This document shows positions 1 through 61,355 of a DNA stretch of 61,355 nucleotides, one piece after another. Location of the stretch: positions 1 through 61,355 of the IMG/VR virus record IMGVR_UViG_3300037180_000072, one strand, 5' to 3'. The first letter of the stretch is position 1. The number at the start of each line of letters is the position of its first letter. Origin of the DNA: a virus. Position numbers and translations under genes: made by a program. The notes under the pieces are model-generated. The model made no database searches, was not told where the DNA came from, and saw only the letters and a list, made by a program, of their open reading frames with translations.

Positions 1-104
1 TCGGCGCAGTCCTTACGCCAGATTCATGGGACAATGATCCTCGTGTAGAATGCTCGCATGGGATTCACTTCTTTTTGACACGGAAAGAAGCGGAGGAGTA
101 CTAG
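1..104 (+). CDS. C-terminal end of a plus-strand phage protein (partial)
   Basis: An open frame enters from the left edge (first full codon at 3) and stops at TAG 102-104. It encodes about 33 residues, including the stretch CSHGIHFFLT followed by RKEAEEY. That ending resembles the C-terminus of a family of phage proteins related to DUF5758, whose function is unknown. It is one of very few plus-strand genes here and converges on the minus-strand gene ending at 122. This suggests that a plus-strand module begins to the left. Only the end is visible, so no function is assigned. Confidence 0.55.
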   Translation, partial: GAVLTPDSWDNDPRVECSHGIHFFLTRKEAEEY

Positions 105-121
105 GCGATTTTATTGGGATT

Positions 122-1786
122 TTATTGCCCCGACGAAAAAATCAAATGCAACAAAGCCTTGTCGGCGCCGGTTAGGTGGGCAATCCCCTCAAGAGTCGCT
201 CCCTTAGCCACCATTTTTCCTACCTGCCACAAAGCTTGCTTTTGCAAATATTTCCCAACCTCGGGAGCCTCGTCACCAAACTGCGCAGTCGCGTCTTCGG
301 TCGGCATTTTGTTGAAATCGCGGAACGAACCAATATAATCCGTCTTGGGTGCGAAGCCGAAAGACTGTTTCGCAGTTTGAAGCCAGCCTTTGCCAGTGTT
401 GGACTGCAAAATATCCTGCAGCGCTCTCTGCCCAGTCGCAGTCGTGGGCTCAAATTGTGTGATACTTACCCGGCTCTGCTCGACAGCGTTTCGCAATGAC
501 TGCGAAGAATCGTCACCCATAAACTCCTGCAAACGCCCAGGACGGCCTGGAGTTTTACCGATAGACGCTCTTTGAAGGCGAGGAGACAATTTGTTTGGAT
601 CAACCTGCTCACCTTCCCCAATTCCACTGACGCCCGAGGTAGAACCAACGACGTGGTTATTTATGTCATACGAGGCTTTATATCGCTTCCAGTCCGCTGC
701 AGCGGAATCAACGTCGATGCCTGCGGCTTTTGCTTTCGTCATCGCATCGCCAACTTGATTCTCTAGGCCAATGCGCTCCTGCTCCAACTTGCCTGCAAGT
801 TCTTCATCGCCATTCGTAATCGCGTTTTGAATCCCGGTATTCTTGAGTTTGATTTTTCCCAGAAGATCATCTTTGATATCGACGCCCGTCACAGATTTGA
901 TTTGGGCATAAGTGGCTTTCGACCGAGCTTGCAACTGATCGCCCACGTCCTGATAGACTTGGCGGATAGGAGTAGAGGGATCGACCGGCCTTAAGCCAGC
1001 ATCTTGGGCTGCGGCGTCTGCGCTTGAGCGAATGGCCCCTTGCACCTGGGGCTGCACATCGGAAACGGTTGGACCTTCCGTCACGGCTTCCGCGCCCGCC
1101 GAGATTGGAGCTTTGGCCGCGTTTCGAGCCGCAACTTGCTCTATGCGCTGGCGGAAAGGATTCGGACGAGCCGGTGCGGATGCGGCTTCGGCGGATGCGG
1201 CTTCGGCGGTTGTGGTCGTCGGCACAACAGCATCCGTAGTCGCGGCTTCTGCGTCCGCACCAGCGCCGCCACCCAGCAAAAGTGTAGCCGCTGCCGTGCT
1301 TGCGTCAATTAAGGTGCGAGCGGTCGCGCGGGTAGGATTAGCTTTGAATGCGTCCACTACACTCTGCACCGGAGCAATGTTTAACATATGCTGGCGAGCT
1401 ACATTATCTACCGCACGCAAAGAATCACCAACCGAAGCCCCGCTTGACCGGGATTTTTCGTATTGGTGGATCAAAGGAAAAATTTGTTCGACTTGATGAG
1501 TAAATTGGACAGCAGGAATGGAATCCCAAATACCACGAGGGCTCAAAGTGTTTTTGATGAAGCCGGTAATGTCGTTTGAGGCGTCTTGTTTGCCTTTGGC
1601 GAGATCGGAACCTGGCGCGCCGTTCAATAACCCACTGAGTGTTCCCTGCGCGGGTTGGCTTGGCGCAACAGCAGTAGCACCGGCGGGCAAAGGAAATTGT
1701 TGTGTATCGGTACCGCCAGCGGAAGATGAGCCCGACGAATCAGCAGGCGTAGCGCCGGGAGGCAGTGGAAATGGTTGCGGAGGCAT
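122..1786 (-). CDS. Putative internal virion / ejection protein
   Basis: Protein of 554 residues. A Pro/Ala/Ser-rich N-terminus (1-60) is followed by an Ala-rich helical body and a stretch rich in charged helix near 290-370. No enzymatic motif was recognised. It is the last gene of the late tail operon and starts 2 bases after the preceding stop (1789). Its size, low complexity and place after the tail nozzle gene match the internal proteins that podoviruses inject with the DNA. This is a positional inference, not a homology call. Confidence 0.4.
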   Translation of the reverse strand: MPPQPFPLPPGATPADSSGSSSAGGTDTQQFPLPAGATAVAPSQPAQGTLSGLLNGAPGSDLAKGKQDASNDITGFIKNTLSPRGIWDSIPAVQFTHQVEQIFPLIHQYEKSRSSGASVGDSLRAVDNVARQHMLNIAPVQSVVDAFKANPTRATARTLIDASTAAATLLLGGGAGADAEAATTDAVVPTTTTAEAASAEAASAPARPNPFRQRIEQVAARNAAKAPISAGAEAVTEGPTVSDVQPQVQGAIRSSADAAAQDAGLRPVDPSTPIRQVYQDVGDQLQARSKATYAQIKSVTGVDIKDDLLGKIKLKNTGIQNAITNGDEELAGKLEQERIGLENQVGDAMTKAKAAGIDVDSAAADWKRYKASYDINNHVVGSTSGVSGIGEGEQVDPNKLSPRLQRASIGKTPGRPGRLQEFMGDDSSQSLRNAVEQSRVSITQFEPTTATGQRALQDILQSNTGKGWLQTAKQSFGFAPKTDYIGSFRDFNKMPTEDATAQFGDEAPEVGKYLQKQALWQVGKMVAKGATLEGIAHLTGADKALLHLIFSSGQ

Positions 1787-1788
1787 GA

Positions 1789-3876
1789 CTACTGTCCCCC
1801 GTATACACTACCGTCGCTCGTGTACCAAGTTTTTCCATCGTCGGTGTACAAAATTCCGTGTTCTTGTGTAGCACTGGCTTGTTTGAAGTCGCCGAGGTTC
1901 GCGTGAACTTTACTCGCGGCGCTTCCCGCAGGAGCGGGTGTCGATGCCGGGCTATCCTGAAGAATATCGCCCTCACGCTGTTGAACATATCCATTGGTGC
2001 CGATGCGTCCTTTAACTTGGGACTTGACATTCTCCCGAGATTGGTCAACAACGCCATCAAACTGGCCTTGGTTCAGATTGTAAATGAACGTGTCCGCTGA
2101 CGCCTGCCGAGCAGAATCGGTCGGAGTTCCGCCTCCAATGACCTTGGCGTAATCATCCGCCGCACCAAGCACTGCGGCTCGATAGGTCGCAAGTGCCGGA
2201 CTTCCGGCTTGGTACTTTAGCCAATCAGAATATGTATTGAGTGCGGGAATCTTCGTATTGCCAAGGGCATCGTGGGCCGCTTTCAATTGGTCAAGCATTC
2301 CACCAGGCTGGGCAAGGCTGCGAGCAGAACCGTAGAAAACTTGGTTCCCCGGCTCTTTCAACGCTTGCTCTCCGACAATTTCGTTGGTGGCGTTATAGCT
2401 AGGGTTAATTTTCTTAGCCGCGTCGATGGCTTCCGCAATAGCTCCCGGCGTAAATTTGTTGGTTTTCAAATCGGCCAGAGTAACATCTCCTGCCGCCAAA
2501 GCTTTTCCAATGTCGGCCACATTTCCCTGTTCGGCCAACACTTTAGCGTTTTCTGCGCTGTACATATCCGACAGATATGCGCGATGCGCACTTGTCGCCT
2601 GAGCCAATAAACGAGTCTCCCGGACTTTTTTGTCAGGATCGGTTTCCGTTGCAATCATGTTTTTCAGCATCGGAACCGCCGCCGAAGATTTCGCGCCTTC
2701 CATCTCACTCGGGTCGGTTTCCAACTTAAACAGCGGGTCCGTCGATTGCTGCTTCGCTACTAGGTCGGCTTTGGCCGTCAACTTCGCCACAGCATCCGCT
2801 GAAAGTGCAGCCTTGTTCTGCGCCAGGAGCACGGCTTGGCGTTTCTGTTGCGGCGTGGAGTTCGGGTCAGCCAATGTTTTTCGAGCCATAGCTACCACGG
2901 GGTCGTCGTTTCCTTTGGAGTCCTGTAATTCTTTTCCGGCAGCGTCTAAAATATATCCTTGGCGCATATTGAATATTGAAGGGGTGGCTGTGGCCGCAGC
3001 GGAAGGCGAAGCAGTCGCGGGTTGGGGCACCGCAGTCGCGGGTTGACCCGCCGCAGGCGCAGCCGTACCCAAAGGAGGTGCATTTGTCGTAGCTGGCGCA
3101 CCAGGAGTAGCCGTCGAATTTGACGCAGGCACACCAGATGGTGACGCGGGGGCTCCACTCGCGGGCGCAGCAGCGGGCGCAGCAGCGGGCGTGTTGGACT
3201 GACCCGTAAGTTGGTAAACCTGACCGCTGTTGGGATCGACACCCCAGCCCTGGGGTACTTGGCCGCGACTGTCGAACATATCTTGAGCTTGAGTTTGATT
3301 CGCCAGCGCGCCTGCAGTAAGTTGCTGTTGTTTACCCTGAACATCCAAATCCGATTGCGTCATCTGGTTGTGAATCGTAGACATGTACAAAATATTCTGG
3401 CCCACTTTTTCGTTTGTATCCGCAACCATCAAATCCTGTTGCAACTTTGCGTTCTTCTGCGCCTGCGCGGCCTCTTGAGCTTGAATTTTTTGCTGCTGCT
3501 GATTGGCATAATATTGCTGAACTTCTGGCGCGCCACCTTCGCGGCCATGAGAAGAAACAGAGGTGCCCGCAGCCGACAGGGCGACCCCAATTCCGGCTAT
3601 CATATTTAGCAAGCGAGAATGGGGTACCGTCGGAGGAACAATCGGAATTTTTGCGTCTTGCTGAACTTGAGAATATGCAGCTTGAGCGCGGCCCATACTG
3701 TCGCGGGCCGCTGCCTCCGCCGCATCCCCAGACGAAGATGAATTCGTGGGGGCAGCATTAACCGCGCCGGGTGCGTTCGACACCAACGGCACAGTGTTGG
3801 CAGACACAGGGGCGGGCGAAGACACCACGGGCAAGGAAGCGGGTGCTGGGGTCGGATTTGGTGTCGGATCAGCCAT
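1789..3876 (-). CDS. Large Ala/Pro-rich putative internal virion protein
   Basis: Protein of 695 residues. The N-terminal 70 residues are Pro/Ala/Ser-rich and disordered-looking. Residues of about 110-190 are Gln/Ala-rich and probably coiled coil (QQQQKIQAQEAAQAQ). A long Ala/Pro linker follows at about 220-300, then a helical C-terminal half. No catalytic motif is visible. It sits between two similar low-complexity genes in the tail operon. A structural or ejection role is inferred from its position. Confidence 0.4.
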   Translation of the reverse strand: MADPTPNPTPAPASLPVVSSPAPVSANTVPLVSNAPGAVNAAPTNSSSSGDAAEAAARDSMGRAQAAYSQVQQDAKIPIVPPTVPHSRLLNMIAGIGVALSAAGTSVSSHGREGGAPEVQQYYANQQQQKIQAQEAAQAQKNAKLQQDLMVADTNEKVGQNILYMSTIHNQMTQSDLDVQGKQQQLTAGALANQTQAQDMFDSRGQVPQGWGVDPNSGQVYQLTGQSNTPAAAPAAAPASGAPASPSGVPASNSTATPGAPATTNAPPLGTAAPAAGQPATAVPQPATASPSAAATATPSIFNMRQGYILDAAGKELQDSKGNDDPVVAMARKTLADPNSTPQQKRQAVLLAQNKAALSADAVAKLTAKADLVAKQQSTDPLFKLETDPSEMEGAKSSAAVPMLKNMIATETDPDKKVRETRLLAQATSAHRAYLSDMYSAENAKVLAEQGNVADIGKALAAGDVTLADLKTNKFTPGAIAEAIDAAKKINPSYNATNEIVGEQALKEPGNQVFYGSARSLAQPGGMLDQLKAAHDALGNTKIPALNTYSDWLKYQAGSPALATYRAAVLGAADDYAKVIGGGTPTDSARQASADTFIYNLNQGQFDGVVDQSRENVKSQVKGRIGTNGYVQQREGDILQDSPASTPAPAGSAASKVHANLGDFKQASATQEHGILYTDDGKTWYTSDGSVYGGQ

Positions 3877-3882
3877 AAAATA

Positions 3883-4593
3883 TCATCCTTGGACCGGCGC
3901 TGCAGGGGCCGCCGCCGGGGCGGGCGCGGCTGCAGGCGCAGTTTGGGGCGCAGGTTGGTCTGCCGGACCACCCGAACCCGTATTATTGCCGCCTTGAGCC
4001 TCTGGCTGCGATTCCTGCTCCTCTGGCGCGGCGGCCTGGGGCTGGCCTGGCGCTCGAAGCTGCGGAGCGTGCCCGCCAGGTTTCACACCGCTATGCGCCC
4101 TTGCGACATCTTGATTTGGCTTAAAAACCAGTTGCTGCAAAAGTACACCGAAATCCAGCAAGTTCATCCCAGCACCGTCGGTTTTCTTCACCAAATCCAA
4201 TTGAGCCTGCGCGGTCTTGACATCTGGGTTGTTGTCGCCCAGTAAACTTTTGACGTTGTTAATGTGCTTCTGCGCGGCAGAGATCGCCGATTTTGCGGAG
4301 TCGGAATCCTTGGGAATTATGGTCGTGCGCAGCTTCTCGACCGGATGGGCCACCGTTTCGCCGTCAGGAGAACCGAAACCTTTGCCACCAGATTTGTGAT
4401 AGGTGGTAAGTAAGTTGCGAACCATTCCGCCGGTACTTGCCGCAGCGGCGCCGACAGCTTGGATATGCTCGTCCATTGGCTGTGAAAGATAGGGGATCGA
4501 AAATGAACGCGAAACTCCTGAGCCATCGAAAAGTTGCGCGATCTTTTCGTTCAGTGCCGAATACGATTTCTGTAGGTTTATTTTGTCGGCCAT
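3883..4593 (-). CDS. Unknown virion-associated protein with disordered Pro/Ala tail
   Basis: Protein of 236 residues. A mostly helical region (1-165) is followed by a long Pro/Ala/Gln-rich C-terminal tail. No recognised domain. It is packed within 6 bases of both neighbours in the late tail operon, which suggests a structural partner of the adjacent putative ejection proteins. Confidence 0.4.
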   Translation of the reverse strand: MADKINLQKSYSALNEKIAQLFDGSGVSRSFSIPYLSQPMDEHIQAVGAAAASTGGMVRNLLTTYHKSGGKGFGSPDGETVAHPVEKLRTTIIPKDSDSAKSAISAAQKHINNVKSLLGDNNPDVKTAQAQLDLVKKTDGAGMNLLDFGVLLQQLVFKPNQDVARAHSGVKPGGHAPQLRAPGQPQAAAPEEQESQPEAQGGNNTGSGGPADQPAPQTAPAAAPAPAAAPAAPVQG

Positions 4594-4598
4594 GTTAA

Positions 4599-5261
4599 TT
4601 AGCCCACAGAGCTAGAGCTAGAGCTAGAGCCACCGTGCGTAAAATCTTTAGCTATTGCCGCGCCGCCAGTCACGAGCGAGCCAATCCCGCCGAGCAGGGA
4701 ACCAAGGTCTTGCCATCCTGCGTTATCCGCGCTCACCACCGCGCTGCCTGCGTTGATGGCACTATCCGCAGCATTATTTGCGCCGCCAATTGCAGTCGCA
4801 CCGGACCCACCATATTGCGCGCCAACACTGTTCAACCCTTGGATCGCATTCCAATAATTTTGCTGCTTCATTGACTGATTCTGTTCACTGAGCGAAGCCA
4901 ATTGCGCAGCCTTACTTTGCGCCGCAGACGAGGCAACGGCTCCGGCAAGTTGACCAGTTGGGCCGGAACCAACATCGGCGGCGCCGTGCGTTGCCGCATA
5001 AGCAGATGCGGCGCCAATTGCAGACTTCGCCGCGTTCGCGGTGTTGGTGTCAATCGCGGACGTGGCCGCAGCAAGTTGAGGACCGGAATATCCAAGGGGG
5101 TTGGCCGCCATCGCGTTCAACCGCGCCTGCTGTTGAGCCAAAACTCCCTGTTGTTCTGCGAAATCTGTCACGTAGTTGGAGTTTAATGTGGTCGTCATCG
5201 CGGTCTGCGCTTTTTGCAAAGCCAAATCAGAGGCGACTACGGCTGCCGAATCACTGCACAT
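4599..5261 (-). CDS. Ala/Ser-rich putative internal virion protein
   Basis: The start is set at the ATG at 5261, whose first codons overlap the end of the acetyltransferase-like gene by 11 bases; a longer in-frame start at 5312 would overlap much more. This gives 220 residues rich in Ala, Ser, Gln and Asn, a Gly-rich hydrophobic stretch near 180-205 and a C-terminal run of seven Ser. The composition recalls the small internal virion proteins of T7-like phages. The serine run is encoded by a tandem hexamer repeat at about 4608-4632. Confidence 0.45.
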   Translation of the reverse strand: MCSDSAAVVASDLALQKAQTAMTTTLNSNYVTDFAEQQGVLAQQQARLNAMAANPLGYSGPQLAAATSAIDTNTANAAKSAIGAASAYAATHGAADVGSGPTGQLAGAVASSAAQSKAAQLASLSEQNQSMKQQNYWNAIQGLNSVGAQYGGSGATAIGGANNAADSAINAGSAVVSADNAGWQDLGSLLGGIGSLVTGGAAIAKDFTHGGSSSSSSSVG

Positions 5262-5700
5262 GTTGCACCACCGACTCTGGCCCGGCCATCTCTTTATTGA
5301 GGTCGAGCACAAAAAGGTTTCGATGTTGGAGTTCGAAATTATTTTTCATCGCCCACTTCGCAACTCCATAATCAGGTTTAGACAAAGTTTCTATCGAACG
5401 AATTCCATATTGCACATAGAAAGCCTCAAGTCCGGCCTTCAGCACACTCAATGCCTGCAACTTTTCCGATGCCCGCGCTTCGGGATTAAACCCGAGATGG
5501 GCAACTACAGCGGACAAGAAAACTGGCGCGAACGCGACAACAACGCCGTCTTTCTCGGCGGCAAAAGTAAGCACAGTTGGGTTCGTTTTCTTCAGACCCG
5601 AGATCAAATCTTTGGGGTCGATTTGCGGGTTCTGGCTGGCCCAAACGCTAAACGCTTCCGCATCAGCAGGTTCGGCCAAACGAAATTTCCAATCCGGCAT
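5251..5700 (-). CDS. GNAT-like acetyltransferase-fold protein
   Basis: Protein of 149 residues. The order of strands and helices fits a GNAT fold: an N-terminal strand with FRLAEPADAEAF, central strands VVVAFAPVFL, and a late helix and strand FYVQYGIRSIETLS. A clear acetyl-CoA loop (R/QxxGxG/A) is not visible, so it may be non-catalytic. Similar proteins occur beside tail and internal-virion genes in podoviruses. It is the first gene after late motif 1 (5709-5732), with a GAGGA ribosome site before its ATG. Confidence 0.55.
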   Translation of the reverse strand: MPDWKFRLAEPADAEAFSVWASQNPQIDPKDLISGLKKTNPTVLTFAAEKDGVVVAFAPVFLSAVVAHLGFNPEARASEKLQALSVLKAGLEAFYVQYGIRSIETLSKPDYGVAKWAMKNNFELQHRNLFVLDLNKEMAGPESVVQHVQ

Positions 5701-5708
5701 GAGAGAGT

Positions 5709-5732
5709 CCTCTATATGATTGAAAAAGTCTT
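5709..5732 (-). promoter_or_regulatory. Late promoter-like motif, copy 1
   Basis: Read on the minus strand it gives AAGACTT, then 7 nt, then CATATAGAGG. It lies 9 bases upstream of the ATG at 5700, and its 3' end supplies the ribosome-binding GAGGA. It is one of 12 copies in the window. Confidence 0.7.
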
Positions 5733-5738
5733 GTTATT

Positions 5739-6203
5739 CTACGCCAATCGCACTCTTTGACTCGGACTCGACAACAGATCGCTTTCCCCACTCGGGCCGA
5801 CGGAGGTGACCACGATTGAGTGTGGGATTGGAGTGTTCGGCACAGAGAAAGTTAGCGGCGATTTCGATCCCGCAGCAACCTGCACTGGATTTTTTCCCGC
5901 GCGCTTCAGGTACACGCGAGCCCCTTGAAAAAATTTATCTCCGCCGGGATGGACGAACGCGACCGTAACATTTTTTTGGCCCGCGACGGTTCGAGTTACG
6001 ACGCGAACATTGCGGACGTGCTTCGGTGTCGTGCGCGGCGAAACGGATGGCCGAGACGGCTGCGTGGTTGGTAGAACATTCGAAACCTGCGGCACAGAGT
6101 AACTTTTTTGCTGCTGCAACTGGTTAGTGTGATGGCTTCCATCCGACGGCCACAGAATGGACGTGGTCGGAGTTGATTTTGGGAATTTAGGTTGAGTCTC
6201 CAT
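5739..6203 (-). CDS. Fibronectin-III-like domain protein
   Basis: Protein of 154 residues. The N-terminal half is Ser/Thr/Pro-rich and disordered-looking. The C-terminal half (about 65-154) forms a beta-sandwich-like pattern (VRVVTRTVAGQKNVTVAFVHP ... RVYLKRAG ... PLTFSVP ... HSIVVTSVGPSGE) typical of fibronectin type III modules. It is tightly coupled to the large tail gene ending at 6206. It is probably a small virion adhesion or tail accessory protein. Confidence 0.5.
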   Translation of the reverse strand: METQPKFPKSTPTTSILWPSDGSHHTNQLQQQKSYSVPQVSNVLPTTQPSRPSVSPRTTPKHVRNVRVVTRTVAGQKNVTVAFVHPGGDKFFQGARVYLKRAGKNPVQVAAGSKSPLTFSVPNTPIPHSIVVTSVGPSGESDLLSSPSQRVRLA

Positions 6204-6205
6204 AG

Positions 6206-8095
6206 CTATACCTTCTGGTCAGATTTGAACGAAAGTCCCTTAACGCAGTTGGGAGCGTTTTCAGGCTCAAACCTGATCTTAACTTGGACGGAATGTACCA
6301 ATTGTGACATTAGGGCGGAGTTAGCCATATTCACTGGAAATCTCAGCGCCTGAATAGATTTGCTAGGCCACGTTTGCCCAATCGGAGGCTCTTGTAAAAC
6401 TTCAGGCAACTGAACGAAACCAATTCCCGCCGTATCGGAAATTTCATTAGGCATCACCCAAAGTTCTGGGACACTTGGGCCACCGAAATCTCCCGTTCCC
6501 ACAGCGTCGCAGTAAATGCATACATGCTCTAGCGGAAGCGCCTCCCCACCTAATGGAGAAAGCGTGATACTTCCGATCACGATATTTGTTTCCGGGTATG
6601 GTGTTCCGTTATTCGCGCCGTAGGCTCCGCCGTCTCCCCACGAATTCAAGTCTCTAGCGTACAAATAATTTCCAGGATTCTGGTATGTAATCGTGATCTG
6701 AACCTCGGCCACAAAAACTTCCGGGTTGCCAATCGTATACATCGCGCTCGCGACAGCGCTATTGAGATACCCCCCGGCACTCGCCACGGCCTTCACTGTC
6801 TCCGATACTGAAACAGTAATCGGTACCGTATATACGGCGCCGTGTGATCCTGGAACCGGCGTTGAGCCGTCGGTGGTGTACGTGATCGTACTTGCGGGCG
6901 TCGCGCAAGTTATCGTCACGGTTTGCGCCGTAGCGTATACACCCGTTCCCGGCGCCAGTATGGGTGTCGCCGCCGCACCTTCAATAACGTACGTCCCGGT
7001 GACCACGGCACTGTTGGTGTACCCCGGGGCGCTGCCGATTGCCTTGATCGTCGTGGTCGTGGCAACCGTGATCGGGCCGCCGTAGACCGAACCGTGCGAA
7101 CCCGGAACCGGCGTACTGCCGTCTATCGTGTATGTAATCGTACTGGCCGGGGTCGCGCAGGTAAGGGTAACGGATTGAGCAGGACCATACATGCCCGGCG
7201 GCGGAGCGAACGTCGGGTTTGCAGTCATGGCCGAAATGACATATGCCGCGTCGGCTTCCGCGCTATTCAAATATCCTGGCGCGCTCGCGACGGCTTTGAT
7301 CGTCAACGATGTTGAAACAGAAATCGGTGTGGAGTAGACAGAACCATGCGAGCCCGGAACCGGCGTCGAACCATCCAGCGTATACGTGATCGTACTGCCC
7401 GATGTCGCACACGAAATCGCCACGGATTGCGGCGCGCCGTACGTTCCCGCTGGCGGCATGTACGTTGGCGTAGCCGTCGTGGGGATGCTGCCCTCTTTGA
7501 AAGAAGCAATGATCGAGGACCAGTAAATCGGAGGCCCGCTGACCGGGAAAGAGGCCGTGACAAAACCCGCAGCCGGATTCAAATAGCACGCCGTGGCCGC
7601 TGGGTTTATTAGCGCGGCGTTGCTGATGGGCTCGAATGTAAATGGACTATCTACCGAAGATGCCGCCGCACCCAAAGACAGAGACGCAACTACAATTCCC
7701 CCGCTGGTAGGAGAGAGCGAGCCTTGTGGCGTACCGCCATACGACAGGGCCGAAACGGCGTATACATCGAAAAGACCACCCGTGAGGCTGTTGTTGTCGT
7801 AAAGACCGACAGAAATACCACTCGACCCGTCGGCCCCCGAACTGATAATCTCCAAGTCTGTGACGCCCGATGACGCGCTCAATGAATATGCAAGATACGC
7901 GGCGCCCACATCGGAGTTTACGGGACCAAGTAAAGTCCAGTCATTGCCTTTAGAGTCTCCAATTTCAGTAATCGTAATTGCCCCATCACAAACGATGGAC
8001 GCCACAAGCAGATTTCCGCTCGAAGCCGGGCAGGGAAATAGATCGTCGCCAGTGGCCGTAACTGAATAGGTGCTGAATCGATTGAAAGTAATCAT
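6206..8095 (-). CDS. Tail-associated protein with three chitobiase C-terminal-like repeats
   Basis: Protein of 629 residues. An N-terminal beta-rich region (1-205) is followed by three tandem modules of about 85 residues (about 210-470). Each holds the signature TITYT.DGSTPVPGSHG and an Ala-Gly-Tyr-x-Asn-Ser turn, as in the CHB_HEX_C_1 beta-sandwich family (PF13290). The C-terminal 160 residues are unique. The ATG shares one base with the stop of the nozzle-like gene, so the two are translationally coupled. It probably decorates the tail or binds surface polysaccharide. A gene at 60319 uses the same module. Confidence 0.6.
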   Translation of the reverse strand: MITFNRFSTYSVTATGDDLFPCPASSGNLLVASIVCDGAITITEIGDSKGNDWTLLGPVNSDVGAAYLAYSLSASSGVTDLEIISSGADGSSGISVGLYDNNSLTGGLFDVYAVSALSYGGTPQGSLSPTSGGIVVASLSLGAAASSVDSPFTFEPISNAALINPAATACYLNPAAGFVTASFPVSGPPIYWSSIIASFKEGSIPTTATPTYMPPAGTYGAPQSVAISCATSGSTITYTLDGSTPVPGSHGSVYSTPISVSTSLTIKAVASAPGYLNSAEADAAYVISAMTANPTFAPPPGMYGPAQSVTLTCATPASTITYTIDGSTPVPGSHGSVYGGPITVATTTTIKAIGSAPGYTNSAVVTGTYVIEGAAATPILAPGTGVYATAQTVTITCATPASTITYTTDGSTPVPGSHGAVYTVPITVSVSETVKAVASAGGYLNSAVASAMYTIGNPEVFVAEVQITITYQNPGNYLYARDLNSWGDGGAYGANNGTPYPETNIVIGSITLSPLGGEALPLEHVCIYCDAVGTGDFGGPSVPELWVMPNEISDTAGIGFVQLPEVLQEPPIGQTWPSKSIQALRFPVNMANSALMSQLVHSVQVKIRFEPENAPNCVKGLSFKSDQKV

Positions 8096-11000
8096 CAGGC
8101 AAACCCCGCGAATGTGGCCGTCAAATCAAAACTGATCGGAGTCGTCAGCAGCGCCGCCGGGCTCTGCCAAGGCATCCCCCACAAGTCCGACGGACCGCCG
8201 AAAACGAAAGTTGTGTTGCTTGTCCCAAACGAAAACGTATGAGTCTCCGCTCCGGCTGCCGCATTCGTTGGCGTAATCTCCAAACTCAAACTCGCCGAAG
8301 GTGCGGTTTGTTTGCCAACGACAGTGACTTGGACTCCTTGAATCGCCGCCGTGGCCGGAATTTGACTGACCGCATAGTTGAGCGCCCGCAAAATTTGAGA
8401 CGATCCCGCTGCACCAAATGTAACCGTCGTGTACGAAGTCGCTGATCCCGACGTAATGTTGCTTGGATTCAACCATGCCGTTCCTGAACCAGCGACACTC
8501 GCGCCAGTGCCTGGATTGAGCGGCCCGAGAATAGATGTAGTGCCCCCGGTCGGCGCGCCTAGCATCAAACTGTACACACCGTCGGAAGTTTCAACTGAAT
8601 TCAGTGCTCCGGCGCCAAAGCTTGGGAACGCAGGCACGCTCCACGCACCGATGTTGCTGCCGTACCTTACAATTCTGTCCACGCCGTTGCTGATGAACGC
8701 TCCGACATCCAAGCCGTCCCGGTGCATGGTAACGTATGACCGTTTAGGGTCGAAGTTGTCCGTCAAATAGTCGGCAATGCGTTCGCCAATTTCCTGCTTC
8801 TCTTGGCCGATCAACTCGAAATACTCTTTCTGAGTCGTGAACTGCCCGGTGATCGACCCATCCCGAAAAATCGCATTGGAGTTCAGAATTCCGAAATTGC
8901 TCAATGCATCCGGCGAGTAGAACGAAATCGTCTCAGGGCCGCCCAGAATTTCATAGGTCCGATCCGAGGCCCATACAACGAGGCCCAAGCCATCCGCAGT
9001 TGGAACCAACGCGAAAGGTTTTGATGCATATTGAAAACGATTGGCTGGCGGCCATGATTCTTCAGGAACACCGTTGGTACAATCCGGGCCTGCATCAAAA
9101 TAAACGTAGTTGCCAACAATCATCCACAATCGGCCCTGCCAATATGCCGTAAATGCGCCCGCTCCCGGAGGCGTAGTGATAGAGCCTGGCGCACCAGGAG
9201 GGGGATCGTTCTGATGATCCAGCGAAGCAACTAGCAAAATATCCAAATCCGCGTCGGTCACAAAATCGTTGTAGGACCACTGGGCGTTCACACCCGGGTT
9301 CGTCGCTGCCCCGGAAAATAGATAGATGCCTCCGCCATCAGAGGTGCGATAAATCTCGATGGCGTTGAATGTCGCGATGCCTGCGTCCGCCGTCTGTGTG
9401 TAATTCGGCCACTCGAAATAAATCTGGAAATAGGTGTTCAGTGTTCCGATTGGCTGATCAACGGAGATTACTTGAAATTGCTGCCCGTTCAAAAACGAAG
9501 CCGAGGTCAGGCCATCGATGGTAACCCAAAGACCGGGCTGAAAATTATTCGAAGCCATAATTGTCACGACGTTGGCGGATACGGAAACGGCTGTGATGTT
9601 GGCACTGGCGTTGCACAGCGGAGACCCGGTTCCTACGCCGGTCACGGTCGAGATCAGCGGGATGGCCGAGCCCGCGTCCACGGTGTTAGAGACGTTGGCG
9701 TGAGTGAAATTGGCCGTGAAGCTGCCATTGACGTTTACCGTGCCTGCGTCTGCTGTGGCACCGTAGGTAGCATGGGTAAAGTTCGCTTCAAACTGAGTGC
9801 CCGAAAGTCCACCGGGCAAAACGGTCACTGTCTGCCCATTCAAGAATGTAGCTACGCTGACATCGGAGAAAGTAACTTTCTGTCCGGCGACCAATTTGTT
9901 AATCGCAAGGATGGTTAGTACGTTCGAGCCGCTTACCGCGACGCTTGTGAGTGGAAACGAAGCCGAAGGGACGGCGGACAAAACGGTAAAGGACTCCTCG
10001 TTGAGGTAGGTTCCAACAGTGAGACCGGAGACAGTGAAAACATTTCCAGGAAGAAAGTTGTTGTTGCCATTGAAAGTCACGATATTGCTGGCAATGGAAA
10101 AACTTGTGATCGCGCCATTCAGCGGCCCCAAAATCGCGCCAGTATTGTCGCTGATCGGGCTGCTGGTCGTCAGATGCCCATAGATCGTGCGATAGCCATA
10201 GACATAGCTATATCCCGTGAAAGCAAGACCAGTCCCCTGGCCGATGTTCGTCCAAGTGTAGTCCCCGTCCTGAGTCTCGCCGCCAATTGTTGTATTCCAG
10301 ACCGGCGCGATGCTTCCGGTGGTGATCGGAGATTGAGTTTCAACCCAGTATGGAACCGTGGTAGTGACGGAGCCCGCCAATGTCGCTACCGTATAACCGC
10401 TGGTGGGAACGATGCCGGTATTCGATCCGTTGAACACGGAAGTCCAGTACGAACCGCCATAAGCCACAATTTGCCCGGCAGCGTAAGTAACCCCGGAGTT
10501 CCAAGGATCAATGACATTGCTGGCCGACGCACCCAATTGTAGGAAGCCGTTGTTATCCAAAATCACAACAGGTGTCGGATAGTAAGTCGTTGGGTACCAA
10601 GTCTCAATCGGCCCGTAGTTTGTCCAGACAACTCCGCCGTCTGCCACATCCGTGCCGATTGTCGTCGGCCAAATAGGTTCGTTCTCGCCGGAGATGCCGG
10701 GCGCAGAGACTCCCGAGGGCAGAGTGTAGTAGACAGTGACCACGGGCAGGTTGGTACCATAGGTGGTACCTTCTACAAATATGGCTCCGCCGTGCGCACC
10801 AGTGATCGCGCTAATATTTCCAGAGATTGCTACGCCGAACCCGGTCGCCCCATTAGCGTTAATTTGCGCAGGCGTAGGAGTCGCACCCCACAAGTCAGTG
10901 GGGCCACCGTATGTGATTGAGGTGTACCCAGTCTCGCTCCAAGGGGCGCCGGACGCGTGATCGGTGCCGACAACGGCGCCGCCGATTACCAGCTTTATGG

Positions 11001-11817
11001 ACTGATCCACCGCACTCGCCAAAGTAACTTGGCGCAGATAGGTCAACTCGATGCCGACGATGGTCGCGGTCGAGGGAATATTGAAATTGAAACTCTCCAA
11101 AAACAAATACGACCCGTAGCCAGGTACTGTTGCGATTTGAACGTACTCGTTAACCCATGGATTCGACGTACTTCCCGCCAAAGGTAAGTTTTCGTAATCC
11201 GTCGGCGAACTAAACGATCCGTTCGCTACGACAACGCCTGACAAAGACTCCACATTGCCATTTGGGTCCAGCAAAGAATCGCCGATACCATAGCTGGTGT
11301 ACTGTTGCCAGAAACCCATACCGGATGAAACCGGAGTCACTGTCGGCGCGGCCAAACCCCACGCACTCAAGTTGGTTCCATCGAATTTGTACAAGTCTGC
11401 GGAAGCGCCATCGGAATAGTAGGTCATGTTCCCGATGGTGGAAACGTAGCCCTGCGCGGTTGTGGTTTTGTTGAGAACGGTCGTGATTGAAGTGTCGGAG
11501 AAAATTGCCAAGCGCTGTGTAGTGTCAACCCAAGGGACTACGACATCGCTTAAAGTGCGCGTAGAATAAAATTGATTCACAATTTCCGCGTCGGGGAGAG
11601 GAATCGGGCAGAAGACGGAAAAGCCTGGGCGGCGTATCCATTCCAATTTGTCGGATAATTCGAACTGTAGCCCGTCAATGACGGGCTCCTTGAAACTGAC
11701 AACCTGAATTCCGATATTTTTGAACGGGGCAAAAAGAGGATTGCGATACGTGTACCAACCTGAAATAAAAAAACTTATTTCAAGAGAGGGCTCGCTTTGT
11801 GAGACACGTGTAGCCAT
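8095..11817 (-). CDS. Large tail protein, nozzle-like
   Basis: Protein of 1240 residues. Its ends carry beta-propeller-like sequence reminiscent of podovirus tail nozzles (T7 gp12 / P22 gp10 type): N-terminal EPVIDGLQFELSDKLEWIRRPGF and later RLWMIVGNYVYFDAGPD, ALVPTADGLGLVVWASDRTYEILGG. Several inserted beta-sandwich repeats in the middle contain FLNG(Q/E)..TV. Homology is judged by pattern only. It starts downstream of late motif 2. Confidence 0.5.
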   Translation of the reverse strand: MATRVSQSEPSLEISFFISGWYTYRNPLFAPFKNIGIQVVSFKEPVIDGLQFELSDKLEWIRRPGFSVFCPIPLPDAEIVNQFYSTRTLSDVVVPWVDTTQRLAIFSDTSITTVLNKTTTAQGYVSTIGNMTYYSDGASADLYKFDGTNLSAWGLAAPTVTPVSSGMGFWQQYTSYGIGDSLLDPNGNVESLSGVVVANGSFSSPTDYENLPLAGSTSNPWVNEYVQIATVPGYGSYLFLESFNFNIPSTATIVGIELTYLRQVTLASAVDQSIKLVIGGAVVGTDHASGAPWSETGYTSITYGGPTDLWGATPTPAQINANGATGFGVAISGNISAITGAHGGAIFVEGTTYGTNLPVVTVYYTLPSGVSAPGISGENEPIWPTTIGTDVADGGVVWTNYGPIETWYPTTYYPTPVVILDNNGFLQLGASASNVIDPWNSGVTYAAGQIVAYGGSYWTSVFNGSNTGIVPTSGYTVATLAGSVTTTVPYWVETQSPITTGSIAPVWNTTIGGETQDGDYTWTNIGQGTGLAFTGYSYVYGYRTIYGHLTTSSPISDNTGAILGPLNGAITSFSIASNIVTFNGNNNFLPGNVFTVSGLTVGTYLNEESFTVLSAVPSASFPLTSVAVSGSNVLTILAINKLVAGQKVTFSDVSVATFLNGQTVTVLPGGLSGTQFEANFTHATYGATADAGTVNVNGSFTANFTHANVSNTVDAGSAIPLISTVTGVGTGSPLCNASANITAVSVSANVVTIMASNNFQPGLWVTIDGLTSASFLNGQQFQVISVDQPIGTLNTYFQIYFEWPNYTQTADAGIATFNAIEIYRTSDGGGIYLFSGAATNPGVNAQWSYNDFVTDADLDILLVASLDHQNDPPPGAPGSITTPPGAGAFTAYWQGRLWMIVGNYVYFDAGPDCTNGVPEESWPPANRFQYASKPFALVPTADGLGLVVWASDRTYEILGGPETISFYSPDALSNFGILNSNAIFRDGSITGQFTTQKEYFELIGQEKQEIGERIADYLTDNFDPKRSYVTMHRDGLDVGAFISNGVDRIVRYGSNIGAWSVPAFPSFGAGALNSVETSDGVYSLMLGAPTGGTTSILGPLNPGTGASVAGSGTAWLNPSNITSGSATSYTTVTFGAAGSSQILRALNYAVSQIPATAAIQGVQVTVVGKQTAPSASLSLEITPTNAAAGAETHTFSFGTSNTTFVFGGPSDLWGMPWQSPAALLTTPISFDLTATFAGFA

Positions 11818-11835
11818 GTTAGTGGGAGGGGAGTA

Positions 11836-11861
11836 CCCTCACTTATGGTTGGAAAAGTCTT
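11836..11861 (-). promoter_or_regulatory. Late promoter-like motif, copy 2
   Basis: Minus-strand AAGACTT, 7 nt, CATAAGTGAGGG. It overlaps the end of the small membrane gene above it: CATAAGTGA forms the last codons and stop of that gene. The tail-nozzle-like gene starts 19 bases downstream at 11817. Confidence 0.75.
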
Positions 11862-12084
11862 GTTCTTTGCGCAATGCGCGGCGAGTAGTAAACGCGGCCA
11901 GAAGGATGGTCAGGTAGCCGAGGAAGAAATACAAATCACGCTGGCGGTAAGGACCGGGATCGTCCACAAGCATCGCTAGAAAATTTTCCCATGCTAGAGC
12001 GAACGCAAACATTCCCAGAATGAACAAACACACCCGTAGGATACGGGTGTGGATATTCTTCCATTTGGATTGCGGCACGGACAT
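11839..12084 (-). CDS. Small membrane protein, two predicted TM helices
   Basis: Protein of 81 residues. Hydrophobic segments at about 17-36 (LFILGMFAFALAW) and about 49-65 (LYFFLGYLTILLAAF) are separated by a charged loop, and both ends are basic. The size and topology would suit a holin or antiholin-type protein, but it sits between a tail spike and a nozzle-like gene rather than next to the endolysin. Its stop codon lies inside late motif 2. Confidence 0.6.
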   Translation of the reverse strand: MSVPQSKWKNIHTRILRVCLFILGMFAFALAWENFLAMLVDDPGPYRQRDLYFFLGYLTILLAAFTTRRALRKEQDFSNHK

Positions 12085-12102
12085 GGCAAAGCGGTGTCCA
12101 TT

Positions 12103-15100
12103 TTATTTTCCGGCGACGGTCCAGTTCGCCCCATCACAGAAAGCCAGCACGACATCAGAGCCGCTTCCGGTGATCGTCGCTCCCCAGGTGTTCGTGGTCG
12201 AATCTGTCACGGTCGCGGTTTCACCCTTCGATCCAGATGCACACGTAACCAGACTTGCAAATACGCTGGTCGGAAGTTTCAGCCACTGGGCCTTCGAGAA
12301 ATCTTCGGTCAAGCCCAAGTCCACTAATCCAGCCGCTTCGGTAATGCTCCAAACTGCCGCGTTTCCGTTCGGCTGATACGTGACCGGCAAACTTCCAGCC
12401 GTCAGCGATCCGGTGTCGGACAGTGGGAAACTCGCTCCAGCGATATAGCCAGTGAAACTGTCGGGAGCATTCAGCGCCGTGCGACCGTACATTCTGTAGG
12501 ATGTAGCCCCGGTGCTGTTTGTGCAACTTCCAGACATATATCCGCTGCCGCCGCCTCCAGTAAGTGTAGCTGTGACCGCTACTGACCACCACGACTCATA
12601 CGGTACGCTAATAGCGTCGGAAAGCCCGTTAAGCGCCGTAAAAATATAGGCGTAGGTTCCATCGGCTAGGCTGCCGCCCGATGTGTGTGGAGTTACCGTA
12701 CAGCCCGAAGGCGGCTGTAACCCAACAACATATCCTCCGCCTTGTTGACTATAGATAGATGCTTGGGGGTCCATTGCGTAGTAGCGATTCGCCATCAATC
12801 CCTGCGTGCCAAGGGTTGCAACAATGCCGCACGAGGTTGCCGTGCCTCCGTAGACCGGGCCGTTCCCCTGCTGGCCGATAACCGTCAAGCCGCTGATGCA
12901 CGGCGCGACGGCACCGTAAGCGTTCGTCGTAACTGTCGAGCCGACAAAGCTTGTCCAGCTATCCGCCCCCGCCTGACTCATGGAGATAAATATGCCCGTG
13001 ATCGGCTCCTCGTATCCGAGAATATTGACGAGAGGTTCGTCCGTGGTTTCCTCGTCAGATGGGGCGCTCTGATTGATTTGAATATTGAGCAGGGAGACGT
13101 TTCTGGAATCAATCTCTACGAGAGAAGAATCCCCGCCTTCCAGCAAATTATCCTCATCCTCCACGTTGCCCATTTCACCTGTCGAGGTTTCGGCACCTAG
13201 GAAAATTCCTCCGTCAGCCATCGACATATCACGAACCATGTCGATATTTGAAGCTCCAGTTGTAGAGATTGGAGCACCCTCAAAACCCAAGAAAGATAGA
13301 ACGTCGTCAATTCCATCCGGCCCTTGGTCGTTGTTGCCGCCCAGGGTTCCGCCAGTAACGCGGCTTTTGCAGCAGGAATCTTCAAATTGGATGAGAGGCC
13401 CGTACCCAGGAGAGTAGCCGCTACCGACGTAATTCTCCTCTACTTGAATATTTTGGAGGATCGTGCCGCCCAAATTCGGGAGTGTAAGAATATACTTTTG
13501 GTTTGTGACTCCGCCGAATAGATTTTCAATCGTCACCGCAGAGCCTGCGATCTCCCACACTGGACTGGTGTTCGATCCATTTTCCTGCGTTGCCCATCCA
13601 GCTACCGGCGACGTGTCATAGGGCAGGATCGTATCCCCTCCGGCTACTCCGTGGATTGACCAGCCGCCATAGAGGACGTTCGTGTTTGCCGTGATGACAT
13701 TAGCCGCTACTTGATACGCACAATTTAATCCGATACTGGGAAACGAAAGGACGCCATAAATGTTATAGGTTCCCGGTGGAACGAACACGATGCCGCCGAC
13801 CCAGTTCGGTGAAGTTCCCCCGCAAGCCAAGTTTGCCGCATTGAAGGCCGTAGTTTCATCATGCCGAACTACCCCGCCCCCCGAAACTGTCGTCGTAGTG
13901 GCCGGTGTCACTGTCACGCTCGTTGTCCCGCCGCCAGCCGTGATTGTGCCGATGTACCGGCCAGCCGTGGCCGAAGTTGGAGGCGTCGAGGGAACGTCCG
14001 TCGGCCACTGGCGGATCGCACCTTGTCCGCGATCAATCCAAACCCACGGCTCTTGCATCGCTCCGCCGGAGCCCGAAGCTATAGAACCAGATTGCGCCCA
14101 AGTAATCTGGAAATTGCCCACTCCGGTATTGAATGACGCGCCCGTTACCGTCCATGTGCCGTTGTAGGCGGAGACGGATGAGCCGGTAACGGTAACTTGG
14201 CTGCCTATGATGGCGTAGTTGCCGTGCGGGGCAAACTGCTTAAATTGATTCACGTTTGCCGTGGTGACGCCACCGGTGTTTGTAATTGTCGTAATGGTGT
14301 AAATCGGCGGCAATTCAGCCGACCACGTTTGCCACTCCGCACCATCTTTCCAAATCGCCATGAACTGCGTGTTGGGAGGGAGATTTACAGCACCTTGGAG
14401 ATAGCCCGTGGCCGTAAGTGTCGAAGGCTCGTTCGAGATAGTGACGCAATCTTTTGGCGACGCCCCGCGCAGAGAGTCGATAGCGGAAATACAATAAGTA
14501 TGCGAGGTCGATCCGGTCGCGCCGATCATCACGCCCGCCGCGCCCGTGGGCGTTGCCAATGTACTGACAGGACCGGCGCCCCCGATCATCAAACCTTCAC
14601 CGTTGGCGAAGTCAATCGCCGAGGACAGTGTAATAGTTGTTGCGCCACCATTTACCGTACCTGAAGTGGTGGTGTAATTATTTGAGCCTGACGCGCCGTA
14701 CGCCGTAACGTCGAAAGTTGGAGACGGGCCTTTTTGGTGTAGATTTGCTCCTAGCGTTACATCTCCGGTTGAATCAACCGAACTGCCCGCCGCGCCGCCG
14801 AATGCTCCCGCGTTGTTGTACTGAACCTGCCCGCTTGAGCCACCGGGACTTCCACCGCCACCGCTCGGAGCGTTGCCGATTGTTTGCGGTTGCCAATGCG
14901 TACCATCGTATGTCATCAGCACGGGCCTATTCGCCGGTACGTCTCCCGAAGCCAGAGCAGTCCCAAGCCATTTTTGCACAGCAGCCGCGCTCGATGAATT
15001 GACATTGAGTGTAAGCGCGCCGGAGTTCGCCGTAGTGGTGTAATAAATAATCTCATCACCTTTGGCGGGCACGAATGTGGGTACGGTGGTGCAAACTTGC

Positions 15101-16575
15101 GCGGTGCTGCTGCCTGAAGTATCAGAACAATTTAGCGGCGTACCAATATTGTGCCCCGTCGAAGCCACAAACTGCCCTGAGACATTGGTGCCGACCACGG
15201 GCTTCGATGTCGGAATCACCAGTCCATTCACTTGGCTGGCGTTGCCTTCAACCACACGCACGATGTAATTCGTGTTGTCTGGAGAACTAAATGTGGCATA
15301 GGAGCCTGGCGGAAGCGCAACCGAGGCGTCTCCGGTACTTGAACTTGCGCCGTCCACAACCGTCAGTGTAGAAGTTGTAGGCGTAACCGTCACGGTTTCC
15401 GTATTGGTTACCAGAACCGCGAACGTGAAGTTATTTCCGCAGCCAGAAGAACCGGCAGCGGGCAAGGTAACGGCCACGTTGCTGCCGCTTGTGTAATTGA
15501 TCGTGGTCAGTCGGTCGCGAGTAGCCGTACCGGAGTCGCAAAGAATCGTGTCCGACGTTCCGCTCACGCTGCGGCCCGTAATTCCCGCTGATTGATATGT
15601 CGCCGCCGCCCCGTTAACGCCCGTTTTTACTTGGCCCGTCAGAGGGGCAGGGGTGCTGCCGAGCGTGGAAGTTGTGGCCCAATATGCGTCGTCGTACTGC
15701 GTCCCGGTGCCCGGCCCACTTCCTCCGCTGCCATTTGACGCAGCCGTGATTCGACCCTTCGGGTCTACCGTGATGGTCGCGTTTGTATACGTCCCAACAT
15801 TGGAATTGACCGTCGCTAGAGTGCCCGCGCAAGACCCGGCGCTTGTGGTCAAATCCCCCGTTAACGCCGGGAAGTTTGCGCACGGAAGAGTCGTCAAACC
15901 TTGAATCTGCGTAGCATTCACCCACATAGCGATCTGAGCCGCCGTGGGTGTTCCAGAATTGGAGACGTTACCGGCGCCCGCTGGCGTAAAGCAGCCAACA
16001 GCGTTAAAATTTGCGCCCACGCCCTGTGCAGCCTGAACGCCCGTGCATGTCGTAGGCGTGCCTGCCGGAGAGGTGGCCGTAGGAGCATTGTTGATGGTGA
16101 TTACGGGATTGGTTGTGCCCAGAGCCACCGAACAATTGGAATTGGCACAACTAACCGAATTAACACTACCACCCCCACCGCCACCGCCAGTCTGAGGATT
16201 AACCAAGAAAAAACCAGAGCCGACGTACTCAACAAGGGCAGGCACGGTCGTAACGATGTCGCCCAAGACCAATGGATTGCCCCCAGCTTTTTCGATTGGG
16301 TACGCGGGCAAAGCATCCACTTTCAAAGTCGCGGGGCCAGTGTCTCCGGCCACAGGTACCCAAGTGATGAACTGTCCTACAGTGTAGGAAGTCGTCGCTG
16401 GAGAATAAGTCACAGTTTGAGCGTTCGCCGAACCGCCCCCTGTGCCCGCATAACCCAAATACTTTGCGTTGAACGGCTGGAGCGGAGGAGTCTGGGCAAA
16501 CGCAGGTCCAACAGACACCAGAGCCAAAGTCGCAGCCAAGAAAAGTTTGATGATCGAGCGCATAGTTTTGTTCAT
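12103..16575 (-). CDS. Giant tail spike / fibre with signal peptide and pectate-lyase-like fold
   Basis: The start is set at the ATG at 16575 because it begins a typical export signal (MNKTMRS, hydrophobic core LFLAATLALVSV, then GPAFAQ); the frame upstream overlaps the preceding gene. This gives 1490 residues. The order is signal peptide, Thr/Ser/Gly-rich beta repeats to about 610, a pectate-lyase-superfamily segment (FDVTAYGASG at about 620; FVPPGTYNIYG at about 880), a right-handed beta-helix-like region, and a C-terminal receptor-binding-type region. It is likely a host-surface binding or depolymerising spike. A cleavable signal on a phage spike is unusual. Confidence 0.65.
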   Translation of the reverse strand: MNKTMRSIIKLFLAATLALVSVGPAFAQTPPLQPFNAKYLGYAGTGGGSANAQTVTYSPATTSYTVGQFITWVPVAGDTGPATLKVDALPAYPIEKAGGNPLVLGDIVTTVPALVEYVGSGFFLVNPQTGGGGGGGSVNSVSCANSNCSVALGTTNPVITINNAPTATSPAGTPTTCTGVQAAQGVGANFNAVGCFTPAGAGNVSNSGTPTAAQIAMWVNATQIQGLTTLPCANFPALTGDLTTSAGSCAGTLATVNSNVGTYTNATITVDPKGRITAASNGSGGSGPGTGTQYDDAYWATTSTLGSTPAPLTGQVKTGVNGAAATYQSAGITGRSVSGTSDTILCDSGTATRDRLTTINYTSGSNVAVTLPAAGSSGCGNNFTFAVLVTNTETVTVTPTTSTLTVVDGASSSTGDASVALPPGSYATFSSPDNTNYIVRVVEGNASQVNGLVIPTSKPVVGTNVSGQFVASTGHNIGTPLNCSDTSGSSTAQVCTTVPTFVPAKGDEIIYYTTTANSGALTLNVNSSSAAAVQKWLGTALASGDVPANRPVLMTYDGTHWQPQTIGNAPSGGGGSPGGSSGQVQYNNAGAFGGAAGSSVDSTGDVTLGANLHQKGPSPTFDVTAYGASGSNNYTTTSGTVNGGATTITLSSAIDFANGEGLMIGGAGPVSTLATPTGAAGVMIGATGSTSHTYCISAIDSLRGASPKDCVTISNEPSTLTATGYLQGAVNLPPNTQFMAIWKDGAEWQTWSAELPPIYTITTITNTGGVTTANVNQFKQFAPHGNYAIIGSQVTVTGSSVSAYNGTWTVTGASFNTGVGNFQITWAQSGSIASGSGGAMQEPWVWIDRGQGAIRQWPTDVPSTPPTSATAGRYIGTITAGGGTTSVTVTPATTTTVSGGGVVRHDETTAFNAANLACGGTSPNWVGGIVFVPPGTYNIYGVLSFPSIGLNCAYQVAANVITANTNVLYGGWSIHGVAGGDTILPYDTSPVAGWATQENGSNTSPVWEIAGSAVTIENLFGGVTNQKYILTLPNLGGTILQNIQVEENYVGSGYSPGYGPLIQFEDSCCKSRVTGGTLGGNNDQGPDGIDDVLSFLGFEGAPISTTGASNIDMVRDMSMADGGIFLGAETSTGEMGNVEDEDNLLEGGDSSLVEIDSRNVSLLNIQINQSAPSDEETTDEPLVNILGYEEPITGIFISMSQAGADSWTSFVGSTVTTNAYGAVAPCISGLTVIGQQGNGPVYGGTATSCGIVATLGTQGLMANRYYAMDPQASIYSQQGGGYVVGLQPPSGCTVTPHTSGGSLADGTYAYIFTALNGLSDAISVPYESWWSVAVTATLTGGGGSGYMSGSCTNSTGATSYRMYGRTALNAPDSFTGYIAGASFPLSDTGSLTAGSLPVTYQPNGNAAVWSITEAAGLVDLGLTEDFSKAQWLKLPTSVFASLVTCASGSKGETATVTDSTTNTWGATITGSGSDVVLAFCDGANWTVAGK

Positions 16576-16579
16576 GTTG

Positions 16580-17191
16580 TTAGGTCCAAAGTTGAACGAT
16601 GCAATTGAGTCCCGCGTCCGAGGCGACCAAATAAAGGTATGTAGCGTCCCACGGAGGGTTCTGCCAATAAATCGAACCGCCGGGGAGCGTTTCCAGAATA
16701 CTTGCGGCATCGGGTGCCTGGCCCAAATCGTGTGCGACCTGAAAAGGTCCAGCATTGGGCGCGGCCACGGTCAATTGCGTGACCGTAGTGTTCCCGCCCA
16801 AACTTGGCGTTGGATAAAAAATCACATTTCCTCCTACTGTTGAAACCGGGGTCATGTTGCTGATATTTACGGTGACGCCAGCGGCCTCGGGAAATTGCCA
16901 CCACATAGGCTGGTTCAGTCGCGAACCGTTTTGATCGTAGAACGTAACCAAGTAATATGTTCCGAGCCCAATCAAATTCTGCGGGTTCAACTCTTTGTTG
17001 CTGTACAATTTGCACGGCTGAATTAGATTGCCGTTGCCGTCCAACTGGAATACAACCGGAATTTCAGACGAGACGAGCCCGTACGGAGCCGCGATTACGG
17101 TCGCGTCACAGTTGAGCGAAAAACTGACGGCGCCATTGGCAACAAACAAACCGGATGCATTCTGGAAGCCGCCCCCTGTCAAAGTGATCAT
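16580..17191 (-). CDS. Unknown beta-rich tail accessory protein
   Basis: The start is set at the ATG whose first base overlaps the stop of the glycosyltransferase (TAATG at 17189-17193). This gives 203 residues. It is almost entirely beta-strand-like (VMITLTGGGFQNASGLFVAN ... VTQLTVAAPNAGPFQVAHDLGQAP ... IYWQNPPWD) and ends LYLVASDAGLNCIVQLWT. The alternation resembles tail-fibre tip or collar domains. It lies immediately upstream of the giant spike, so it is probably part of the same adhesion device. Confidence 0.45.
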   Translation of the reverse strand: MITLTGGGFQNASGLFVANGAVSFSLNCDATVIAAPYGLVSSEIPVVFQLDGNGNLIQPCKLYSNKELNPQNLIGLGTYYLVTFYDQNGSRLNQPMWWQFPEAAGVTVNISNMTPVSTVGGNVIFYPTPSLGGNTTVTQLTVAAPNAGPFQVAHDLGQAPDAASILETLPGGSIYWQNPPWDATYLYLVASDAGLNCIVQLWT

Positions 17192-18249
17192 TACGAATCT
17201 TCCTCGCCGAGCCACTTGAGCCAAATCTGTTCCGACTTAGCGGAGTACTGTCGCAGAGACTTGGCATTTTGCTTTCGCAACCTTGGCCCGCGAAACCGGC
17301 CAAGTGCGTTTCCCATCTTCGAAACAATGTCGTCTACATCTGTCGGGTTCGCTTTGGACCCACCGGCAGCCCATGAAATCTCAGGAGAAACCACAATTGG
17401 CAGATCGACCGAAACCATATCGGCGGCCACGATATTGAACGTCTCTGAAAACGAAACCTGCATCCCCAAGTCCATCTGCCGCAGAACATTCAAAAAGTCA
17501 GCGTGTGGATACCAAGGGTGCTCGATCAAACGCGCGTCTTCGCGATTCGCGAAGTAGCTTCTCAAATTCGACAGTATCGACTCAGCCCCACGCTCCAGTC
17601 GGGCAGTGTTAATATGAAAATGCAGACCCAAACCCGCACTTGCTGCGAAATTGAGAGCGGCATTGGCCTGGATCAATTGGTTCTTCAGTGGCCGGATCGC
17701 GCCAAAACAACCCACGTTTAGAGGACCAGACACAAACTTCCGGTGAACCTCCTGTCCCCCGGCCAAGGGATAATAATTCGGCAAATAGATGGCTTTGTGC
17801 TTAGGCACATCGGCGCCACTCAGAATCGACTGAATACCGTGCCAAGCTCTTTCAGAGTTCGAGGCCACGAAAACATTTGGTATTCGCGAATACTGAATGA
17901 GCCAACCTACCGCGACTCCCTCGCCAGCCAAGAATGGCAACTCACTGTGTGTACGAACAACCCAAACTACATCCGGGTATAGCCGGGTCAGTACCACAAA
18001 TTTCTCAGGAATGACCCACAAAGCTTCGATAACTACATGCGTCGGCGCATACTTGAATACCTCGCGGTCAATGTCGTTGTTGTCTACAACGTCCACGAAC
18101 TTCGCGTCAACCCCACTCTGCTGGAGCATACCAACCACAAACCGAACCGAGTTAGACAAACCGGAAGAAAAGACCCCGGATGACCCCGTTTGGTTCAGAT
18201 CAAAGTCCCCGTAGCCGTACTGCTTTTTCAGAATGAATAAAATTCTCAC
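17191..18249 (-). CDS. Glycosyltransferase, GT-B (family 4-like)
   Basis: The start is taken as GTG 18247-18249, overlapping the stop of the gene before it (TGTGA). This gives about 352 residues beginning VRILFILKKQYGYGDF. It shows the N-terminal Rossmann opening, a middle PLNVGCFGAIRPLKNQ motif like the start of the C-terminal GT-B domain (GxxRxxKN), and SETFNIVAADMVSVDLPIVVS matching the E-x7-E donor region of GT4 enzymes. It presumably transfers sugar to a virion protein or host surface polymer. It is one of three glycosyltransferases in this operon region. Confidence 0.75.
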   Translation of the reverse strand: MRILFILKKQYGYGDFDLNQTGSSGVFSSGLSNSVRFVVGMLQQSGVDAKFVDVVDNNDIDREVFKYAPTHVVIEALWVIPEKFVVLTRLYPDVVWVVRTHSELPFLAGEGVAVGWLIQYSRIPNVFVASNSERAWHGIQSILSGADVPKHKAIYLPNYYPLAGGQEVHRKFVSGPLNVGCFGAIRPLKNQLIQANAALNFAASAGLGLHFHINTARLERGAESILSNLRSYFANREDARLIEHPWYPHADFLNVLRQMDLGMQVSFSETFNIVAADMVSVDLPIVVSPEISWAAGGSKANPTDVDDIVSKMGNALGRFRGPRLRKQNAKSLRQYSAKSEQIWLKWLGEEDS

Positions 18250-18596
18250 AGCGTCTCGTCCCTCGAAATGCAGTGCAGCACAAACCAAGCAATCCCAAAC
18301 GGAACCCAGGATATGTCCCACAGCCAGATGAAGAAGTCGCCAGGACTGTAAATTCCGTTTTCGGGCAGCACAAACCAATCCGACAAAACTTTTAGGTGCG
18401 ACCCTGTGGTCATGCAAGCATGGATGGTGTCGCCATCCGGGATAGCGCTGCAGTCACCGGCCCAAACGTGAACAGGCATTTGCGAATGATTCGCGGCCAA
18501 GACGACGGCGTTCAGGAAAAGGCCAAAACACACCGATAACCATGGCAGACAAAGCAGCCAAAAGTGGCGGATGTGGATGGATTTCCCAATGCGCAC
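18246..18596 (-). CDS. Membrane protein with N-terminal TM helix
   Basis: Protein of 116 residues starting at GTG, with an AGAGG ribosome site contributed by late motif 3. It has a strong hydrophobic helix at about 12-35 and a second one near the end (WDISWVPFGIAWFVLHCI). A central extracytoplasmic-looking loop holds NHSQMPVHVW and Cys residues. A short N..MPV pattern recalls uncharacterised membrane families, but the match is weak. It is translationally coupled to the glycosyltransferase, so it may anchor or present its substrate. Confidence 0.5.
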   Translation of the reverse strand: MRIGKSIHIRHFWLLCLPWLSVCFGLFLNAVVLAANHSQMPVHVWAGDCSAIPDGDTIHACMTTGSHLKVLSDWFVLPENGIYSPGDFFIWLWDISWVPFGIAWFVLHCISRDETL

Positions 18597-18606
18597 AGAG
18601 GAATGG

Positions 18607-18632
18607 CCTCTGATTATGGTTGAAAGAGTCTT
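18607..18632 (-). promoter_or_regulatory. Late promoter-like motif, copy 3
   Basis: Minus-strand AAGACTC, 7 nt, CATAATCAGAGG. It carries one mismatch in the first block. It sits between the stop at 18647 and the GTG start at 18596. Confidence 0.7.
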
Positions 18633-18646
18633 AAATTAGTCAGCTA

Positions 18647-20047
18647 CTACATCAAGGTGAAATTTGGCGTCAATGATTGGACATTGTCGGCCCTGTCTTC
18701 GGACTCCAGCGCACGCTGTACCGCAAGAGCAGCCATCTGCATCTGTGATTGAGTCTCCGCCGCAGAAAGTCCGTAAGCCACGCGCATGCCCTGAAACAAA
18801 AGCATTTCGTAGAGCACGTACGATAAATCATCCGGCCACGGGAATATATCTTGAGGGGATGTAAATTTTGGAGCTTTCGCTTGATAGACAATGTTGAACG
18901 CATATGGATACGTACTCACTGGCTCGGACAAACGGAATTTCACCACGCCGTTTCCATAATCGCGCTCACAAGAAATGTTGAGTAAATCTCCGGTCGTGGT
19001 GTACTCCGGCGCAAGTCGATGCACCGCATCAATCGGAGTTACAGGCAGCGGAAAACTGTTGTTGTTGATGTCTACGACTGCGGCAGATTCAATCCAGCCG
19101 AAATTCCAAATACCGGGGGCGCCAGATGGCACGGCATAAATCGTCCCTCCGTCTGCGCCATTCACAATCGTAACTCCTGTCGGCGTTGTGAATGTGACCG
19201 CCGTTGGCGTTGCGGACAAAAGAGTAACGATCTTCCCGTTCAGTGTCGCATTCGTGCTGATCCCCGCGAACGTCATAATATCGCCCGGCGACATTGCATT
19301 CGGAACACTCACTGTCGTGACGCCGCCCGTTGCGGAAATGTTGCTGATCGAGCCGTACTGACCGGGCGTGCCGACAAGGGTGATGTGAAACTGATCCGGG
19401 ATTGCGATCAAAGTGTAAGTGTTAACCCACTGGCTCGTCTGCGTAAGCTGATTGTACGTGAATGTGCTGTTGTACGCGGGATTGACAACTCCGGCCACGA
19501 TAAATGCGGATGACCCAATATTGCCAACCTGAAATGGATGCGGGTCCAAAAATTGAACGGTGAAAGTTCCAGCCGCGGGGTTGAAAATTATTCCGGCGGT
19601 TTGCCAGTTGCCGGTCGGACCGTAAGAATTCCCACCGTTAAATGGGCCATAGACAACTTTTGCCAAACCGTTCTGGTACGTGCCTGGATTCAAATCCACT
19701 CCGGCACCACCAGCGGGAAGTTGCCCACCCGGGGTGACGCTATTTATCAAAACAAAACATGATGCTCCTGCAAACTTAAACTCTTGCAGACCCATCTGAG
19801 AAACTAGGAAGTGAGAATTCGCGGCAGGATTCGCTTCCCCGAGGTCCACTCGGTTAAACCACCAGGGCATCCTACGGGTCAGCAAGGTTTGCATTACATT
19901 GTCGCAAAGCCGGTACGCAGGCTGGCCATCGATACCACCAATTCCAAAAAAGCGTTGGAGTTTTGTCGCAATCGAGCATTGATCCATCATGGCCTGAACA
20001 GTCGTGGTGGCGTTCACGTTGGGAACAAGATTCGAATTGCTTGACAT
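18647..20047 (-). CDS. Putative head-tail adaptor / tail structural protein
   Basis: Protein of 466 residues. An N-terminal helical segment (VQAMMDQCSIATKLQRFFGIGG) and a C-terminal part (DIFPWPDDLSYVLYEMLLFQGMRVAYG followed by a helix with QMQMAALAVQRALESED) resemble the helix-bundle ends of podovirus adaptor or gatekeeper proteins. A beta-sandwich insert in the middle contains a TLNGKIVTLL module like those in the nozzle-like protein. The place, first gene of the tail operon after a terminator and late motif 4, supports a connector role. Direct homology is not certain. Confidence 0.45.
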   Translation of the reverse strand: MSSNSNLVPNVNATTTVQAMMDQCSIATKLQRFFGIGGIDGQPAYRLCDNVMQTLLTRRMPWWFNRVDLGEANPAANSHFLVSQMGLQEFKFAGASCFVLINSVTPGGQLPAGGAGVDLNPGTYQNGLAKVVYGPFNGGNSYGPTGNWQTAGIIFNPAAGTFTVQFLDPHPFQVGNIGSSAFIVAGVVNPAYNSTFTYNQLTQTSQWVNTYTLIAIPDQFHITLVGTPGQYGSISNISATGGVTTVSVPNAMSPGDIMTFAGISTNATLNGKIVTLLSATPTAVTFTTPTGVTIVNGADGGTIYAVPSGAPGIWNFGWIESAAVVDINNNSFPLPVTPIDAVHRLAPEYTTTGDLLNISCERDYGNGVVKFRLSEPVSTYPYAFNIVYQAKAPKFTSPQDIFPWPDDLSYVLYEMLLFQGMRVAYGLSAAETQSQMQMAALAVQRALESEDRADNVQSLTPNFTLM

Positions 20048-20053
20048 ATTTTT

Positions 20054-20079
20054 CCCTCACTTATGGACAAAAAAGTCTT
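20054..20079 (-). promoter_or_regulatory. Late promoter-like motif, copy 4
   Basis: Minus-strand AAGACTT, 7 nt, CATAAGTGAGGG. It lies 7 bases upstream of the ATG at 20047, with GAGGG doubling as the ribosome site. A terminator hairpin lies just upstream, so this is a true transcription-unit boundary. Confidence 0.8.
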
Positions 20080-20099
20080 GTTTTTGTGGGCCAAAATAC

Positions 20100-20137
20100 A
20101 AACGCCCCGCCGAGGGGTCAACCACAGCGGGGCGTTT
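20100..20137 (-). terminator. Rho-independent-type terminator
   Basis: An 11-bp stem AAACGCCCCGC / GCGGGGCGTTT encloses a 16-nt loop and is followed on the minus strand by GTATTTT. It lies downstream of the gene ending at 20203 and just before late motif 4. The stem is symmetric enough to act in both directions. Confidence 0.75.
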
Positions 20138-20202
20138 GCCGGAGCATCCCAGTTCGTTTTTCCTGACGTTGAGCAGACGCCGGGCGAAGAGGGAAGGTCG
20201 TT

Positions 20203-20523
20203 TTACTTCGTTTCGATCTCGGTCTTAATCGCCTGGCCCACAGCTTGCTCAACCTGCTCTTCGAGCGTCTGTACCGCCGGGCTCTCTTGGGCCTTTGCGG
20301 CCTCGCGCTTCAGCACTCCAATAATGTGCTGGGCGTATTGCAAAGCGCCTTCGATTGAGTGGAGCGTTCCAATCGCCTGTTCGCGCTGCTTGATCAGACT
20401 GACAAGTTGCTCTTCGTGAATCTGAATTGCGCTTTTTGGCGCCGTTGGTGCGGGCAAGGGTGATGCCGATTGCGACAGAACCGGCGGGGTGGCCGGGCCT
20501 GGAAATTCCTTTACTTCGCTCAT
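20203..20523 (-). CDS. Small coiled-coil protein, unknown
   Basis: Protein of 106 residues. A Pro/Ala/Ser-rich N-terminus (1-35) precedes a long amphipathic helix (EEQLVSLIKQREQAIGTL ... QTLEEQVEQAVGQAIK) likely to form a coiled coil. No known domain. It ends before a strong terminator and follows a two-helix membrane gene. A lysis-cassette spanin role is not supported because no signal or lipobox is present. Confidence 0.5.
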   Translation of the reverse strand: MSEVKEFPGPATPPVLSQSASPLPAPTAPKSAIQIHEEQLVSLIKQREQAIGTLHSIEGALQYAQHIIGVLKREAAKAQESPAVQTLEEQVEQAVGQAIKTEIETK

Positions 20524-20578
20524 GGTGTTGCCTCCGATTGAATTTTACTTCTGCTGCCGTTTGCTACCGCTTGCTACT

Positions 20579-20797
20579 TCAATTCTGCCAGTAACCGTGG
20601 CTGTGGCCGACGTGAGTTCCGAACAAAGCCCCCAACGGGAAGAAAATGTTCAGAAGCCACAACACCACTGCCACGACGGCGATGACATCGATGATCTTGA
20701 CAAACGGAGCCCAGATGTAGGGCGCCAGGTAAGTGTTCACAAGCCACAACAGAACTCCGACCACAATCAGGATCAGAAGTACTTGGATGATTGGCAC
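20579..20797 (-). CDS. Small membrane protein, two TM helices
   Basis: The start is placed at GTG 20797, because the upstream frame has only a TTG lying inside the preceding gene; an AAGAAAGAAG purine run lies upstream. This gives 72 residues: a hydrophobic helix at about 3-20 (VLLILIVVGVLLWLV), a short loop, a second helix (IIDVIAVVAVVLWLLNIFF) and a His/Gly C-terminus. Holin-like in size and topology, but not adjacent to the endolysin. The start codon is uncertain. Confidence 0.5.
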   Translation of the reverse strand: MPIIQVLLILIVVGVLLWLVNTYLAPYIWAPFVKIIDVIAVVAVVLWLLNIFFPLGALFGTHVGHSHGYWQN

Positions 20798-20861
20798 TTT
20801 GTGTTTTACTTCTTTCTTTAATGCACCTGCTTTTCTGTTTCGGGTAAAAATTTGTCGAGAG

Positions 20862-21833
20862 TTATAGCTGGAACAGCGCAATATTTTGCTGTTCCGGCAC
20901 AGCCGCAGTCGCGGTCAAGTTTTCAAAGTGCGCGCGGACAAGAACGGCGCGACCTCGGCTGGTCCAAGTAACCGATCCGTCAGTGACGGTTGATCCCTTG
21001 GCGATGTTCTGGAACGCGGCGGAGCCGATGAAAGTCGCGGCAGTGTTCTGCGTCCCGGCCTGCGTGGCCTGGAACAGAATTCCGTTCAGGACCATGTAGG
21101 TTCCGTTGGCAACCGCAGCTTGGGTGTACGTGGTCGTACCCGGCGTTGCGCCAGGATATACCGGCGAGAGACAGTCGAAGCCGTAGCCGATGGAAACTCC
21201 CGTGGTCTGAGTTCCTCCATCAGGCTGAATGTAATGGACCGGCTTGTAAACTTTCCACTGCGAGCCGGAGTTGGGAACCACGAAGTAATAATCCAGCGTG
21301 GTGTTCGCGGGCACGGAAGGATACGCGGCCTGAATTCCCGAACCATCGAGGGTCGGAACCGCAGCGCCGGTGCCGTAAACTTCAAGCAGCACGGAGGTCG
21401 TCGCGACCGGATAACCAGTGACGGTGCCGCCGTTGACTGCAAGTGCGCTCGGGGACGGGCTCGAAGACGTAGCCGCAGTGTTCAAGGCTTCGCCAGTGGA
21501 CGAGGCTTCGGAGTAAATCTGCCAGCCAATGATCGTCGCGCCAACCGTGGGAACCGTGGGCTGGGCAACCGTAACCGCGCCGGTGGACGCCGAAACAGAG
21601 ACTCCAACTTCCGCCGAAGGCAGAGACACGCCTTCCGCAGTAACCCAAGTCACCTTGACGTAGGCGGTGCTGGACGCAAGCGAACCAGAGCCAGAGTGAT
21701 AGGTCAACGAGGGAGTCGCCGGGGCGGGCTCGCCGAACGTGCTCAGCGTAATGTCGTAAAATGCGCTGGGCGCGTTTGCGCCGCGATAGGATGTGATGTA
21801 CCCGCGAGACTGCGAAGTGTTCGTGAAAGCCAT
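20862..21833 (-). CDS. Beta-rich virion structural protein
   Basis: Protein of 323 residues. It has repeated beta-sandwich stretches rich in Ala, Ser, Thr and Gly, including a fibronectin-like segment at about 40-125 (YVKVTWVTAEGVSLPSAEV ... GWQIYSEA). The C-terminus holds GSVTWTSRGRAVLVRAHFENL. It is led by late motif 5 with a leader of about 45 bases. It is probably a minor tail or head decoration protein; the exact role is not recognisable. Confidence 0.45.
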   Translation of the reverse strand: MAFTNTSQSRGYITSYRGANAPSAFYDITLSTFGEPAPATPSLTYHSGSGSLASSTAYVKVTWVTAEGVSLPSAEVGVSVSASTGAVTVAQPTVPTVGATIIGWQIYSEASSTGEALNTAATSSSPSPSALAVNGGTVTGYPVATTSVLLEVYGTGAAVPTLDGSGIQAAYPSVPANTTLDYYFVVPNSGSQWKVYKPVHYIQPDGGTQTTGVSIGYGFDCLSPVYPGATPGTTTYTQAAVANGTYMVLNGILFQATQAGTQNTAATFIGSAAFQNIAKGSTVTDGSVTWTSRGRAVLVRAHFENLTATAAVPEQQNIALFQL

Positions 21834-21879
21834 GTGTGTTTTCCTTAATCGCCGGTGAAACCAGCGGAGGTCTGAGTGA

Positions 21880-21906
21880 CCCTCTAACTATGGTCGGATA
21901 AGTCTT
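21880..21906 (-). promoter_or_regulatory. Late promoter-like motif, copy 5
   Basis: Minus-strand AAGACTT, ATCCGAC, CATAGTTAGAGGG. The TAA stop of the glycosyltransferase above is formed by the first bases of the motif, so it sits exactly at the gene junction. Confidence 0.75.
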
Positions 21907-22828
21907 AAAATGTGGAGACTTCGAAGCGCAGCGGGGGATGATTCAGATTCGCGAGACAATATTCGTTTCGCAAAACTTCAGCGAATGGCCTAATTCTATC
22001 GTATTGGTGCAGAATTGTGAAACGACTCAAATCAGGAATTCCTGAGTTCCAAAGGATCGACAAATTCTCAACCCATCCTTGGCCGTGAGTGTCAAACGGA
22101 GCCACCTCGGGCCAATCCAACATTTTCTCGCGATCATCCGAGTTGGACAAGGCAACCAGATTCACGCACCAATGGTCGCTCATTTTCGGGACCAAGGTAA
22201 TGTCCTGATAAGCTTTCTGGTGCATCAAAGTGTTGTACACTGGCTGGTCGGCGCCCCAGAGTCGATCACTCAAATCTCGGCCAAGAAGATAAATGCCCAT
22301 GGACACGTCTGAAATATATTGCGCCCGGCCAGCGATCACGCCGGAACAGTAAATCATCTTCGGCAGCATCCACGAAGAAATTTCCTTGAATCCTTTGTTG
22401 ACCCAATCCACATTGCCGGATTGATCCCGGTGCAGCAAATATTCCGGCGCCGCGACAAGTCCCGCGTCTCCAATATTCTTCTCCAGCCACTTCGATGGAT
22501 TACCTTGAAAAATTACGTCCCGCGTATCACAGCAAATTACGAAGCGATAGCCAAAGTGAGATTCCAGATATTTGTGGATCAGCAGGAAGCGGCCAACGTA
22601 AGGGAAGTATCTGCCGAGGGGCTGGCTAGGATTGGAGAACTCGATTACCGGAATTTCGACGAGATCGAAGCCAAGCGCGGCGAGATTCTGGCGAGCAAGT
22701 GGCGAGATATCTTTGACGAACAAAACTTTTTTGCCTGCGTAGCCGGAGCGGACAAGAGAGGTGGCAAAGGGCTCGATTGCTGGCCAATCGTAATTGGCGG
22801 CGAGGCCGAGGACAAGATCAGTCACCAC
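21905..22828 (-). CDS. Glycosyltransferase, GT-A-like with DxD-type motif
   Basis: Protein of 307 residues starting at GTG directly after the upstream TAG. The VICCDTRDVIFQ segment (about 97-108) is a classic metal-binding DxxD site at the end of a beta strand. A conserved YCSGVIAG stretch and WGADQPVYNTL (helix with D and Q) follow as in sugar transferases related to DUF616-type and core polysaccharide enzymes. Donor and acceptor are unknown. It is coupled to another glycosyltransferase immediately upstream (22829-23605). Confidence 0.7.
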   Translation of the reverse strand: MVTDLVLGLAANYDWPAIEPFATSLVRSGYAGKKVLFVKDISPLARQNLAALGFDLVEIPVIEFSNPSQPLGRYFPYVGRFLLIHKYLESHFGYRFVICCDTRDVIFQGNPSKWLEKNIGDAGLVAAPEYLLHRDQSGNVDWVNKGFKEISSWMLPKMIYCSGVIAGRAQYISDVSMGIYLLGRDLSDRLWGADQPVYNTLMHQKAYQDITLVPKMSDHWCVNLVALSNSDDREKMLDWPEVAPFDTHGQGWVENLSILWNSGIPDLSRFTILHQYDRIRPFAEVLRNEYCLANLNHPPLRFEVSTF

Positions 22829-23605
22829 CTAAAGTAAAATCTTCTTCTGCCCTTCCGGCAAATTCGCGTTCACTTCATCCAATTTCTCTTGGTACGTTAC
22901 CACGGGATAGCTGTTCTTGGGAAGTTTATATGTGTTCCCAGTGGCGTAATCGACATGCACGGGAAGCACGCCACCGTGAGCCCAGATTTCGTAGCCAGCA
23001 TCTGAAACTTTTTTGGCAAAGAATACGTCGTCCGTCCCGCTGCGCCCAACAATCTTAACTTCTATACCATTACGCATTTCCGTGTCACCAAGTTTTGCTT
23101 CCGAGGTATCCTTGAACCAAGGTTTCGGAATATCTTTCATCACGCTTGTGCGGACCATCATGCATCCTGTGCCCAGCCCCTTGCACTTGAATACGTCTCC
23201 GATAGTCCATTCCCAGTATGGCCCGGCGCCCAGTTCCATAAATACAATTGGCATTGGCGGAACATCCTTAGTGCAGTAGATTCCACCGCAGATAGCGGCT
23301 TTGGGGTGCTGTGCCAAAACATAGTAGAGTTCCTGAACAGCGCTGGCAGGAGGAACGGTATCGTCGTCGATCCACATCATAAACTCAGCGTTCACTTTGA
23401 TCGCAACTTCAGCCAGTTCTTCGCGCTGTTTATCTCGCGTATGCCCTGAACCAGGCGCGGCCTTGCTGATGTACCAAAAATGATTCATGCCCACAGGGAA
23501 ACTTAAAGACGCAAGGGCCATGGCCCATTCGATACAAACATTGCGGCCAGAGGAAGGGACAAGGATTGCGATGCCGTTGGGTGGCGTGGGTTTGGTGTCA
23601 GACAT
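22829..23605 (-). CDS. Glycosyltransferase, GT-A (family 2-like)
   Basis: Protein of 258 residues. The N-terminal strand IAILVPSSGR, the DDD metal site in FMMWIDDDTVPP (D80-D82), the acceptor-side GGIYCTKD, and GTDDVFFAKKVSDAGYEIW (ED-like base region) match GT-A transferases. It lacks membrane helices, so it acts in the cytoplasm. The ATG overlaps the end of the upstream gene by 8 bases. With the two other transferases it probably builds a glycan on virion proteins or alters the host envelope. Confidence 0.75.
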   Translation of the reverse strand: MSDTKPTPPNGIAILVPSSGRNVCIEWAMALASLSFPVGMNHFWYISKAAPGSGHTRDKQREELAEVAIKVNAEFMMWIDDDTVPPASAVQELYYVLAQHPKAAICGGIYCTKDVPPMPIVFMELGAGPYWEWTIGDVFKCKGLGTGCMMVRTSVMKDIPKPWFKDTSEAKLGDTEMRNGIEVKIVGRSGTDDVFFAKKVSDAGYEIWAHGGVLPVHVDYATGNTYKLPKNSYPVVTYQEKLDEVNANLPEGQKKILL

Positions 23606-23939
23606 GATCGGCGCTCTTCGGCGGCGCGGGTTCGGGAGATACGGGAGACGCAGGCAAAGTAATAACCTTCGGCAGCCTGTACGGGGCCACGAAATCTTTC
23701 CAGATCAAATTCAGTCTCGCGTGGCGTGCGCGCGGAGCAAGTTCGCCCACACCGTCGAGGGAGTGCATAATCAAGTCCTCGATGGCGCTGCAAAGTTCGT
23801 GGTTGAACTCAGGCTCGAACGCGGCGTCGCCGCCAACTGCGAACATCAGTTGGCCTTCGAGATCAAGTAAATGTTCCCAGACTTGGACGGCGTGCTTAAA
23901 AGTGTCGCCGGAATCGTCGCGAGATTTGGAACGGGGCAC
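23598..23939 (-). CDS. Unknown acidic helical protein
   Basis: Protein of 113 residues. It starts at GTG 23939 with an AGGAGG ribosome site 6 bases upstream. Mostly helical (AVQVWEHLLDLEGQLMFAV ... HELCSAIEDLIMHSL) with a Pro-rich C-terminus. No domain recognised. It overlaps the family 2-like glycosyltransferase by 8 bases, which suggests coupled translation. Confidence 0.55.
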   Translation of the reverse strand: MPRSKSRDDSGDTFKHAVQVWEHLLDLEGQLMFAVGGDAAFEPEFNHELCSAIEDLIMHSLDGVGELAPRARHARLNLIWKDFVAPYRLPKVITLPASPVSPEPAPPKSADHV

Positions 23940-23947
23940 CGAGCCTC

Positions 23948-24091
23948 CTATTTGCGTTCACGCAAGACTATACCAGCGGAGGTGATCAGAAGCAACCATT
24001 TATTTTTGGTGGTTTCGTGGAAATGGGACTCACAAACGAAAAAATCGGATAGGGCCGGAGAGGTGCAGGTGGGTTTGCAGCAATGGGACAT
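23948..24091 (-). CDS. Small Cys-rich protein, 47 residues
   Basis: ATG at 24091, stop TAG 23948-23950, with GGGGAG about 11 bases upstream. The product begins MSHCCKPTCTS and has a third region FVCESHFHE, so it may bind metal through three to five Cys/His ligands. The gap between 23939 and 24139 would otherwise be empty, and the stop lies next to the AGGAGG of the next gene, which favours a real gene. No family known. Confidence 0.4.
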   Translation of the reverse strand: MSHCCKPTCTSPALSDFFVCESHFHETTKNKWLLLITSAGIVLRERK

Positions 24092-24138
24092 TAGATCGGG
24101 CGCTCCCCGTCCGGCACTTGAAGAAAAATTTCCGTTAT

Positions 24139-24645
24139 TTACGAACCTTCGTACGCGATGATCTGTTGCACGATGGCGTAATCTTTATGCGGACCCATGA
24201 GTACGGGCTTGCCTCGCGGATGCTCTGCGTCGGGCGCGAGCACAAACCAGGACTTGGGATAAATGAGCGCCTGGCACAGGACGCATATGCCTCGCGCCTG
24301 CCTGTCGGGGTAGTTCCGTATTAACCGGACAGAAGTCTGCCCGCGCTTATCCAAATGCGTGCAACGATTCTGCCTCTCCTGATCTTGCTTCAACCTTTCA
24401 TCTTCGTCCTGCTTCCACTGAGCGCGCTCGCGTTTTTCTCGCGCAACTTTAGCCTCATCCACATGCGGGGCAGTGATCGCTCGAATTTTCTCCGGCGTCA
24501 AAGCCATCCCTTCCAGCGTCGGCGTCAATCCAGCGAACACTGCGGCCACAGCCTCTTTCACGGCAGCAGACACCATTGCGTTCATACCGGCCATCTGCTC
24601 GGGATTGGGTGCCGAACTCCGATTTCCTTCTTGTGCGTTTGCCAT
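24139..24645 (-). CDS. Unknown protein with Cys motif and coiled coil
   Basis: Protein of 168 residues. An Ala/Met-rich N-terminal helix (18-45) is followed by a very charged coiled-coil segment (about 65-90), then a C-terminal part with CTHL ... GICVLCQALIYP, which could bind zinc through C-x2-C plus C/H. It has a good ribosome site (AAGGAG). It is the first gene after late motif 6. Confidence 0.5.
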   Translation of the reverse strand: MANAQEGNRSSAPNPEQMAGMNAMVSAAVKEAVAAVFAGLTPTLEGMALTPEKIRAITAPHVDEAKVAREKRERAQWKQDEDERLKQDQERQNRCTHLDKRGQTSVRLIRNYPDRQARGICVLCQALIYPKSWFVLAPDAEHPRGKPVLMGPHKDYAIVQQIIAYEGS

Positions 24646-24715
24646 TTCAGTCTCCTTGTTTCCGGGCTCAATTGTTCGAGTGCTCGATTACGGGATGCTC
24701 CAAAGCGGCAGAGTG

Positions 24716-24742
24716 CCCTATATCTATGGTTGAATAAGTCTT
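24716..24742 (-). promoter_or_regulatory. Late promoter-like motif, copy 6
   Basis: Minus-strand AAGACTT, ATTCAAC, CATAGATATAGGG. The downstream end TATAGGG looks like the initiation region of T7-type promoters. The sequence upstream of the motif (to about 24759) is nearly identical to that at copy 10. The gene starts about 70 bases downstream. Confidence 0.8.
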
Positions 24743-24785
24743 AAAGTTTCTGAAATCTTATTACAAGTATCGCGGGCAGGAGAAG

Positions 24786-25376
24786 CTATTCGAGGACGTT
24801 GCCAATATTTCTCTGAATCATTTGCTCGCCGCCGTGGCGAAAATCTGCAAGCGTTTCTTGCCATCTTTGATCGTTCCATGCATCATTGGGCTCGCCGAAC
24901 TCCTCAAGCACCTGCTCCCATGTGATCGCGCCCTTCAGTAAGCAATAAACGATTACGGTGCGCCAGCCTCTTCGCTCTTCTGTCGGCAGATCGCGGTCGT
25001 CCACAATTGCGTACGAAAACTCCGTGAGCCACCCCTTCGGGAATCCAGTCAGAAATTGAATTCGCCCGTACTCCGAGGAGTACAGTCCCCAGTCATCGGG
25101 AAAATTTATCTGAGATTGTATGATCAGATGGGGATTGAGTTTTTGCAGCCGATAAATCAAATCGCTGGAGTGCATGCATTCGCCCTTGCGTCGGCTCCAG
25201 TCTGAAAACCAATCATGGTCGCCTTCGCGGTATCTCTGAAGTAAGGGCTCGATTTTCTGATCGATGTACCGGGCCTTGGCTTCGTCCCAAACTTCGAAGT
25301 CGGCAGGCTTCGCGTTCTTTACGCGTTCCCATGATTTGCGCTCGAAATGTTCTGCGGAAAATAAATCAAGAGCCAT
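24786..25376 (-). CDS. Unknown lysis-operon protein
   Basis: The start is set at ATG 25376, sharing bases with the endolysin stop (TAATG). This gives 196 residues, mixed alpha/beta, rich in Trp and charged residues (HDWFSDWSRRKGECMHSSDLI ... WGLYSSEYGRIQFLTGFPKGW). No domain recognised. Tight coupling to the endolysin suggests it is expressed with the lysis functions. Confidence 0.5.
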   Translation of the reverse strand: MALDLFSAEHFERKSWERVKNAKPADFEVWDEAKARYIDQKIEPLLQRYREGDHDWFSDWSRRKGECMHSSDLIYRLQKLNPHLIIQSQINFPDDWGLYSSEYGRIQFLTGFPKGWLTEFSYAIVDDRDLPTEERRGWRTVIVYCLLKGAITWEQVLEEFGEPNDAWNDQRWQETLADFRHGGEQMIQRNIGNVLE

Positions 25377-25810
25377 TATGCGTAAAATTTCTGCGAGCCA
25401 ATGGACGCGGTCAGCGCGTGGCCTTCCGTCCCCAGTCCATCCGGGCCCGCGATCACTCGCGTAAACCATGGGCTGTTCGCGGTCTTGGGATTTTCGTAGT
25501 AATGGGCGCCATCTGTTGGATCAGGATCGTCGCCATTCAATACTTGCGGGCAAAGTGAAACGCAGTATGCAAATTGCACGTCGCCGGGCGGAGGAATCAA
25601 GTTGAATTCGGCATCGGAGGTCACGCTCATACTGGTGAATTGGTTTTTCATGTAAATAGCGCCGTGAAGTGTTTTAGCAAAGCCGGGCGCGCCAACTCGA
25701 TTCTTGATGACGTGCGCCACCGCACGCATTCCGATCTGCCCTTGGCCGCGAGCCTCTTTCCAAACACACAGTTCCATGGATTGAAGATCGTTTGCGTCGT
25801 ACTCCAGCAT
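25376..25810 (-). CDS. SleB-like cell wall hydrolase (endolysin)
   Basis: Protein of 144 residues. The opening LCVWKEARGQGQIGMRAVAHVIKNRV is the signature of the cell wall hydrolase 2 / SleB family (PF07486). E19 in WKEARGQ is the expected catalytic Glu, and the family cuts peptidoglycan as a lytic transglycosylase or muramidase. No signal peptide, so it needs a holin to reach the wall. It is the first gene of its operon, below a sigma70-like promoter (25859-25887) and tandem operator-like repeats. Confidence 0.85.
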   Translation of the reverse strand: MLEYDANDLQSMELCVWKEARGQGQIGMRAVAHVIKNRVGAPGFAKTLHGAIYMKNQFTSMSVTSDAEFNLIPPPGDVQFAYCVSLCPQVLNGDDPDPTDGAHYYENPKTANSPWFTRVIAGPDGLGTEGHALTASIGSQKFYA

Positions 25811-25829
25811 TGTTGCCCCCTTCGTAACA

Positions 25830-25862
25830 CGGCCATGTTAATTACCCCGGCCATGGTAAATA
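25830..25862. repeat. Two tandem 15-bp operator-like repeats
   Basis: CGGCCATGTTAATTA (25830-25844) and CGGCCATGGTAAATA (25848-25862) differ at two positions and are spaced 18 bases apart. They fall between the minus-strand -10 box and the endolysin ATG, where a repressor would block the lysis gene. The binding protein is unknown. Confidence 0.5.
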
Positions 25863-25887
25863 TCTCAAATTTCTCTTGACAAGTCAA
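25859..25887 (-). promoter_or_regulatory. Sigma70-like promoter for the endolysin operon
   Basis: On the minus strand: TTGACT (25882-25887), a 17-bp spacer, GATATT (25859-25864). It is back to back with the plus-strand promoter; the two -35 boxes form the inverted repeat TTGAC-AA-GTCAA. Confidence 0.5.
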
Positions 25888-25903
25888 CCCAGTTTGATAC
25901 CAT
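25876..25903 (+). promoter_or_regulatory. Sigma70-like promoter on the plus strand
   Basis: TTGACA (25876-25881), a 16-bp spacer, TACCAT (25898-25903), with TG one base before the -10 (extended -10). It is the best sigma70-type promoter seen on the plus strand and points into the structured region at 25908-26245. Confidence 0.65.
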
Positions 25904-25907
25904 GTGT

Positions 25908-26245
25908 TCGAGGCTGACACCTTAGTCCGGGTTGGATAGTGGTCCCGGAGTGAGCGCTAAATGGACCCGAGGCGGGCGCGCTCCATGGATGTGGGATCGT
26001 CACCCACCGGCCTCGACCTTTTGAGTTAGGGTTGGCGACTGATAATCGCCAAGGGGGCTAACAAGCTCTCTGCGGGTCTCGAAAAGATGCACTTGACTGT
26101 GCTAACCGCACCCTGAATTAGTCGCATCTGCGTAAACTGGTCTCATGGATCGAGGGCGCAGAATAAAGTCGGGCGACAAGCGCCAGTGGCTTCGTAATGG
26201 ACGACCGGGTAACGCCGCCTATCCTACGAAGACTAATCACTGAGA
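25908..26245 (+). ncRNA. Putative large structured non-coding RNA
   Basis: No conserved protein is read from the minus strand here, yet the plus strand folds into many perfect helices. TCGAGGC 25908-25914 pairs with 26010-26016 and encloses CCGGG/CCCGG (25927/25944), GAGCGC/GCGCTC (25952/25978) and GTGGG/CCCAC (25991/26003). GTTAG/CTAAC (26025/26058) encloses TTGGCGA/TCGCCAA (26032/26046). AGATGC/GCATCT is at 26085/26124, GGCGC/GCGCC at 26155/26180 and CTTCGTA/TACGAAG at 26190/26225. It begins a few bases after the plus-strand promoter. I recognise no RNA family. The 3' end is not defined by a terminator, and it could also be a structured leader for the short ORF at 26267. Confidence 0.6.
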
Positions 26246-26266
26246 AGCAGCCCGCAAACCTTCGAA

Positions 26267-26455
26267 ATGCCCAAGAAACCAAATCTCCCGCAGCCAGAAG
26301 AAAAACTTTGGTCCCAGCCCCACGTCTGTCGAATTTGCGGCGCAACCTGGGACTGCCACTACTCGCTCTGCTGGCTCCCTTACGAAACGACTTGCGTCGC
26401 GTGCCCCTGTGGCCCACTTGTCTGCGGGTACATAGAGCCTTTCGCGCTCACTTGA
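26267..26455 (+). CDS. Possible plus-strand small zinc-binding protein
   Basis: Protein of 62 residues starting MPKKPNLPQPEEKLW. It has seven or more Cys in zinc-ribbon-like spacing (HVCRICGATWDC, SLCW, CVACPCG, VCGY). The codons look protein-like, but no ribosome-binding site precedes the ATG. It ends by overlapping the convergent gene at 26448. If real, it would be the product of the plus-strand promoter, with the structured RNA as its leader. Confidence 0.35.
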   Translation: MPKKPNLPQPEEKLWSQPHVCRICGATWDCHYSLCWLPYETTCVACPCGPLVCGYIEPFALT

Positions 26456-26762
26456 TCTCAGTCACGCTCGAATGCGCTGCCGGGTCCACACCTTGCTGCG
26501 GCCTGTATCCCGCAAATGTAAACGCATACCTTGCCGTCCGGCCTTCGGGCTTTAGCTCGGACAGTTTGAAATCCCAGAACGGATAAAGTGAATCCAGCTT
26601 GTCCGTAGTGTCCATCAGAATTTTGTCCACATTTTCCGGCCCATATCCTTGGCGCGGTCCAGCGCGGTAGACATGATTTGCTGGCGGGTAAACGTGCTCG
26701 GGGAAAACAATTCGCACCTCGACGCGCCGGAATAGTTTGTTGCCTGTTTTATCGCGGAGCAC
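26448..26762 (-). CDS. Unknown small protein
   Basis: Protein of 104 residues starting at GTG that overlaps the TAG of the gene before it (TAGTG). Beta-rich N-terminus (LFRRVEVRIVFPEHVYPPANHVY) and a C-terminal strand ARYAFTFAGYRPQQG. No domain recognised. It is the last gene of the long minus-strand early or middle block, before the ncRNA region. Confidence 0.55.
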   Translation of the reverse strand: MLRDKTGNKLFRRVEVRIVFPEHVYPPANHVYRAGPRQGYGPENVDKILMDTTDKLDSLYPFWDFKLSELKPEGRTARYAFTFAGYRPQQGVDPAAHSSVTEIK

Positions 26763-27109
26763 TACCCTTCCCCACCCAAATCCGCCGGATGGGACTCATC
26801 CGCTTTTGACCCGACGACGGCCAGAGCCGCGCCCATCAGAAGAACTTCGGCGGCGCCCGGCTGAACTTCCGCAGACTCTGCGGCCAATTGCCGAACTCGG
26901 GCATCCGCATCGTTTCGATCTGAAATTTCAGCGATGGCGGCGTCGTACTGCGCCAGCAAAAACCGAATGTCGTCCGAAGTCACCGCCAGCCGCGAATTCA
27001 GACTGTTGCGGATGTCTTTGAGAATTTGTTCAGGGCCGCGTTCTAGCGCAGCACCCTTGGCACTGTTCTTGACCGCTCGCGCGGCGGCTTCTGCAACGGA
27101 ATGGCTCAT
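26762..27109 (-). CDS. Unknown Ala-rich helical protein
   Basis: Protein of 115 residues, helical throughout (AEAAARAVKNSAKGAALERG ... DIRFLLAQYDAAIAEISDRNDADARVRQLAAESAEVQ). No motif recognised. It overlaps both neighbours by a few bases, as expected in a coupled operon. Confidence 0.55.
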   Translation of the reverse strand: MSHSVAEAAARAVKNSAKGAALERGPEQILKDIRNSLNSRLAVTSDDIRFLLAQYDAAIAEISDRNDADARVRQLAAESAEVQPGAAEVLLMGAALAVVGSKADESHPADLGGEG

Positions 27110-27507
27110 TTTTTCTCCTTCTCAAAAAACAACGTGGGATTGGTATCGCCGCTTTTGATATTCACCAGACTAAGAATTTCCCGTTTGCGATCTGAGCCCA
27201 AACACGCTTGAAGCGCGATGCGGGCTATTGGGTCAACATCGCAACCCAGCGTCACCACGATGTGTTTGCGGTTTGGGTTTCCGCTCTTGGACTGGGTGTC
27301 CCGAACTCCAACCACTCCCCAGTTCTGGCCCAAGATTTCCTGAAACTCCATGAAGCGCTCGAACCCGGCCTCGTCGTCAATATCGACAAACAACTCATTA
27401 GGCTGGGGAAGAACAACCGTCCATCCCTTTTCCTTAGCTCTCGCAAAAGCCACCACACTGCCGCCGACGAAATCACTCTCTTTCGTTTTCTTGACTTCTT
27501 CCGGCAT
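27106..27507 (-). CDS. Unknown alpha/beta protein
   Basis: The start is set at the ATG at 27507, 5 bases after GAGGAG; a longer frame begins at 27561 but lacks a ribosome site. This gives 133 residues: the N-terminus is charged, then WTVVLPQPNELFVDIDDEAGFERFMEFQEILG and KHIVVTLGCDVDPIARIALQACLGSDRKREILSL form an alpha/beta sandwich-like pattern. No family assigned. It is the first gene after a sigma70-like promoter. Confidence 0.55.
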   Translation of the reverse strand: MPEEVKKTKESDFVGGSVVAFARAKEKGWTVVLPQPNELFVDIDDEAGFERFMEFQEILGQNWGVVGVRDTQSKSGNPNRKHIVVTLGCDVDPIARIALQACLGSDRKREILSLVNIKSGDTNPTLFFEKEKK

Positions 27508-27584
27508 ATCCGTCTCCTCAAAAGTTGGGCGGCGCGCCAGTCTGCTCACCAAGCACGCCACCCATCGGGGGATCGAGTACGAAT

Positions 27585-27613
27585 AGTTTAGGATGTTTGC
27601 TTTGGAGTGTCAA
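27585..27613 (-). promoter_or_regulatory. Sigma70-like promoter
   Basis: Minus-strand TTGACA (27608-27613), a 17-bp spacer, TAAACT (27585-27590). The leader to the ATG at 27507 is about 70 bases. It matches host-type early promoters found elsewhere in this block. Confidence 0.65.
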
Positions 27614-27629
27614 GTGTTTTTGTCGGGAA

Positions 27630-28430
27630 TTATCCCTTTGACTCCCTTGCTGCTGCGGCTACTGACTGTGGATTCTTGCAATCTGAATGGTGAACGTCTT
27701 CCTCGCTTCGGAACCAGAGCGGTCCGGTGCCGTTCCATGAGTTCGTCCATGGACTATATCCCCATGTGAAACGTCCACCGCAGTCAGCACACCGCGAGAA
27801 CGCCCACCGTTTGAAGTCCCCTAGCGGGTGAACCCGTATTTGCCAGTGCCAAACGTGCCAGCGCGGATGCCTGTACCACGGCCGTCGCTCCCTGGCGATG
27901 TAGCGCGCGATTGCCCAAAAGAATCTCTCGGCACAGTATTCGCGGCCATGCTTGGTATCCTCGCCGCTGCTGTTGTGCCAACTAGGAAGAAACGCTAGAC
28001 TGCTCCTGAAATTGTCCACCGAGTTTCCCATCATCTCGCACGCCCACCTGGACGCCTCGGCAAACGTCACAGGGCGCAACGGAGGCTTGCAAAGATGCTG
28101 CTTTGAGAGCACCCTACCCATCAGAAGAAACGCCTGTCGCAGAAGTGTCTCGCCTTCGGTCGGGCTGTCTATCTCCTTACCTCTGAATCTCTGGAAATAT
28201 GGCGTCCTAGCTTCGTCGCCAGCAATGGTCTTAACCCTGTTCTGCTGGTCTTTTGAAAGTGGTGGGCTGAACCATCCGCAAGAATCGTCACTCCCGCCCA
28301 CCTCTGGGTCAACGTGCCATACCGTGATGAAGGTTCGACGGTAGCCGTTTGGCCATATTTTTTCGTTCCCTGGGCGTCGTTCTTTCCACGGGTACTTGAT
28401 GTCAAATGCCACTGTCATTGGATCGTGCAT
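27630..28430 (-). CDS. Unknown Trp-rich protein
   Basis: Protein of 266 residues with a very high content of Trp, Arg and His and several Cys (CADCGGRFTWGYSPWTNSWNGTGPLWFRSEEDVHHSDC near the end), possibly one zinc site with C-x2-C and H/C ligands. Good ribosome site (TTGGAGGG). No domain recognised. It lies between an HNH gene and the promoter at 27585. Confidence 0.5.
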   Translation of the reverse strand: MHDPMTVAFDIKYPWKERRPGNEKIWPNGYRRTFITVWHVDPEVGGSDDSCGWFSPPLSKDQQNRVKTIAGDEARTPYFQRFRGKEIDSPTEGETLLRQAFLLMGRVLSKQHLCKPPLRPVTFAEASRWACEMMGNSVDNFRSSLAFLPSWHNSSGEDTKHGREYCAERFFWAIARYIARERRPWYRHPRWHVWHWQIRVHPLGDFKRWAFSRCADCGGRFTWGYSPWTNSWNGTGPLWFRSEEDVHHSDCKNPQSVAAAARESKG

Positions 28431-28449
28431 TAGTCACCCTCCAAGGTAG

Positions 28450-28800
28450 TCATCTATATAATTCCCTTTTTGTCCATTGGGGGTTACGTTTGCGATGCGC
28501 GTGTTTGTGGCAAGCTGCGCAGACAAAGACGGAATTTTCGAGTGATATTTCGCCGCCTTTGCCGCGCGGAATTTGTTCATGCATGTGGCCCGTATCCCAA
28601 GTGACCGGAGCCGAGCAAAGTTCGCACTCACCTTTGGAGCGCTCGAAAATTTGGCTGCGAATCGAATGCACCGCGAAACTACGAGTGATTTGAACGGACT
28701 TCGATCCAGGGAAAATAGATGCACTCAAACTCCTAAAAATACGCGATACTTTCAACCTGTCGCTTTTTTCGACAAGCTCCACCCAAACCTCCTTAATCAC
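28450..28800 (-). CDS. HNH endonuclease
   Basis: The start is taken as GTG 28798-28800, overlapping the stop of the upstream gene. This gives about 116 residues. The C-terminal part shows the HNH zinc-finger core: CELCSAPVTWDTGHMHEQIPRGKGGEISLENSVFVCAACHKHAH, with two Cys pairs and the central H of GHMHEQIPRG. It is likely a free-standing homing or nicking endonuclease. It is one of six HNH-type genes in this window. Confidence 0.8.
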   Translation of the reverse strand: MIKEVWVELVEKSDRLKVSRIFRSLSASIFPGSKSVQITRSFAVHSIRSQIFERSKGECELCSAPVTWDTGHMHEQIPRGKGGEISLENSVFVCAACHKHAHRKRNPQWTKRELYR

Positions 28801-29447
28801 TGTCCGTCTCCCAAGTAATTCACAGAGTACGTGCCCCAATATTCCATAGCCCACTTCATTGCAATGTCCTTTCGCTGCGCCGATTTGGATATGTTGCTTT
28901 TGGTCACTGGGTCGGTTCGCATAGCCGCGTCCATGACGGCTTCGAAAAACACACGCTCCTCCGGCGAAACCATGAACTCGAATTCCAAATCCATATAGTC
29001 CCCATCTTCGTCCGGCATCTTGAGCGCTACGGATATGGCTTTCTTCAAGTCTTTCACGGTGGATTTTGGATCAAGGGCTACGTTGACAACTTCGGCGGGC
29101 AGGACAAGGGCGTAATCCTTGGCCGCGCGGAGCCGCATTGCTTTCGATATTCCCATAGCTTCCAGTTGCGCCGCTGAAAATGTGTCACTTAGATCGCGGA
29201 CAGTGAGAAAATATCGATGAAGCTGTTCGGGCGACCTGCGCGAAGTCATCGCGACTTCTTTCAGGTACTCGCGGAAAGTTTGGTAATGCAGGCGCCAGAA
29301 TTGCATCTCCGCAACTTCGAGTAGAAGCCAGCCAAGATGGGCATAGCCGCGCTCGCATTGGTCATCGGCAGCGGCCATTTCGGTCGCCTGGCGCTGCACG
29401 CGGCTGAGTGCGTCGCCGCCGGTCGCGTATTGGATTGAATCACTCAT
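28797..29447 (-). CDS. Unknown helical protein
   Basis: Protein of 216 residues, predominantly helical. A segment at about 70-115 (RSPEQLHRYFLTVRDLSDTFSAAQLEAMGISKAMRLRAA) resembles a helix-turn-helix arrangement seen in ParB-like or replication-control proteins, but the match is weak. It overlaps the downstream HNH gene (GTGA) and the upstream Zn-ribbon gene. A DNA-related role is possible, unproven. Confidence 0.5.
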   Translation of the reverse strand: MSDSIQYATGGDALSRVQRQATEMAAADDQCERGYAHLGWLLLEVAEMQFWRLHYQTFREYLKEVAMTSRRSPEQLHRYFLTVRDLSDTFSAAQLEAMGISKAMRLRAAKDYALVLPAEVVNVALDPKSTVKDLKKAISVALKMPDEDGDYMDLEFEFMVSPEERVFFEAVMDAAMRTDPVTKSNISKSAQRKDIAMKWAMEYWGTYSVNYLGDGQ

Positions 29448-29854
29448 TGCAAATATTTCTTGTATACGCCAGCCTTCACCAACACCGCCCGAATCGCCGA
29501 ATATCCTTCGCCTTCGGGATAACCAAAGTGCGCAGCGATATCCGTGACTTTCTGCCCGCGACCTTCGGCATACAACGCGATAGCTTCGGCGGCATCGATC
29601 TTACGGCGTTTGCGAACGGGTTCCTCGGGCGCGTCCTCGACGGGCTCTTCGTGAACGGTGCCAACTTTTCGGCGAGATTGCATCGGAGGAATATCTGCCG
29701 GGTTGGGACGAATGCAATTCCAACAGGAGGCTCGCCACTCTCCGCTTGCGGTGCGCTTTGCGTAGCCATTCTCCTCCTTACCGCAAAAACCACATTTTCC
29801 ACGGGCATCGATCTCAGTGTGCGCAAGTTCAAAATCCAAAACCGCTACTGACAT
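29444..29854 (-). CDS. Zn-ribbon plus helix-turn-helix protein
   Basis: Protein of 136 residues. The N-terminal domain has two Cys pairs (KCGFCGKEENGYA and CWNCIRPNPAD), a zinc ribbon. The C-terminal 60 residues (IDAAEAIALYAEGRGQKVTDIAAHFGYPEGEGYSAIRAVLVKAGVYKKY) read as a helix-turn-helix. Likely a DNA-binding regulator. A truncated paralogue with the same first 55 residues lies at 30450-30653, on the other side of an HNH-like gene. Confidence 0.65.
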   Translation of the reverse strand: MSVAVLDFELAHTEIDARGKCGFCGKEENGYAKRTASGEWRASCWNCIRPNPADIPPMQSRRKVGTVHEEPVEDAPEEPVRKRRKIDAAEAIALYAEGRGQKVTDIAAHFGYPEGEGYSAIRAVLVKAGVYKKYLQ

Positions 29855-30357
29855 GGCGTCTCCTCCTCAAGTTTTTTCATCCAAGATAACACACGCTCTA
29901 TTTGATCCATCGCAGCCATACCTTTAATTCTGGCAGCTATCAGGCTAACTACAATTACGTTTCCGGGAACATACCCTTTCGATGGAATTTTGCAAATCAG
30001 CGACGGGCTGTTGTTGCTTGGGCCACCCGCAAGACTTCGACGGTGCGCTAACGGAATCCCCAAAATCGGGCAAAGGTCAGGTATGGATACGTCACCGCGA
30101 TGAAGAGTGAACGGAACTTTTTTTCGGCGCGCACGATCCGCCGCGCTATTCAACATCACCCGAACCGGATGTTTTATGTCAGACCGCCGAGTCACCGCCG
30201 CCATACGCGCCCGACCCTCCGGGGTAGCCATCACTTTCAATCTCCGGTCTTTACTGCACTCCCGGCACTCACTCTGGTGCCCATCGGGCCGACCACGGTG
30301 ACAAGCAAAATCGCGTATATCTTTTTCTGTGCCGCACCGGCGGCACGTTTTGGACAT
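29845..30357 (-). CDS. HNH-like endonuclease family protein with altered active site
   Basis: The start is probably the ATG at 30357 (a longer frame starts at 30387 inside a palindrome). This gives about 170 residues. An N-terminal Cys4 zinc finger (CRRCGTEKDIRDFA ... SECRECSKD) precedes DLCPILGIPL and SPSLICKIPSKGYVPGNVIVVS, the signature of a phage HNH family usually reading SPSLDRIDPSKGYVPGNV ... ANRIK. Here the DRI is replaced by ICKI and the Asn of the last helix by Ala. The nuclease may be inactive or altered. Confidence 0.65.
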   Translation of the reverse strand: MSKTCRRCGTEKDIRDFACHRGRPDGHQSECRECSKDRRLKVMATPEGRARMAAVTRRSDIKHPVRVMLNSAADRARRKKVPFTLHRGDVSIPDLCPILGIPLAHRRSLAGGPSNNSPSLICKIPSKGYVPGNVIVVSLIAARIKGMAAMDQIERVLSWMKKLEEETPCQ

Positions 30358-30362
30358 CCGAT

Positions 30363-30382
30363 TTATAACAAGCTTGTTATAA
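30363..30382. repeat. Perfect 20-bp palindrome
   Basis: TTATAACAAG followed by its exact reverse complement CTTGTTATAA. It lies 5 bases upstream of the preferred ATG at 30357 of the HNH-like gene, and inside the longer reading frame. It could be a repressor operator or an RNA hairpin controlling that gene. Confidence 0.6.
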
Positions 30383-30449
30383 TCCATCTTCCTGATTTCC
30401 AGTATACACCGGAGCGCCCGGCGTGAACAAGGTTTTTTCTACGGATGGC

Positions 30450-30653
30450 TCAAATCGAGCAGGGGCGTCGCCGCTGCGGAGCTGGATGAATGTCCGCCAG
30501 ATTTGGTCGAATGCAATTCCAGCAGCAGGCTTTCCATTTCCCGCCAGCGGATTGCTTGGCGTACACGTTTTCCTCTTTTCCGCAAAAACCGCATTTTCCA
30601 CGGGCATCCGTTTCTGTGTGAGCAAGTTCAAAATCAAGAACGGCTACGGACAT
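30450..30653 (-). CDS. Truncated paralogue: Zn-ribbon domain only
   Basis: Protein of 67 residues. Its first 55 residues match the N-terminus of the protein at 29444-29854 almost position for position (same MSVAVLDFELAHTE start, CGFCGKEEN and CWNCIRPN), but it stops after RRRPCSI and lacks the helix-turn-helix. The surrounding DNA is also related to the other copy (about 30590-30665 versus 29790-29865). It is either a remnant of a tandem duplication or a stand-alone zinc-ribbon protein. Confidence 0.6.
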   Translation of the reverse strand: MSVAVLDFELAHTETDARGKCGFCGKEENVYAKQSAGGKWKACCWNCIRPNLADIHPAPQRRRPCSI

Positions 30654-30665
30654 GGTGCCTCCTGT

Positions 30666-31169
30666 TCATTTCTGAATTATACCAAGAGCCGACCTTCGCC
30701 GTCTAGCTAAAATAATTGCTCCGGCACCACCATCGCTATAGAACGCGCGCATCGATCCTTTGGTTTCACGCTCGCTCAAGTTATCCGTATACTCCGATAG
30801 AGCTTCTTTGATCTCATCAAACGGGTAGGTCATCAGAAGTTCAGCCACGGCGCGCTTGGCCGGGAGTACGCCGGTCAGTTCATAGGACAGCGAAGTCAGT
30901 TCCGCGATTTGAGGGTTATCCATATCGGTTTTGGTTTCCTCGGGCGCAGACCCCAGGCGCGAATCGATGACTTTCATGTATTCAGTGATCGGCCAAGGGA
31001 AGTTGTCGGATACGTGCTCGTGACACCAGGCTTCATAGTCAGCGAGCACAGCGGCCTTCCCGTACGCCTCGGCGATCAGTTCAAACTTGAATTTCAGGTT
31101 TGGCGGCGCACATCGCGTATTATGGAGTATTCGAGCCGATATTTTAGGTAAAGCCTTTATTAACTGCAT
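30666..31169 (-). CDS. Unknown helical protein
   Basis: The start is set at ATG 31169 because GGAGG lies 6 bases before it; a longer frame begins at 31196. This gives 167 residues, mainly helical, with WCHEHVSDNFPWPITEYMKVIDSRLG and a C-terminal basic run ARRRRSALGIIQK. No domain recognised. Confidence 0.55.
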   Translation of the reverse strand: MQLIKALPKISARILHNTRCAPPNLKFKFELIAEAYGKAAVLADYEAWCHEHVSDNFPWPITEYMKVIDSRLGSAPEETKTDMDNPQIAELTSLSYELTGVLPAKRAVAELLMTYPFDEIKEALSEYTDNLSERETKGSMRAFYSDGGAGAIILARRRRSALGIIQK

Positions 31170-31305
31170 TTTAGCCTCCAAATTCAACTTCTTCAATACT
31201 ATTTTTGTCTAAGCCCGAGTGTAAAACATGACCAATATGACTAAGTTGAAACCAAGTTCGATGCGCTACCTTTGAATATACACTAAGATGATGATAACAA
31301 TAGAC

Positions 31306-31686
31306 TTAGGTTTGAAACACTTTCAGTACAAGCACCCCTGGCTGTGGGTTAACTTTGCCATAATTCTTAACTTCGTCATAATCTCCACTGGGCCTTGCAA
31401 AAATTTGATCTTTCGGGTGTTTCCGGTTCCAGGTTCGAATTCTGTGACAATTTGAACACACTACCTCACATTTGTCCAGCTCTGCTCGAATCTCCTTTCG
31501 GCTGTGCGCACTCCACCAAGATAGGCCAAAATTTTTTGTGAATTCTGGGAGATGATCAAACTCCATTACTGAACGATGATACTGGATTCCACAATCAGCG
31601 CACGGTCGGTTTTTGGCATCTATTACCATACGCCGTCGTATGCTTCGGAGCTTACCTCGTTCGTCTATGATCCTATCCAGCTTCAT
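31306..31686 (-). CDS. HNH endonuclease
   Basis: Protein of 126 residues. The core CADCGIQYHRSVMEFDHLPEFTKNFGLS ... CEVVCSNCHRIRTWNRKHP contains the two Cys pairs, the FDH with catalytic His and the NCHR end typical of small phage HNH proteins. It is free-standing between an unknown gene and a DUF1643 gene flanked by inverted repeats. The region 31170-31305 above the unknown gene shows no further gene. Confidence 0.8.
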   Translation of the reverse strand: MKLDRIIDERGKLRSIRRRMVIDAKNRPCADCGIQYHRSVMEFDHLPEFTKNFGLSWWSAHSRKEIRAELDKCEVVCSNCHRIRTWNRKHPKDQIFARPSGDYDEVKNYGKVNPQPGVLVLKVFQT

Positions 31687-31691
31687 TTTAT

Positions 31692-31713
31692 GGGAATTAT
31701 ATACTTAACTTCC
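31692..31713. repeat. Left arm of 22-bp inverted repeat
   Basis: It reads GGGAATTATATACTTAACTTCC. The 15 bases ATATACTTAACTTCC (31699-31713) are exactly inverted at 32199-32213, and the match extends to 22 bp with one mismatch. It overlaps the last codons (KLSI, stop) of the DUF1643 gene. Confidence 0.6.
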
Positions 31714-32179
31714 TCGGTTCTGTTGATGCCGCGAGATACAAAGGGTGCTTGGGTGTCCCGTTTTTGTTCTGTCCTAAGCACTTAACTTTGTCTTTCTTGA
31801 CAACCCAGTCTGCGATTTCTTTTGCTTCCGCCGTTAGCGGGTTGCTGCCCCATGCCGCGATGACAAGTTCGGAAACAGCCATCATTTTGTCCAATTCTTC
31901 GCGGTTACGCGGCCCCACTGGATTTTCTGCGGTCTGTAAATTCTTCGGATCGGTAGAACGGAATGCATATACGTTCCCCATCAACAACCAACTGAATCCC
32001 CATAACTTAGCAAAGCCTACACAGCGGCGAATTGTCGGGTCATCTATCTGTGCGTCTGCCGTAGACGGGTTGAGGCCCACAAACAGAACAATACGCTCGC
32101 CGTCCGAGACTTTACGAGTCAAACAGTAGCGATACTGTTGGTCTTCGCTAATCGTTGCCGATTGTTCTAGGTAATTCAT
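31697..32179 (-). CDS. DUF1643 family protein
   Basis: Protein of 160 residues. The core VLFVGLNPSTADAQIDDPTIRRCVGFAKLWGF, with later GNVYAFRSTDPK, GPRNREELDKMMAVSELVIAAWGSNPL and CLGQNKNGTPKHPLYL, matches the DUF1643 family, which occurs in phages and bacteria and has no established function. The gene is bounded by a 22-bp inverted repeat, consistent with a cassette acquired as a unit. The ribosome site AGGAG follows the right repeat. Confidence 0.85.
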   Translation of the reverse strand: MNYLEQSATISEDQQYRYCLTRKVSDGERIVLFVGLNPSTADAQIDDPTIRRCVGFAKLWGFSWLLMGNVYAFRSTDPKNLQTAENPVGPRNREELDKMMAVSELVIAAWGSNPLTAEAKEIADWVVKKDKVKCLGQNKNGTPKHPLYLAASTEPRKLSI

Positions 32180-32198
32180 AAGTTGCTGATTCTCCTGG

Positions 32199-32220
32199 GG
32201 AAGTTAAGTATATAGTTCCC
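32199..32220. repeat. Right arm of 22-bp inverted repeat
   Basis: Inverted copy of 31692-31713. The arm can also fold on itself (GGGGAA ... TTCCCC, 32197-32221), placing a hairpin directly before the DUF1643 ribosome-binding site. It lies in the short gap below the primase-helicase stop. Confidence 0.6.
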
Positions 32221-32224
32221 CATT

Positions 32225-34456
32225 TTATACCGTTTCCTCGTCCAGACTCAAGTCTCGCTGTCGTGAAACCTCCTCGATTGACTCGTCAGACCCCTGCTCA
32301 TTCATCGGTAGGAGCCTCCAGAACCAGTTTTTTCCCTGTTTGAAGTCCGCGACGCCCATTTTCTCTTTTGCCCGCCGTAGTGTCTCTACGGAGATTCCAG
32401 CCCCATTTTTGGCGTCTGCAATCAGCGTCACGCTGGGTTTTGGTTTGTTGTCTTGCAAATACCCCTCCAACCAATGTATAGCCCGCTGAAGCGCGTCGTT
32501 TGGCCGTCCAACACCTCGTGTGGGTCCAGGTTCGTTTACCTGTCGCCGGGCGCTCCCCAATGCATCATCCGCCGAGCCCTCAATCACGTCTCCCCAAACC
32601 ACGTACGGAATTGGTTTCATTTCCTGGCCTACGAGTACTGGACGCACGGCTACGCTGTAGGATAGTCCCGCTCGGGTAGCGGAAACCAGGTTGTTTTTAA
32701 TTCGCAGCATTGAAAACGTATCATGCTTTTGCGAATCCGGCGGAGTGTCTGGGGTTTCTTCCGTTTTTTCTTGTACGTTTCTTGCAAATAGCCACGAGCA
32801 TCGAGCCACTCCGATGAACGCCATCGCACCACCGACTCGGCTGATTGCCTCTAAATCGGTTTTCTTATTCAAGTGCATAACGATTACCACGGCAACCTTG
32901 AATTTTTCCGCCGCTCGTTTTAACGGAATCAAAATTGATCGCACTTCCTGTTCGGCAACCATGCTTATATCGCCGAGATAGTTACTTATGGGGTCGATGA
33001 TGACCAACCGGATGGCGGGGTTATTTTCAAGCTGCGCCTCAATTGCTGGAATATCAAAATCCAAACGCACCTCGCGGTCGTCCTGTTGAGTCGGGCGCAC
33101 TGCCTGAATAAAATGAATTCGTTTCAGGTTTGCGTTTGCAGCTATCAAGCGAGGAACGGCGGTGTCGTCTAAATCGTCTTCTCCCAAAAGCATAAGCACA
33201 TCGGCGGGCTCTCCGTCTACCGCCGACCCAGGAAATCGACCACCTGTACTGCATGTCGCAGCTATGCTAGTGGCCGCTAGGGATTTTCCGTTATCTGGGT
33301 TACCGGCCATGAGTGTGATTTTCCCTAACGGTATTTTCTCATTCCACAACCATCGTATACTTCTGACTTGAATCTGATCGCCGCGTACGATAATCGCTTC
33401 CGGTCGAGTCTGCACTGCCCGAGCTTTCCGATCCTCGACCAGCGCTCGAAACTTTTCAATATCGTTTCCGCAATCCTTGGTGAATACGTCGTTGGCGTCT
33501 TTGCGCCCATTCGGCCAGCGGATGACAAATGTGCTCCCGTTCAATCGATTTTGCAGCGAAGTCATCGCCGCGATTCCGGTTTTGTCGGTGTCTCCTGCCA
33601 GAAACACTCTCCTGGCGGCTAGGAGCGTTTCAATTTCCTCTTCCGTGGGTTTGTACCCGGACATGGGCAGTCCCACGGTCACGTACCCGGCTTGGGCCAT
33701 GACCAATGTGTCGGGCTCTCCCTCGACTACCCAAACATCTGACTGAGGATCGACGGCCTGCAAATTGAATAAGGTAGTGTCGGTGTCGAGCGCGCGAAGG
33801 ATGCCGGAATTTCCCTTGCCCGATTTTTTGGCTTTCTTCGCTACGAGGCTGCGGTACTTTACGGCAGTAACGGTTTGCCGATCCTCGGACAAGGTAGGAA
33901 AGAGAATCCAGCCGTCTTTGACCCACAAATTGTTTGGACTGATCTTTTCAGCGCTCTGCACGAACCCCAGGCAGAATTTACGTGATACGTCCATGCCGAT
34001 GCCGCGATCCGCCAGCCACTTTTGAGCTTCGGTCGACTTCTCAAGCGCGGCAATCGCCGGAGAGTACTGGGCCATGGTAAAGGTAGCGATCTTTTTGGAT
34101 TTCGAGCCTGTAGGCGGCGGAGCTTGTTCTTGGCCGTCTTGCCATCCCGCGATCCCAGCTTCGCTCAAAACTTTTTCGACGGCGGCGTTGAAGGATAAAG
34201 CGTCGAATTTTTGGATGAACTGGAACAAGTTTCCACTTTCGCCGCACCCGAAGCACTTATACCCCCAGACAGCATCGTCCAGTTTGTAAACCTTGAATGA
34301 TGGGTTTTTGTCGGGGTGGAATGGGCACAAACCGGCATATTCTTTCCCGTCGCGGCGCAAAGGAACACGAGACCCAATAATGCCGATTGGGCTGATCTCG
34401 CGTTTCCACCGATTTAAATCCTCGTCGGTGAACTTAACGGCAGTGGGTCGAGTCAT
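32225..34456 (-). CDS. Primase-helicase
   Basis: Protein of 743 residues with all parts of a bifunctional replicative enzyme. A CHC2-type zinc finger (CPFHPDKNPSF ... YKCFGCGESGNLF, about 43-78) is followed by a TOPRIM domain (VVEGEPDTL and FLAGDTDKTG, about 245-300) and a RecA/RepA-like helicase domain with Walker A GNPDNGKS at about 390 and Walker B LVIIDPISNYLG. A C-terminal winged-helix-like stretch follows (SVETLRRAKEKMGVADF). It primes and unwinds DNA for the polymerase at 37805. It is transcribed after the SSB and nuclease genes. Confidence 0.9.
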   Translation of the reverse strand: MTRPTAVKFTDEDLNRWKREISPIGIIGSRVPLRRDGKEYAGLCPFHPDKNPSFKVYKLDDAVWGYKCFGCGESGNLFQFIQKFDALSFNAAVEKVLSEAGIAGWQDGQEQAPPPTGSKSKKIATFTMAQYSPAIAALEKSTEAQKWLADRGIGMDVSRKFCLGFVQSAEKISPNNLWVKDGWILFPTLSEDRQTVTAVKYRSLVAKKAKKSGKGNSGILRALDTDTTLFNLQAVDPQSDVWVVEGEPDTLVMAQAGYVTVGLPMSGYKPTEEEIETLLAARRVFLAGDTDKTGIAAMTSLQNRLNGSTFVIRWPNGRKDANDVFTKDCGNDIEKFRALVEDRKARAVQTRPEAIIVRGDQIQVRSIRWLWNEKIPLGKITLMAGNPDNGKSLAATSIAATCSTGGRFPGSAVDGEPADVLMLLGEDDLDDTAVPRLIAANANLKRIHFIQAVRPTQQDDREVRLDFDIPAIEAQLENNPAIRLVIIDPISNYLGDISMVAEQEVRSILIPLKRAAEKFKVAVVIVMHLNKKTDLEAISRVGGAMAFIGVARCSWLFARNVQEKTEETPDTPPDSQKHDTFSMLRIKNNLVSATRAGLSYSVAVRPVLVGQEMKPIPYVVWGDVIEGSADDALGSARRQVNEPGPTRGVGRPNDALQRAIHWLEGYLQDNKPKPSVTLIADAKNGAGISVETLRRAKEKMGVADFKQGKNWFWRLLPMNEQGSDESIEEVSRQRDLSLDEETV

Positions 34457-34470
34457 AAAGAGGTTTGAGC

Positions 34471-35415
34471 CTATGCTTTTCGTTTTGCGAAAGCAATCTT
34501 CTTTTTCTCGGTTTGTTTCTCTTCCCGCTTGCGGAATGTCTTGAGTTTCTTTTCAGTTGACATTCTTTTCTCGATTGCTTTGTAGATCAGTGATAGGCTC
34601 AGGCAAGCCAAGTAACCTTTGAAATCATCCTCAAAATTGTATTCGTGCCATGACTCAAATTTCCCGTCTTCTTTCCCAAGCCTGAGAATCCACCGGGACT
34701 TGATCTCGGCGCCGGTCTCCTCCATCAGTGCATTTTGATACGCCGCCGTTTGCATCAAATATTCGAGGCTCAACTGGTTGCTTGATTTCCAGTCAATCAA
34801 GGATAACTCATCTAAAAACATTCGCGGGCAGCAGGTGGGATCATCGCAACTATCTACAGTGGCCGTCCCGTCCGACGTGCCCGCGTATTTGTATTGGCGC
34901 GAGTAGATTTTGTGCTCCGTGCTGATCCAGCGTACGTTGTGTTTCTGCATCCAATCGAAAGCCGCGAGCCCGCAGTTAACCGAGCGCTCGTCAGTCGGCG
35001 CAAAATCATTCATTTTCTCGACGATACTGCGTGTATTCGCAATGGCGTTGCGAATCGAGTTCTCAATCCAAGTGTGCGCCGCCGTGCCTACATCGCCAGC
35101 TTCTTCTAGCCGCTCGGTATGTGTGCTCTTGGCCTCCTCGGCGATCTGGCTAAATTCAACCCATGGTATAGCCTTGATGTTCTCGCCATCGCGGGGCATC
35201 GTGCGAAGGAGCTTCAGGAACATCATCTTGGCCGCCCAGGGCTTCAGGTAAGGCTTGTCGATGATTTTGGTGATGCCTGTTACGCCGGACTGAGCTTCGA
35301 GTGAACCGTCGTCGCGGACGAGGTAGTACGTCCATGAAGGCTCGTCAAAGCGTAGGGTGATCGCGCCGTTGTAGAACACCAACGGCGGACCCAGTTGTAA
35401 CTCGCGGGGCTTCAC
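34471..35415 (-). CDS. PD-(D/E)XK nuclease (Cas4/RecB-like exonuclease)
   Basis: Protein of 314 residues. GTAAHTWIENSI (conserved His motif), EHKIYSRQYKYAGTSDGTATVD, LSLIDWKSSNQLSLEYLMQTAAYQNALMEE (D-x-K catalytic core plus the QxxxY helix) and RWILRLGKEDG are the ordered motifs of the RecB/Cas4 nuclease fold. Together with the Erf-like annealing protein and SSB it would form a phage recombination system that makes single-stranded ends. The C-terminus is very Lys-rich. Confidence 0.8.
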   Translation of the reverse strand: MKPRELQLGPPLVFYNGAITLRFDEPSWTYYLVRDDGSLEAQSGVTGITKIIDKPYLKPWAAKMMFLKLLRTMPRDGENIKAIPWVEFSQIAEEAKSTHTERLEEAGDVGTAAHTWIENSIRNAIANTRSIVEKMNDFAPTDERSVNCGLAAFDWMQKHNVRWISTEHKIYSRQYKYAGTSDGTATVDSCDDPTCCPRMFLDELSLIDWKSSNQLSLEYLMQTAAYQNALMEETGAEIKSRWILRLGKEDGKFESWHEYNFEDDFKGYLACLSLSLIYKAIEKRMSTEKKLKTFRKREEKQTEKKKIAFAKRKA

Positions 35416-35672
35416 GCCAGCTTAACCGGAGCGTAGTAGTACGATGTGCCCGTGTAGTCCATTTCCATGTCTGGATCAAATTCGTTCTTACCCGCCGCTG
35501 GATCGACGCGGAATATTGACGGTCGGGTCACTTGGATTTCATTTGCGCGCCTGGTTGCGTTCACGACGTGCTCTTTCGCTTGGTTTTCGTCCCGATAAGC
35601 GATCACGCACCATTCGGTGCGGTCACTGTACTCCCCAGTTTTCCCGAAAACTACATAGATGGTTTCGCTCAT
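35412..35672 (-). CDS. Unknown small protein
   Basis: Protein of 86 residues, beta/alpha/beta pattern (TIYVVFGKTGEYSDRTEWCVIAYRDENQAKEHVVNATRRANE ... FDPDMEMDYTGTSYYYAPVKLA). It overlaps the nuclease gene by ATGA, implying coupled translation. No family known. Confidence 0.6.
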   Translation of the reverse strand: MSETIYVVFGKTGEYSDRTEWCVIAYRDENQAKEHVVNATRRANEIQVTRPSIFRVDPAAGKNEFDPDMEMDYTGTSYYYAPVKLA

Positions 35673-35678
35673 GGCTCC

Positions 35679-35849
35679 TCACTTTTCGAAATATTGGTGT
35701 AGCCGATGGTACCAATGCTCGGGGCCGATCTTGTGCGCGACTTTGCTGTGTGCAAAAATCCAGCCAAGGTATATGAGTAGAAAAGACAGTTCTACTCCCA
35801 CACCCTGCCAAAATCCAGTTACGATGTGGTCCAGAATTCGCTGGCCCAT
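35679..35849 (-). CDS. Small single-pass membrane protein, 56 residues
   Basis: ATG 35849, stop TGA 35679-35681. An N-terminal segment MGQRILDHIVTG is followed by a hydrophobic helix (VELSFLLIYLGWIFA) and a basic, His-rich tail (HSKVAHKIGPEHWYHRLHQYF). It fills the gap between the SSB stop and the next gene, and its stop lies just before the ribosome site GAGG of the next gene. Function unknown. Confidence 0.5.
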   Translation of the reverse strand: MGQRILDHIVTGFWQGVGVELSFLLIYLGWIFAHSKVAHKIGPEHWYHRLHQYFEK

Positions 35850-35857
35850 GGGCTAGA

Positions 35858-36292
35858 TCAAAATGGAATTTCGTCAGAGTCGTCCGGTACGGTCACCGGC
35901 TCCGGTTCGGCTGGCGCAGGCTGGGCCATTTGCTGGCTGGTGGAGTGCCCGTTTCGGTCGCCGGTAGACAAACCCTTGATGTCCGTGACGCTGATTTCCG
36001 TGGTATACCGCTTGACGCCATCTTTTTCCCACTGGCGTGTTTGAATTTTTCCTTCCACGTAGATCAGGTCGCCCTTGTGGAGATAGGGCTCGACAAAAGC
36101 TTGTACAGACGCGCCCCACAGAACTAGGGAATGCCACTCGACCTTCGATTGCTTGTTGCCGTCGCGATCCTTCCAAGACTCGTCCGTGGCGATGGTCATG
36201 TTTGCCACAGCTTTGCCTCCAGAAGTGAATCGGATTTCCGGGTCTTTCCCCAGCCGACCGATAAGGATGACTTTGTTCAGACTTGTGCTCAT
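35858..36292 (-). CDS. ssb: Single-stranded DNA-binding protein
   Basis: Protein of 144 residues. The OB fold spans about 1-108, beginning SLNKVILIGRLGKDPEIRFT with GGKAVANMTIATDESW and KVEWHSLVLWG, as in bacterial-type SSB. A Gln/Pro-rich linker ends in the acidic tip DDSDEIPF that docks partner proteins. It protects ssDNA during replication and recombination. It sits between the Erf gene and the small membrane gene. Confidence 0.95.
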   Translation of the reverse strand: MSTSLNKVILIGRLGKDPEIRFTSGGKAVANMTIATDESWKDRDGNKQSKVEWHSLVLWGASVQAFVEPYLHKGDLIYVEGKIQTRQWEKDGVKRYTTEISVTDIKGLSTGDRNGHSTSQQMAQPAPAEPEPVTVPDDSDEIPF

Positions 36293-36322
36293 TTGTTGCT
36301 CCTTTTTGAATTTGAAATTCGT

Positions 36323-37300
36323 TTACTTCTTGCCCGCTGAGGGCGTGTTGGCGTTCTCCACCAACTCGGCCAGTGTCTTCCATCCGCCGGGGTTGGCGGT
36401 AGCTTTGTCCACGCGGGCAAAGAAATCATCCCAAAGCGCTTTCGATATTGTTTCCGTGGCTTTGTTTTTGGTGATCTCGAACAGGAAGATCAAAGTTTTG
36501 CGGTTGATCGGCAAACCTCGGGAAGCTTTTAGGCCGCCTTGCTCCGCGAGACCGATCCCCATCTTCCGAAACTTCTCGCGATAGCCGGTCATTTCAGCTT
36601 CGGTGGGTAGTGGTTCACTCGTGGCCGCTGGGGACGATGTAGACGTTGCAGTGGGCGCAGGGGCTGCCGCTGGTGCCGGTGATGGAGAAGCCATGGGTTT
36701 CGCACCAGACGATTGTGCGGTCTGTGGGGCCGGACGGACTGCTTGAGTCTGCTGCGCCGCTGCGGTTGGTCTCGTCGGCGCTTGGGTAGGGCGTTGGGCC
36801 TGCCGCTGGGCCTGCTGTGCTTGATGTGCGCGTATGGCGGGCGGCACCTGGGGGCGCTGCGCGGGCTGACTACGTTCGTCTACAGTTTCGTCTGCTTCGG
36901 GGTCTGCCGCATCGGGCACGAGAAAGGCGTTCTTCAGTGCGTACTTGAGTGCGCCGGTTTCAGCTTTGTACGCGGCTTTGTCTCCGGTATCCGCGCCGGT
37001 TCCCAAACCGCTACTGGTGAAGGTGTCCGTGCTCTCCAAATCGTGAAATGTAATGGAGCATTTTACATTTACCGCTGAGAACGGGGCATCCTTGCTCTTC
37101 TCTCGCGCGATGGTGTACGGCGTCCCAACAAAGTCGAATTCGACCTGGGCGTATATTTTCAACGCGATGAACTGCGCGCGAATCGCGTTGGTCACATCCG
37201 CCGCTCGGATGTAGTCGTATTTTTGAAACTCGTTTCGACCCCGCTTTTCGATTAGGTCGATCTCTTCGTAAATCTTGTGCAGCTTTTCTTTGAGTGTCAT
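36323..37300 (-). CDS. Erf-family single-strand annealing protein
   Basis: Protein of 325 residues. The N-terminal about 130 residues (KIYEEIDLIEKRGRNEFQKYDYIRAADVTNAIR ... TFTSSGLGTGADTGDKAAYKAETGALKYALKNAFL) carry the ERF family pattern, including the GxGxDxGDKAxxKAxT signature. A Pro/Gln/Ala-rich linker follows (140-230), then a C-terminal domain of about 90 residues. It anneals complementary ssDNA in phage recombination and is adjacent to SSB. Confidence 0.88.
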   Translation of the reverse strand: MTLKEKLHKIYEEIDLIEKRGRNEFQKYDYIRAADVTNAIRAQFIALKIYAQVEFDFVGTPYTIAREKSKDAPFSAVNVKCSITFHDLESTDTFTSSGLGTGADTGDKAAYKAETGALKYALKNAFLVPDAADPEADETVDERSQPAQRPQVPPAIRAHQAQQAQRQAQRPTQAPTRPTAAAQQTQAVRPAPQTAQSSGAKPMASPSPAPAAAPAPTATSTSSPAATSEPLPTEAEMTGYREKFRKMGIGLAEQGGLKASRGLPINRKTLIFLFEITKNKATETISKALWDDFFARVDKATANPGGWKTLAELVENANTPSAGKK

Positions 37301-37336
37301 TTCGAGTTCGCTCCTGGCGTTTTTTCGAAAACGGAT

Positions 37337-37696
37337 TTACGGCTTGGCCGGTGCAGCGGGTGCAGCGGGTGCAGTCGCGGCGGGGGTCTTGGCCGAAAAC
37401 GCCACGATGCCGGTGCCAGGGTCCACATTGTACGTTACGGTATTGGCGTCCCACTTGTTGGCCGCAACCACCGTGTTCAGGTCCGTATTGAAAATTGTGG
37501 TCGCGGTCTGGTACGCCTGCCCTTGCGGCGTCGCCAGCATTTGAAGCTGGGAAATTTGAACGTCCTTGTAGGCCAAGCGCAGTTGAGATTGCTGTGCGTC
37601 GGTCAAGGCGTACTTCGGCGCCGGAGTCTCGGCGATCAGAAACGCGCTTCCTCCAAACACCAACATCGCGATCACGGCTACTTTCGAGAATTTCAT
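37337..37696 (-). CDS. Exported small protein with signal peptide
   Basis: The start is set at ATG 37696, with an AGGTGA ribosome site; the frame from 37741 adds an unlikely N-terminus. This gives 119 residues: MKFSKVAVIAMLVFGGSAF is a signal peptide, with likely cleavage near LIAET. The mature part has a helix (DAQQSQLRLAYKDVQISQLQ) and a Pro/Ala-rich C-terminal tail. An exported protein expressed from an early-type promoter in the replication block is unusual. Possibly envelope modification or superinfection exclusion; function unknown. Confidence 0.6.
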   Translation of the reverse strand: MKFSKVAVIAMLVFGGSAFLIAETPAPKYALTDAQQSQLRLAYKDVQISQLQMLATPQGQAYQTATTIFNTDLNTVVAANKWDANTVTYNVDPGTGIVAFSAKTPAATAPAAPAAPAKP

Positions 37697-37740
37697 TGTT
37701 TCACCTGTTTCCTTTCGAATTTGTGTTGCATGTTCCCTCA

Positions 37741-37769
37741 AATTTATAGAAGTAAGGTGTTTTTGTCAA
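37741..37769 (-). promoter_or_regulatory. Sigma70-like promoter
   Basis: Minus-strand TTGACA (37764-37769), a 17-bp spacer, TAAATT (37741-37746); TATAAA at spacing 15 is an alternative -10. It precedes the exported small protein and the Erf-SSB-nuclease-primase genes, so it probably drives the recombination operon. Confidence 0.65.
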
Positions 37770-37804
37770 GACACTAGATGTAGGGGTTTCGCAAGAACAT
37801 CCTA

Positions 37805-40045
37805 CTATTTGTGATATACCGGGCCTTCCCAGCCTTCGGCACCTAAAATCAAACCGGGCGCCCACTTGGGAACGTCAACCACGGTTTCAATCAGTGCATC
37901 AAGGCGCAATCCACTCTCGGGTTCCTCACAAGCAATCTCATCGTGAAATAAACCCCAAATATGGAAGCCGCGATTATCGGCCAATTTTATACTGTGTAAA
38001 AGATCGTCACGAGCCATTGCTTGAATTGCGTTTTCGCAAAGCTTTCCGCCATACGTTTTTACGCGTCCCCACTTGTTGTGCTTTTTCTGAACACGGCCAT
38101 CGGCGCCCGTAGTTGAACTGTGCTCGACGCCGTCATAGGAAATATTTAGAACCTGAAAGGGTCTTCCCGTTTTTTTACTGACGAGTGTGACCTCTTCTAG
38201 TTTTGGATTCAAATAGTGCAGCGCTCTGCCGGACGGAAGCTCCATAACTATCAGGTACCCACCACCTATTAGAGATCGTCGCCGGAAAGCGATCACGCAC
38301 TGTTTGCCCCCTTTGGGGTGCGGTAGCCATTTTTGTTGCCATCTGTTCCACGTCGCTTCACCCACTTTGATAACTCCGCCACGCATCAAAACCTGTTTGA
38401 ACGCCTCTTCCAGATCGCTCCAGAACTGGACAACTTCGGGGTATGCTGACCGAAAAATATCCACGGCTTCTTGCGCTTCTTCTTTGGTCATATCCACGCC
38501 GCAGGTACTTAACGCGTATCCCCATAGGCCACCACGCGTGGGATCGCCGTACTCGTTCATTTTCATTTCACCGCCACCCTGTCCGAATCCAGCAGCTAGG
38601 GTAGCAGCTTTGAATTTTTGTCGATCATCTTCGTTGCCTGCGGCATAGTCCGCCCACAGTTCAGCATAGGTTTTCTTAGTTAGTTTTGTACCGTAGGAAA
38701 GATAGGGATCGCCCCCGTCTTTCTTTGAATGCCTGAAAACGTCCAGCATCGCGTCACAACCCGCAGCCCAGCCCAACATGCGGTTCTCGATAGCGTTTTT
38801 GTCTGCGACAACAAACCGATTTCCGGGTTTAGCCTGAAACAGCGAGCGCATAAGCGTGATCACAAAACTTACAACAGTGACTGAGTCTTTTTTATTTTTT
38901 ACGTTTGTGAATTCGCGAACGATTCCGTCATAGTCTTCGCGCTCCAAAAGATCGAGCGCTAACTCCAGCTTTTTCCTGACCGCCTTCTCTCCGCGTGACA
39001 GGTTCTGTACTTGTACTGATGCGTCTTCACCACCACCGCTTGCCCATCGCCCGGTTCGCGACGCTCCTAAGTATCGAAACTGGTACCTAATCCGGTCATC
39101 ATCCGAGATAAGTTCTAGCATTTTTTCAATTTTGGTGTACGAAGATTTGCGTGTAGACAGCCGGATGTCCAACACCTCGCGGCACTCGGGAGTGATTAGC
39201 GAATCCGGTTTGTCTAATTCAACTCGAATGGTCGGAGCGCGCAAAGACTCTAAAGTGTACCCGCGTGCGTGTACCCATTCTTTCATTTGCGGGTCAGAAT
39301 TGGGATTCTCCAAACCCGTTTTTTCTTTGAGAAGCGTTTGCTGTTCGCCCAGAAAACGCAAAGCTAACCGCAAACCTTTTTCTGCAAGATCGCGACGGGT
39401 AGGTATACCAAACTGATTGATCTTTTGGTCCAAAAACCAACCACGCCATTCGTGTTCGGGAAATTGAATTTTGAGTAGTCGGTACCACAGGTCTCGTTCA
39501 GCGCGTGTGTCCCGTTTGCAGTACTCGCCGTATTCCTCAAACTCTCGGGGATGGGTATTGTGATCACGAAACAGTGGAGGTGCGATGCCAAACAAAGTCA
39601 TATTGCCGCCCATGCTTACCGGCTGGCAGAACATATCTTTGAGCGCTTCGCCTCGCTCATCTTTCCTATGGGGCATTTTTAAAATGTCGGCAACGTCTTC
39701 CAAATAGCCGGGCAAAGATAAGGCGTGCGCCAAGACAATCGGGTCTCGGAATCGCTCGGTCGGGAGATCGATCTTCATTCCGTATTTGAGAATTTGCTGC
39801 TCAAATATGGAGTGCCATGCGACGATGATTATCTTGGGATCATGCAGGAGTTTGAGCAAGCGCTTTGGTGCGGGGCCAAGATGCGGTAGCCACAACTGGA
39901 TTTCTTCGTCGTCGGCGGCCCAGCCGAGCATGCTAATGCCCAAGGATGGGTGCTTGGCGTAGCGATCAAGTCCGACAACGGTCAAATCGAGGAGATTGAA
40001 GGTCTCAAAATCAGCAAACAAATATTGTACAGGCAAGCTGGTCAC
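37805..40045 (-). CDS. DNA polymerase, family A with 3'-5' exonuclease
   Basis: Protein of 746 residues. The N-terminal DEDD exonuclease domain begins YLFADFETF (D-x-E). The polymerase domain has the RTGRWASGG stretch, motif A VVADKNAIENRMLGW, motif B RQKFKAATLAAGFGQG and motif C GLFHDEIACEEP (about 700). The size and order fit phage Pol I-like replicases. The exonuclease residues look intact. It works with the primase-helicase and SSB. The start overlaps the nucleotidase stop by 4 bases. Confidence 0.93.
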   Translation of the reverse strand: MTSLPVQYLFADFETFNLLDLTVVGLDRYAKHPSLGISMLGWAADDEEIQLWLPHLGPAPKRLLKLLHDPKIIIVAWHSIFEQQILKYGMKIDLPTERFRDPIVLAHALSLPGYLEDVADILKMPHRKDERGEALKDMFCQPVSMGGNMTLFGIAPPLFRDHNTHPREFEEYGEYCKRDTRAERDLWYRLLKIQFPEHEWRGWFLDQKINQFGIPTRRDLAEKGLRLALRFLGEQQTLLKEKTGLENPNSDPQMKEWVHARGYTLESLRAPTIRVELDKPDSLITPECREVLDIRLSTRKSSYTKIEKMLELISDDDRIRYQFRYLGASRTGRWASGGGEDASVQVQNLSRGEKAVRKKLELALDLLEREDYDGIVREFTNVKNKKDSVTVVSFVITLMRSLFQAKPGNRFVVADKNAIENRMLGWAAGCDAMLDVFRHSKKDGGDPYLSYGTKLTKKTYAELWADYAAGNEDDRQKFKAATLAAGFGQGGGEMKMNEYGDPTRGGLWGYALSTCGVDMTKEEAQEAVDIFRSAYPEVVQFWSDLEEAFKQVLMRGGVIKVGEATWNRWQQKWLPHPKGGKQCVIAFRRRSLIGGGYLIVMELPSGRALHYLNPKLEEVTLVSKKTGRPFQVLNISYDGVEHSSTTGADGRVQKKHNKWGRVKTYGGKLCENAIQAMARDDLLHSIKLADNRGFHIWGLFHDEIACEEPESGLRLDALIETVVDVPKWAPGLILGAEGWEGPVYHK

Positions 40046-40638
40046 CGATTGGCAGTTTCACGTTCTCGAATTATGTTCAGGTGCTCCGTGACGGAATGAA
40101 CTCGGAGTAGCGCGTCCGCATGCCGGTTCCACGGCTGATCGAGTAAGAAAGCGGTCACGCCCGGAGTCGCGTTTAATTCGCTCACAGTCGGGGCGAGGTC
40201 GTCGAGGTGGTACTTCAGCCCGAGTCCCTGGAATAAATGCTGTTTGTGAGCAGGATCGGCGACCTGCAGCACCGTACTGTATCCGGCGCGGGGCCACAGA
40301 TGTCGGTCGTGCAGCCAGCGGGCAGATTGGACCGATGCGGGTTCGCCGATGGTATTGACGCGGCTGGTGATGAAGAAAATTTCGTCGTCGGGTTTGATAC
40401 CTTGCTGGAGTTCGGAGAGGCCGGGCAGAGCACCCATGTTCTCCCAAAAATAAGGTACGTTTCGAATGTCCCGCCAAACTTCGGCCATTTGCGCTTTCGT
40501 GAGATATTGGCTGTAGTCCCAGTCGGATGGTCCGGTGAAATCGGGCGGAAACTTTCCGGGCCATCGCAAATTTGCGATAGCGACGAGACTGGCGCTGAAA
40601 TTGCAAATCACGCCGTCGAGGTCAATTGCGAATCGCAT
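40042..40638 (-). CDS. HAD-superfamily 5'-nucleotidase-like protein
   Basis: Protein of 198 residues. Motif I AIDLDGVICNF (D6 and D8) and the lysine-independent pattern with FFITSRVNTIGEPA (motif II Ser) and YHLDDLAPTVSEL (motif III acidic pair) fit HAD phosphatases of the deoxyribonucleotidase (NT5C) type. It would dephosphorylate nucleotides to adjust the dNTP pool. It sits directly between the polymerase and the dNTP pyrophosphohydrolase-like gene. Confidence 0.75.
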   Translation of the reverse strand: MRFAIDLDGVICNFSASLVAIANLRWPGKFPPDFTGPSDWDYSQYLTKAQMAEVWRDIRNVPYFWENMGALPGLSELQQGIKPDDEIFFITSRVNTIGEPASVQSARWLHDRHLWPRAGYSTVLQVADPAHKQHLFQGLGLKYHLDDLAPTVSELNATPGVTAFLLDQPWNRHADALLRVHSVTEHLNIIRERETANR

Positions 40639-41111
40639 TATCGTTGCTCCGGCGGTTTCGCGGCCCTCGCGATTGGCGCACCTTCGGCTTCGAGTTCGAG
40701 TTGTAGAATGGCAAGCGCTCTCCAGGCAAGTTTTGCGGAGTGATACATTCCGTCAGTGTCTTTGCTGCCGCGCTCGACCATGTGTCGCAATAATGCATCT
40801 GCCTGGTCGCCGGACTTCTCTCGCGCCCAGTGTAGCGGCGAATCGGGACCGTTGTGTTGCAAGTTACCTTGGCGCGAAACCTTCGCGACTTCGGCCAAAG
40901 CGGAACTGAAATAGTCCAAGACTCCCGTGGCGAGGGGAACTTCTTTTCGCGATTTGGAATCTGTGGGCAGAGTTGATTTTGGTTCAGTAATTGAAACGGC
41001 ATAGTGGATTAAAGAGCCGGGATTTTCCCCACAAACCGCGCACTCCGTCCCCATCAGGTCGGCCAGTGATGACTCCGACGGCACAAACGCGTGTATTCCT
41101 GCTCTCGGCAT
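40638..41111 (-). CDS. Putative dATP/dGTP diphosphohydrolase-like protein
   Basis: Protein of 157 residues. A short N-terminal CAVC zinc-like pair is followed by a helical domain: VLDYFSSALAEVAKVSRQGNLQHN, PLHWAREKSGDQADALLRHMVERG, MYHSAKLAWRALAILQLELEAEG. That is the pattern of the phage family annotated as dATP/dGTP diphosphohydrolase N-terminal (related to DUF5664 and MazG-like enzymes). It would cleave dNTPs to dNMPs. The assignment rests on motif order only. Confidence 0.6.
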   Translation of the reverse strand: MPRAGIHAFVPSESSLADLMGTECAVCGENPGSLIHYAVSITEPKSTLPTDSKSRKEVPLATGVLDYFSSALAEVAKVSRQGNLQHNGPDSPLHWAREKSGDQADALLRHMVERGSKDTDGMYHSAKLAWRALAILQLELEAEGAPIARAAKPPEQR

Positions 41112-41114
41112 GTC

Positions 41115-42110
41115 TCAACCTTTCTTGAACAAAATTTCCCGTAAGGCGGCGTCGATCTTGGCTGCGATCTCGGGATGTTCTACCAGAAATGTGCGAGCGT
41201 TGTCAATTCCTTGGCCCAGACGTTCGCCGCCGTAGGAGAACCAGTTTCCGCTACGCTCCACTACTTTGTATTCTTCGCCGATTTTTAGTAAATCCCACTC
41301 AGCGGATATGCCGTGCCCGTACAAAAGTCGAACTTCCGCTTCCTGAAAAGGAGCGGCCATTTTGTTTTTTATGACCTTGATGCGCGTTTCCGCGCCAACG
41401 GGTTTGTCGTTTTCTTTGATGATTTGGGTTTTGCGGATGTCCAATCGCACGGACGAGAAAAACTTGAGCGCGCGGCCACCTGATGTAGTTTCATTGCTGC
41501 CGAACATCACGCCGATTTTTTCGCGAATCTGATTGATGAAAAATAAAATGGTGTGGGTCTTGTTCGTGACCGCAGTCAGTTTACGCATCGCCTGTGACAT
41601 CATGCGTGCTTGAACACCCATCTGGGCATCTCCGAAATCGCCTTCAAGTTCGGAGCGAGGCACCAGCGCGGCCACGGAGTCGATAACGATGATGGCAAAT
41701 TTGCCGGATTCAACCAAGGACTCGGTGATCTCAAGCGCTTGCTCTCCGTTATCTGGCTGAGAAATAAACAAATGGTCTACGTCTACGCCGAGCGCACGAG
41801 CATAGGCCGGGTCCAGCGCTTGTTCAGCGTCGATATATGCAGCTTTGTGCCCTAGTTTTTGTGCTTCGGCGACAACGTGTAACGCCAGTGTGGACTTTCC
41901 CCCGGATTCAGGTCCAAACGCTTCTACTACGCGGCCACGGGGGAGGCCGCCGATGCCCAAAGCTTTATCGAGCGCGAGGGAGGAAGTAGATATGACATCT
42001 ACGGGCGTGAAGTTTTTGCTGCCGAGAAGCATTATGCTTCCCTTGCCGTGCTGCTTCTCGATTGCAGATATTACTTCCGCGAGACTTTGGGTCTCTTCAG
42101 TTTTGCTCAT
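41115..42110 (-). CDS. recA: RecA recombinase
   Basis: Protein of 331 residues, close to bacterial length (about 350) but missing most of the acidic C-terminus. Walker A is [11 protein letters not shown] (about 64-74), Walker [12 protein letters not shown], with the L1 region [19 protein letters not shown] and L2 [16 protein letters not shown] intact. It polymerises on ssDNA and drives strand exchange. A full-length bacterial-type RecA in addition to Erf means the phage carries two recombination routes. Confidence 0.96.
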
Positions 42111-42134
42111 GGCTGCTCCGGTCGAACTGCTATT

Positions 42135-43196
42135 CTAGCTCAAGTAGATTTGCGAAGTCAATGTTTTTTCGAGGTATTGTTTGTTGATGAGGAAGAAAGT
42201 TTGACTGGGTTTTTCGTAACTTCCTTTGATGGATACCGCGTAGGCCGAATACCCGATAAGACATCCGTTGGAGATAAACGACCCGCCGTCGTATCGGGTA
42301 TGGAAGTGGCCGAATACGTCCAGATTCACGTCGGGCCGCGCCTTGTTCCACTGCGCTATGGCCTTGTTAGCGCTGATCGAAATCCCACCGACGCCCCCTT
42401 GGTACTTGATGGCGTGCCCATGGTGAAATCGAACCACGTACTTCTCAAAGAAGGTCACGTAGGAATGGTAGCCTTCGGCGATCTGAAACTTCACGCGTGG
42501 GTTGCCTTTGAAATGGTCGCGCATGACATAGTACATAAAATGCTCCAGCGAGTTCCCGGCCTCGGTGGCGATCCTTTGTTTTTTCGTTGTCCGAGCGTGG
42601 TTACCGCTGTGGCAGACAATCAAAAGTTCCAGCGTCTTCGGAGTGTGCGACAGAATGTACTCGATGCCGCCGATCAGATGGCTCTGTGCATTGTACGCGG
42701 CGTCCATCGGGGCCAAAAAATTTGCTTCGGCCAAATCTTCGTGAATCGAATTGGTGAAGAAGTCGCCGAGCAAAGCGATTACGAGAGTGCGAATGCTGGT
42801 TTTCTGTTGCTCGATCCCCAGCCAGGATAGGGTGCCATGAACCAATTGTGAAAACCGCCGGTCGTAGATTTGCAAGTTGAATTCGTTCTTCCCGCTCACC
42901 TGACCGGGATCAACGCGCTCTTCGTTGTGATGATCAGACCAAACCACAACCGCAGCGGACTCACTTTGGTCGTGGGCTTCCTTGGCAAGAATTTTAGACG
43001 CTTGGGGGGTCAGTTGGCTAAAATCCTTCAGCGAGCCCAATTCGGTTTCAAGGCCAACTATTTTTTCGCGCAAAGCGGCGATCTGCGCGTCTTTACCTTC
43101 ACGCTTGTCTCGCAGCTTCTGAAGATCGATCTCGACTTTGGCCTTCTCGGAAAGTGGTTTGGCCTTCTTCGCCACATCGTTGATTTTAGTCGCCAT
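42135..43196 (-). CDS. Calcineurin-like metallophosphoesterase
   Basis: Protein of 353 residues. A coiled-coil N-terminus (1-60) is followed by VVVWSDHHNEE (D-x-H), VIALLGDFFTN (GD), CHSGNHARTT (GNH), RFHHGHA and DVFGHFHTRYDGG (GHxH): the five metal-binding blocks of metallophosphoesterases. Relatives in phages are thought to process DNA or RNA ends. It is encoded directly upstream of RecA in the direction of transcription, which favours a role in DNA metabolism. Confidence 0.85.
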   Translation of the reverse strand: MATKINDVAKKAKPLSEKAKVEIDLQKLRDKREGKDAQIAALREKIVGLETELGSLKDFSQLTPQASKILAKEAHDQSESAAVVVWSDHHNEERVDPGQVSGKNEFNLQIYDRRFSQLVHGTLSWLGIEQQKTSIRTLVIALLGDFFTNSIHEDLAEANFLAPMDAAYNAQSHLIGGIEYILSHTPKTLELLIVCHSGNHARTTKKQRIATEAGNSLEHFMYYVMRDHFKGNPRVKFQIAEGYHSYVTFFEKYVVRFHHGHAIKYQGGVGGISISANKAIAQWNKARPDVNLDVFGHFHTRYDGGSFISNGCLIGYSAYAVSIKGSYEKPSQTFFLINKQYLEKTLTSQIYLS

Positions 43197-43500
43197 CGGT
43201 TTCCTCCAATTTTTCTCGCAACAATGCGATGCTTGCGCGGCTGCCCCAGTAAAGTTTGTTGTCCACTTTTAGCCGGTAGTCCGCGAGACCAGGGTGATTA
43301 TTTATGCCACCGGAGTGGATGTCGGCACCCATGCGCTCGGAAACCTCCATAGTACCAAGCAACTCGGACAAGGGAAGTTTGTCAAGTACGGCGATGGCCT
43401 TTTGCGCGCGTGGGGGAAGTGGCAATTTGCTTTTTGACCGAGTTACGGTCACCCCATTCACCTTAAACCCGCGAGGTAAAGGCACGCTCGGTCTCCTCAA
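43186..43500 (-). CDS. Unknown small basic protein
   Basis: Protein of 104 residues with a basic N-terminus (PRGFKVNGVTVTRSKSKLPLPPRAQKAIAVLDKLPL) and a C-terminal DYRLKVDNKLYWGSRASIALLREKLEE. It overlaps the metallophosphoesterase start by 11 bases. It may be a small DNA-associated partner; no family recognised. Confidence 0.55.
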   Translation of the reverse strand: MRRPSVPLPRGFKVNGVTVTRSKSKLPLPPRAQKAIAVLDKLPLSELLGTMEVSERMGADIHSGGINNHPGLADYRLKVDNKLYWGSRASIALLREKLEETDGD

Positions 43501-44436
43501 TCAAGATTTTCCGTTAGCCAAATCCAAAAGCATTGCTATGCGATCCTGAACGTAGTCGTCTCTCTGCAATTTCTCCGGCAAAATTTGCAACTCGTTCACC
43601 CGCGCGGCCCATTCCTGCGCTGTGTGTGCTGCGGCGGTTGCGGCGGTCAGTTTCGCCTGCGCATTCTGTGCCGCGAGCGCAGATTGCAAGACGGATAGGT
43701 TAACGCCGGATGGGGTAGTGTTATTCTTGGCCGACTCGATCCACTCGGGAAAGATCAATGCATAAACTTCGTCGAAACACTCCACAAATGCCGGACCAAC
43801 TTGCTGGCGCTTTGCCCATGTTATGCAGGTACGGCCCAATCGTCCAAAGCCGAAGAACGGAACAGCGTGGCCCCCGAGATTTCCGCCGACAAACGGGCCA
43901 TTCCATGGTTTGCCGTTGTCGAAATCTTCCATCATGCTGGCGGTGACTTGAATGCCCGTGTATACGGAACCAAATGCATTTATGGCCGCGTTTAGTTCTT
44001 CAGGATCGCGCCAGTTTACGGCGGCCCAACCGAGAATCAAACCTTTGGCCTGCGCGTAGGCCAAAAGGTCGGTGAGCGCGGTGCCTTGGTCGGTTGGATT
44101 TTCCCCGTCTATCAGCAGTGCGTTTGGGTTGTAGCCGGTGACTGCCGTGTATAAATCAAGTGCGTCTTTGTCGGTGAAGATTTCAGGAGTTCTATTGGCT
44201 GCGGAGTTCGCCATGCGGATATGGAGAAAACTGGCTTCCGCGCAGTCGCCCACTTGGTCATTAGCCAGCATGGATTTTGCCCACACCGAATCAGGAACAG
44301 CGTACTCCCATCCGCGTTTTTCAGGCGCGGACGGGAGTATCGGGGTTGGCGAAGGCGCCGAGATCACATCACGCAACGCCGCAAAATGTAAGGTGTTGGG
44401 ATGATACTTCGGCGCGGGTTTTTTGAGTGGGTACAT
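43501..44436 (-). CDS. Papain-like cysteine protease-fold protein
   Basis: Protein of 311 residues. NDQVGDCAEASFLHI (C65 at the start of a helix, preceded by Q61) and VGGNLGGHAVPFFGFGRLGRTCITWAKRQQVG (H190) match the Q-C-H order of C1-type peptidases. An 80-residue Ala-rich helical tail follows (240-311). No signal peptide is present, so it acts inside the cell or virion unless exported otherwise. It is paired with a lipoprotein gene just upstream. Confidence 0.65.
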   Translation of the reverse strand: MYPLKKPAPKYHPNTLHFAALRDVISAPSPTPILPSAPEKRGWEYAVPDSVWAKSMLANDQVGDCAEASFLHIRMANSAANRTPEIFTDKDALDLYTAVTGYNPNALLIDGENPTDQGTALTDLLAYAQAKGLILGWAAVNWRDPEELNAAINAFGSVYTGIQVTASMMEDFDNGKPWNGPFVGGNLGGHAVPFFGFGRLGRTCITWAKRQQVGPAFVECFDEVYALIFPEWIESAKNNTTPSGVNLSVLQSALAAQNAQAKLTAATAAAHTAQEWAARVNELQILPEKLQRDDYVQDRIAMLLDLANGKS

Positions 44437-44442
44437 TTTTCG

Positions 44443-45099
44443 TTATCGGTAAGAGAACGGATGCAGCAAAGTCTTGGTCGGGACGTGTGCGCGGCAAGGT
44501 GCGCCCACGACCGGGCAAGCATTTGCGTTCCAGCCGTTGACGATATTTTGCGACGAGACCACGACGCGGACAGGAATGTGGTACACGATTCCGCTATGGA
44601 GCGTAACCGTAGTCACCGCCGCCGCCGGTTGCCCGACTAAGGTAGCGATGGATTCGATGATCGTCAAAAAGCTGTCCGTACCGGCGACGATGCGCGAAGC
44701 CAACACGGAGTTATCGAATTGAGACGCAGCCAAGAATGCTGGCAGATTCGTCTCGGCGGCTTCGGAGATCGAAAGCAGCGTCGAGTTACCGGCGGCTTTG
44801 TTGGCTTCAACTGAACTGACCGTATTCGTTAACACCTGCTGCCATGCAGTGATGAGGGTCGTGTCGTGGGCGTCGATTGGAGTGCCTTCGACGGCGGATG
44901 TGATGGTAAGCGCATTCGCGGCAAGTTGGGCAGCGAGTGCAATCAAGGCGTCGATTTGGCTGGCGGTGCAGCCCTGTAGAGCGACGGCAGGCGTGAGAAG
45001 ACCGAGACAGATCAACGTAACCTGACAGACCTTCTTGAGCCACGACCACGAGCCGAACGTCGGCGCACGGAGTGTGTACAACGGCATTGCTGAAGTCAT
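44443..45099 (-). CDS. Phage-encoded lipoprotein
   Basis: Protein of 218 residues, starting at ATG 45099 after GGAGAT. The N-terminal basic, hydrophobic stretch (SWLKKVCQVTLICLGLLTP) ends in the lipobox AVALQGC, then a Thr/Ala-rich helical mature domain. It is expected to be lipidated and anchored in the envelope. It is led by a sigma70-like promoter. It could act in superinfection exclusion or host surface remodelling; function unknown. Confidence 0.7.
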   Translation of the reverse strand: MTSAMPLYTLRAPTFGSWSWLKKVCQVTLICLGLLTPAVALQGCTASQIDALIALAAQLAANALTITSAVEGTPIDAHDTTLITAWQQVLTNTVSSVEANKAAGNSTLLSISEAAETNLPAFLAASQFDNSVLASRIVAGTDSFLTIIESIATLVGQPAAAVTTVTLHSGIVYHIPVRVVVSSQNIVNGWNANACPVVGAPCRAHVPTKTLLHPFSYR

Positions 45100-45143
45100 T
45101 TGTATCTCCTTATCGGGTAAATCGGATGTGGTACCACTTCGCC

Positions 45144-45172
45144 AAGGTACATTATTTCTGGGGGAATGTCAA
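45144..45172 (-). promoter_or_regulatory. Sigma70-like promoter
   Basis: Minus-strand TTGACA (45167-45172), a 17-bp spacer, TACCTT (45144-45149). It shares TTGACATTCCC and the TACCTT -10 with the promoter at 48598-48626. It drives the lipoprotein-protease pair and possibly the RecA block. Confidence 0.65.
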
Positions 45173-45552
45173 GTATTTTTGCTGAGTTGTTGCTTTGCTA
45201 AACGCTTCGCTAAACGCTTCGCCAACCTGCGCTGCTTCTTGGTATCTACTCGGCCAGGGAGACCGTATCGCGGCGCGCCCAGTGCAATCGTAGCTGGAGA
45301 ATTTTCCAAGTAATCGACTGCGGCTCTCAGTAGAATCAAACTGTCTCGAAATCGGCCAAGCGCGCGATTACATGCAGGGCAAAGCAAGCCGCGAATTAGC
45401 CCGGAAGTGTGGTTGTGATCTGTGTTAGGCTTTTTCATTGGCCGCTTGCAGATCGCGCACAAGCCTTTTTGGTGAGCCAATATTTTTTGCTGGTCGGCCA
45501 GAGACAAATTGAAGATGCGAAGAAGGCGTTTTTCTTTGGCGGAGGTTGTCAT
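45169..45552 (-). CDS. EndoVII-type HNH endonuclease
   Basis: Protein of 127 residues. GLCAICKRPMKKPNTDHNHTSGLIRGLLCPACNRALGRFRDSLILL is the recombination endonuclease VII core (two Cys pairs, DHNH, LLCxxCN). The C-terminal tail is basic with tandem KRLAKRLAKRLAK encoded by a 12-bp repeat (about 45190-45225). It overlaps the upstream gene by ATGA. Probably a free-standing mobile nuclease rather than a housekeeping resolvase. Confidence 0.85.
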   Translation of the reverse strand: MTTSAKEKRLLRIFNLSLADQQKILAHQKGLCAICKRPMKKPNTDHNHTSGLIRGLLCPACNRALGRFRDSLILLRAAVDYLENSPATIALGAPRYGLPGRVDTKKQRRLAKRLAKRLAKQQLSKNT

Positions 45553-46415
45553 TTCCCGCCCGGTTTCTTCAGTCCCTGCAGCGCTTTGGACGGTATGGTT
45601 TTTTCGTTAGCTTTTCGTACATCTCCTTCCGCGCCGCTTCCTGTTGCGCCGGGCTCAGTTGCTGAAATAGGCGAAACGTCAATCGTCTTCGTAGGCGGCG
45701 CTACTTCTTGTCCGCCGATGCTGCCGAAGGTGATATGATCTGCGGGCTCTGCGGGCGGCGTGATATTCTTGGCGCGGGCAAAACGAGTTTCTTCCGGCTC
45801 AAACTCACTGGCGGCTTCGACAGCTTCATTTCCTATCGCCAGTCCTGCGACATCCGTGGCTGTTTTTCCAACCGCGCCTGCCAAGTTACCGCCGGGTTTC
45901 GCGCCTTGGGCAAAGGCGCGCAATCTGTCGGACACGGGGGACACGCCAGGCATGAGCGACCCGACGGCATCGGATGCGAGCGAAGTAGTATCAGCCAAAC
46001 CTTGTCCGTACTTTTTGGCATGGAAATCCTGGACGCTGTGTATGAGATCGGATTTGGCTTGGTTGTAGTCGGCGGTGGTAGACTTGCCGCTTACCAGATT
46101 GGTTACCTTGGCAGCGACTTCTTTAGACGCGCGGTAGGCAAGCAAGCCTCCGGGACCAAGTAATTCAAACGCCAAAACCTCTTTGTGGTCTTGCGGAGGG
46201 AGAAAATCCTGGACCTGGTCTTTGGCTTCTTGGCCGATGCCTTCAGTGAGCCGAGTCGCAAATGGCTTGGCGGATTCGTTAGGATCGGCGCCGATGTGCG
46301 TAGCTTGGGTAGCTGCTGCGGATGCGCTTGCGTCTACCGGGTCCGGTGGAGGCGCAGGTACGGTAGCGGCGGCTTGAGGGGAAAGTGTGCTTGTGTCGTT
46401 GGGCGCGGGAGGCAC
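45549..46415 (-). CDS. Unknown Ala/Pro-rich protein
   Basis: Protein of 288 residues starting at GTG with an AAGGTG ribosome site. Pro/Ala-rich N-terminus (1-50), a helical middle (GIGQEAKDQVQDFLPPQDHKEVLAFELLGPGGLLAYRASKEVAAKV) and a disordered C-terminus. No enzyme motif. It resembles the putative ejection proteins at 122-3876 in style and may be a virion component. Confidence 0.45.
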   Translation of the reverse strand: MPPAPNDTSTLSPQAAATVPAPPPDPVDASASAAATQATHIGADPNESAKPFATRLTEGIGQEAKDQVQDFLPPQDHKEVLAFELLGPGGLLAYRASKEVAAKVTNLVSGKSTTADYNQAKSDLIHSVQDFHAKKYGQGLADTTSLASDAVGSLMPGVSPVSDRLRAFAQGAKPGGNLAGAVGKTATDVAGLAIGNEAVEAASEFEPEETRFARAKNITPPAEPADHITFGSIGGQEVAPPTKTIDVSPISATEPGATGSGAEGDVRKANEKTIPSKALQGLKKPGGK

Positions 46416-46424
46416 AAGGCACCT

Positions 46425-47039
46425 TTAGGCGTCAGGATTCAAAACCTGCAATTTTGGATCAATGGCGAAGGCGTCGTGAATTCGGCGTTTATCTACGTCA
46501 TGGATGCCCCCGTCTGAAGCCAAAACGCGAAAATTGGATGGATCGACTGGAGGCAAGTGTTCGAGGCCGTCAGGACGCGGCGGCAGGACCACAGGGGCGG
46601 CTGCAGAGGCTTTTTTACTTGTGGATGACTTCCCACCCTTCCGGGTAGTTGAACTCGCGGCAGGGGCTGCGCCAGCCTCGTCAGCGGCCTTTTCAGGAGT
46701 GGTCGCGGCCCCAATTAACAGCTTTGCCAATGTAGGATGGGCCTCGGCGTAATCGGCGACTTCGGGAGGCAGAGATTTCAAAGTGTTGATGGCCCCGATT
46801 GCTTTGTCGAGAGGCGCGACAGCGGGCATGAGAGATTTCTTGGCCTGATAAAGTTTGTCTTTTGTGTCTTCCGGGACGGCCAAAGGCTGCAGTTTTGCCA
46901 CCAACTCTTCCGGCGATTTTGTGTTAAAAAACGCGTCATGCAAGTCCGCGCGCTGACTATCGTTGATCGCCGGGTCTCCGTCGAGGATGGGAAAAGCAGG
47001 ATCGGAGAACGGAGATTGTGTTTGAGATTGAGGGTCCAT
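46425..47039 (-). CDS. Unknown protein with disordered linker
   Basis: The start is set at ATG 47039 (GAGGAA 8 bases upstream); in-frame ATGs at 47045 and 47087 are alternatives. This gives about 204 residues: a helical region (FPILDGDPAINDSQRADLHDAFFN ... LPPEVADYAEAHPTLAKLL), an Ala/Ser/Lys-rich linker and a C-terminus with VLASDGGIHDVDKRRIHDAF. No family known. The upstream region holds clustered GGTAC sites. Confidence 0.45.
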   Translation of the reverse strand: MDPQSQTQSPFSDPAFPILDGDPAINDSQRADLHDAFFNTKSPEELVAKLQPLAVPEDTKDKLYQAKKSLMPAVAPLDKAIGAINTLKSLPPEVADYAEAHPTLAKLLIGAATTPEKAADEAGAAPAASSTTRKGGKSSTSKKASAAAPVVLPPRPDGLEHLPPVDPSNFRVLASDGGIHDVDKRRIHDAFAIDPKLQVLNPDA

Positions 47040-47053
47040 GTTCATTTTCCTCG

Positions 47054-47138
47054 GTACTTCTAAATTAGTACCCATATGACGGTACACATCGAAGCTAAAC
47101 GACCCTTATATGGGTACACTCGACTCCAAAACGGGTAC
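47054..47138. repeat. Cluster of GGTAC/GTACC sites with a 10-bp inverted repeat
   Basis: GTACCCATAT (47068-47077) and ATATGGGTAC (47108-47117) are perfect inverted repeats, and further GGTAC copies occur at about 47054, 47081 and 47134. The cluster lies in the only gap between the phosphatase gene and the gene at 46425, where an operator would be expected. Confidence 0.45.
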
Positions 47139-47140
47139 GG

Positions 47141-47782
47141 CTATCCACACGACGCGTCGGCTATGACGTTGCTGTCCATTTTCGTCGCGCCCATCAAAAC
47201 TTCAAATTCAAATTCACCTTGAGGGTCTAAGTATACCCCAATAATTCCACCCGGTTCCACGATGTCACCTTTTTCATCAAGACCCATCGCCATTTTGATG
47301 ACCGAATTGTGGATCACAGCCACCGTCGGAAGGCTTTCGTACGGCGAGCAAGCATACTGAAAAATCACTTTCACTCGGTCAACACCTTGATTCCAGCTTT
47401 CGCCGCCAGGGATCGGGACATCAGGGTTGGCTCGAAAATATTGGAGTCGGGCTTTGCGTTCTGGCGTTTTTTCTTTACCTGTAAACTCGTCCCCGAGGAA
47501 CCAAGCGCGTAGATTTGGATCGGTCGCGAGAAACGGGCAGGCCGCATTCACCTCGTTCATTATGATTTCGGCGGTTTGATATGCACGCGGCAGGTCCGAG
47601 GAAATGATGCGGCCAACTTTTTGGTACGCCAGCCACTGCCCGGCTTTTTCGGCGGACTGGCGACCTTCTGGGGAAAGTACGAAATTTCCCCAGCCATCCC
47701 ATCTATTTTGGATGTTTAGCTCGCCGTGGCGAACCCACAGCATGACTAGCTCGCGAGATGGGTCCATGTTGATGTCTGACAT
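47141..47782 (-). CDS. Histidine phosphatase superfamily protein
   Basis: Protein of 213 residues. LWVRHGELN (R18, H19) is the phosphate-accepting RHG motif. ISSDLPRAYQTAEIIM, the GGES segment and TVAVIHNSVIKMAM (second His) complete the phosphoglycerate-mutase-like signature. It would dephosphorylate small phosphoesters. It is read from the late motif 7 transcript together with the two tRNAs. Confidence 0.85.
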   Translation of the reverse strand: MSDINMDPSRELVMLWVRHGELNIQNRWDGWGNFVLSPEGRQSAEKAGQWLAYQKVGRIISSDLPRAYQTAEIIMNEVNAACPFLATDPNLRAWFLGDEFTGKEKTPERKARLQYFRANPDVPIPGGESWNQGVDRVKVIFQYACSPYESLPTVAVIHNSVIKMAMGLDEKGDIVEPGGIIGVYLDPQGEFEFEVLMGATKMDSNVIADASCG

Positions 47783-47798
47783 TTTTGGTTCCTTGATC

Positions 47799-47874
47799 TG
47801 GAGCCCGAAGATGGACTTGAACCACCGACCCGCTGTTTACAAAACAGCCGCTCTGCCAACTGAGCTATTCGGGC
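47799..47874 (-). tRNA. tRNA-Thr (anticodon UGU)
   Basis: A full cloverleaf on the minus strand, 76 nt including an encoded CCA. The acceptor GCCCGAA pairs with TTCGGGC, the D-arm has GGCAGAGC, the anticodon stem GCTGT/ACAGC holds loop TTTGTAA (anticodon TGT), and the T-arm reads GGTGG-TTCAAGT-CCATC. Confidence 0.93.
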
Positions 47875-47879
47875 AAAAT

Positions 47880-47964
47880 TGGTTGCGGAGGCCGAGAATC
47901 GAACTCAGCGTGCCAATTGGCGCCGGTTTATGAGACCGACAACCCTCCATGGGTAGTCTCCGCA
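47880..47964 (-). tRNA. tRNA with CAU anticodon and long variable arm
   Basis: 85 nt on the minus strand, 5 bases upstream of the tRNA-Thr. The acceptor TGCGGAG/CTCCGCA is followed by A and encoded CCA. The D-stem is ACCC/GGGT with a tiny loop ATGGA. The anticodon stem TCGGT/ACCGG holds loop CTCATAA (anticodon CAT). The T-arm GCTGAG-TTCGATT-CTCGGC can make six pairs. The variable region of about 14 nt contains the hairpin GCCAATTGGC, which is not normal for tRNA-Met or tRNA-Ile2. Confidence 0.8.
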
Positions 47965-47972
47965 GACGAAAA

Positions 47973-47999
47973 CCCTTCATTTATGGACAAAAAAGTCTT
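47973..47999 (-). promoter_or_regulatory. Late promoter-like motif, copy 7 (tRNA unit)
   Basis: Minus-strand AAGACTT, TTTTGTC, CATAAATGAAGGG. The first gene downstream is the tRNA with the CAU anticodon, 9 bases away, so here the motif cannot be a translation element. This supports its reading as a promoter. Confidence 0.8.
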
Positions 48000-48165
48000 A
48001 TTGTCCCGACTGCTCCGAAGGTATTGACTTCAACTTCTGAACACGCTCGTAACCCTTAATCGCTCTGGCAAACTTTTCAATCAGTTTGCGCTCGGGCAAG
48101 TTAAGAGGCTCAAGAATGTACAGAACTTCCTTGGCCGCGCGGTAGAGTTTTTCGGTGGAGGTCAT
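47998..48165 (-). CDS. Small basic helical protein, 55 residues
   Basis: ATG 48165, overlapping the upstream stop (ATGA), stop TAA 47998-48000 which forms the start of late motif 7. The product is helical and basic (TEKLYRAAKEVLYILE, LPERKLIEKFARAIKGYERVQ). No family. Coupling to the gene before it supports a real gene. Confidence 0.55.
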   Translation of the reverse strand: MTSTEKLYRAAKEVLYILEPLNLPERKLIEKFARAIKGYERVQKLKSIPSEQSGQ

Positions 48166-48260
48166 TGTTGTTTTACCCGAAACGCGTAGTACAAACCAGA
48201 AACAAATCCCAGGTCAAACACGACCCATACCCACATTGGCACAAACCAGTATTTAAGCAT
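48162..48260 (-). CDS. Small membrane peptide, 32 residues
   Basis: ATG 48260, TGA 48162-48164. A single hydrophobic helix (WFVPMWVWVVFDLGFVSGLYY) is followed by a basic end FRVKQQ. It begins just after a terminator hairpin, whose distal strand GGAGG could serve as its ribosome site. Function unknown. Confidence 0.45.
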   Translation of the reverse strand: MLKYWFVPMWVWVVFDLGFVSGLYYAFRVKQQ

Positions 48261-48261
48261 A

Positions 48262-48300
48262 ACAAAAATCCTCCGAAGCTAGAGTAAGCCTTCGGAGGAT
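48262..48300 (-). terminator. Rho-independent terminator
   Basis: Minus-strand stem CCTCCGAAG / CTTCGGAGG (9 bp) with an 11-nt loop, followed by ATTTTTG. It lies downstream of the gene ending at 48328. Its 3' strand also offers a GGAGG upstream of the next small gene, so some read-through expression is plausible. Confidence 0.8.
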
Positions 48301-48327
48301 AGGATGTCAACTACTTTTTGCGAGTGA

Positions 48328-48522
48328 CTAGGCCGTGACGGCGCCGGAGAGGCGTTCGAGTTCGGCGAAGCTTTCGGTCGAGATGCTGAGTCGGGCGTCG
48401 GTCGCGCGTTGGTAAGTTCCGGGATTGGCTCCGGTTCCGTGTTCGGCCACGAAGTCTCGGCCTGCCTGGCTCACCGGGCGAATCTCGTTGCCCTTGAAGA
48501 GTAGATCGAATCGTACGTCCAT
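48328..48522 (-). CDS. Unknown small protein, 64 residues
   Basis: Beta/alpha mix (DVRFDLLFKGNEIRPVSQAGRDFVAEHG ... TDARLSISTESFAELERLSGA). The ribosome site AAGAGGTG is near the ATG. It lies between a sigma70-like promoter and a terminator, so it forms a one-gene transcription unit. That arrangement suggests an early-acting protein within the late region. Confidence 0.6.
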   Translation of the reverse strand: MDVRFDLLFKGNEIRPVSQAGRDFVAEHGTGANPGTYQRATDARLSISTESFAELERLSGAVTA

Positions 48523-48597
48523 CGGTACACCTCTTTCTTGAACTTCTGAATTTTGAATCTAAAGACGGGCTAAAGCAGACTACCCGCCAGCACCACG

Positions 48598-48626
48598 AAG
48601 GTACCAGCGGGCAGTGGGAATGTCAA
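48598..48626 (-). promoter_or_regulatory. Sigma70-like promoter
   Basis: Minus-strand TTGACA (48621-48626), a 17-bp spacer, TACCTT (48598-48603). An inverted repeat CTGCCCGC/GCGGGTAG (about 48581-48615) overlaps the -10 region and could form an operator. Confidence 0.65.
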
Positions 48627-48647
48627 GAACTAATTCGATGTAAAGTG

Positions 48648-49256
48648 TTACACCAAATTGAGTTCGAAAAAGTCCAGATTGATTACAACGCCAGTTTCGG
48701 TGCCGCCGAGAGTCGCGGTCAGAAGGAAGTTCAGGTCAGCTTCGCCAACCAGTCCGGTGATCGTGGTGATCACGGTCTGGGCCTTGGTCGTGCCGAAAAT
48801 ATTGCTGGTGTAGTAACCATTGATGTTGCCCTGAGCGTCCAGTTGAATGTACGCATCCAGAACGAACGAGCCAGCGGTTTCAGTCGAGCCCAGCGTGACG
48901 GCAGCCTGTAGGCCGACAGCGGTGCCCAAGCCGTAAACGGTGGCGCTGGAGTCGGTCGAGGGGATCGGCAGCGCGGACGCGGGAATTTGGTACAGTTCAA
49001 TCGCGAGCGTGGTCGAGCTTGACGTGCCGCCGGTCAATTGGCCGGAAGCATGGATGTTGATGACCTGACCCGTGCCCTGGTAGAGGCCGGTGACGCCAGC
49101 GGACAAGGGAATATAGCCCCCGCCGGTCAGCGTGAGCGCGTTGTTGTTCAACTGGAACACGGACTGCGTGGTCGTGATGGTAGTCCCGAGCAAGGGGGCG
49201 ATGGTGAGTTGCTGGGTGCCGCCGATTTGACGCCGGATGGTCGATGCGTTAGAAAT
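48648..49256 (-). CDS. Beta-rich capsid-associated protein, probable decoration or head fibre
   Basis: The open frame begins after a stop shared with the HNH gene frame and has no ATG or GTG. The best ribosome site (AGAGGAGAG) is followed 8 bases later by ATT (49254-49256), giving 202 residues (ISNASTIRRQIGGTQQLTIAPLLG...). The first conventional alternative is TTG at 49193 (181 residues, no ribosome site). The product is all-beta with GGYIPLSAGVTGLYQGTGQVINIHASGQL and a Gly/Thr-rich C-terminus. Placed after the major capsid gene, it is likely a decoration protein. Confidence 0.5.
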   Translation of the reverse strand: MSNASTIRRQIGGTQQLTIAPLLGTTITTTQSVFQLNNNALTLTGGGYIPLSAGVTGLYQGTGQVINIHASGQLTGGTSSSTTLAIELYQIPASALPIPSTDSSATVYGLGTAVGLQAAVTLGSTETAGSFVLDAYIQLDAQGNINGYYTSNIFGTTKAQTVITTITGLVGEADLNFLLTATLGGTETGVVINLDFFELNLV

Positions 49257-49292
49257 TGTAGTCTCTCCTCTATTCGTACCGTTTGAGGTACG

Positions 49293-49889
49293 CTATTGCT
49301 TTTGGTGCGTATTCAAATACGTGATTCCTGCGGCTAAAATCCCTGGGTTGTCTTTCGCGTGGCCCAGCATGTGATTGCACCGGGAGCACAACAAACCTCG
49401 CACGCATTTACCGCAGGACTTCTTCTGATTAGGGCAACAGCCGTGATCGTGATCTACGCAGAGCCTCTTGTCTGTGTCATTGAGGCCACCGCAGATTGCA
49501 CAACCGCCGTTTTGCTTCGCTAGGAGAGCGTCGTATCTTTCCCGAGACATTTGGTAGTTATGTCTCAGGTTGCTCTCCCAAAAGAAATCTGGATTTTCCG
49601 CCACGTTCTTGGCTCGCCATGCAACCATGTAATCGTGGTCGTAGGCTTTTCCAGTTTCTTCGGCGATCCTCTTTCGGTTGGCTCGACGTTTTATTCCTGC
49701 CTGCTCCGTCTTTGCCGCCCGATTATAAATCGCCCGCGCTTTATCAGGATTGCGGTGTCGCCAGTCCTGACCTTGCGCATAGACGCAGGGTTTGCACCAC
49801 GTATGATGGCCGCCCTTGTATCCCTTGCGTACTGCAAACTCATCAATCGACTTCTCGATCCCACAACGGGTGCAGGTTTTGGTTTCCAT
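49293..49889 (-). CDS. EndoVII-type HNH endonuclease with zinc finger
   Basis: Protein of 198 residues. An N-terminal Cys4 finger (CTRCGIEKSIDEFA ... WCKPCVYAQ) is followed by a basic linker, then the endonuclease VII domain: YDALLAKQNGGCAICGG ... LCVDHDHGCC ... CVRGLLCSRCNHMLGHAKD. It is free-standing, led by late motif 8, and lies between the major capsid and decoration-like genes. Probably a mobile homing endonuclease. Confidence 0.88.
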   Translation of the reverse strand: METKTCTRCGIEKSIDEFAVRKGYKGGHHTWCKPCVYAQGQDWRHRNPDKARAIYNRAAKTEQAGIKRRANRKRIAEETGKAYDHDYMVAWRAKNVAENPDFFWESNLRHNYQMSRERYDALLAKQNGGCAICGGLNDTDKRLCVDHDHGCCPNQKKSCGKCVRGLLCSRCNHMLGHAKDNPGILAAGITYLNTHQKQ

Positions 49890-49896
49890 GGTCTCT

Positions 49897-49923
49897 CCCT
49901 ATATCTATGGGAGAGAAAGTCTT
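49897..49923 (-). promoter_or_regulatory. Late promoter-like motif, copy 8
   Basis: Minus-strand AAGACTT, TCTCTCC, CATAGATATAGGGAGA. The last ten bases TATAGGGAGA are identical to the initiation region of the T7 promoter. The HNH ATG is 8 bases beyond, with AGGGAGA as ribosome site. Confidence 0.8.
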
Positions 49924-49943
49924 AAAGTTAGATTGCTGATACC

Positions 49944-50870
49944 TCAGATGGCACTAACTTCAGAACGAACGCGTCTAAACCCAGGAGTGGAATTGGTCTG
50001 GGGCCTGGCCACCACACCCAAAAACCAGTCGTAACTTACGATTGCCCTTGTCTGCAGCATCGGGTTCGAAAGGTCGATGTCGTTATCGCCAAATGTCTTG
50101 ACGTTAACCTTGAAGCTAGGGTTGCGCGGCACGCGGTTGCCCAGCAGTTCCGACGCCATCATGGCTTCGCGGCCAACGATGTACGTCCCGTATCCGGTCT
50201 TTCCGACCGACGGATAGTTCGTGTAAGTCGGCGTGGTCTGGGTGCGGATGATGCGAACTCCGCTCCATTCCAGCACCGTATACCCGCGCGTCATGTCACT
50301 CTTCAGGACACTGGCGCCAGCTTCGGAGCGCTTGAGCACGTCAACGGCGCTGCCCGCAGAGTTGTCGCTCATAAAATCATAAACGACATAGGGGTGCATG
50401 GCACTCGTGTACAGCCCGCCATCGCGGCCCGGCACGGCGTTGCCCATCAACTGGGACTCGGCCTTGCGGATCGTGTTGGAAAGCATGAACTCGTTGTCAA
50501 GCAAATCGATGCGAGCGGACGACTGCGCGGTTGCGGCAGCTTCGAATCCGTTGATCGCGATCAGATTGCTCGTGAGGGCGCCGCGATAAGACAGGTTGCG
50601 GCTCGCGTCCAGCGTAATGTCCGCGAGGAACATTTGCTGGGCGACGTTCGAGATGCCGATCCAGTCACCATACTCATCAGCAAACGCGTCGCTGAAGACT
50701 TGGTTCAACTGGAGTGACGGACCCGGAATGCCTTCAGACAAATCGTAGGTCGCGGCAGCGTACGGAGTTTGGCCGTAGAACTGGAGCGTGCGGCCAGATC
50801 GGCGCGGGAGCGGGCGGAAATCGCATAATTCTTCCAAAAACGGAGTGTTGAATTGCCCAAGACTGTTACT
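49944..50870 (-). CDS. Major capsid protein, exon 2
   Basis: The frame is open from about 50890 but has no ATG. From 50870 it reads SNSLGQFNTPFLEELCDFRPLPRRSGRTLQFYGQTPY, the typical start of a HK97-fold capsid protein (GRTxxFxxxxP, then SEGIPGPS), with later EYGDWIGIS and a C-terminal P-domain-like end. About 309 residues are in this exon. It is preceded by a group I intron core and a late motif, and followed by another late motif, as expected for a highly expressed capsid gene. The 5' exon is not certain. Confidence 0.8.
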   Translation of the reverse strand, partial: SNSLGQFNTPFLEELCDFRPLPRRSGRTLQFYGQTPYAAATYDLSEGIPGPSLQLNQVFSDAFADEYGDWIGISNVAQQMFLADITLDASRNLSYRGALTSNLIAINGFEAAATAQSSARIDLLDNEFMLSNTIRKAESQLMGNAVPGRDGGLYTSAMHPYVVYDFMSDNSAGSAVDVLKRSEAGASVLKSDMTRGYTVLEWSGVRIIRTQTTPTYTNYPSVGKTGYGTYIVGREAMMASELLGNRVPRNPSFKVNVKTFGDNDIDLSNPMLQTRAIVSYDWFLGVVARPQTNSTPGFRRVRSEVSAI

Positions 50871-51076
50871 CGCTCGCGCGAGGCCAGGTCATTTCTGCCT
50901 GACTCTTCCGGTTGTTATTCCCGGAAAGTTCGGACTATTGCATCACCCCGAAGGGTGTCTTCTCGCTTAGTCTCTCACGGTGGCTTTCGCCTTCCGCCTC
51001 GTTGGCATTTCAGCTTTCGAGTCAATCAGAGAAGATTTTCTGTTCCAGATTTCGCTGGACAGGAGCAGCTATGTTT
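50871..51076 (-). other. Group I intron in the major capsid gene
   Basis: Minus-strand RNA shows the ordered core. P2 is CTGTCCAG/CTGGAACAG (51062-51040). P3 is CTTCTC (51034-51029) with GAGAAG (50964-50959). P5 is CTCG/CGAG. P6 has a GGC-GAAA-GCC tetraloop hairpin (about 50992-50982). P7 is GACTA (50972-50968) with TAGTC (50937-50933). P8 is CACCC-TTCG-GGGTG. P9 is CTTTCCGG/CCGGAAGAG (about 50928-50904). The 3' splice G is placed at 50871, giving 206 nt. The exact ends are inferred from P1 (GAGU/GCUC) and frame. No ORF lies inside the core. Confidence 0.8.
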
Positions 51077-51100
51077 ACTCAAGGATCGCTGTGCGATCAT
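51077..51100 (-). CDS. Candidate short exon 1 of the major capsid gene
   Basis: ATG at 51100 followed by seven codons (MIAQRSLS) ending GAGT at the proposed 5' splice site. GAGU pairs with GCUC just before P2, giving a U-G pair at the splice site as group I introns require. Joined to 50870 the frame continues SNSLGQF. No strong ribosome site precedes the ATG. An alternative start is TTG 51207, just after late motif 9, but its frame closes at 51097. Low confidence. Confidence 0.35.
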
Positions 51101-51217
51101 ATGCGATTTGTGGAAATGCCGCCAAGGTCGTGGATGTGACGCCCGGAGGTAGAATCAAGTGGACACCTTCTCTGCCCAAGTTGGGCTACTGGGAGGAGGC
51201 TCTTGCTCAAGAAGACT

Positions 51218-51244
51218 CGCTCTATTTATGGTCCGATAAGTCTG
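51218..51244 (-). promoter_or_regulatory. Late promoter-like motif, copy 9
   Basis: Minus-strand CAGACTTATCGGAC then CATAAATAGAGCG (first A replaced by C, one G in the last block replaced by C). It lies upstream of the intron-containing capsid gene, with a leader of about 120 bases before the candidate exon 1. The 51101-51217 leader carries no convincing ORF. Confidence 0.7.
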
Positions 51245-51248
51245 TTTT

Positions 51249-51662
51249 CTAGGAGTGACGACGAAGATAAGCCGCTGCAGCCTGCAGAATATCAGTGTTT
51301 TCTTGCGCATACCCGATCACCGAGTTGCACCGTCCGTGAACAAGTGCTCGAAACTTTTTAGTCTTGTGGTCGTGGTCTACTACTAATGTGGTTTGAAGAT
51401 CGTCGTCAACCGGGGGTTTTCCACAAAGAGCGCAAAGCCCATTTTGTTTTACTAATTCCTCTTCATACCGCTCGGGAGTAATTCCATATGACCGCTTCAA
51501 ATGGTGACGGCGATGAAACGGATTATTTCCACGTTGATAGTCGCGCGTTCGTTTACATATACATGTTTTGCATTCGCTGGCATGCGGAGGATAGAAATTG
51601 TTGGGATCGCGCTCGCCGCACTTCTTGCAGATACGGGGTTTTCTACTACCTTTGACTGGCAT
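51249..51662 (-). CDS. EndoVII-type HNH endonuclease, candidate intron-homing partner
   Basis: Protein of 137 residues. An N-terminal Cys4 finger (CKKCGERDPNNFYP ... CKTCICKRTRDYQ) is followed by the EndoVII core GLCALCGKPPVDDD ... LVVDHDHKTKKFRALVHGRCNSVIGYAQEN. It lies just upstream of the group I intron, outside its core. Its ribosome site (AGGGAGGG) is within the hairpin CTCCC-TTTA-GGGAG, as in translationally controlled homing endonucleases. Confidence 0.88.
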   Translation of the reverse strand: MPVKGSRKPRICKKCGERDPNNFYPPHASECKTCICKRTRDYQRGNNPFHRRHHLKRSYGITPERYEEELVKQNGLCALCGKPPVDDDLQTTLVVDHDHKTKKFRALVHGRCNSVIGYAQENTDILQAAAAYLRRHS

Positions 51663-51665
51663 TTT

Positions 51666-51713
51666 TCCCTCCCTAAAGGGAGCCTGAGTGGGGAAGCGTT
51701 AGGGCGCTCCCCC
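51666..51713 (-). promoter_or_regulatory. Hairpins before the HNH gene, one sequestering its ribosome site
   Basis: Minus strand: stem GGGGAGCG/CGCTTCCCC (51713-51691), then CTCCC-TTTA-GGGAG overlapping the ribosome-binding GGGAGGG. The second hairpin would limit translation of the HNH gene; the first could attenuate transcription from the scaffold unit, although it lacks a T tract. Confidence 0.5.
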
Positions 51714-51764
51714 GATCCTCGGCTAAAGAGAGCGGTAGAGGTTGTCGCACGCTCTCAAACTTTT

Positions 51765-51929
51765 TTACGCTCTTCGATATTGCGGCGCGCCAATCCGGTC
51801 CAGCCTTCGTTCAACTACCGCGAGCCGATCATTGTGATCAGGGCCATGCCGCGACGCGAGACGCAAAGCCTCTTTTGCAATACGCACCAACTTGTTCCAT
51901 TCTGCCCGCGTGATTGGTTTCCTTACCAT
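51765..51929 (-). CDS. Small basic protein, 54 residues
   Basis: The start is set at ATG 51929, two bases after the scaffold stop, with AGAGG upstream. It is basic and helical: ITRAEWNKLVRIAKEALRLASRHGPDHNDRLAVVERRLDRIG. Possibly a DNA-binding or capsid accessory peptide. Longer in-frame starts overlap the scaffold gene and are less likely. Confidence 0.55.
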   Translation of the reverse strand: MVRKPITRAEWNKLVRIAKEALRLASRHGPDHNDRLAVVERRLDRIGAPQYRRA

Positions 51930-51930
51930 C

Positions 51931-53028
51931 TTACCTCTTCGCGCGAAACGCTTCTTGAAACGCAGCGTTCGGGTCTTGTCCGTTTTTGAGTTTCGCGGCT
52001 TTCCATGCTTCCAGAATTTCTCCTGGCGTCGCACCTGCGGGAATCTCTACTGTAGCGTCGGCGTTCGCCGGTGTCGCAATTGTCGCTCCCGTGCCCGAGC
52101 TTACGCCAAATAGCGACGATGAAGTTGGCGCAGTTCGCGCAGCAACGGCTGGCGCAGCGGGTGCAGCCACAGGAGCCGGTGCCGCTGAAGTCGCAACGGT
52201 CGTAGCTGCCGGTGCAGCAGGCGCGGGTGTTGCCGACGCCGGTGCGTCAGGGGGAAACAGCATCTTGTCCGACTGCAGTGAAGCATATGCCTCACGCAAC
52301 GCGCCAACTTTGTCTTTAGCTTCTGAAAGAGGCTTTCCTTCGGCATCGCGCAAAGCCGTCAACTTCAATCCCAGCAATTCCGTGTTGCGCTCTCCGCCCG
52401 GCCAGTCGGAACTTTTCAAAAACTCTGTCGTCGCGTCCGCCCACGATTTCTCATACGCGCTACTTTGATTCTGTTCGACGGCAGCTTTCAGCGCGGACAA
52501 GGGAACGCCTTGCTTTTCCAAATATTCCGCCATCGCGCCAGACTGCTCGATGTAATCCGCCGCGCCAATTTCACCGCGTTTGAATTTCAGTTCCAGTTCC
52601 ACTCGCGCAACCGCATCAGCCTCTGCCTTGGCCGCAGCCGCAGCTTGCGCCGCAACGGGATCAACCACGTCTTCGCGCGTCGGGGGTTCGTGTGACTGGA
52701 CCGCCGAAGCCACTCGGTACGCATTCGATACCATGCGCTCAAGTTCAAGTTCGGTCGGGGCCGTGAAAGTGAATTCTCGTCCACCGATTATTTCCGTGCG
52801 CGAAAAATCTGTCGCAGTCGCGGCATCCTTCGCAGCCTGCTCGGCAGCAATGCGTGCAGTTTCCGCTTGGGCCGCCGCAGCCTGTTCAGCCTGCGTGGCG
52901 CCCGTCTGTTTCTGGGCCTCGGCCAAGATAGCTGCGCGCAAGTCCTCGGGATTTATGGCCGCCTTGACTGCCGCGTCCAGTTCAGCGTTCATGGTTACCG
53001 GATTCAGCACAACGGTTTCATCGCTCAT
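51931..53028 (-). CDS. Putative scaffolding protein
   Basis: Protein of 365 residues, highly Ala/Glu-rich with long predicted coiled-coil helices (ILAEAQKQTGATQAEQAAAAQAETARIAAEQAAKD), a central charged region and an Ala/Pro-rich disordered part (270-310) before a basic C-terminus (AKLKNGQDPNAAFQEAFRAKR). Basic C-terminal helices bind capsid protein in known scaffolds. Its position between portal and capsid genes matches podovirus scaffolds. Confidence 0.65.
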   Translation of the reverse strand: MSDETVVLNPVTMNAELDAAVKAAINPEDLRAAILAEAQKQTGATQAEQAAAAQAETARIAAEQAAKDAATATDFSRTEIIGGREFTFTAPTELELERMVSNAYRVASAVQSHEPPTREDVVDPVAAQAAAAAKAEADAVARVELELKFKRGEIGAADYIEQSGAMAEYLEKQGVPLSALKAAVEQNQSSAYEKSWADATTEFLKSSDWPGGERNTELLGLKLTALRDAEGKPLSEAKDKVGALREAYASLQSDKMLFPPDAPASATPAPAAPAATTVATSAAPAPVAAPAAPAVAARTAPTSSSLFGVSSGTGATIATPANADATVEIPAGATPGEILEAWKAAKLKNGQDPNAAFQEAFRAKR

Positions 53029-53039
53029 GGTTGAAAGCT

Positions 53040-53066
53040 CCTTATATTTATGGGTGAATAAGTCTT
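53040..53066 (-). promoter_or_regulatory. Late promoter-like motif, copy 10
   Basis: Minus-strand AAGACTT, ATTCACC, CATAAATATAAGG. The extended upstream sequence (to about 53083) repeats that of copy 6 nearly exactly, including AAGATTTCAGAAACTTT. It leads the scaffold gene at 53028, whose ribosome site AAGGAG is the motif end. Confidence 0.8.
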
Positions 53067-53098
53067 AAAGTTTCTGAAATCTTGTTACGCGTCCGAAA

Positions 53099-53338
53099 CT
53101 AAGAATTAGTTGTGGTGACTGGAGGCAGTCCATTCGAAGCTGACATTATTCCATCCTTGTGGTATATTTCGTGCGATACGCAAATCGGACAACCAGAAAT
53201 ACCGACATACTCCCCATGCGTAAAACAGTTTCCGCCGCCGCGATGAGAACCTTCGTGCCCCTTCTCAAGCACGCAAGAAAAGTACATCCCCCATCGAGGA
53301 ATAAATGCTTCTGCCAGCTTGTTGCATTTTTCGGCCAT
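53099..53338 (-). CDS. Unknown small zinc-binding-like protein
   Basis: Protein of 79 residues with Cys/His pairs (FSCVLEKGHEGSHRGGGNCFTHGEYVGISGCPICVSH) that could bind one or two metals. No family known. It is coupled to the upstream gene at 53338 (shared base). Confidence 0.55.
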   Translation of the reverse strand: MAEKCNKLAEAFIPRWGMYFSCVLEKGHEGSHRGGGNCFTHGEYVGISGCPICVSHEIYHKDGIMSASNGLPPVTTTNS

Positions 53339-53760
53339 CAGAATGATCCTGGAACGCGCGAATCCATTTCGTCAAACTTCTCCAAGACTTTCACTCGCAC
53401 GTAATCTCCCTGCTCCATGGCGTCTTCCGGCGTCTTCTCGGGCAGGTCAGAAATTAGCGCGCGGGCTTCGTCGAGGCCAGCTTGAATCGCTGAGTTGATT
53501 CTCTGCAGCAATTGTTCGTGATGTTCGAGCGCGCACTGTTGGCGAACTTTCATCACTACGATTTGCTGTGCGTCCCATCCACCATATCGCGCGCAAGCCA
53601 TTGCAGCTTCGTTCACAAGTTCCTGAGATAGTGCGCGCAGGTCGCCGAAGCCGGGATTGGCGCGGAGACTGATTAGCCGATTGGCGCGATCAATTGTTGG
53701 CGTGGATGTAGGCTCGAACGGGGCGGTCGAGTCATGGATCGGGCTAGGATTTGCGCTCAT
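53338..53760 (-). CDS. Unknown helical protein of the head module
   Basis: Protein of 140 residues, helical after a Pro/Thr-rich N-terminus (LRALSQELVNEAAMACARYGGWDAQQIVVMKVRQQCALEHHEQLLQRINSAIQAGLDEARAL). It lies between portal and scaffold genes. A minor head or scaffold-assisting role is inferred from position only. Confidence 0.5.
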   Translation of the reverse strand: MSANPSPIHDSTAPFEPTSTPTIDRANRLISLRANPGFGDLRALSQELVNEAAMACARYGGWDAQQIVVMKVRQQCALEHHEQLLQRINSAIQAGLDEARALISDLPEKTPEDAMEQGDYVRVKVLEKFDEMDSRVPGSF

Positions 53761-53796
53761 GTCTTTATGCTGCTCCGAACAACATTGCTTGTCAAG

Positions 53797-56055
53797 TTAT
53801 TTGAATGCGCTTGCGTCCTCAGTTGCAAACGCCCCCTTGGCGGCGCGTTCGAGCCCTTGCGCTTCTGGAGTAGACGCGAACTGCGCTTGCGCCTGTGCTT
53901 GTTGCTGTTGTTTTTGCAATTCCAAATCGTTAGTTTGATCCGTCGTTTTTCCGTGCTCCTTCAGAGTGTGTTTGCCTGTCTCCACCAGCATTCGGTTTTC
54001 GGCGGCGTTATTGTCTACACCCTTTTTCACTTCGCCTTGAAGTTGCACGATACCGGCCTTACTTTGCATGGCCCCCTGCTGAGTGTTCGCCATCATGCGC
54101 GCTTTGTCTTCGTCGTTCATTGGGACGAGGATTTGTTCGCGGTACGGCAGGCCATATGAATCAAACAGTGAAGACATGAAAGCGTTATAGTCAACCTTCA
54201 TGGCCTGCACTGCCAAATTCTCCACCGTGCCCGGCGCTTGCAGAATCGTAGCGATGAACCCAAGGTATTTATTCAAAGCCTCTCTGGCCGCCAGCTTCGT
54301 TCCTGCGGAAATTTCAACTTTGTACGTCCCGTTCAAAATATCTAGTGGCGTGGCTTTGAATGCATCGCCGAGCGCTTGAGACAACATCGCTCGAATCTGG
54401 CTGGGCTTGAGTTTCTGGTTCTGCTCGATACAATACTCCAAAAATGGAGTGAACACCTGCTCAGAAATCACGTCAACCAAGTCCTGCAACTTGACAGACT
54501 CTCCGCCAGAGATAGCTTCCACACCCGCAGGCGTGCGCATATCCCCGGCGGCGCCTGGGTTCGCACCCAATGTGCCCGGTCCCGCGCCGGATATCGAAGC
54601 CGCCCAAGCTTTTACTTGAGCGATGATTGCCAATGGCTCTTTTGCGTCAATACCGTTGCGCGTGATGGCTTCGAGTTTGCCATTCGCACCGTCGTTCTTG
54701 AAAATCTTGCCAGGGAAAATCCATTGTGCCTGTGCGCTGTTATTCGTACCCGCCGGAGCCGTATACGTTCCCATCAAGTTTAGGTTCACGTCGTCCATGA
54801 AAGCGTTGACGATACCTTGGCAGATACGTTGAAAGTCTGTCAGCCAATAAGCGATGCCGTATCCGTGGGCGGAATCAGGGGCGTTGCGGAAGCAGAATCC
54901 CAGAAACGGCGGGCGACCGTTGTCGTGCGTTTCATTCAGCAAAGTATATTCGCTGCCAAGAAACACACCATGGCGAAACGGAGTCCAGTAGTCGAACAAC
55001 TCAAACTTGCGCATCAAAGGGTCGTGCGAAGTCCGGTCGGTGTAGTTTTCAGGATAGGCTTTTTGCGGAGTTGTGGTTTGCTGGAAAATTGGGTTGCCTG
55101 TGTTCGAGCCCAAAGTCTCAAGCGGATTGGTCGCAGACTCACTTTGCATTTGCGGCGTGGTCAGCGCTACGAGTTGCGCGCGGGTAGGGATATTCCAGCC
55201 CTGCGTGTTGCGCAATGCATCCAGTTGGTACCCGGTGACGTAGATGATTCGACCAAACCATTCGGCCACGCGAGGATCGCCACGACGGAGGTCGGGAGCA
55301 TATCGCGCGCGGCGAATGGGAACGTGCTCAAACTTGGGCTGGTTGGTTTCGGATATTCCAACAGTTTTCTCTTCGATTTCGTCTTCGTCCACCACTTGTG
55401 GAACGATGACCAGATTGCCGCCTACGCCCAAGCTTTGAGGATGACTCTTCTGAACTTTTTTGATGACGTTTTTCTTTACTTTTTCCCAACCATAGTGAAC
55501 GACTCCAAAGCCATAGAACAAACCATCGTAGGTGACTTCACGCATCTCGGATTTGATCGAGACACCTTTATACCCACAAGTCTTGAGTTGGGCGTTCAGG
55601 ATGGCTTGCTGGGCCTCGGCGCACTCAAGTGGCGTGCCTGACGTGGGGTCGATTTTGAAACTTTGGTAGCCGCCAAGCAAAGTCTGATTGACGACGCTAT
55701 GAATGCTGTAGAATTGCTCGGCCACAAGAGGAATGCCCAAGTGTGATCGAAATTGATCGGTACCTTTCCACTTGACGGGTTCGACCGCTGCGCGAAGCAT
55801 CAGTTCAGCAGTGTTCCATCGGCCAATGAGCCCACGAGTTGAGATGAAGGTTTCGCTCTCCAGCCTATTGCTTACGGCCTCTTTTAACATCGAGGCATCA
55901 GATCGCCGCTGATCTTCAAACGCGACATCTGTTGGCAGCAGCGGGAGACCTGTTTCGCCGGAGGGGATGGCGCCCGGCAAATCCAAAACACGCATCTGCC
56001 CTTGGTCCTGAAAATGGACAGTAGAGTCTACGTCTTTTTTGAGTTCATCGGGCAT
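53797..56055 (-). CDS. Portal protein
   Basis: Protein of 752 residues. Size, position directly after the terminase, and content fit a large podovirus portal: an N-terminal wing-like region (LMLRAAVEPVKWKGTDQFRSHLG), a central beta-rich region, ISGGESVKLQDLVDVISEQVFTPFLEYCIEQNQKLKP as the crown-side helices and a Gln/Ala-rich C-terminal coiled coil (DLELQKQQQQAQAQAQF). It forms the ring through which DNA enters the capsid. Confidence 0.8.
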   Translation of the reverse strand: MPDELKKDVDSTVHFQDQGQMRVLDLPGAIPSGETGLPLLPTDVAFEDQRRSDASMLKEAVSNRLESETFISTRGLIGRWNTAELMLRAAVEPVKWKGTDQFRSHLGIPLVAEQFYSIHSVVNQTLLGGYQSFKIDPTSGTPLECAEAQQAILNAQLKTCGYKGVSIKSEMREVTYDGLFYGFGVVHYGWEKVKKNVIKKVQKSHPQSLGVGGNLVIVPQVVDEDEIEEKTVGISETNQPKFEHVPIRRARYAPDLRRGDPRVAEWFGRIIYVTGYQLDALRNTQGWNIPTRAQLVALTTPQMQSESATNPLETLGSNTGNPIFQQTTTPQKAYPENYTDRTSHDPLMRKFELFDYWTPFRHGVFLGSEYTLLNETHDNGRPPFLGFCFRNAPDSAHGYGIAYWLTDFQRICQGIVNAFMDDVNLNLMGTYTAPAGTNNSAQAQWIFPGKIFKNDGANGKLEAITRNGIDAKEPLAIIAQVKAWAASISGAGPGTLGANPGAAGDMRTPAGVEAISGGESVKLQDLVDVISEQVFTPFLEYCIEQNQKLKPSQIRAMLSQALGDAFKATPLDILNGTYKVEISAGTKLAAREALNKYLGFIATILQAPGTVENLAVQAMKVDYNAFMSSLFDSYGLPYREQILVPMNDEDKARMMANTQQGAMQSKAGIVQLQGEVKKGVDNNAAENRMLVETGKHTLKEHGKTTDQTNDLELQKQQQQAQAQAQFASTPEAQGLERAAKGAFATEDASAFK

Positions 56056-56062
56056 AAAGGGT

Positions 56063-56087
56063 TCTCATTTATGGTGCAAAAAGTCTT
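56063..56087 (-). promoter_or_regulatory. Late promoter-like motif, copy 11
   Basis: Minus-strand AAGACTT, TTTGCAC, CATAAATGAGAA. It lies in the 42-base gap between the terminase stop and the portal ATG (56055). Confidence 0.75.
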
Positions 56088-56097
56088 ATTACGAGCC

Positions 56098-58011
56098 TTA
56101 ACCGCACACGATCCCGGACCCGCATCCTCCATCCGAATAGTCGTCACTTGGCTGCGCCGATTCGTTCAATTTCCGCAGCCAATTCGCGGTCGTGACGATT
56201 TGCGGTGGGTTCTCGAATTGGTACCCTGTCGGAACCGTAACCACCATCCCCAAGCAATCCGCAAAATCGTCATGGCGCCCCAACTTCGGCCATTTCACAA
56301 GCTGCTGTACCAGTGTCGCGTAGCCTGGCATGCCGCCGTAGAGCCATAAACGCTGGTTTCCGAGCGGGCCTTTTATCGAACCGATGCGCGTTAGCTTGGC
56401 GTTGTTGGTTTGAGGTATTTTTTCCCACTGAAGAGGGATTCTTTGAATGCCTTTTTCTGCGGCATACGTGGTGATCACATTGTTATAGGCTTCCCACCCG
56501 CTAAACCTTTCGTAAAATATGTAGTCAGGCCGGTGTTTCAGCAGTACGTTGACTGTATTTTCTGCAACTTGCTGAGAGTCCCAGTGGCCGAAGAGGCAAT
56601 CAAAGACATAGATGCGTCCTTGGAAGACGCGGCACACAAACAGCACTGAATTATCCCGGCCTGCTTGAGCCACGTAGGCTAAATCTCCGACCACGAAAGT
56701 TTTTGATTGTGAGTACGGTGGAATTTGAGTTAACTCGTGTAAAGTTTGGCCGCCGATGAGTGTTTCGGTGAAAGTTTGGGCACCTTCCGCGATAGGTAGG
56801 TTGCAGTATTGACAAGCGAAGAATTCCTCCCCCAGCCTAATTTTTTCACCCTCAAGAAACTCCAGCGTATGCCCGATGGACCGACCGTCCAATGTTCGCG
56901 TTTGCGGAAACAGAACACCCTTCGAACCGTTGGTTTGAAACCCTGGACAATTGCACCCAGATACAGTGCATGGCGGCTGACTTACATTTTTTTCGTAGTC
57001 ATGGTACACGTCGGTGTGCGGGCAATTGGCGCAACCATGCGACCAGCAATCTCGAATCGAGAATTTCCAGATGGTGCGCCCAATTAACTGCCCTTCTTCT
57101 TTGGCCGCATCCTGAATTCTTTCGTAGGTGTCGCCGAAACTGTATCGCGTGCCCGTTACGACAATGAATCCGCTAGGCTCAAGTAGCGGGCAAATGCTGA
57201 GATAGTCCTCGTAGCACTTTTCCAGAGTTTTTACGCTGCGGAAGTTTTGCTCGTTTACCAAGTCGTCGATGTAGATGAGGTCAAAGTGCGATCCCGCTTT
57301 AACCGACTTCGCAGTAGAAATTGCAAACGTAGGTTCGGCGAAAATATCACTGGTGCGCGCGGGTACAGTGAACTCGTGAGCGTTGCCCATTTTGCATAAT
57401 TCATCTGACCACGCACGAGGATCGAGATCGTCCTGAATTTGTCGATTTCTGACACTTTTCAGACAAAACTCAGGAAATAGAAATTTGAAACGATCCGTAG
57501 GTCGCTCGAACACCCGTTTCACGCGGGCCAATTGGCGCTTGGCAAGCTGGTCTCCGCCGGTCAGGAAACAAATACGCACATTGGGATAGTTCAGGATGGT
57601 TTGAACGATGTCCACAACGATGGCCGAAGTCTTAAAGAGCCCCCTGCTCCACAGTATCATTCTTTTCTTGGTCAGTACGTCCAGGTCGGACAGAACAAGA
57701 CCCTCCCCTGGCCGCTTCTGCAAAAACCGGCTGAACAATTGCGAGTGAGGATCGTTTTGAAAATCCATCCCAAGGATCGGGATGTGCTCTTTCGGTTTGT
57801 CTGGTTCGGCACCCTCGTCGTCTACATACCCACTCAAGTACAAGTGCCAGCGCAGACACTTATACCTTTCCCGGAACCATTTCTTCTTTTTTTCTTCGGG
57901 CCAGCCCTCGAAGAATTTTAGAAATTTTTTGGGAAAATTAGCAAGGGCTACCGAGTCCCGGTATTTTTGCAGAAGAATGGGATCGACTTCGAAGATGGGA
58001 TTCGTAGGCAT
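56098..58011 (-). CDS. Terminase large subunit
   Basis: Protein of 637 residues. Degenerate Walker A WSRGLFKTSAIVVD (about 123-136), Walker B DLIYIDDLVNEQNF, motif III-like GFIVVTGTRYSFGDTYE, then the RNase H-like nuclease with FVVGDLAYVAQAGRDNSVLFVC (first Asp), FYERFSGWEAYNNVITTYA and a late RHDDFADCLGMVV (acidic end). A Cys-rich insert (CANCPHTDVYHDY ... CTVSGCNCPGF) in the middle is unusual and may bind zinc. It packages and cuts the DNA. No small subunit was recognised. Confidence 0.92.
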   Translation of the reverse strand: MPTNPIFEVDPILLQKYRDSVALANFPKKFLKFFEGWPEEKKKKWFRERYKCLRWHLYLSGYVDDEGAEPDKPKEHIPILGMDFQNDPHSQLFSRFLQKRPGEGLVLSDLDVLTKKRMILWSRGLFKTSAIVVDIVQTILNYPNVRICFLTGGDQLAKRQLARVKRVFERPTDRFKFLFPEFCLKSVRNRQIQDDLDPRAWSDELCKMGNAHEFTVPARTSDIFAEPTFAISTAKSVKAGSHFDLIYIDDLVNEQNFRSVKTLEKCYEDYLSICPLLEPSGFIVVTGTRYSFGDTYERIQDAAKEEGQLIGRTIWKFSIRDCWSHGCANCPHTDVYHDYEKNVSQPPCTVSGCNCPGFQTNGSKGVLFPQTRTLDGRSIGHTLEFLEGEKIRLGEEFFACQYCNLPIAEGAQTFTETLIGGQTLHELTQIPPYSQSKTFVVGDLAYVAQAGRDNSVLFVCRVFQGRIYVFDCLFGHWDSQQVAENTVNVLLKHRPDYIFYERFSGWEAYNNVITTYAAEKGIQRIPLQWEKIPQTNNAKLTRIGSIKGPLGNQRLWLYGGMPGYATLVQQLVKWPKLGRHDDFADCLGMVVTVPTGYQFENPPQIVTTANWLRKLNESAQPSDDYSDGGCGSGIVCG

Positions 58012-58047
58012 GGCTCGGGCTGCTCCCCTCGCGCGGGTAAGAAGAAA

Positions 58048-58272
58048 TTATTTTCCGATTCCGGCGGTCAACTTATTGGTCGCGTAGTGAATCGTACTGA
58101 ATGTCGTTATCCCAGCGAACGTAACCGCGTCCGGCCACAGGTGGGTGTGGATAAGCATGTACCAAACCCAACTGATGGACGCCAAAGTGCAAATTGCACT
58201 CAGCGCTCGGGCAGAACTGGGATCAAAATCGGGCGATCCCTCGGAAAATGCTTTCGCCAACCACGTAAACAC
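58048..58272 (-). CDS. Holin-like small membrane protein
   Basis: Protein of 74 residues starting at GTG after AGAGGA. Two hydrophobic helices (ALSAICTLASISWVWYMLI and AVTFAGITTFSTIHYA) and a short basic end KLTAGIGK. The FTWLAKAFSEG start with a conserved SSAR segment resembles small phage holin-type proteins. The endolysin is far away (25.4 kb), so the link is not positional. Confidence 0.55.
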   Translation of the reverse strand: MFTWLAKAFSEGSPDFDPSSARALSAICTLASISWVWYMLIHTHLWPDAVTFAGITTFSTIHYATNKLTAGIGK

Positions 58273-58281
58273 GACTCGGTT

Positions 58282-58306
58282 CCTCTAATATGGTTGGATA
58301 AGTCTT
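58282..58306 (-). promoter_or_regulatory. Late promoter-like motif, copy 12
   Basis: Minus-strand AAGACTT, ATCCAAC, CATATTAGAGG. It lies between the stop at 58316 and the holin-like GTG at 58272, and leads the terminase unit. Confidence 0.75.
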
Positions 58307-58315
58307 TTTACGAGT

Positions 58316-59182
58316 TTAGTTGACGGATATAGTGGCCGCCGGTCCCAAAACATATGCGGTCCCGCCCGGCACAAGCGCGGCAGCCTGGCAGGAAGTGGTG
58401 CCCGATGGTATCGGCTGCATCAGATAGCTTGACGCGGTAAAAGGTGCGCCATTCACCAAAATTGATGGGCCGCCGGGCAGGCTACAATACAAATTGAAGA
58501 GCGTGCCCGTGGGAAACGGATTAGCGATGCTGGCGACCGGGTTGACCGTGATGGTCAAGGTAGGCGCAACGGGCGGCGGTGCCGTGGTAACAGTGAAAGG
58601 TACCCCGACAGATGTAACCGATGGTGACGATCCCGTCAATTCGTTGGAGAATACCGAGGTGCCTGTCGCCACCACGACTCCCCCAGACATACACCCGCCA
58701 GGGGGACACGAACTTGTCACGGCATACACGTAAGCAAAGCCGTTAGGGGTGGTCACGACGACATTTCCGGTTATGGCTCCGATGGGCACGGTTACGACGA
58801 TAGACGTAGCACTCCACGATGATACGATGGCCGGGGTGGCGTTGAATGCGACGGTTCCCTGCGCGACGCCGAAACCAGTGCCTGTAATCGTAACCGTCGA
58901 TCCAACGGGCGCAGATGATATACTGAGACTGCTGATCACCGGAGGAACGGAGACCACAGTCGAGTCAGTAAACGTCAGGCCAGGAATTAGCGTAGTGTTG
59001 AGCGGAGTGAAGGCGGATGCGGGCGGGATGGAGCCAGTGTAGATCGCCCGCTCAACCGTGTACCCAGCGATGCCGGGCGTCGGAGAGTTACCCCAATTGA
59101 GCGTGACACTCTGGCCGAACATCACTGGAGTCACGACTAAGCATGCAAGAATTGCAAAGAAAATCTTCGGTACTCGGTTCAT
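58316..59182 (-). CDS. Secreted IPT/TIG-domain protein
   Basis: The start is set at ATG 59182 (GAGGAGCG upstream), beginning signal peptide MNRVPKIFFAILACLVV with a GQ cleavage end. This gives 288 residues. A fibronectin-like region (LNWGNSPTPGIAGYTVERA) is followed by an IPT/TIG domain (PVISSLSISSAPVGSTVTITGTGFGVAQGTVAFN ... GNVVVTTPNG, about 80-160) and a Pro/Thr-rich C-terminus. Likely an exported or virion-displayed adhesion protein. Confidence 0.7.
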   Translation of the reverse strand: MNRVPKIFFAILACLVVTPVMFGQSVTLNWGNSPTPGIAGYTVERAIYTGSIPPASAFTPLNTTLIPGLTFTDSTVVSVPPVISSLSISSAPVGSTVTITGTGFGVAQGTVAFNATPAIVSSWSATSIVVTVPIGAITGNVVVTTPNGFAYVYAVTSSCPPGGCMSGGVVVATGTSVFSNELTGSSPSVTSVGVPFTVTTAPPPVAPTLTITVNPVASIANPFPTGTLFNLYCSLPGGPSILVNGAPFTASSYLMQPIPSGTTSCQAAALVPGGTAYVLGPAATISVN

Positions 59183-59198
59183 ATATCGCTCCTCAGTT

Positions 59199-60308
59199 TT
59201 ACTTAACTGCCAAAATCCCTTCCAGAAATTGATAGCCGTTGGTTTTTGTGAATGTGCCGGAGACGACGCCTGCCGCCGATGCCGTGTAGCCAGCAACTAG
59301 GAACGAAGTGTTGTTCCCCAGCAAACTGGATTGACTCAACACTGAGTAAGGCGTGACCGCCGAATAAGTTTCCGCGGATCCTTCTTGCTGCTGCCCGTAC
59401 AGCACAAGATCGTTTGCGGTTGAAGTTGTAATGTTGCCCGTTGAGCAAGATGTGCAGTTGGTTGTGTTGTTGTTATAGACGGGGTTCATCCCGCCATCGG
59501 GGCCGATTGAGTTGGCTTCGTATGGGAACACGGCGACATTGGCGCTCGCCGAATATTTTGCAGACACTATGCAAGACCCACTCACCGTAATGTTTGCGGA
59601 ATACCACTGGGCCACCGCGCTACTGGATATGGCCCCTACGCCGACAGCGCTGAAGGCTCCGACCGTGGCGGTTCCAGCACATGATGGCGTGGAAATAACC
59701 CCACCGCCTCCTGACGCAATTACTAACACGTACGCTATATTCCCGGCGGTAACATTCAACGGATATGCACAAGACACTGTGCCGCCACTGGTATAGGTGG
59801 AGCAACTTGCGGCCAAGGGATGGGCGAGGGTGGGTTGAACAGGTAACCTAGCGCTCGATGGTTCGTTTACGGTCAGAGACAAACTAATCGGAGGTAGGGG
59901 CGCCGAAGGTGCGGTAGCCGGAATAAAAACTGCAACCGAGCTCGACGGCAAACTCGTGCCCGTGGCGACAACGGAGGTGCCGTTATTGCATCCGTTTGGT
60001 GGGCACGTCACTTCTATTTCGTAAACAAAATTGCCTGGGCCGGAGTTATCCACGTAAGACAATGCCGTGATTGGGGGATTGCCGATTGGCGAGAAGGTTC
60101 CCGGCGCGGAGCAAAAGCCGTTGGAGATTCCCCCACCTGCGGTTGGAGTGCCGCCAGTGACCGCTACGGTACAGGGTGCGCGAAGCGGGATATATCCCGC
60201 AATGCCTGGGGTGACGGACGCGGAATACGTCAGCGTTGCTTGTGCGTGGACCGAGCCCACAATAGCCAAGCTCGTCAGTGCCAACACCAGTGCGCGAAAC
60301 GCTTTCAT
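59199..60308 (-). CDS. Secreted beta-rich protein with signal peptide
   Basis: Protein of 369 residues. MKAFRALVLALTSLAIVGS with HAQ cleavage end is a clear signal peptide. The mature N-terminus (TLTYSASVTPGIAGYIPLRAP) is a paralogue of the start of the protein at 58316. The C-terminal half (about 175-369) is a beta-sandwich domain rich in Ser, Ala, Thr. No enzyme motif. Probably an exported adhesin or part of a surface appendage. Confidence 0.7.
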   Translation of the reverse strand: MKAFRALVLALTSLAIVGSVHAQATLTYSASVTPGIAGYIPLRAPCTVAVTGGTPTAGGGISNGFCSAPGTFSPIGNPPITALSYVDNSGPGNFVYEIEVTCPPNGCNNGTSVVATGTSLPSSSVAVFIPATAPSAPLPPISLSLTVNEPSSARLPVQPTLAHPLAASCSTYTSGGTVSCAYPLNVTAGNIAYVLVIASGGGGVISTPSCAGTATVGAFSAVGVGAISSSAVAQWYSANITVSGSCIVSAKYSASANVAVFPYEANSIGPDGGMNPVYNNNTTNCTSCSTGNITTSTANDLVLYGQQQEGSAETYSAVTPYSVLSQSSLLGNNTSFLVAGYTASAAGVVSGTFTKTNGYQFLEGILAVK

Positions 60309-60318
60309 CGATATTACC

Positions 60319-61355
60319 TCATGGTACGCTTACGAAAAATCCCGTCGCGGGCGCCGGGGTGGACGAGCTAGAGTTGATGATATACGCCGCACTCGCTACT
60401 GATCCGTCACTGTACCCGGTCCCGCCATTTATGGCTTTGACCGTCTCACTCGCGGCGACCGAGATGGCCGTTGAGTAAAGAGTACCAGTTGTGCAGCCAC
60501 TGGTTCCGTTTGTTGCCGGGGTCGCACCATTGACAGTATAGCATATGACTGGTGCGGAACCCGATACACTGATGGTGACGCTTTGGGCACCAGTATAGGT
60601 TCCAGCTACGGGGCTAAAAGTGGGTAACGCTCCGGTACCGTTGATGACATACGCGGCGCTTCCGACCGAGCCGTCTACATAGCCCGTTCCGCCGTTGATT
60701 GCCTTAACGGTTTCACTTGACGCCACCGATATTGCAGTGGTGTACAAAGTGCCGGTGGTGCAGCCCGAGGTGCCGTTCGTCACAGGCGTTGATCCGTTCA
60801 CGGTGTAGCAAATTACCGGCGCGGACCCAGTAACACTGATGGTGACGCTTTGGGTGCCCGTGTAGGTTCCAGCCACGGGACTGAATGTCGGCGTGGCCCC
60901 GGTGGCGTTAATCGTATAAGTGGCGCTGCCGACAGCGCCGTCGAAGTATCCCGTGCCACCATTGATGGCTTTGACGGTCTCGCTGGCGGACACGGAGATT
61001 GCAGTCGTGTATAGCGTGCCTGTAGTGCAGCCGCTGGTTCCGTTGGTCGCCGGAGTTGCGCCGTTGGTGGTGTAGCAAATAACCGGGGCCGATCCGGTTA
61101 CGCTTATCGTAACACTTTGCGTACCAACATACATTCCGCCCACTGGGCTGAATGTCGGTGTAGCACCCACGTTGCCTGCTGGATCGTTCTCGTAAACTCG
61201 CTCATCAAACTGCCGCACATCGGGGAATAGCATCGCGCCGCCCGCGCAGCTACCGGGATTTGAAGCCAGCGCATATTCCACTGACGTAGTAGTGGAAGTT
61301 GTGATAAACACTTCCGCGCCCGTTGGCGTCCCTGCCCCGCTTGTGGCGCACGCGC
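60319..61355 (-). CDS. Chitobiase-C-terminal-like repeat protein (5' end outside window)
   Basis: The frame is open to the right edge; an internal GTG at 61311 is unlikely to be the start because coding continues upstream (ATSGAGTPTGAEVF). Three tandem modules of 89 residues (267-bp period) each read PTFSPV.G.Y.G.QSVTIS, then CY..NG.TP.TNGTSGCT and ETVKAINGGTGY, matching CHB_HEX_C_1-type beta sandwiches. The C-terminus is short. It is related to the tail protein at 6206. The N-terminus is missing, so export signals cannot be judged. Confidence 0.7.
   Translation of the reverse strand, partial: ACATSGAGTPTGAEVFITTSTTTSVEYALASNPGSCAGGAMLFPDVRQFDERVYENDPAGNVGATPTFSPVGGMYVGTQSVTISVTGSAPVICYTTNGATPATNGTSGCTTGTLYTTAISVSASETVKAINGGTGYFDGAVGSATYTINATGATPTFSPVAGTYTGTQSVTISVTGSAPVICYTVNGSTPVTNGTSGCTTGTLYTTAISVASSETVKAINGGTGYVDGSVGSAAYVINGTGALPTFSPVAGTYTGAQSVTISVSGSAPVICYTVNGATPATNGTSGCTTGTLYSTAISVAASETVKAINGGTGYSDGSVASAAYIINSSSSTPAPATGFFVSVP
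60340..61150. repeat. Three tandem 267-bp coding repeats
   Basis: Equivalent positions (for example GGTTCC at 60598 and 60865, and CATTCC at 61132) recur every 267 bases. The repeats diverge mostly at silent positions, so the protein modules are more alike than the DNA. They could recombine and change module number. Confidence 0.75.

Follow-up and report, generated by a model that had tools for sequence, protein, structure and literature searches.

A conserved plus-strand RNA core, probably an undescribed family, in uncultivated tailed phages

The IMG/VR virus record IMGVR_UViG_3300037180_000072, analysed over its full 61,355 nt (positions 1 to 61,355, hereafter the window), carries a 134-nt core that is a conserved plus-strand RNA structure, present in different genomic settings in at least five uncultivated viruses besides the window. 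Six members were identified: the window itself, L060, L064, L073, L076 and a copy in the related phage G022. As in other conserved structured RNA families, these distant sequences have a common secondary structure kept by compensatory changes. The core is probably an undescribed phage RNA family, and comparative evidence from sequence bears, with graded strength, on how it may act.

Table 1. Features of the RNA locus in the window
Feature	Position	Strand	Basis
Divergent promoter TTGACT-N17-GATATT, facing the endolysin gene	25859..25887	-	Promoter scan; comparable boxes in relatives
Promoter of the plus-strand unit, TTGACA-N16-TACCAT	25876..25903	+	Promoter scan; kept in relatives
5' domain of the RNA, window-specific, 218 nt	25908..26125	+	ORF-free; no homologue with model R3
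Core shared by the family (P1-P7), 134 nt	26126..26259	+	Models R1 and R2; double changes, six members
5' hairpin: P1 26127-26133/26156-26162, P2 26138-26143/26147-26152	26127..26162	+	Motif kept while closing stem covaries (five members)
Cysteine-rich, zinc-finger-like 62-aa protein, 3' of the RNA	26267..26455	+	Conserved in related phages; no family match

A conserved plus-strand RNA core

A sequence-only reading of this locus had proposed a plus-strand structured RNA at 25876-26245 and had named covariation in homologues, beforehand, as a check. The structured region was borne out, but its conserved core forms the downstream part and runs 14 nt beyond the proposed end. Members were brought together by several routes: L060 has the core's 5' hairpin in common with the window; L064, from an otherwise dissimilar phage, was found in an IMG/VR pattern scan with 28 of 28 bases identical; and L073 and L076 came from a looser IMG/VR pattern scan. 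Independent folding of the window, L073 and L076 gave the same structure, and a covariance model built from these three (R1) found the previously unseen copy in G022 with an E value of 6e-11, whilst scoring the motif-found members L060 and L064 at 2e-7 and 1e-3, respectively. In the six-member alignment (A8), 29 of 39 pairs show double changes and 93.4% of pair cells are kept, with none of 500 shuffles as good and slid controls only 36–44% paired. As A8 was fitted to the covariance model, its pair counts lean towards that model; a model-free MAFFT alignment of three sequences already contains 13 double changes. The evidence for the family thus comprises six members, two of them close, with pairwise identities of 41–64% apart from the L073/L076 pair (87% identical). 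The strand proposed earlier also proved correct: the covarying consensus folds well on the plus strand only (-44.1 versus -25.9 kcal/mol on the minus strand), as its conserved G-U pairs require; 37 of 229 pair cells are G-U.

From its 5' end, the core consists of P1 (7 bp), an internal loop AAAC/AGG, P2 (6 bp), a short A-rich linker and an interrupted long hairpin, P3-P7, capped in the window, L073 and L076 by a GUAAYG loop. It closes at its 3' end with AGCCCGCAAA, ten bases of which are identical in G022. The 5' hairpin holds a near-invariant motif, GUAAACUGG...AUCGAGGGC, kept by five members as the closing stem covaries. Written out by hand from the hairpin sequences, the P1 closing stems pair throughout: UCUGCGU/GCGCAGA in the window, UUCGGGU/GCUCGAA in L060, CCCGU/GCGGG in L064, CCCGCGU/GCGUGGG in L073 and CCUGGGU/GCUCAGG in L076. 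In the G022 copy, the interior of P1-P2 differs. The almost invariant P1-P2 hairpin has the look of a putative binding site. Sequence beside the core varies, with extra material on the 5' side in the window (perhaps also in G022) and on the 3' side in L060, L064, L073 and L076. The 3' elements of L073 and L076 include a small hairpin with paired changes, as judged by eye, a possible pseudoknot, and a GC-rich hairpin (GGGCGGC...GCCGCCC) followed by a U-rich tail. We also considered whether the domains are permuted in order between the window and L073/L076, but saw no sequence in common.

Structure arising by chance, in a decayed gene or a spacer, would fit an overall folding energy that is ordinary (z -1.35 to -1.45, about -1.4 on both strands), but it is hardly credible as a general explanation and is refuted for the core by covariation across six members and by a model that found an unseen sixth. 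With z unusual in neither strand, folding energy was rejected as evidence for an RNA and could not on its own have proved one. The many perfect nested helices noted from sequence were confirmed: Watson-Crick helices in 25908-26262 cover 70 bp, whereas 40 dinucleotide shuffles average 41 bp and never exceed 58. The suspected absence of a convincing minus-strand gene likewise held: nowhere in the 61 kb does a run free of open frames of at least 60 codons, on either strand, exceed that at 25957-26120 in length, and six-frame segments of the RNA region matched nothing in related phages or loci; a decayed gene was rejected on the latter ground.

The window locus: promoters, 5' domain and zinc ORF

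Nearly all long ORFs of the window read on the minus strand. The plus-strand promoter described earlier, with its extended -10, was upheld by comparison: it comprises TTGACA (25876-25881), a 16-nt spacer and a TG-extended TACCAT (25898-25903), and agrees with consensus at 10 of 12 positions. Of 11 related zinc loci, 10 have such a promoter at the same place and with the GTCAA motif in its spacer. In the window it overlaps the divergent promoter, and the two -35 boxes do form the inverted repeat TTGAC-AA-GTCAA that had been pointed out; minus-strand TTGACA boxes comparable to those of the divergent promoter are visible in relatives. The promoter scan returned three promoter-like sites against 0.3 expected. 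In relatives the promoter stands directly before the zinc ORF, whereas in the window phage an ORF-free stretch of about 355 nt separates the two. It is likely, from this arrangement, that the RNA is transcribed from the conserved promoter in the window and in L060, and that the same promoter serves the zinc-protein gene in relatives.

The 5' domain begins near the predicted transcript start with a closing helix that pairs UCGAGGC (25908-25914) with GCCUCGA (26011-26017). Its second half (26019-26125) folds better than all of 200 shuffles (z -3.3). No copy of the 218 nt was found in any other sequence searched, and R3, a single-sequence model of the second half, matched the window only and was absent from 19 other loci; the domain was consequently rejected as a separate RNA family. 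Unlike for the core, chance structure may account for this domain.

The protein encoded 3' of the RNA runs antisense to neighbouring genes, has eight conserved cysteines and is present in at least ten related phages; the versions of nine relatives are 47–69% identical to that of the window. It has no match in Pfam, PHROG or NCBIfam, and its predicted fold, which is fairly confident (pLDDT 82), has no significant PDB match. A structured RNA lies between promoter and zinc ORF in the window and L060 only. In one relative, L038, a small ORF (about 93 aa; 4296-4015, minus strand) lies in the corresponding gap, after the promoter and ahead of the zinc ORF, which suggests that different cargo is accepted there.

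Genomic settings and candidate roles

The RNA had been suggested to lead the zinc ORF, which is true by position in the window and L060 but not of the other four copies, all placed before unrelated genes; a gene-specific cis-acting leader would always be found upstream of homologous genes. Downstream elements comprise the zinc protein (window and L060), a 56-aa protein (G022), a 67-aa ORF (L064) and the GC-rich hairpin with its U-rich tail (L073 and L076). Control in cis, with the RNA serving as a 5' UTR that governs translation or stability of the zinc mRNA, for example by hiding or freeing its start codon, or as a binding target of the zinc protein, is possible but on balance unlikely. It would account for the arrangement in the window, where 7 nt separate the 3' end of the core from the zinc start codon and neither a clear ribosome-binding site nor a terminator was found between them, and for the repetition of the order promoter, RNA, zinc ORF in L060. 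Yet nine relatives have the same ORF behind the same promoter without the RNA, the G022 copy lies away from that phage's zinc gene, and no zinc homologue occurs near the RNA in G026-G028.

The reading we prefer, with moderate confidence, is that of an undescribed non-coding RNA family of uncultivated tailed phages that would act in trans, as a free-standing molecule, through a protein-binding hairpin. The GUAAACUGG...AUCGAGGGC hairpin would be offered, in the manner of a scaffold or decoy, to a host or phage protein; the zinc protein would merely share the RNA's transcript in two phages. The basis for action in trans is varied gene context: because downstream genes differ, nine zinc loci lack the RNA and the predicted L060 transcript starts at the base of P1, a portable trans-acting RNA is favoured over a zinc leader, though not strongly. 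Two observations count against a free-standing molecule. Firstly, since no terminator was found before the zinc ORF in the window, RNA and ORF may share one transcript. Secondly, the gene before the RNA in L064, L073 and L076 has its stop codon within P1. That gene in L064 (5992-6276, plus strand) encodes a small protein, likely with a ribosomal L7/L12 C-terminal domain just below the Pfam cut-off; in L073 and L076 an unrelated gene ends at exactly the same point of the hairpin.

The position of these stop codons, together with neighbours that are all on the same strand in the three phages, would also suit an operon-internal element for any neighbouring gene, be it an RNA processing site, a transcript stabiliser or an antitermination element, and such a general element would allow neighbours to vary as they do. 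We nonetheless consider it improbable: the RNA is promoter-proximal, without a preceding gene, in L060 and the window, and genomes usually have a single copy, where several might be expected of a general element. Less probable still is a mobile or self-processing RNA (an intron, a ribozyme or a transposon-derived guide RNA). The unrelated sites occupied in different phages, and TnpB-type proteins in two of them, could be taken in its favour, but there is no Rfam match to a ribozyme or intron, no reverse transcriptase was found, TnpB is missing from four of the records and, in the other two, lies far from the RNA, and no terminal repeats were seen at the window insertion.

Control of lysis by the RNA, suggested earlier, is not supported. 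The RNA adjoins the endolysin gene and is not opposite it, and in most relatives that have the zinc unit the diverging gene is another one; among the zinc loci examined, an endolysin is the diverging neighbour in the window phage only, and lies near that position in L040. The RNA sits at another place in the G022 genome, and in G026-G028 its settings are unrelated.

Novelty and relation to known phage RNAs

Across the six members, the core has no match in Rfam 15, whose families include tmRNA, RNase P, 6S, GOLLD, ROOL, HEARO and introns, either at gathering thresholds or, where these were run, at relaxed ones; only chance matches came up (E 4 or worse). This agrees with the earlier failure to match the RNA by eye to RNase P, tmRNA, 6S, GOLLD, ROOL or OMEGA RNAs. 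Searches by blastn found no family member, either with members as queries against 50,697 annotated phage genomes or with two queries against plasmids. Scans of 84,980 species genomes for exact patterns gave none and then one match, L066, taken as chance as its closing stem is missing; the viral pattern matches L067-L072, L074 and L075 were rejected for the same lack, and L077 on its E value of 0.28. A brief search of open-access papers found no such RNA. It is on these absences from Rfam, databases and literature that we call the core a new family among phage structured RNAs. The window phage's terminase is weakly similar to that of Tunturi_3, an acidobacterial phage and the best-scoring isolated phage by terminase, which has no homologue of the RNA. 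The similarity loosely suggests acidobacteria as the host group, and the label 'soil phages' derives from it, being not otherwise established for every member.

The closest points of comparison are GOLLD and ROOL, ornate RNAs of phages and prophages of about 600–800 nt, often near tRNA islands (PMC12286853). Like the RNA described here they are structured, phage-carried and without known function, and GOLLD similarly joins a universally conserved region to a less conserved one (PMC12286853). They differ in size, the core here being 134 nt, or about 350 nt with the 5' domain, and in their frequent tRNA neighbours: no tRNA genes were found in the examined flanks of the five other copies or near the RNA in the window, and the RNA has no Rfam match. 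Elsewhere in the window, tandem tRNA-Thr (tgt) and tRNA-Met (cat) genes lie at 47799-47963 on the minus strand. PAK_P4as15, a phage RNA described as acting in cis on an endolysin gene (review PMC12197685), resembles the window RNA in lying near such a gene, but the latter diverges from its endolysin without overlap and most copies are not beside one.

Omega RNAs of IscB/TnpB, retron RNAs, tmRNA, RNase P, 6S RNA and group I/II introns are likewise compact structured RNAs of phages or mobile elements, and differ in that the family here matches none of them in Rfam at gathering or relaxed thresholds. The TnpB zinc domain, the marker searched for, is absent from four of the six records and about 20–50 kb away in the other two; an omega RNA was rejected, with no adjacent TnpB in any record. 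The TnpB/Cas12f-type zinc domains lie far from the RNA at 11477-11677 in G027 and at 88332-88532 and 105914-106099 in G028. A retron RNA was rejected because no reverse transcriptase (RVT_1) matched in any of the six records. The L073 phage also encodes a tmRNA (2199-2552, plus strand) with the tag GATPLALAA.

To our knowledge, few phage-encoded structured RNAs have been described, and most of these are without known function. A more ambitious picture, which we regard as speculative and somewhat doubtful, is of a compact and portable RNA machine, whose 5' hairpin would capture a host factor of translation, transcription or defence, whose domains would be interchangeable, and which would pass between unrelated phages as an accessory gene consisting of RNA alone. 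The family is small, but it covaries strongly, keeps one motif almost unchanged (28 of 28 bases identical in unrelated phages) and occurs in several phage groups, and it offers a short and testable RNA. It also shows that RNA genes missed by both protein-based annotation and Rfam reside in the unannotated gaps of phage genomes.

What the first reader, a model, noticed from the sequence alone, without database searches (positions are those of the whole stretch)
50871..51100. Compact group I intron near the start of the major capsid gene
The capsid frame has no start codon, and just upstream the minus strand shows ordered P2, P3, P5, P6 (GAAA loop), P7 (GACTA/TAGTC), P8 (UUCG loop) and P9 helices of a group I ribozyme in about 206 nt. 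With a splice at 51077/51076 and 50871/50870 the U-G pair and the frame both work. An EndoVII-type HNH gene lies directly upstream, as a possible homing partner acting in trans.
Basis: partly seen in the sequence, partly recalled or inferred. Interest (0 to 1): 0.82.

Follow-up and report, generated by a model that had tools for sequence, protein, structure and literature searches.

The report
Tiny self-splicing intron in capsid gene
The major capsid gene of this phage is interrupted by a 219-base self-splicing (group I) intron that must be cut out of the messenger RNA to make the coat protein; it is a real and well-supported new example of something already shown by experiment in other phages.

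Summary
The intron is real, but its 3' edge and the first exon were misread. Relatives of this capsid gene without an intron read ILPPGV..RTAILE-W-QFNTPFLEEL. The window holds the same protein split after GAG U: exon 1 is 51158-51077 (TTG start), intron 51076-50858 (219 nt), exon 2 50857-49944, all on the minus strand; joining restores 331 aa. Its 3' site (50871/50870) lies inside helix P9.2 and should be 50858/50857. Its N-terminus (MIAQRSLS) is in the wrong frame.

A covariance model built from 23 other phage introns, none from this capsid gene, finds the window copy at 185.7 bits (E about 2e-35). It also finds the BAKA mycobacteriophage tail-gene intron, whose splicing was shown by RT-PCR. 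Forty helix pairs, including the P3/P7 pseudoknot, are 99% maintained, with 22 pairs changed on both sides. Rfam's group I model misses this intron type, BAKA's included.

Two other contigs carry the intron at the same site. Both have a closely related Endo VII-type endonuclease gene upstream, which fits 'collaborative homing' as in cyanophage S-PM2, but cleavage is untested. The closest precedent is the spliced capsid intron of mycobacteriophage LittleE. New member of a known kind.

The parts
51077..51158 (-). Capsid exon 1 (82 nt, TTG start, ends ...AUC CUU GAG U)
   Evidence: Matches ILPPGV..RTAILE of 50+ intronless relatives; spliced ORF open over 331 aa
50858..51076 (-). Group I intron, 219 nt, no ORF; starts AAACAUAG, ends ...AACAGUCUUG
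   Evidence: Exact junction from intronless relatives; covariance model
49944..50857 (-). Capsid exon 2 (914 nt incl. stop), starts GG CAA UUC
   Evidence: PHROG 1357 major head protein; 75-96% identical to relatives
51063..51080 (-). P1: exon GAGU (51080-51077) with guide sequence GCUC (51066-51063); U-G pair at the 5' splice site
   Evidence: MFE fold in window, L038 and L070
51040..51062 (-). P2 hairpin, loop CGAAAU
   Evidence: Fold; stem changes in L038 and L070 with pairing kept
50958..51035 (-). P3: 51035-51029 (UCUUCUC) with 50964-50958 (GAGAAGA)
   Evidence: 5 of 7 pairs changed on both sides among 27 introns
50977..51021 (-). P4 (51021-51018/51001-50998), P5 (51014-51013/51006-51005), P6 and P6a with GAAA loop (50997-50977)
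   Evidence: Invariant P4/P5; P6a covaries
50932..50974 (-). P7: G50974, bulged A50973, GACUA 50972-50968 with UAGUCC 50937-50932 (pseudoknot with P3)
   Evidence: G-C to A-U and A-U to G-C two-sided changes
50944..50957 (-). P8, UUCG loop
   Evidence: Covaries in 3 of 4 pairs
50869..50925 (-). P9 (50925-50921/50911-50907), P9.1 (50903-50899/50887-50883), P9.2 (50882-50869)
   Evidence: P9 and P9.1 covary; P9.2 from the sequence and fold
51249..51662 (-). Free-standing Endo VII-type endonuclease (137 aa), candidate homing partner
   Evidence: Pfam Endonuclease_7 2e-17 at residues 53-134; best relatives are beside the two other intron-bearing capsid genes

Best explanation
A 219-nt ORF-less group I intron sits between codons for Glu and Trp near the 5' end of the major capsid gene. 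In the transcript it folds into the standard P3-P9 core. Guanosine attacks after U51077, which is paired with G51066 in P1, and the exons are joined at 50858/50857, restoring a 331-aa capsid protein. Without splicing, translation stops at the splice site (GAG UAA). Spread of the intron probably depends on the free-standing Endo VII-type endonuclease encoded just upstream, cutting intronless capsid genes in trans (collaborative homing). Intron identity, boundaries and need for splicing are shown by comparison. Autocatalysis is inferred from the family. The homing step is inferred and only weakly supported (about 0.5); the confidence given is for the intron and its boundaries.
For: Intronless relatives give the exact joined reading ILE-W-QFNTP. 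Spliced ORF is open, unspliced ORF stops. Same intron at the same site in L038 and L070 with changes that keep P2, P9 and P9.1 paired. 27-intron alignment: 99.2% of cells paired, 22 pairs with two-sided changes, 0 of 500 shuffles as good, slid controls 31-40% paired. Model built without any capsid-site copy finds the window at E 1.9e-35 and the RT-PCR-verified BAKA intron at E 4e-8 (PMC3706429). U before the 5' site and G at the 3' end. The endonuclease is closest to those beside the other two intron-bearing genes; that subfamily is the only one found with the intron, 3 of 6 against 0 of about 31 deduplicated loci, p 0.003 without correction for kinship.
Against: Rfam's group I model gives no match at any tested threshold, though it equally misses the verified BAKA intron. 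P1 is short (4-5 pairs) and P10 is at most 3 pairs. The same endonuclease subfamily lies beside three intronless capsid genes (L044, L042, L007), and no raised exon identity around the site was seen that would mark recent co-conversion. No RNA data.
Confidence: 0.95

Rival explanations
(A rival to the homing part only.)
For: Endo VII-type genes of other subfamilies sit at the same place beside intronless capsid genes in many relatives. Three members of the same subfamily have no intron beside them. Intron copies of this family occur at many sites in other genes.
Against: Closest endonuclease relatives are those beside the other two intron-bearing capsid genes. Direct precedent of F-CphI, an Endo VII-motif enzyme beside an intron-bearing psbA gene (PMC6083498).
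Confidence: 0.45
2. The insertion is a degenerate intron that no longer splices and the capsid gene is dead or expressed from an internal start.
For: No RNA evidence. Short P1. An ORF starting at TTG 50837 is open.
Against: All core helices and invariant core residues are intact, and the exons remain open and conserved with an in-frame junction. The internal start would remove about 33 conserved N-terminal residues.
Confidence: 0.03
3. Chance helices or an assembly artefact rather than an intron.
For: Plain fold is only z -2.99.
Against: Same insert at the same site in two other contigs from other samples, and covariation across 27 introns.
Confidence: 0.01

Closest known systems
Capsid-gene group I intron of Cluster J mycobacteriophage LittleE and tail-gene intron of BAKA/Optimus (Pope et al. 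2013, PMC3706429)
   Same: Group I intron in the major capsid gene (LittleE); U before and G at the ends; BAKA intron is ORF-less and is found by a model built from this intron's relatives; splicing shown by RT-PCR, for LittleE also by protein N-terminus
   Different: Different phage lineage, capsid family and insertion site; LittleE intron is 819 bp and carries an ORF; BAKA intron is 265 bp; here 219 nt and no ORF
psbA intron plus free-standing endonuclease F-CphI of cyanophage S-PM2 (PMC6083498, and Zeng 2009 cited there)
   Same: Group I intron in a gene next to a free-standing endonuclease with the Endo VII motif at its C-terminus; the endonuclease provides mobility in trans
   Different: Host gene is psbA, not capsid; cleavage and protection by the intron were shown there, not here
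Other compact phage introns of the same sequence family in IMG/VR (about 46 copies found here)
   Same: Same invariant core (CUGAAAUGCCAACGAGGCGGAA, GACUA/UAGUC, GGCAGAAAUGACC, UAACA), ORF-less where boundaries are clear
   Different: Inserted at other sites, among them other major head, portal and probable terminase genes
Rfam RF00028 group I catalytic intron
   Same: Same overall P3-P9 architecture
   Different: The curated model does not detect this sequence type

Membership tests
Group I intron | P3/P7 pseudoknotted core with P4-P6 and P8, P7 with a bulged base | tested here: met
   99.2% of cells paired, two-sided changes in P3, P6a, P7, P8, P9, P9.1
Group I intron | U at the end of exon 1 paired with G in an internal guide (P1) | tested here: met
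   GAGU/GCUC in all three capsid copies
Group I intron | G as last intron base | tested here: met
   Junction ...CUUG|GGCAA fixed by intronless relatives
Group I intron | P10 pairing of exon 2 with the guide | tested here: inconclusive
   At most GGC with GCU in the window, read by eye; fewer pairs in L038 (sequences)
Group I intron | Guanosine-initiated self-splicing | not testable with these tools
   Needs in vitro transcription; homologous BAKA intron splices in infected cells (PMC3706429)
Rfam RF00028 | Score above the gathering cut-off | tested here: not met
   No match; the model also misses the verified BAKA intron
Collaborative homing (F-CphI type) | Free-standing Endo VII-motif endonuclease adjacent to the intron-bearing gene, motif at the C-terminus | tested here: met
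   51249-51662, Endonuclease_7 at residues 53-134 of 137, DHDH...R...N present
Collaborative homing (F-CphI type) | Cleaves the intronless allele near the insertion site | not testable with these tools
   Needs a cleavage assay
Collaborative homing (F-CphI type) | Intron protects the gene from cleavage | not testable with these tools
   Needs a cleavage assay
Collaborative homing (F-CphI type) | Endonuclease and intron co-occur | tested here: inconclusive
   3 of 6 capsid loci with this endonuclease subfamily have the intron, 0 of about 31 others; not corrected for kinship

The most novel reading that the evidence does not exclude
This intron belongs to a widespread, very compact sequence family of group I introns that the standard Rfam model does not see, specialised to virion structural genes of environmental phages, and mobilised in trans by free-standing Endo VII-type endonucleases at the capsid locus.
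Probability: 0.3. Interest if true: 0.5.

Novelty: new member of a known kind. Interest (0 to 1): 0.38.

Why it matters
Annotation pipelines that rely on the Rfam group I model miss this intron type. They then report capsid genes without a start codon or with a wrong N-terminus. The family model built here finds further such introns in head and packaging genes of uncultured phages. The pairing of an ORF-less intron with a separate Endo VII-type endonuclease offers a second natural system, after S-PM2, in which collaborative homing can be tested.

Tried and rejected
Rfam scans of the window and region: no intron match; taken as a limit of the model because BAKA is missed too. Pattern GAGTAAACANANCTGCTCCT also hit L100 and L101, which lack the intron and are chance matches. 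Co-conversion tract around the site: no clear excess identity. Capsid tree: window and L038 do not group, but support is weak. Endonuclease tree: intron-bearing members do not form a supported clade. No solved structure related to the endonuclease by sequence. Exact-core scan of bacterial and archaeal genomes: one hit, an Acidobacteria metagenome bin from a fen. Scan for further copies of the upstream endonuclease in viral contigs gave only distant relatives.

Full report
What was claimed.

The gene. The capsid ORF as listed starts at an internal TTG (50837) and PHROG 1357 (major head protein) aligns to it only from profile position 54, so the N-terminus is missing. Scanning IMG/VR gave 56 capsid relatives, 55 with the start of the gene, 75-96% identical. 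Nearly all read [start]ILPPGVQSTTLAAFPQIAYDRTAILEWQFNTPFLEEL without interruption. The window has ILPPGVTSTTLAAFPQIAYDRTAILE followed by a stop on one side and QFNTPFLEEL on the other.

The junction. Relatives read GAG TGG CAA TTC. In the window this can only be made by joining GAGT (ending at 51077) to GGCAATTC (starting at 50857). The intron is therefore 51076-50858, 219 nt. The joined frame is open for 331 aa from TTG 51158, while the unspliced frame ends at GAG TAA on the splice site. Its 3' site is 13 nt too early, inside P9.2, and its exon 1 frame is wrong.

The RNA. The minimum-energy fold shows P1, P2, P3, P4, P5, P6 and P8. P7 forms the expected pseudoknot with a bulged base. An exact core string of 19 nt found 46 copies in 42 viral contigs, besides the window's own. 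Aligning 27 introns (the window's included) and naming a 40-pair structure with the pseudoknot, 99.2% of cells are paired and 22 pairs have two-sided changes. None of 500 shuffles reached the values for cells paired, changes or covariation, and slid controls pair 31-40%. Pairs that never vary (P4, P5, most of P6 and P7) neither support nor contradict the structure.

Independent check. A covariance model built without the three capsid-site copies finds the window at 185.7 bits (E 1.9e-35, rough calibration) and the BAKA mycobacteriophage intron at 48.8 bits (E 4e-8). BAKA's intron was shown by RT-PCR to splice, and the related intron in the LittleE capsid gene by RT-PCR and by N-terminal sequencing of the capsid protein (PMC3706429). 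BLAST links the LittleE and BAKA introns (92% identity over 86%). The window intron also matches BAKA over 43 nt near its 3' end. The BAKA intron ends 5 nt after its conserved UAACA, the window intron 6 nt after, which supports the corrected 3' site.

Rfam. RF00028 does not report this intron in the window, nor this type in L038, L059, L063, L068, L071, L096 or BAKA, although it does report two other group I introns in L059. PMC11878797 notes that the Rfam model is incomplete for phage introns.

The neighbour. The 137-aa protein at 51249-51662 has the Endo VII motif at its C-terminus. Its closest relatives among the capsid loci are those beside the other two intron-bearing capsid genes, L038 (67%) and L070 (63%), then L044, L007 and L042 (60, 57 and 52%), which lack the intron. 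The intron-free members of this subfamily carry ATGGAG or TTGGAG where the intron-bearing genes have CTTGAG at the site; this would fit altered, resistant sites but three cases prove nothing. F-CphI of S-PM2 is an exact precedent for the arrangement: a free-standing Endo VII-motif enzyme that cuts intronless psbA, while the intron protects the donor (PMC6083498). I put the trans-homing role here at about 0.5.

Spread of the family. Other copies sit in genes whose flanks match portal (phrog_12) and major head proteins (phrog_267, phrog_283) by profile, and by eye in terminase and further capsid genes. The only exact-core hit among 84,980 bacterial and archaeal genomes is an Acidobacteria bin from a fen. 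The nearest cultured capsid relative is also from an acidobacterial phage, Tunturi_3.

Verdict. A real group I intron with near-certain boundaries, in a new host gene lineage, of a kind already demonstrated in phage capsid genes. Interest is moderate: the family is widespread and escapes Rfam, and it offers a second candidate for collaborative homing.

Noticed in passing
51156-51158 and capsid loci L001-L056: Capsid genes with an Endo VII-type gene directly upstream almost all lack an ATG start (TTG, ACG, ATT or ATC in 15 of 16 deduplicated loci; exception L038), whereas those without it have ATG in 18 of 21 (Fisher p about 1e-6, not corrected for kinship). Whether this reflects an altered endonuclease target site or a leader acquired with the endonuclease is unknown.
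   Followed up: partly
about 49261 (minus strand), gene down to 48648: The gene after the second Endo VII-type gene appears to start with ATT (GAGGAGAGACTACA-ATT-TCTAACGCATCG); relatives have ATG or GTG there, and L041 also has ATT.
   Followed up: partly
49293-49889: A second Endo VII-type endonuclease (198 aa) lies directly downstream of the capsid gene; the capsid gene is flanked by such genes on both sides.
   Followed up: no
L059:680-898 and 1630-1869 (minus): Two RF00028-type introns near one copy of the intron family described here, suggesting several introns in one gene.
   Followed up: no
L060, L062, L073, L077: Three or more introns of the new family within a few kilobases of each other.
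   Followed up: no
47802-47874: tRNA gene on the minus strand (67 bits).
   Followed up: no
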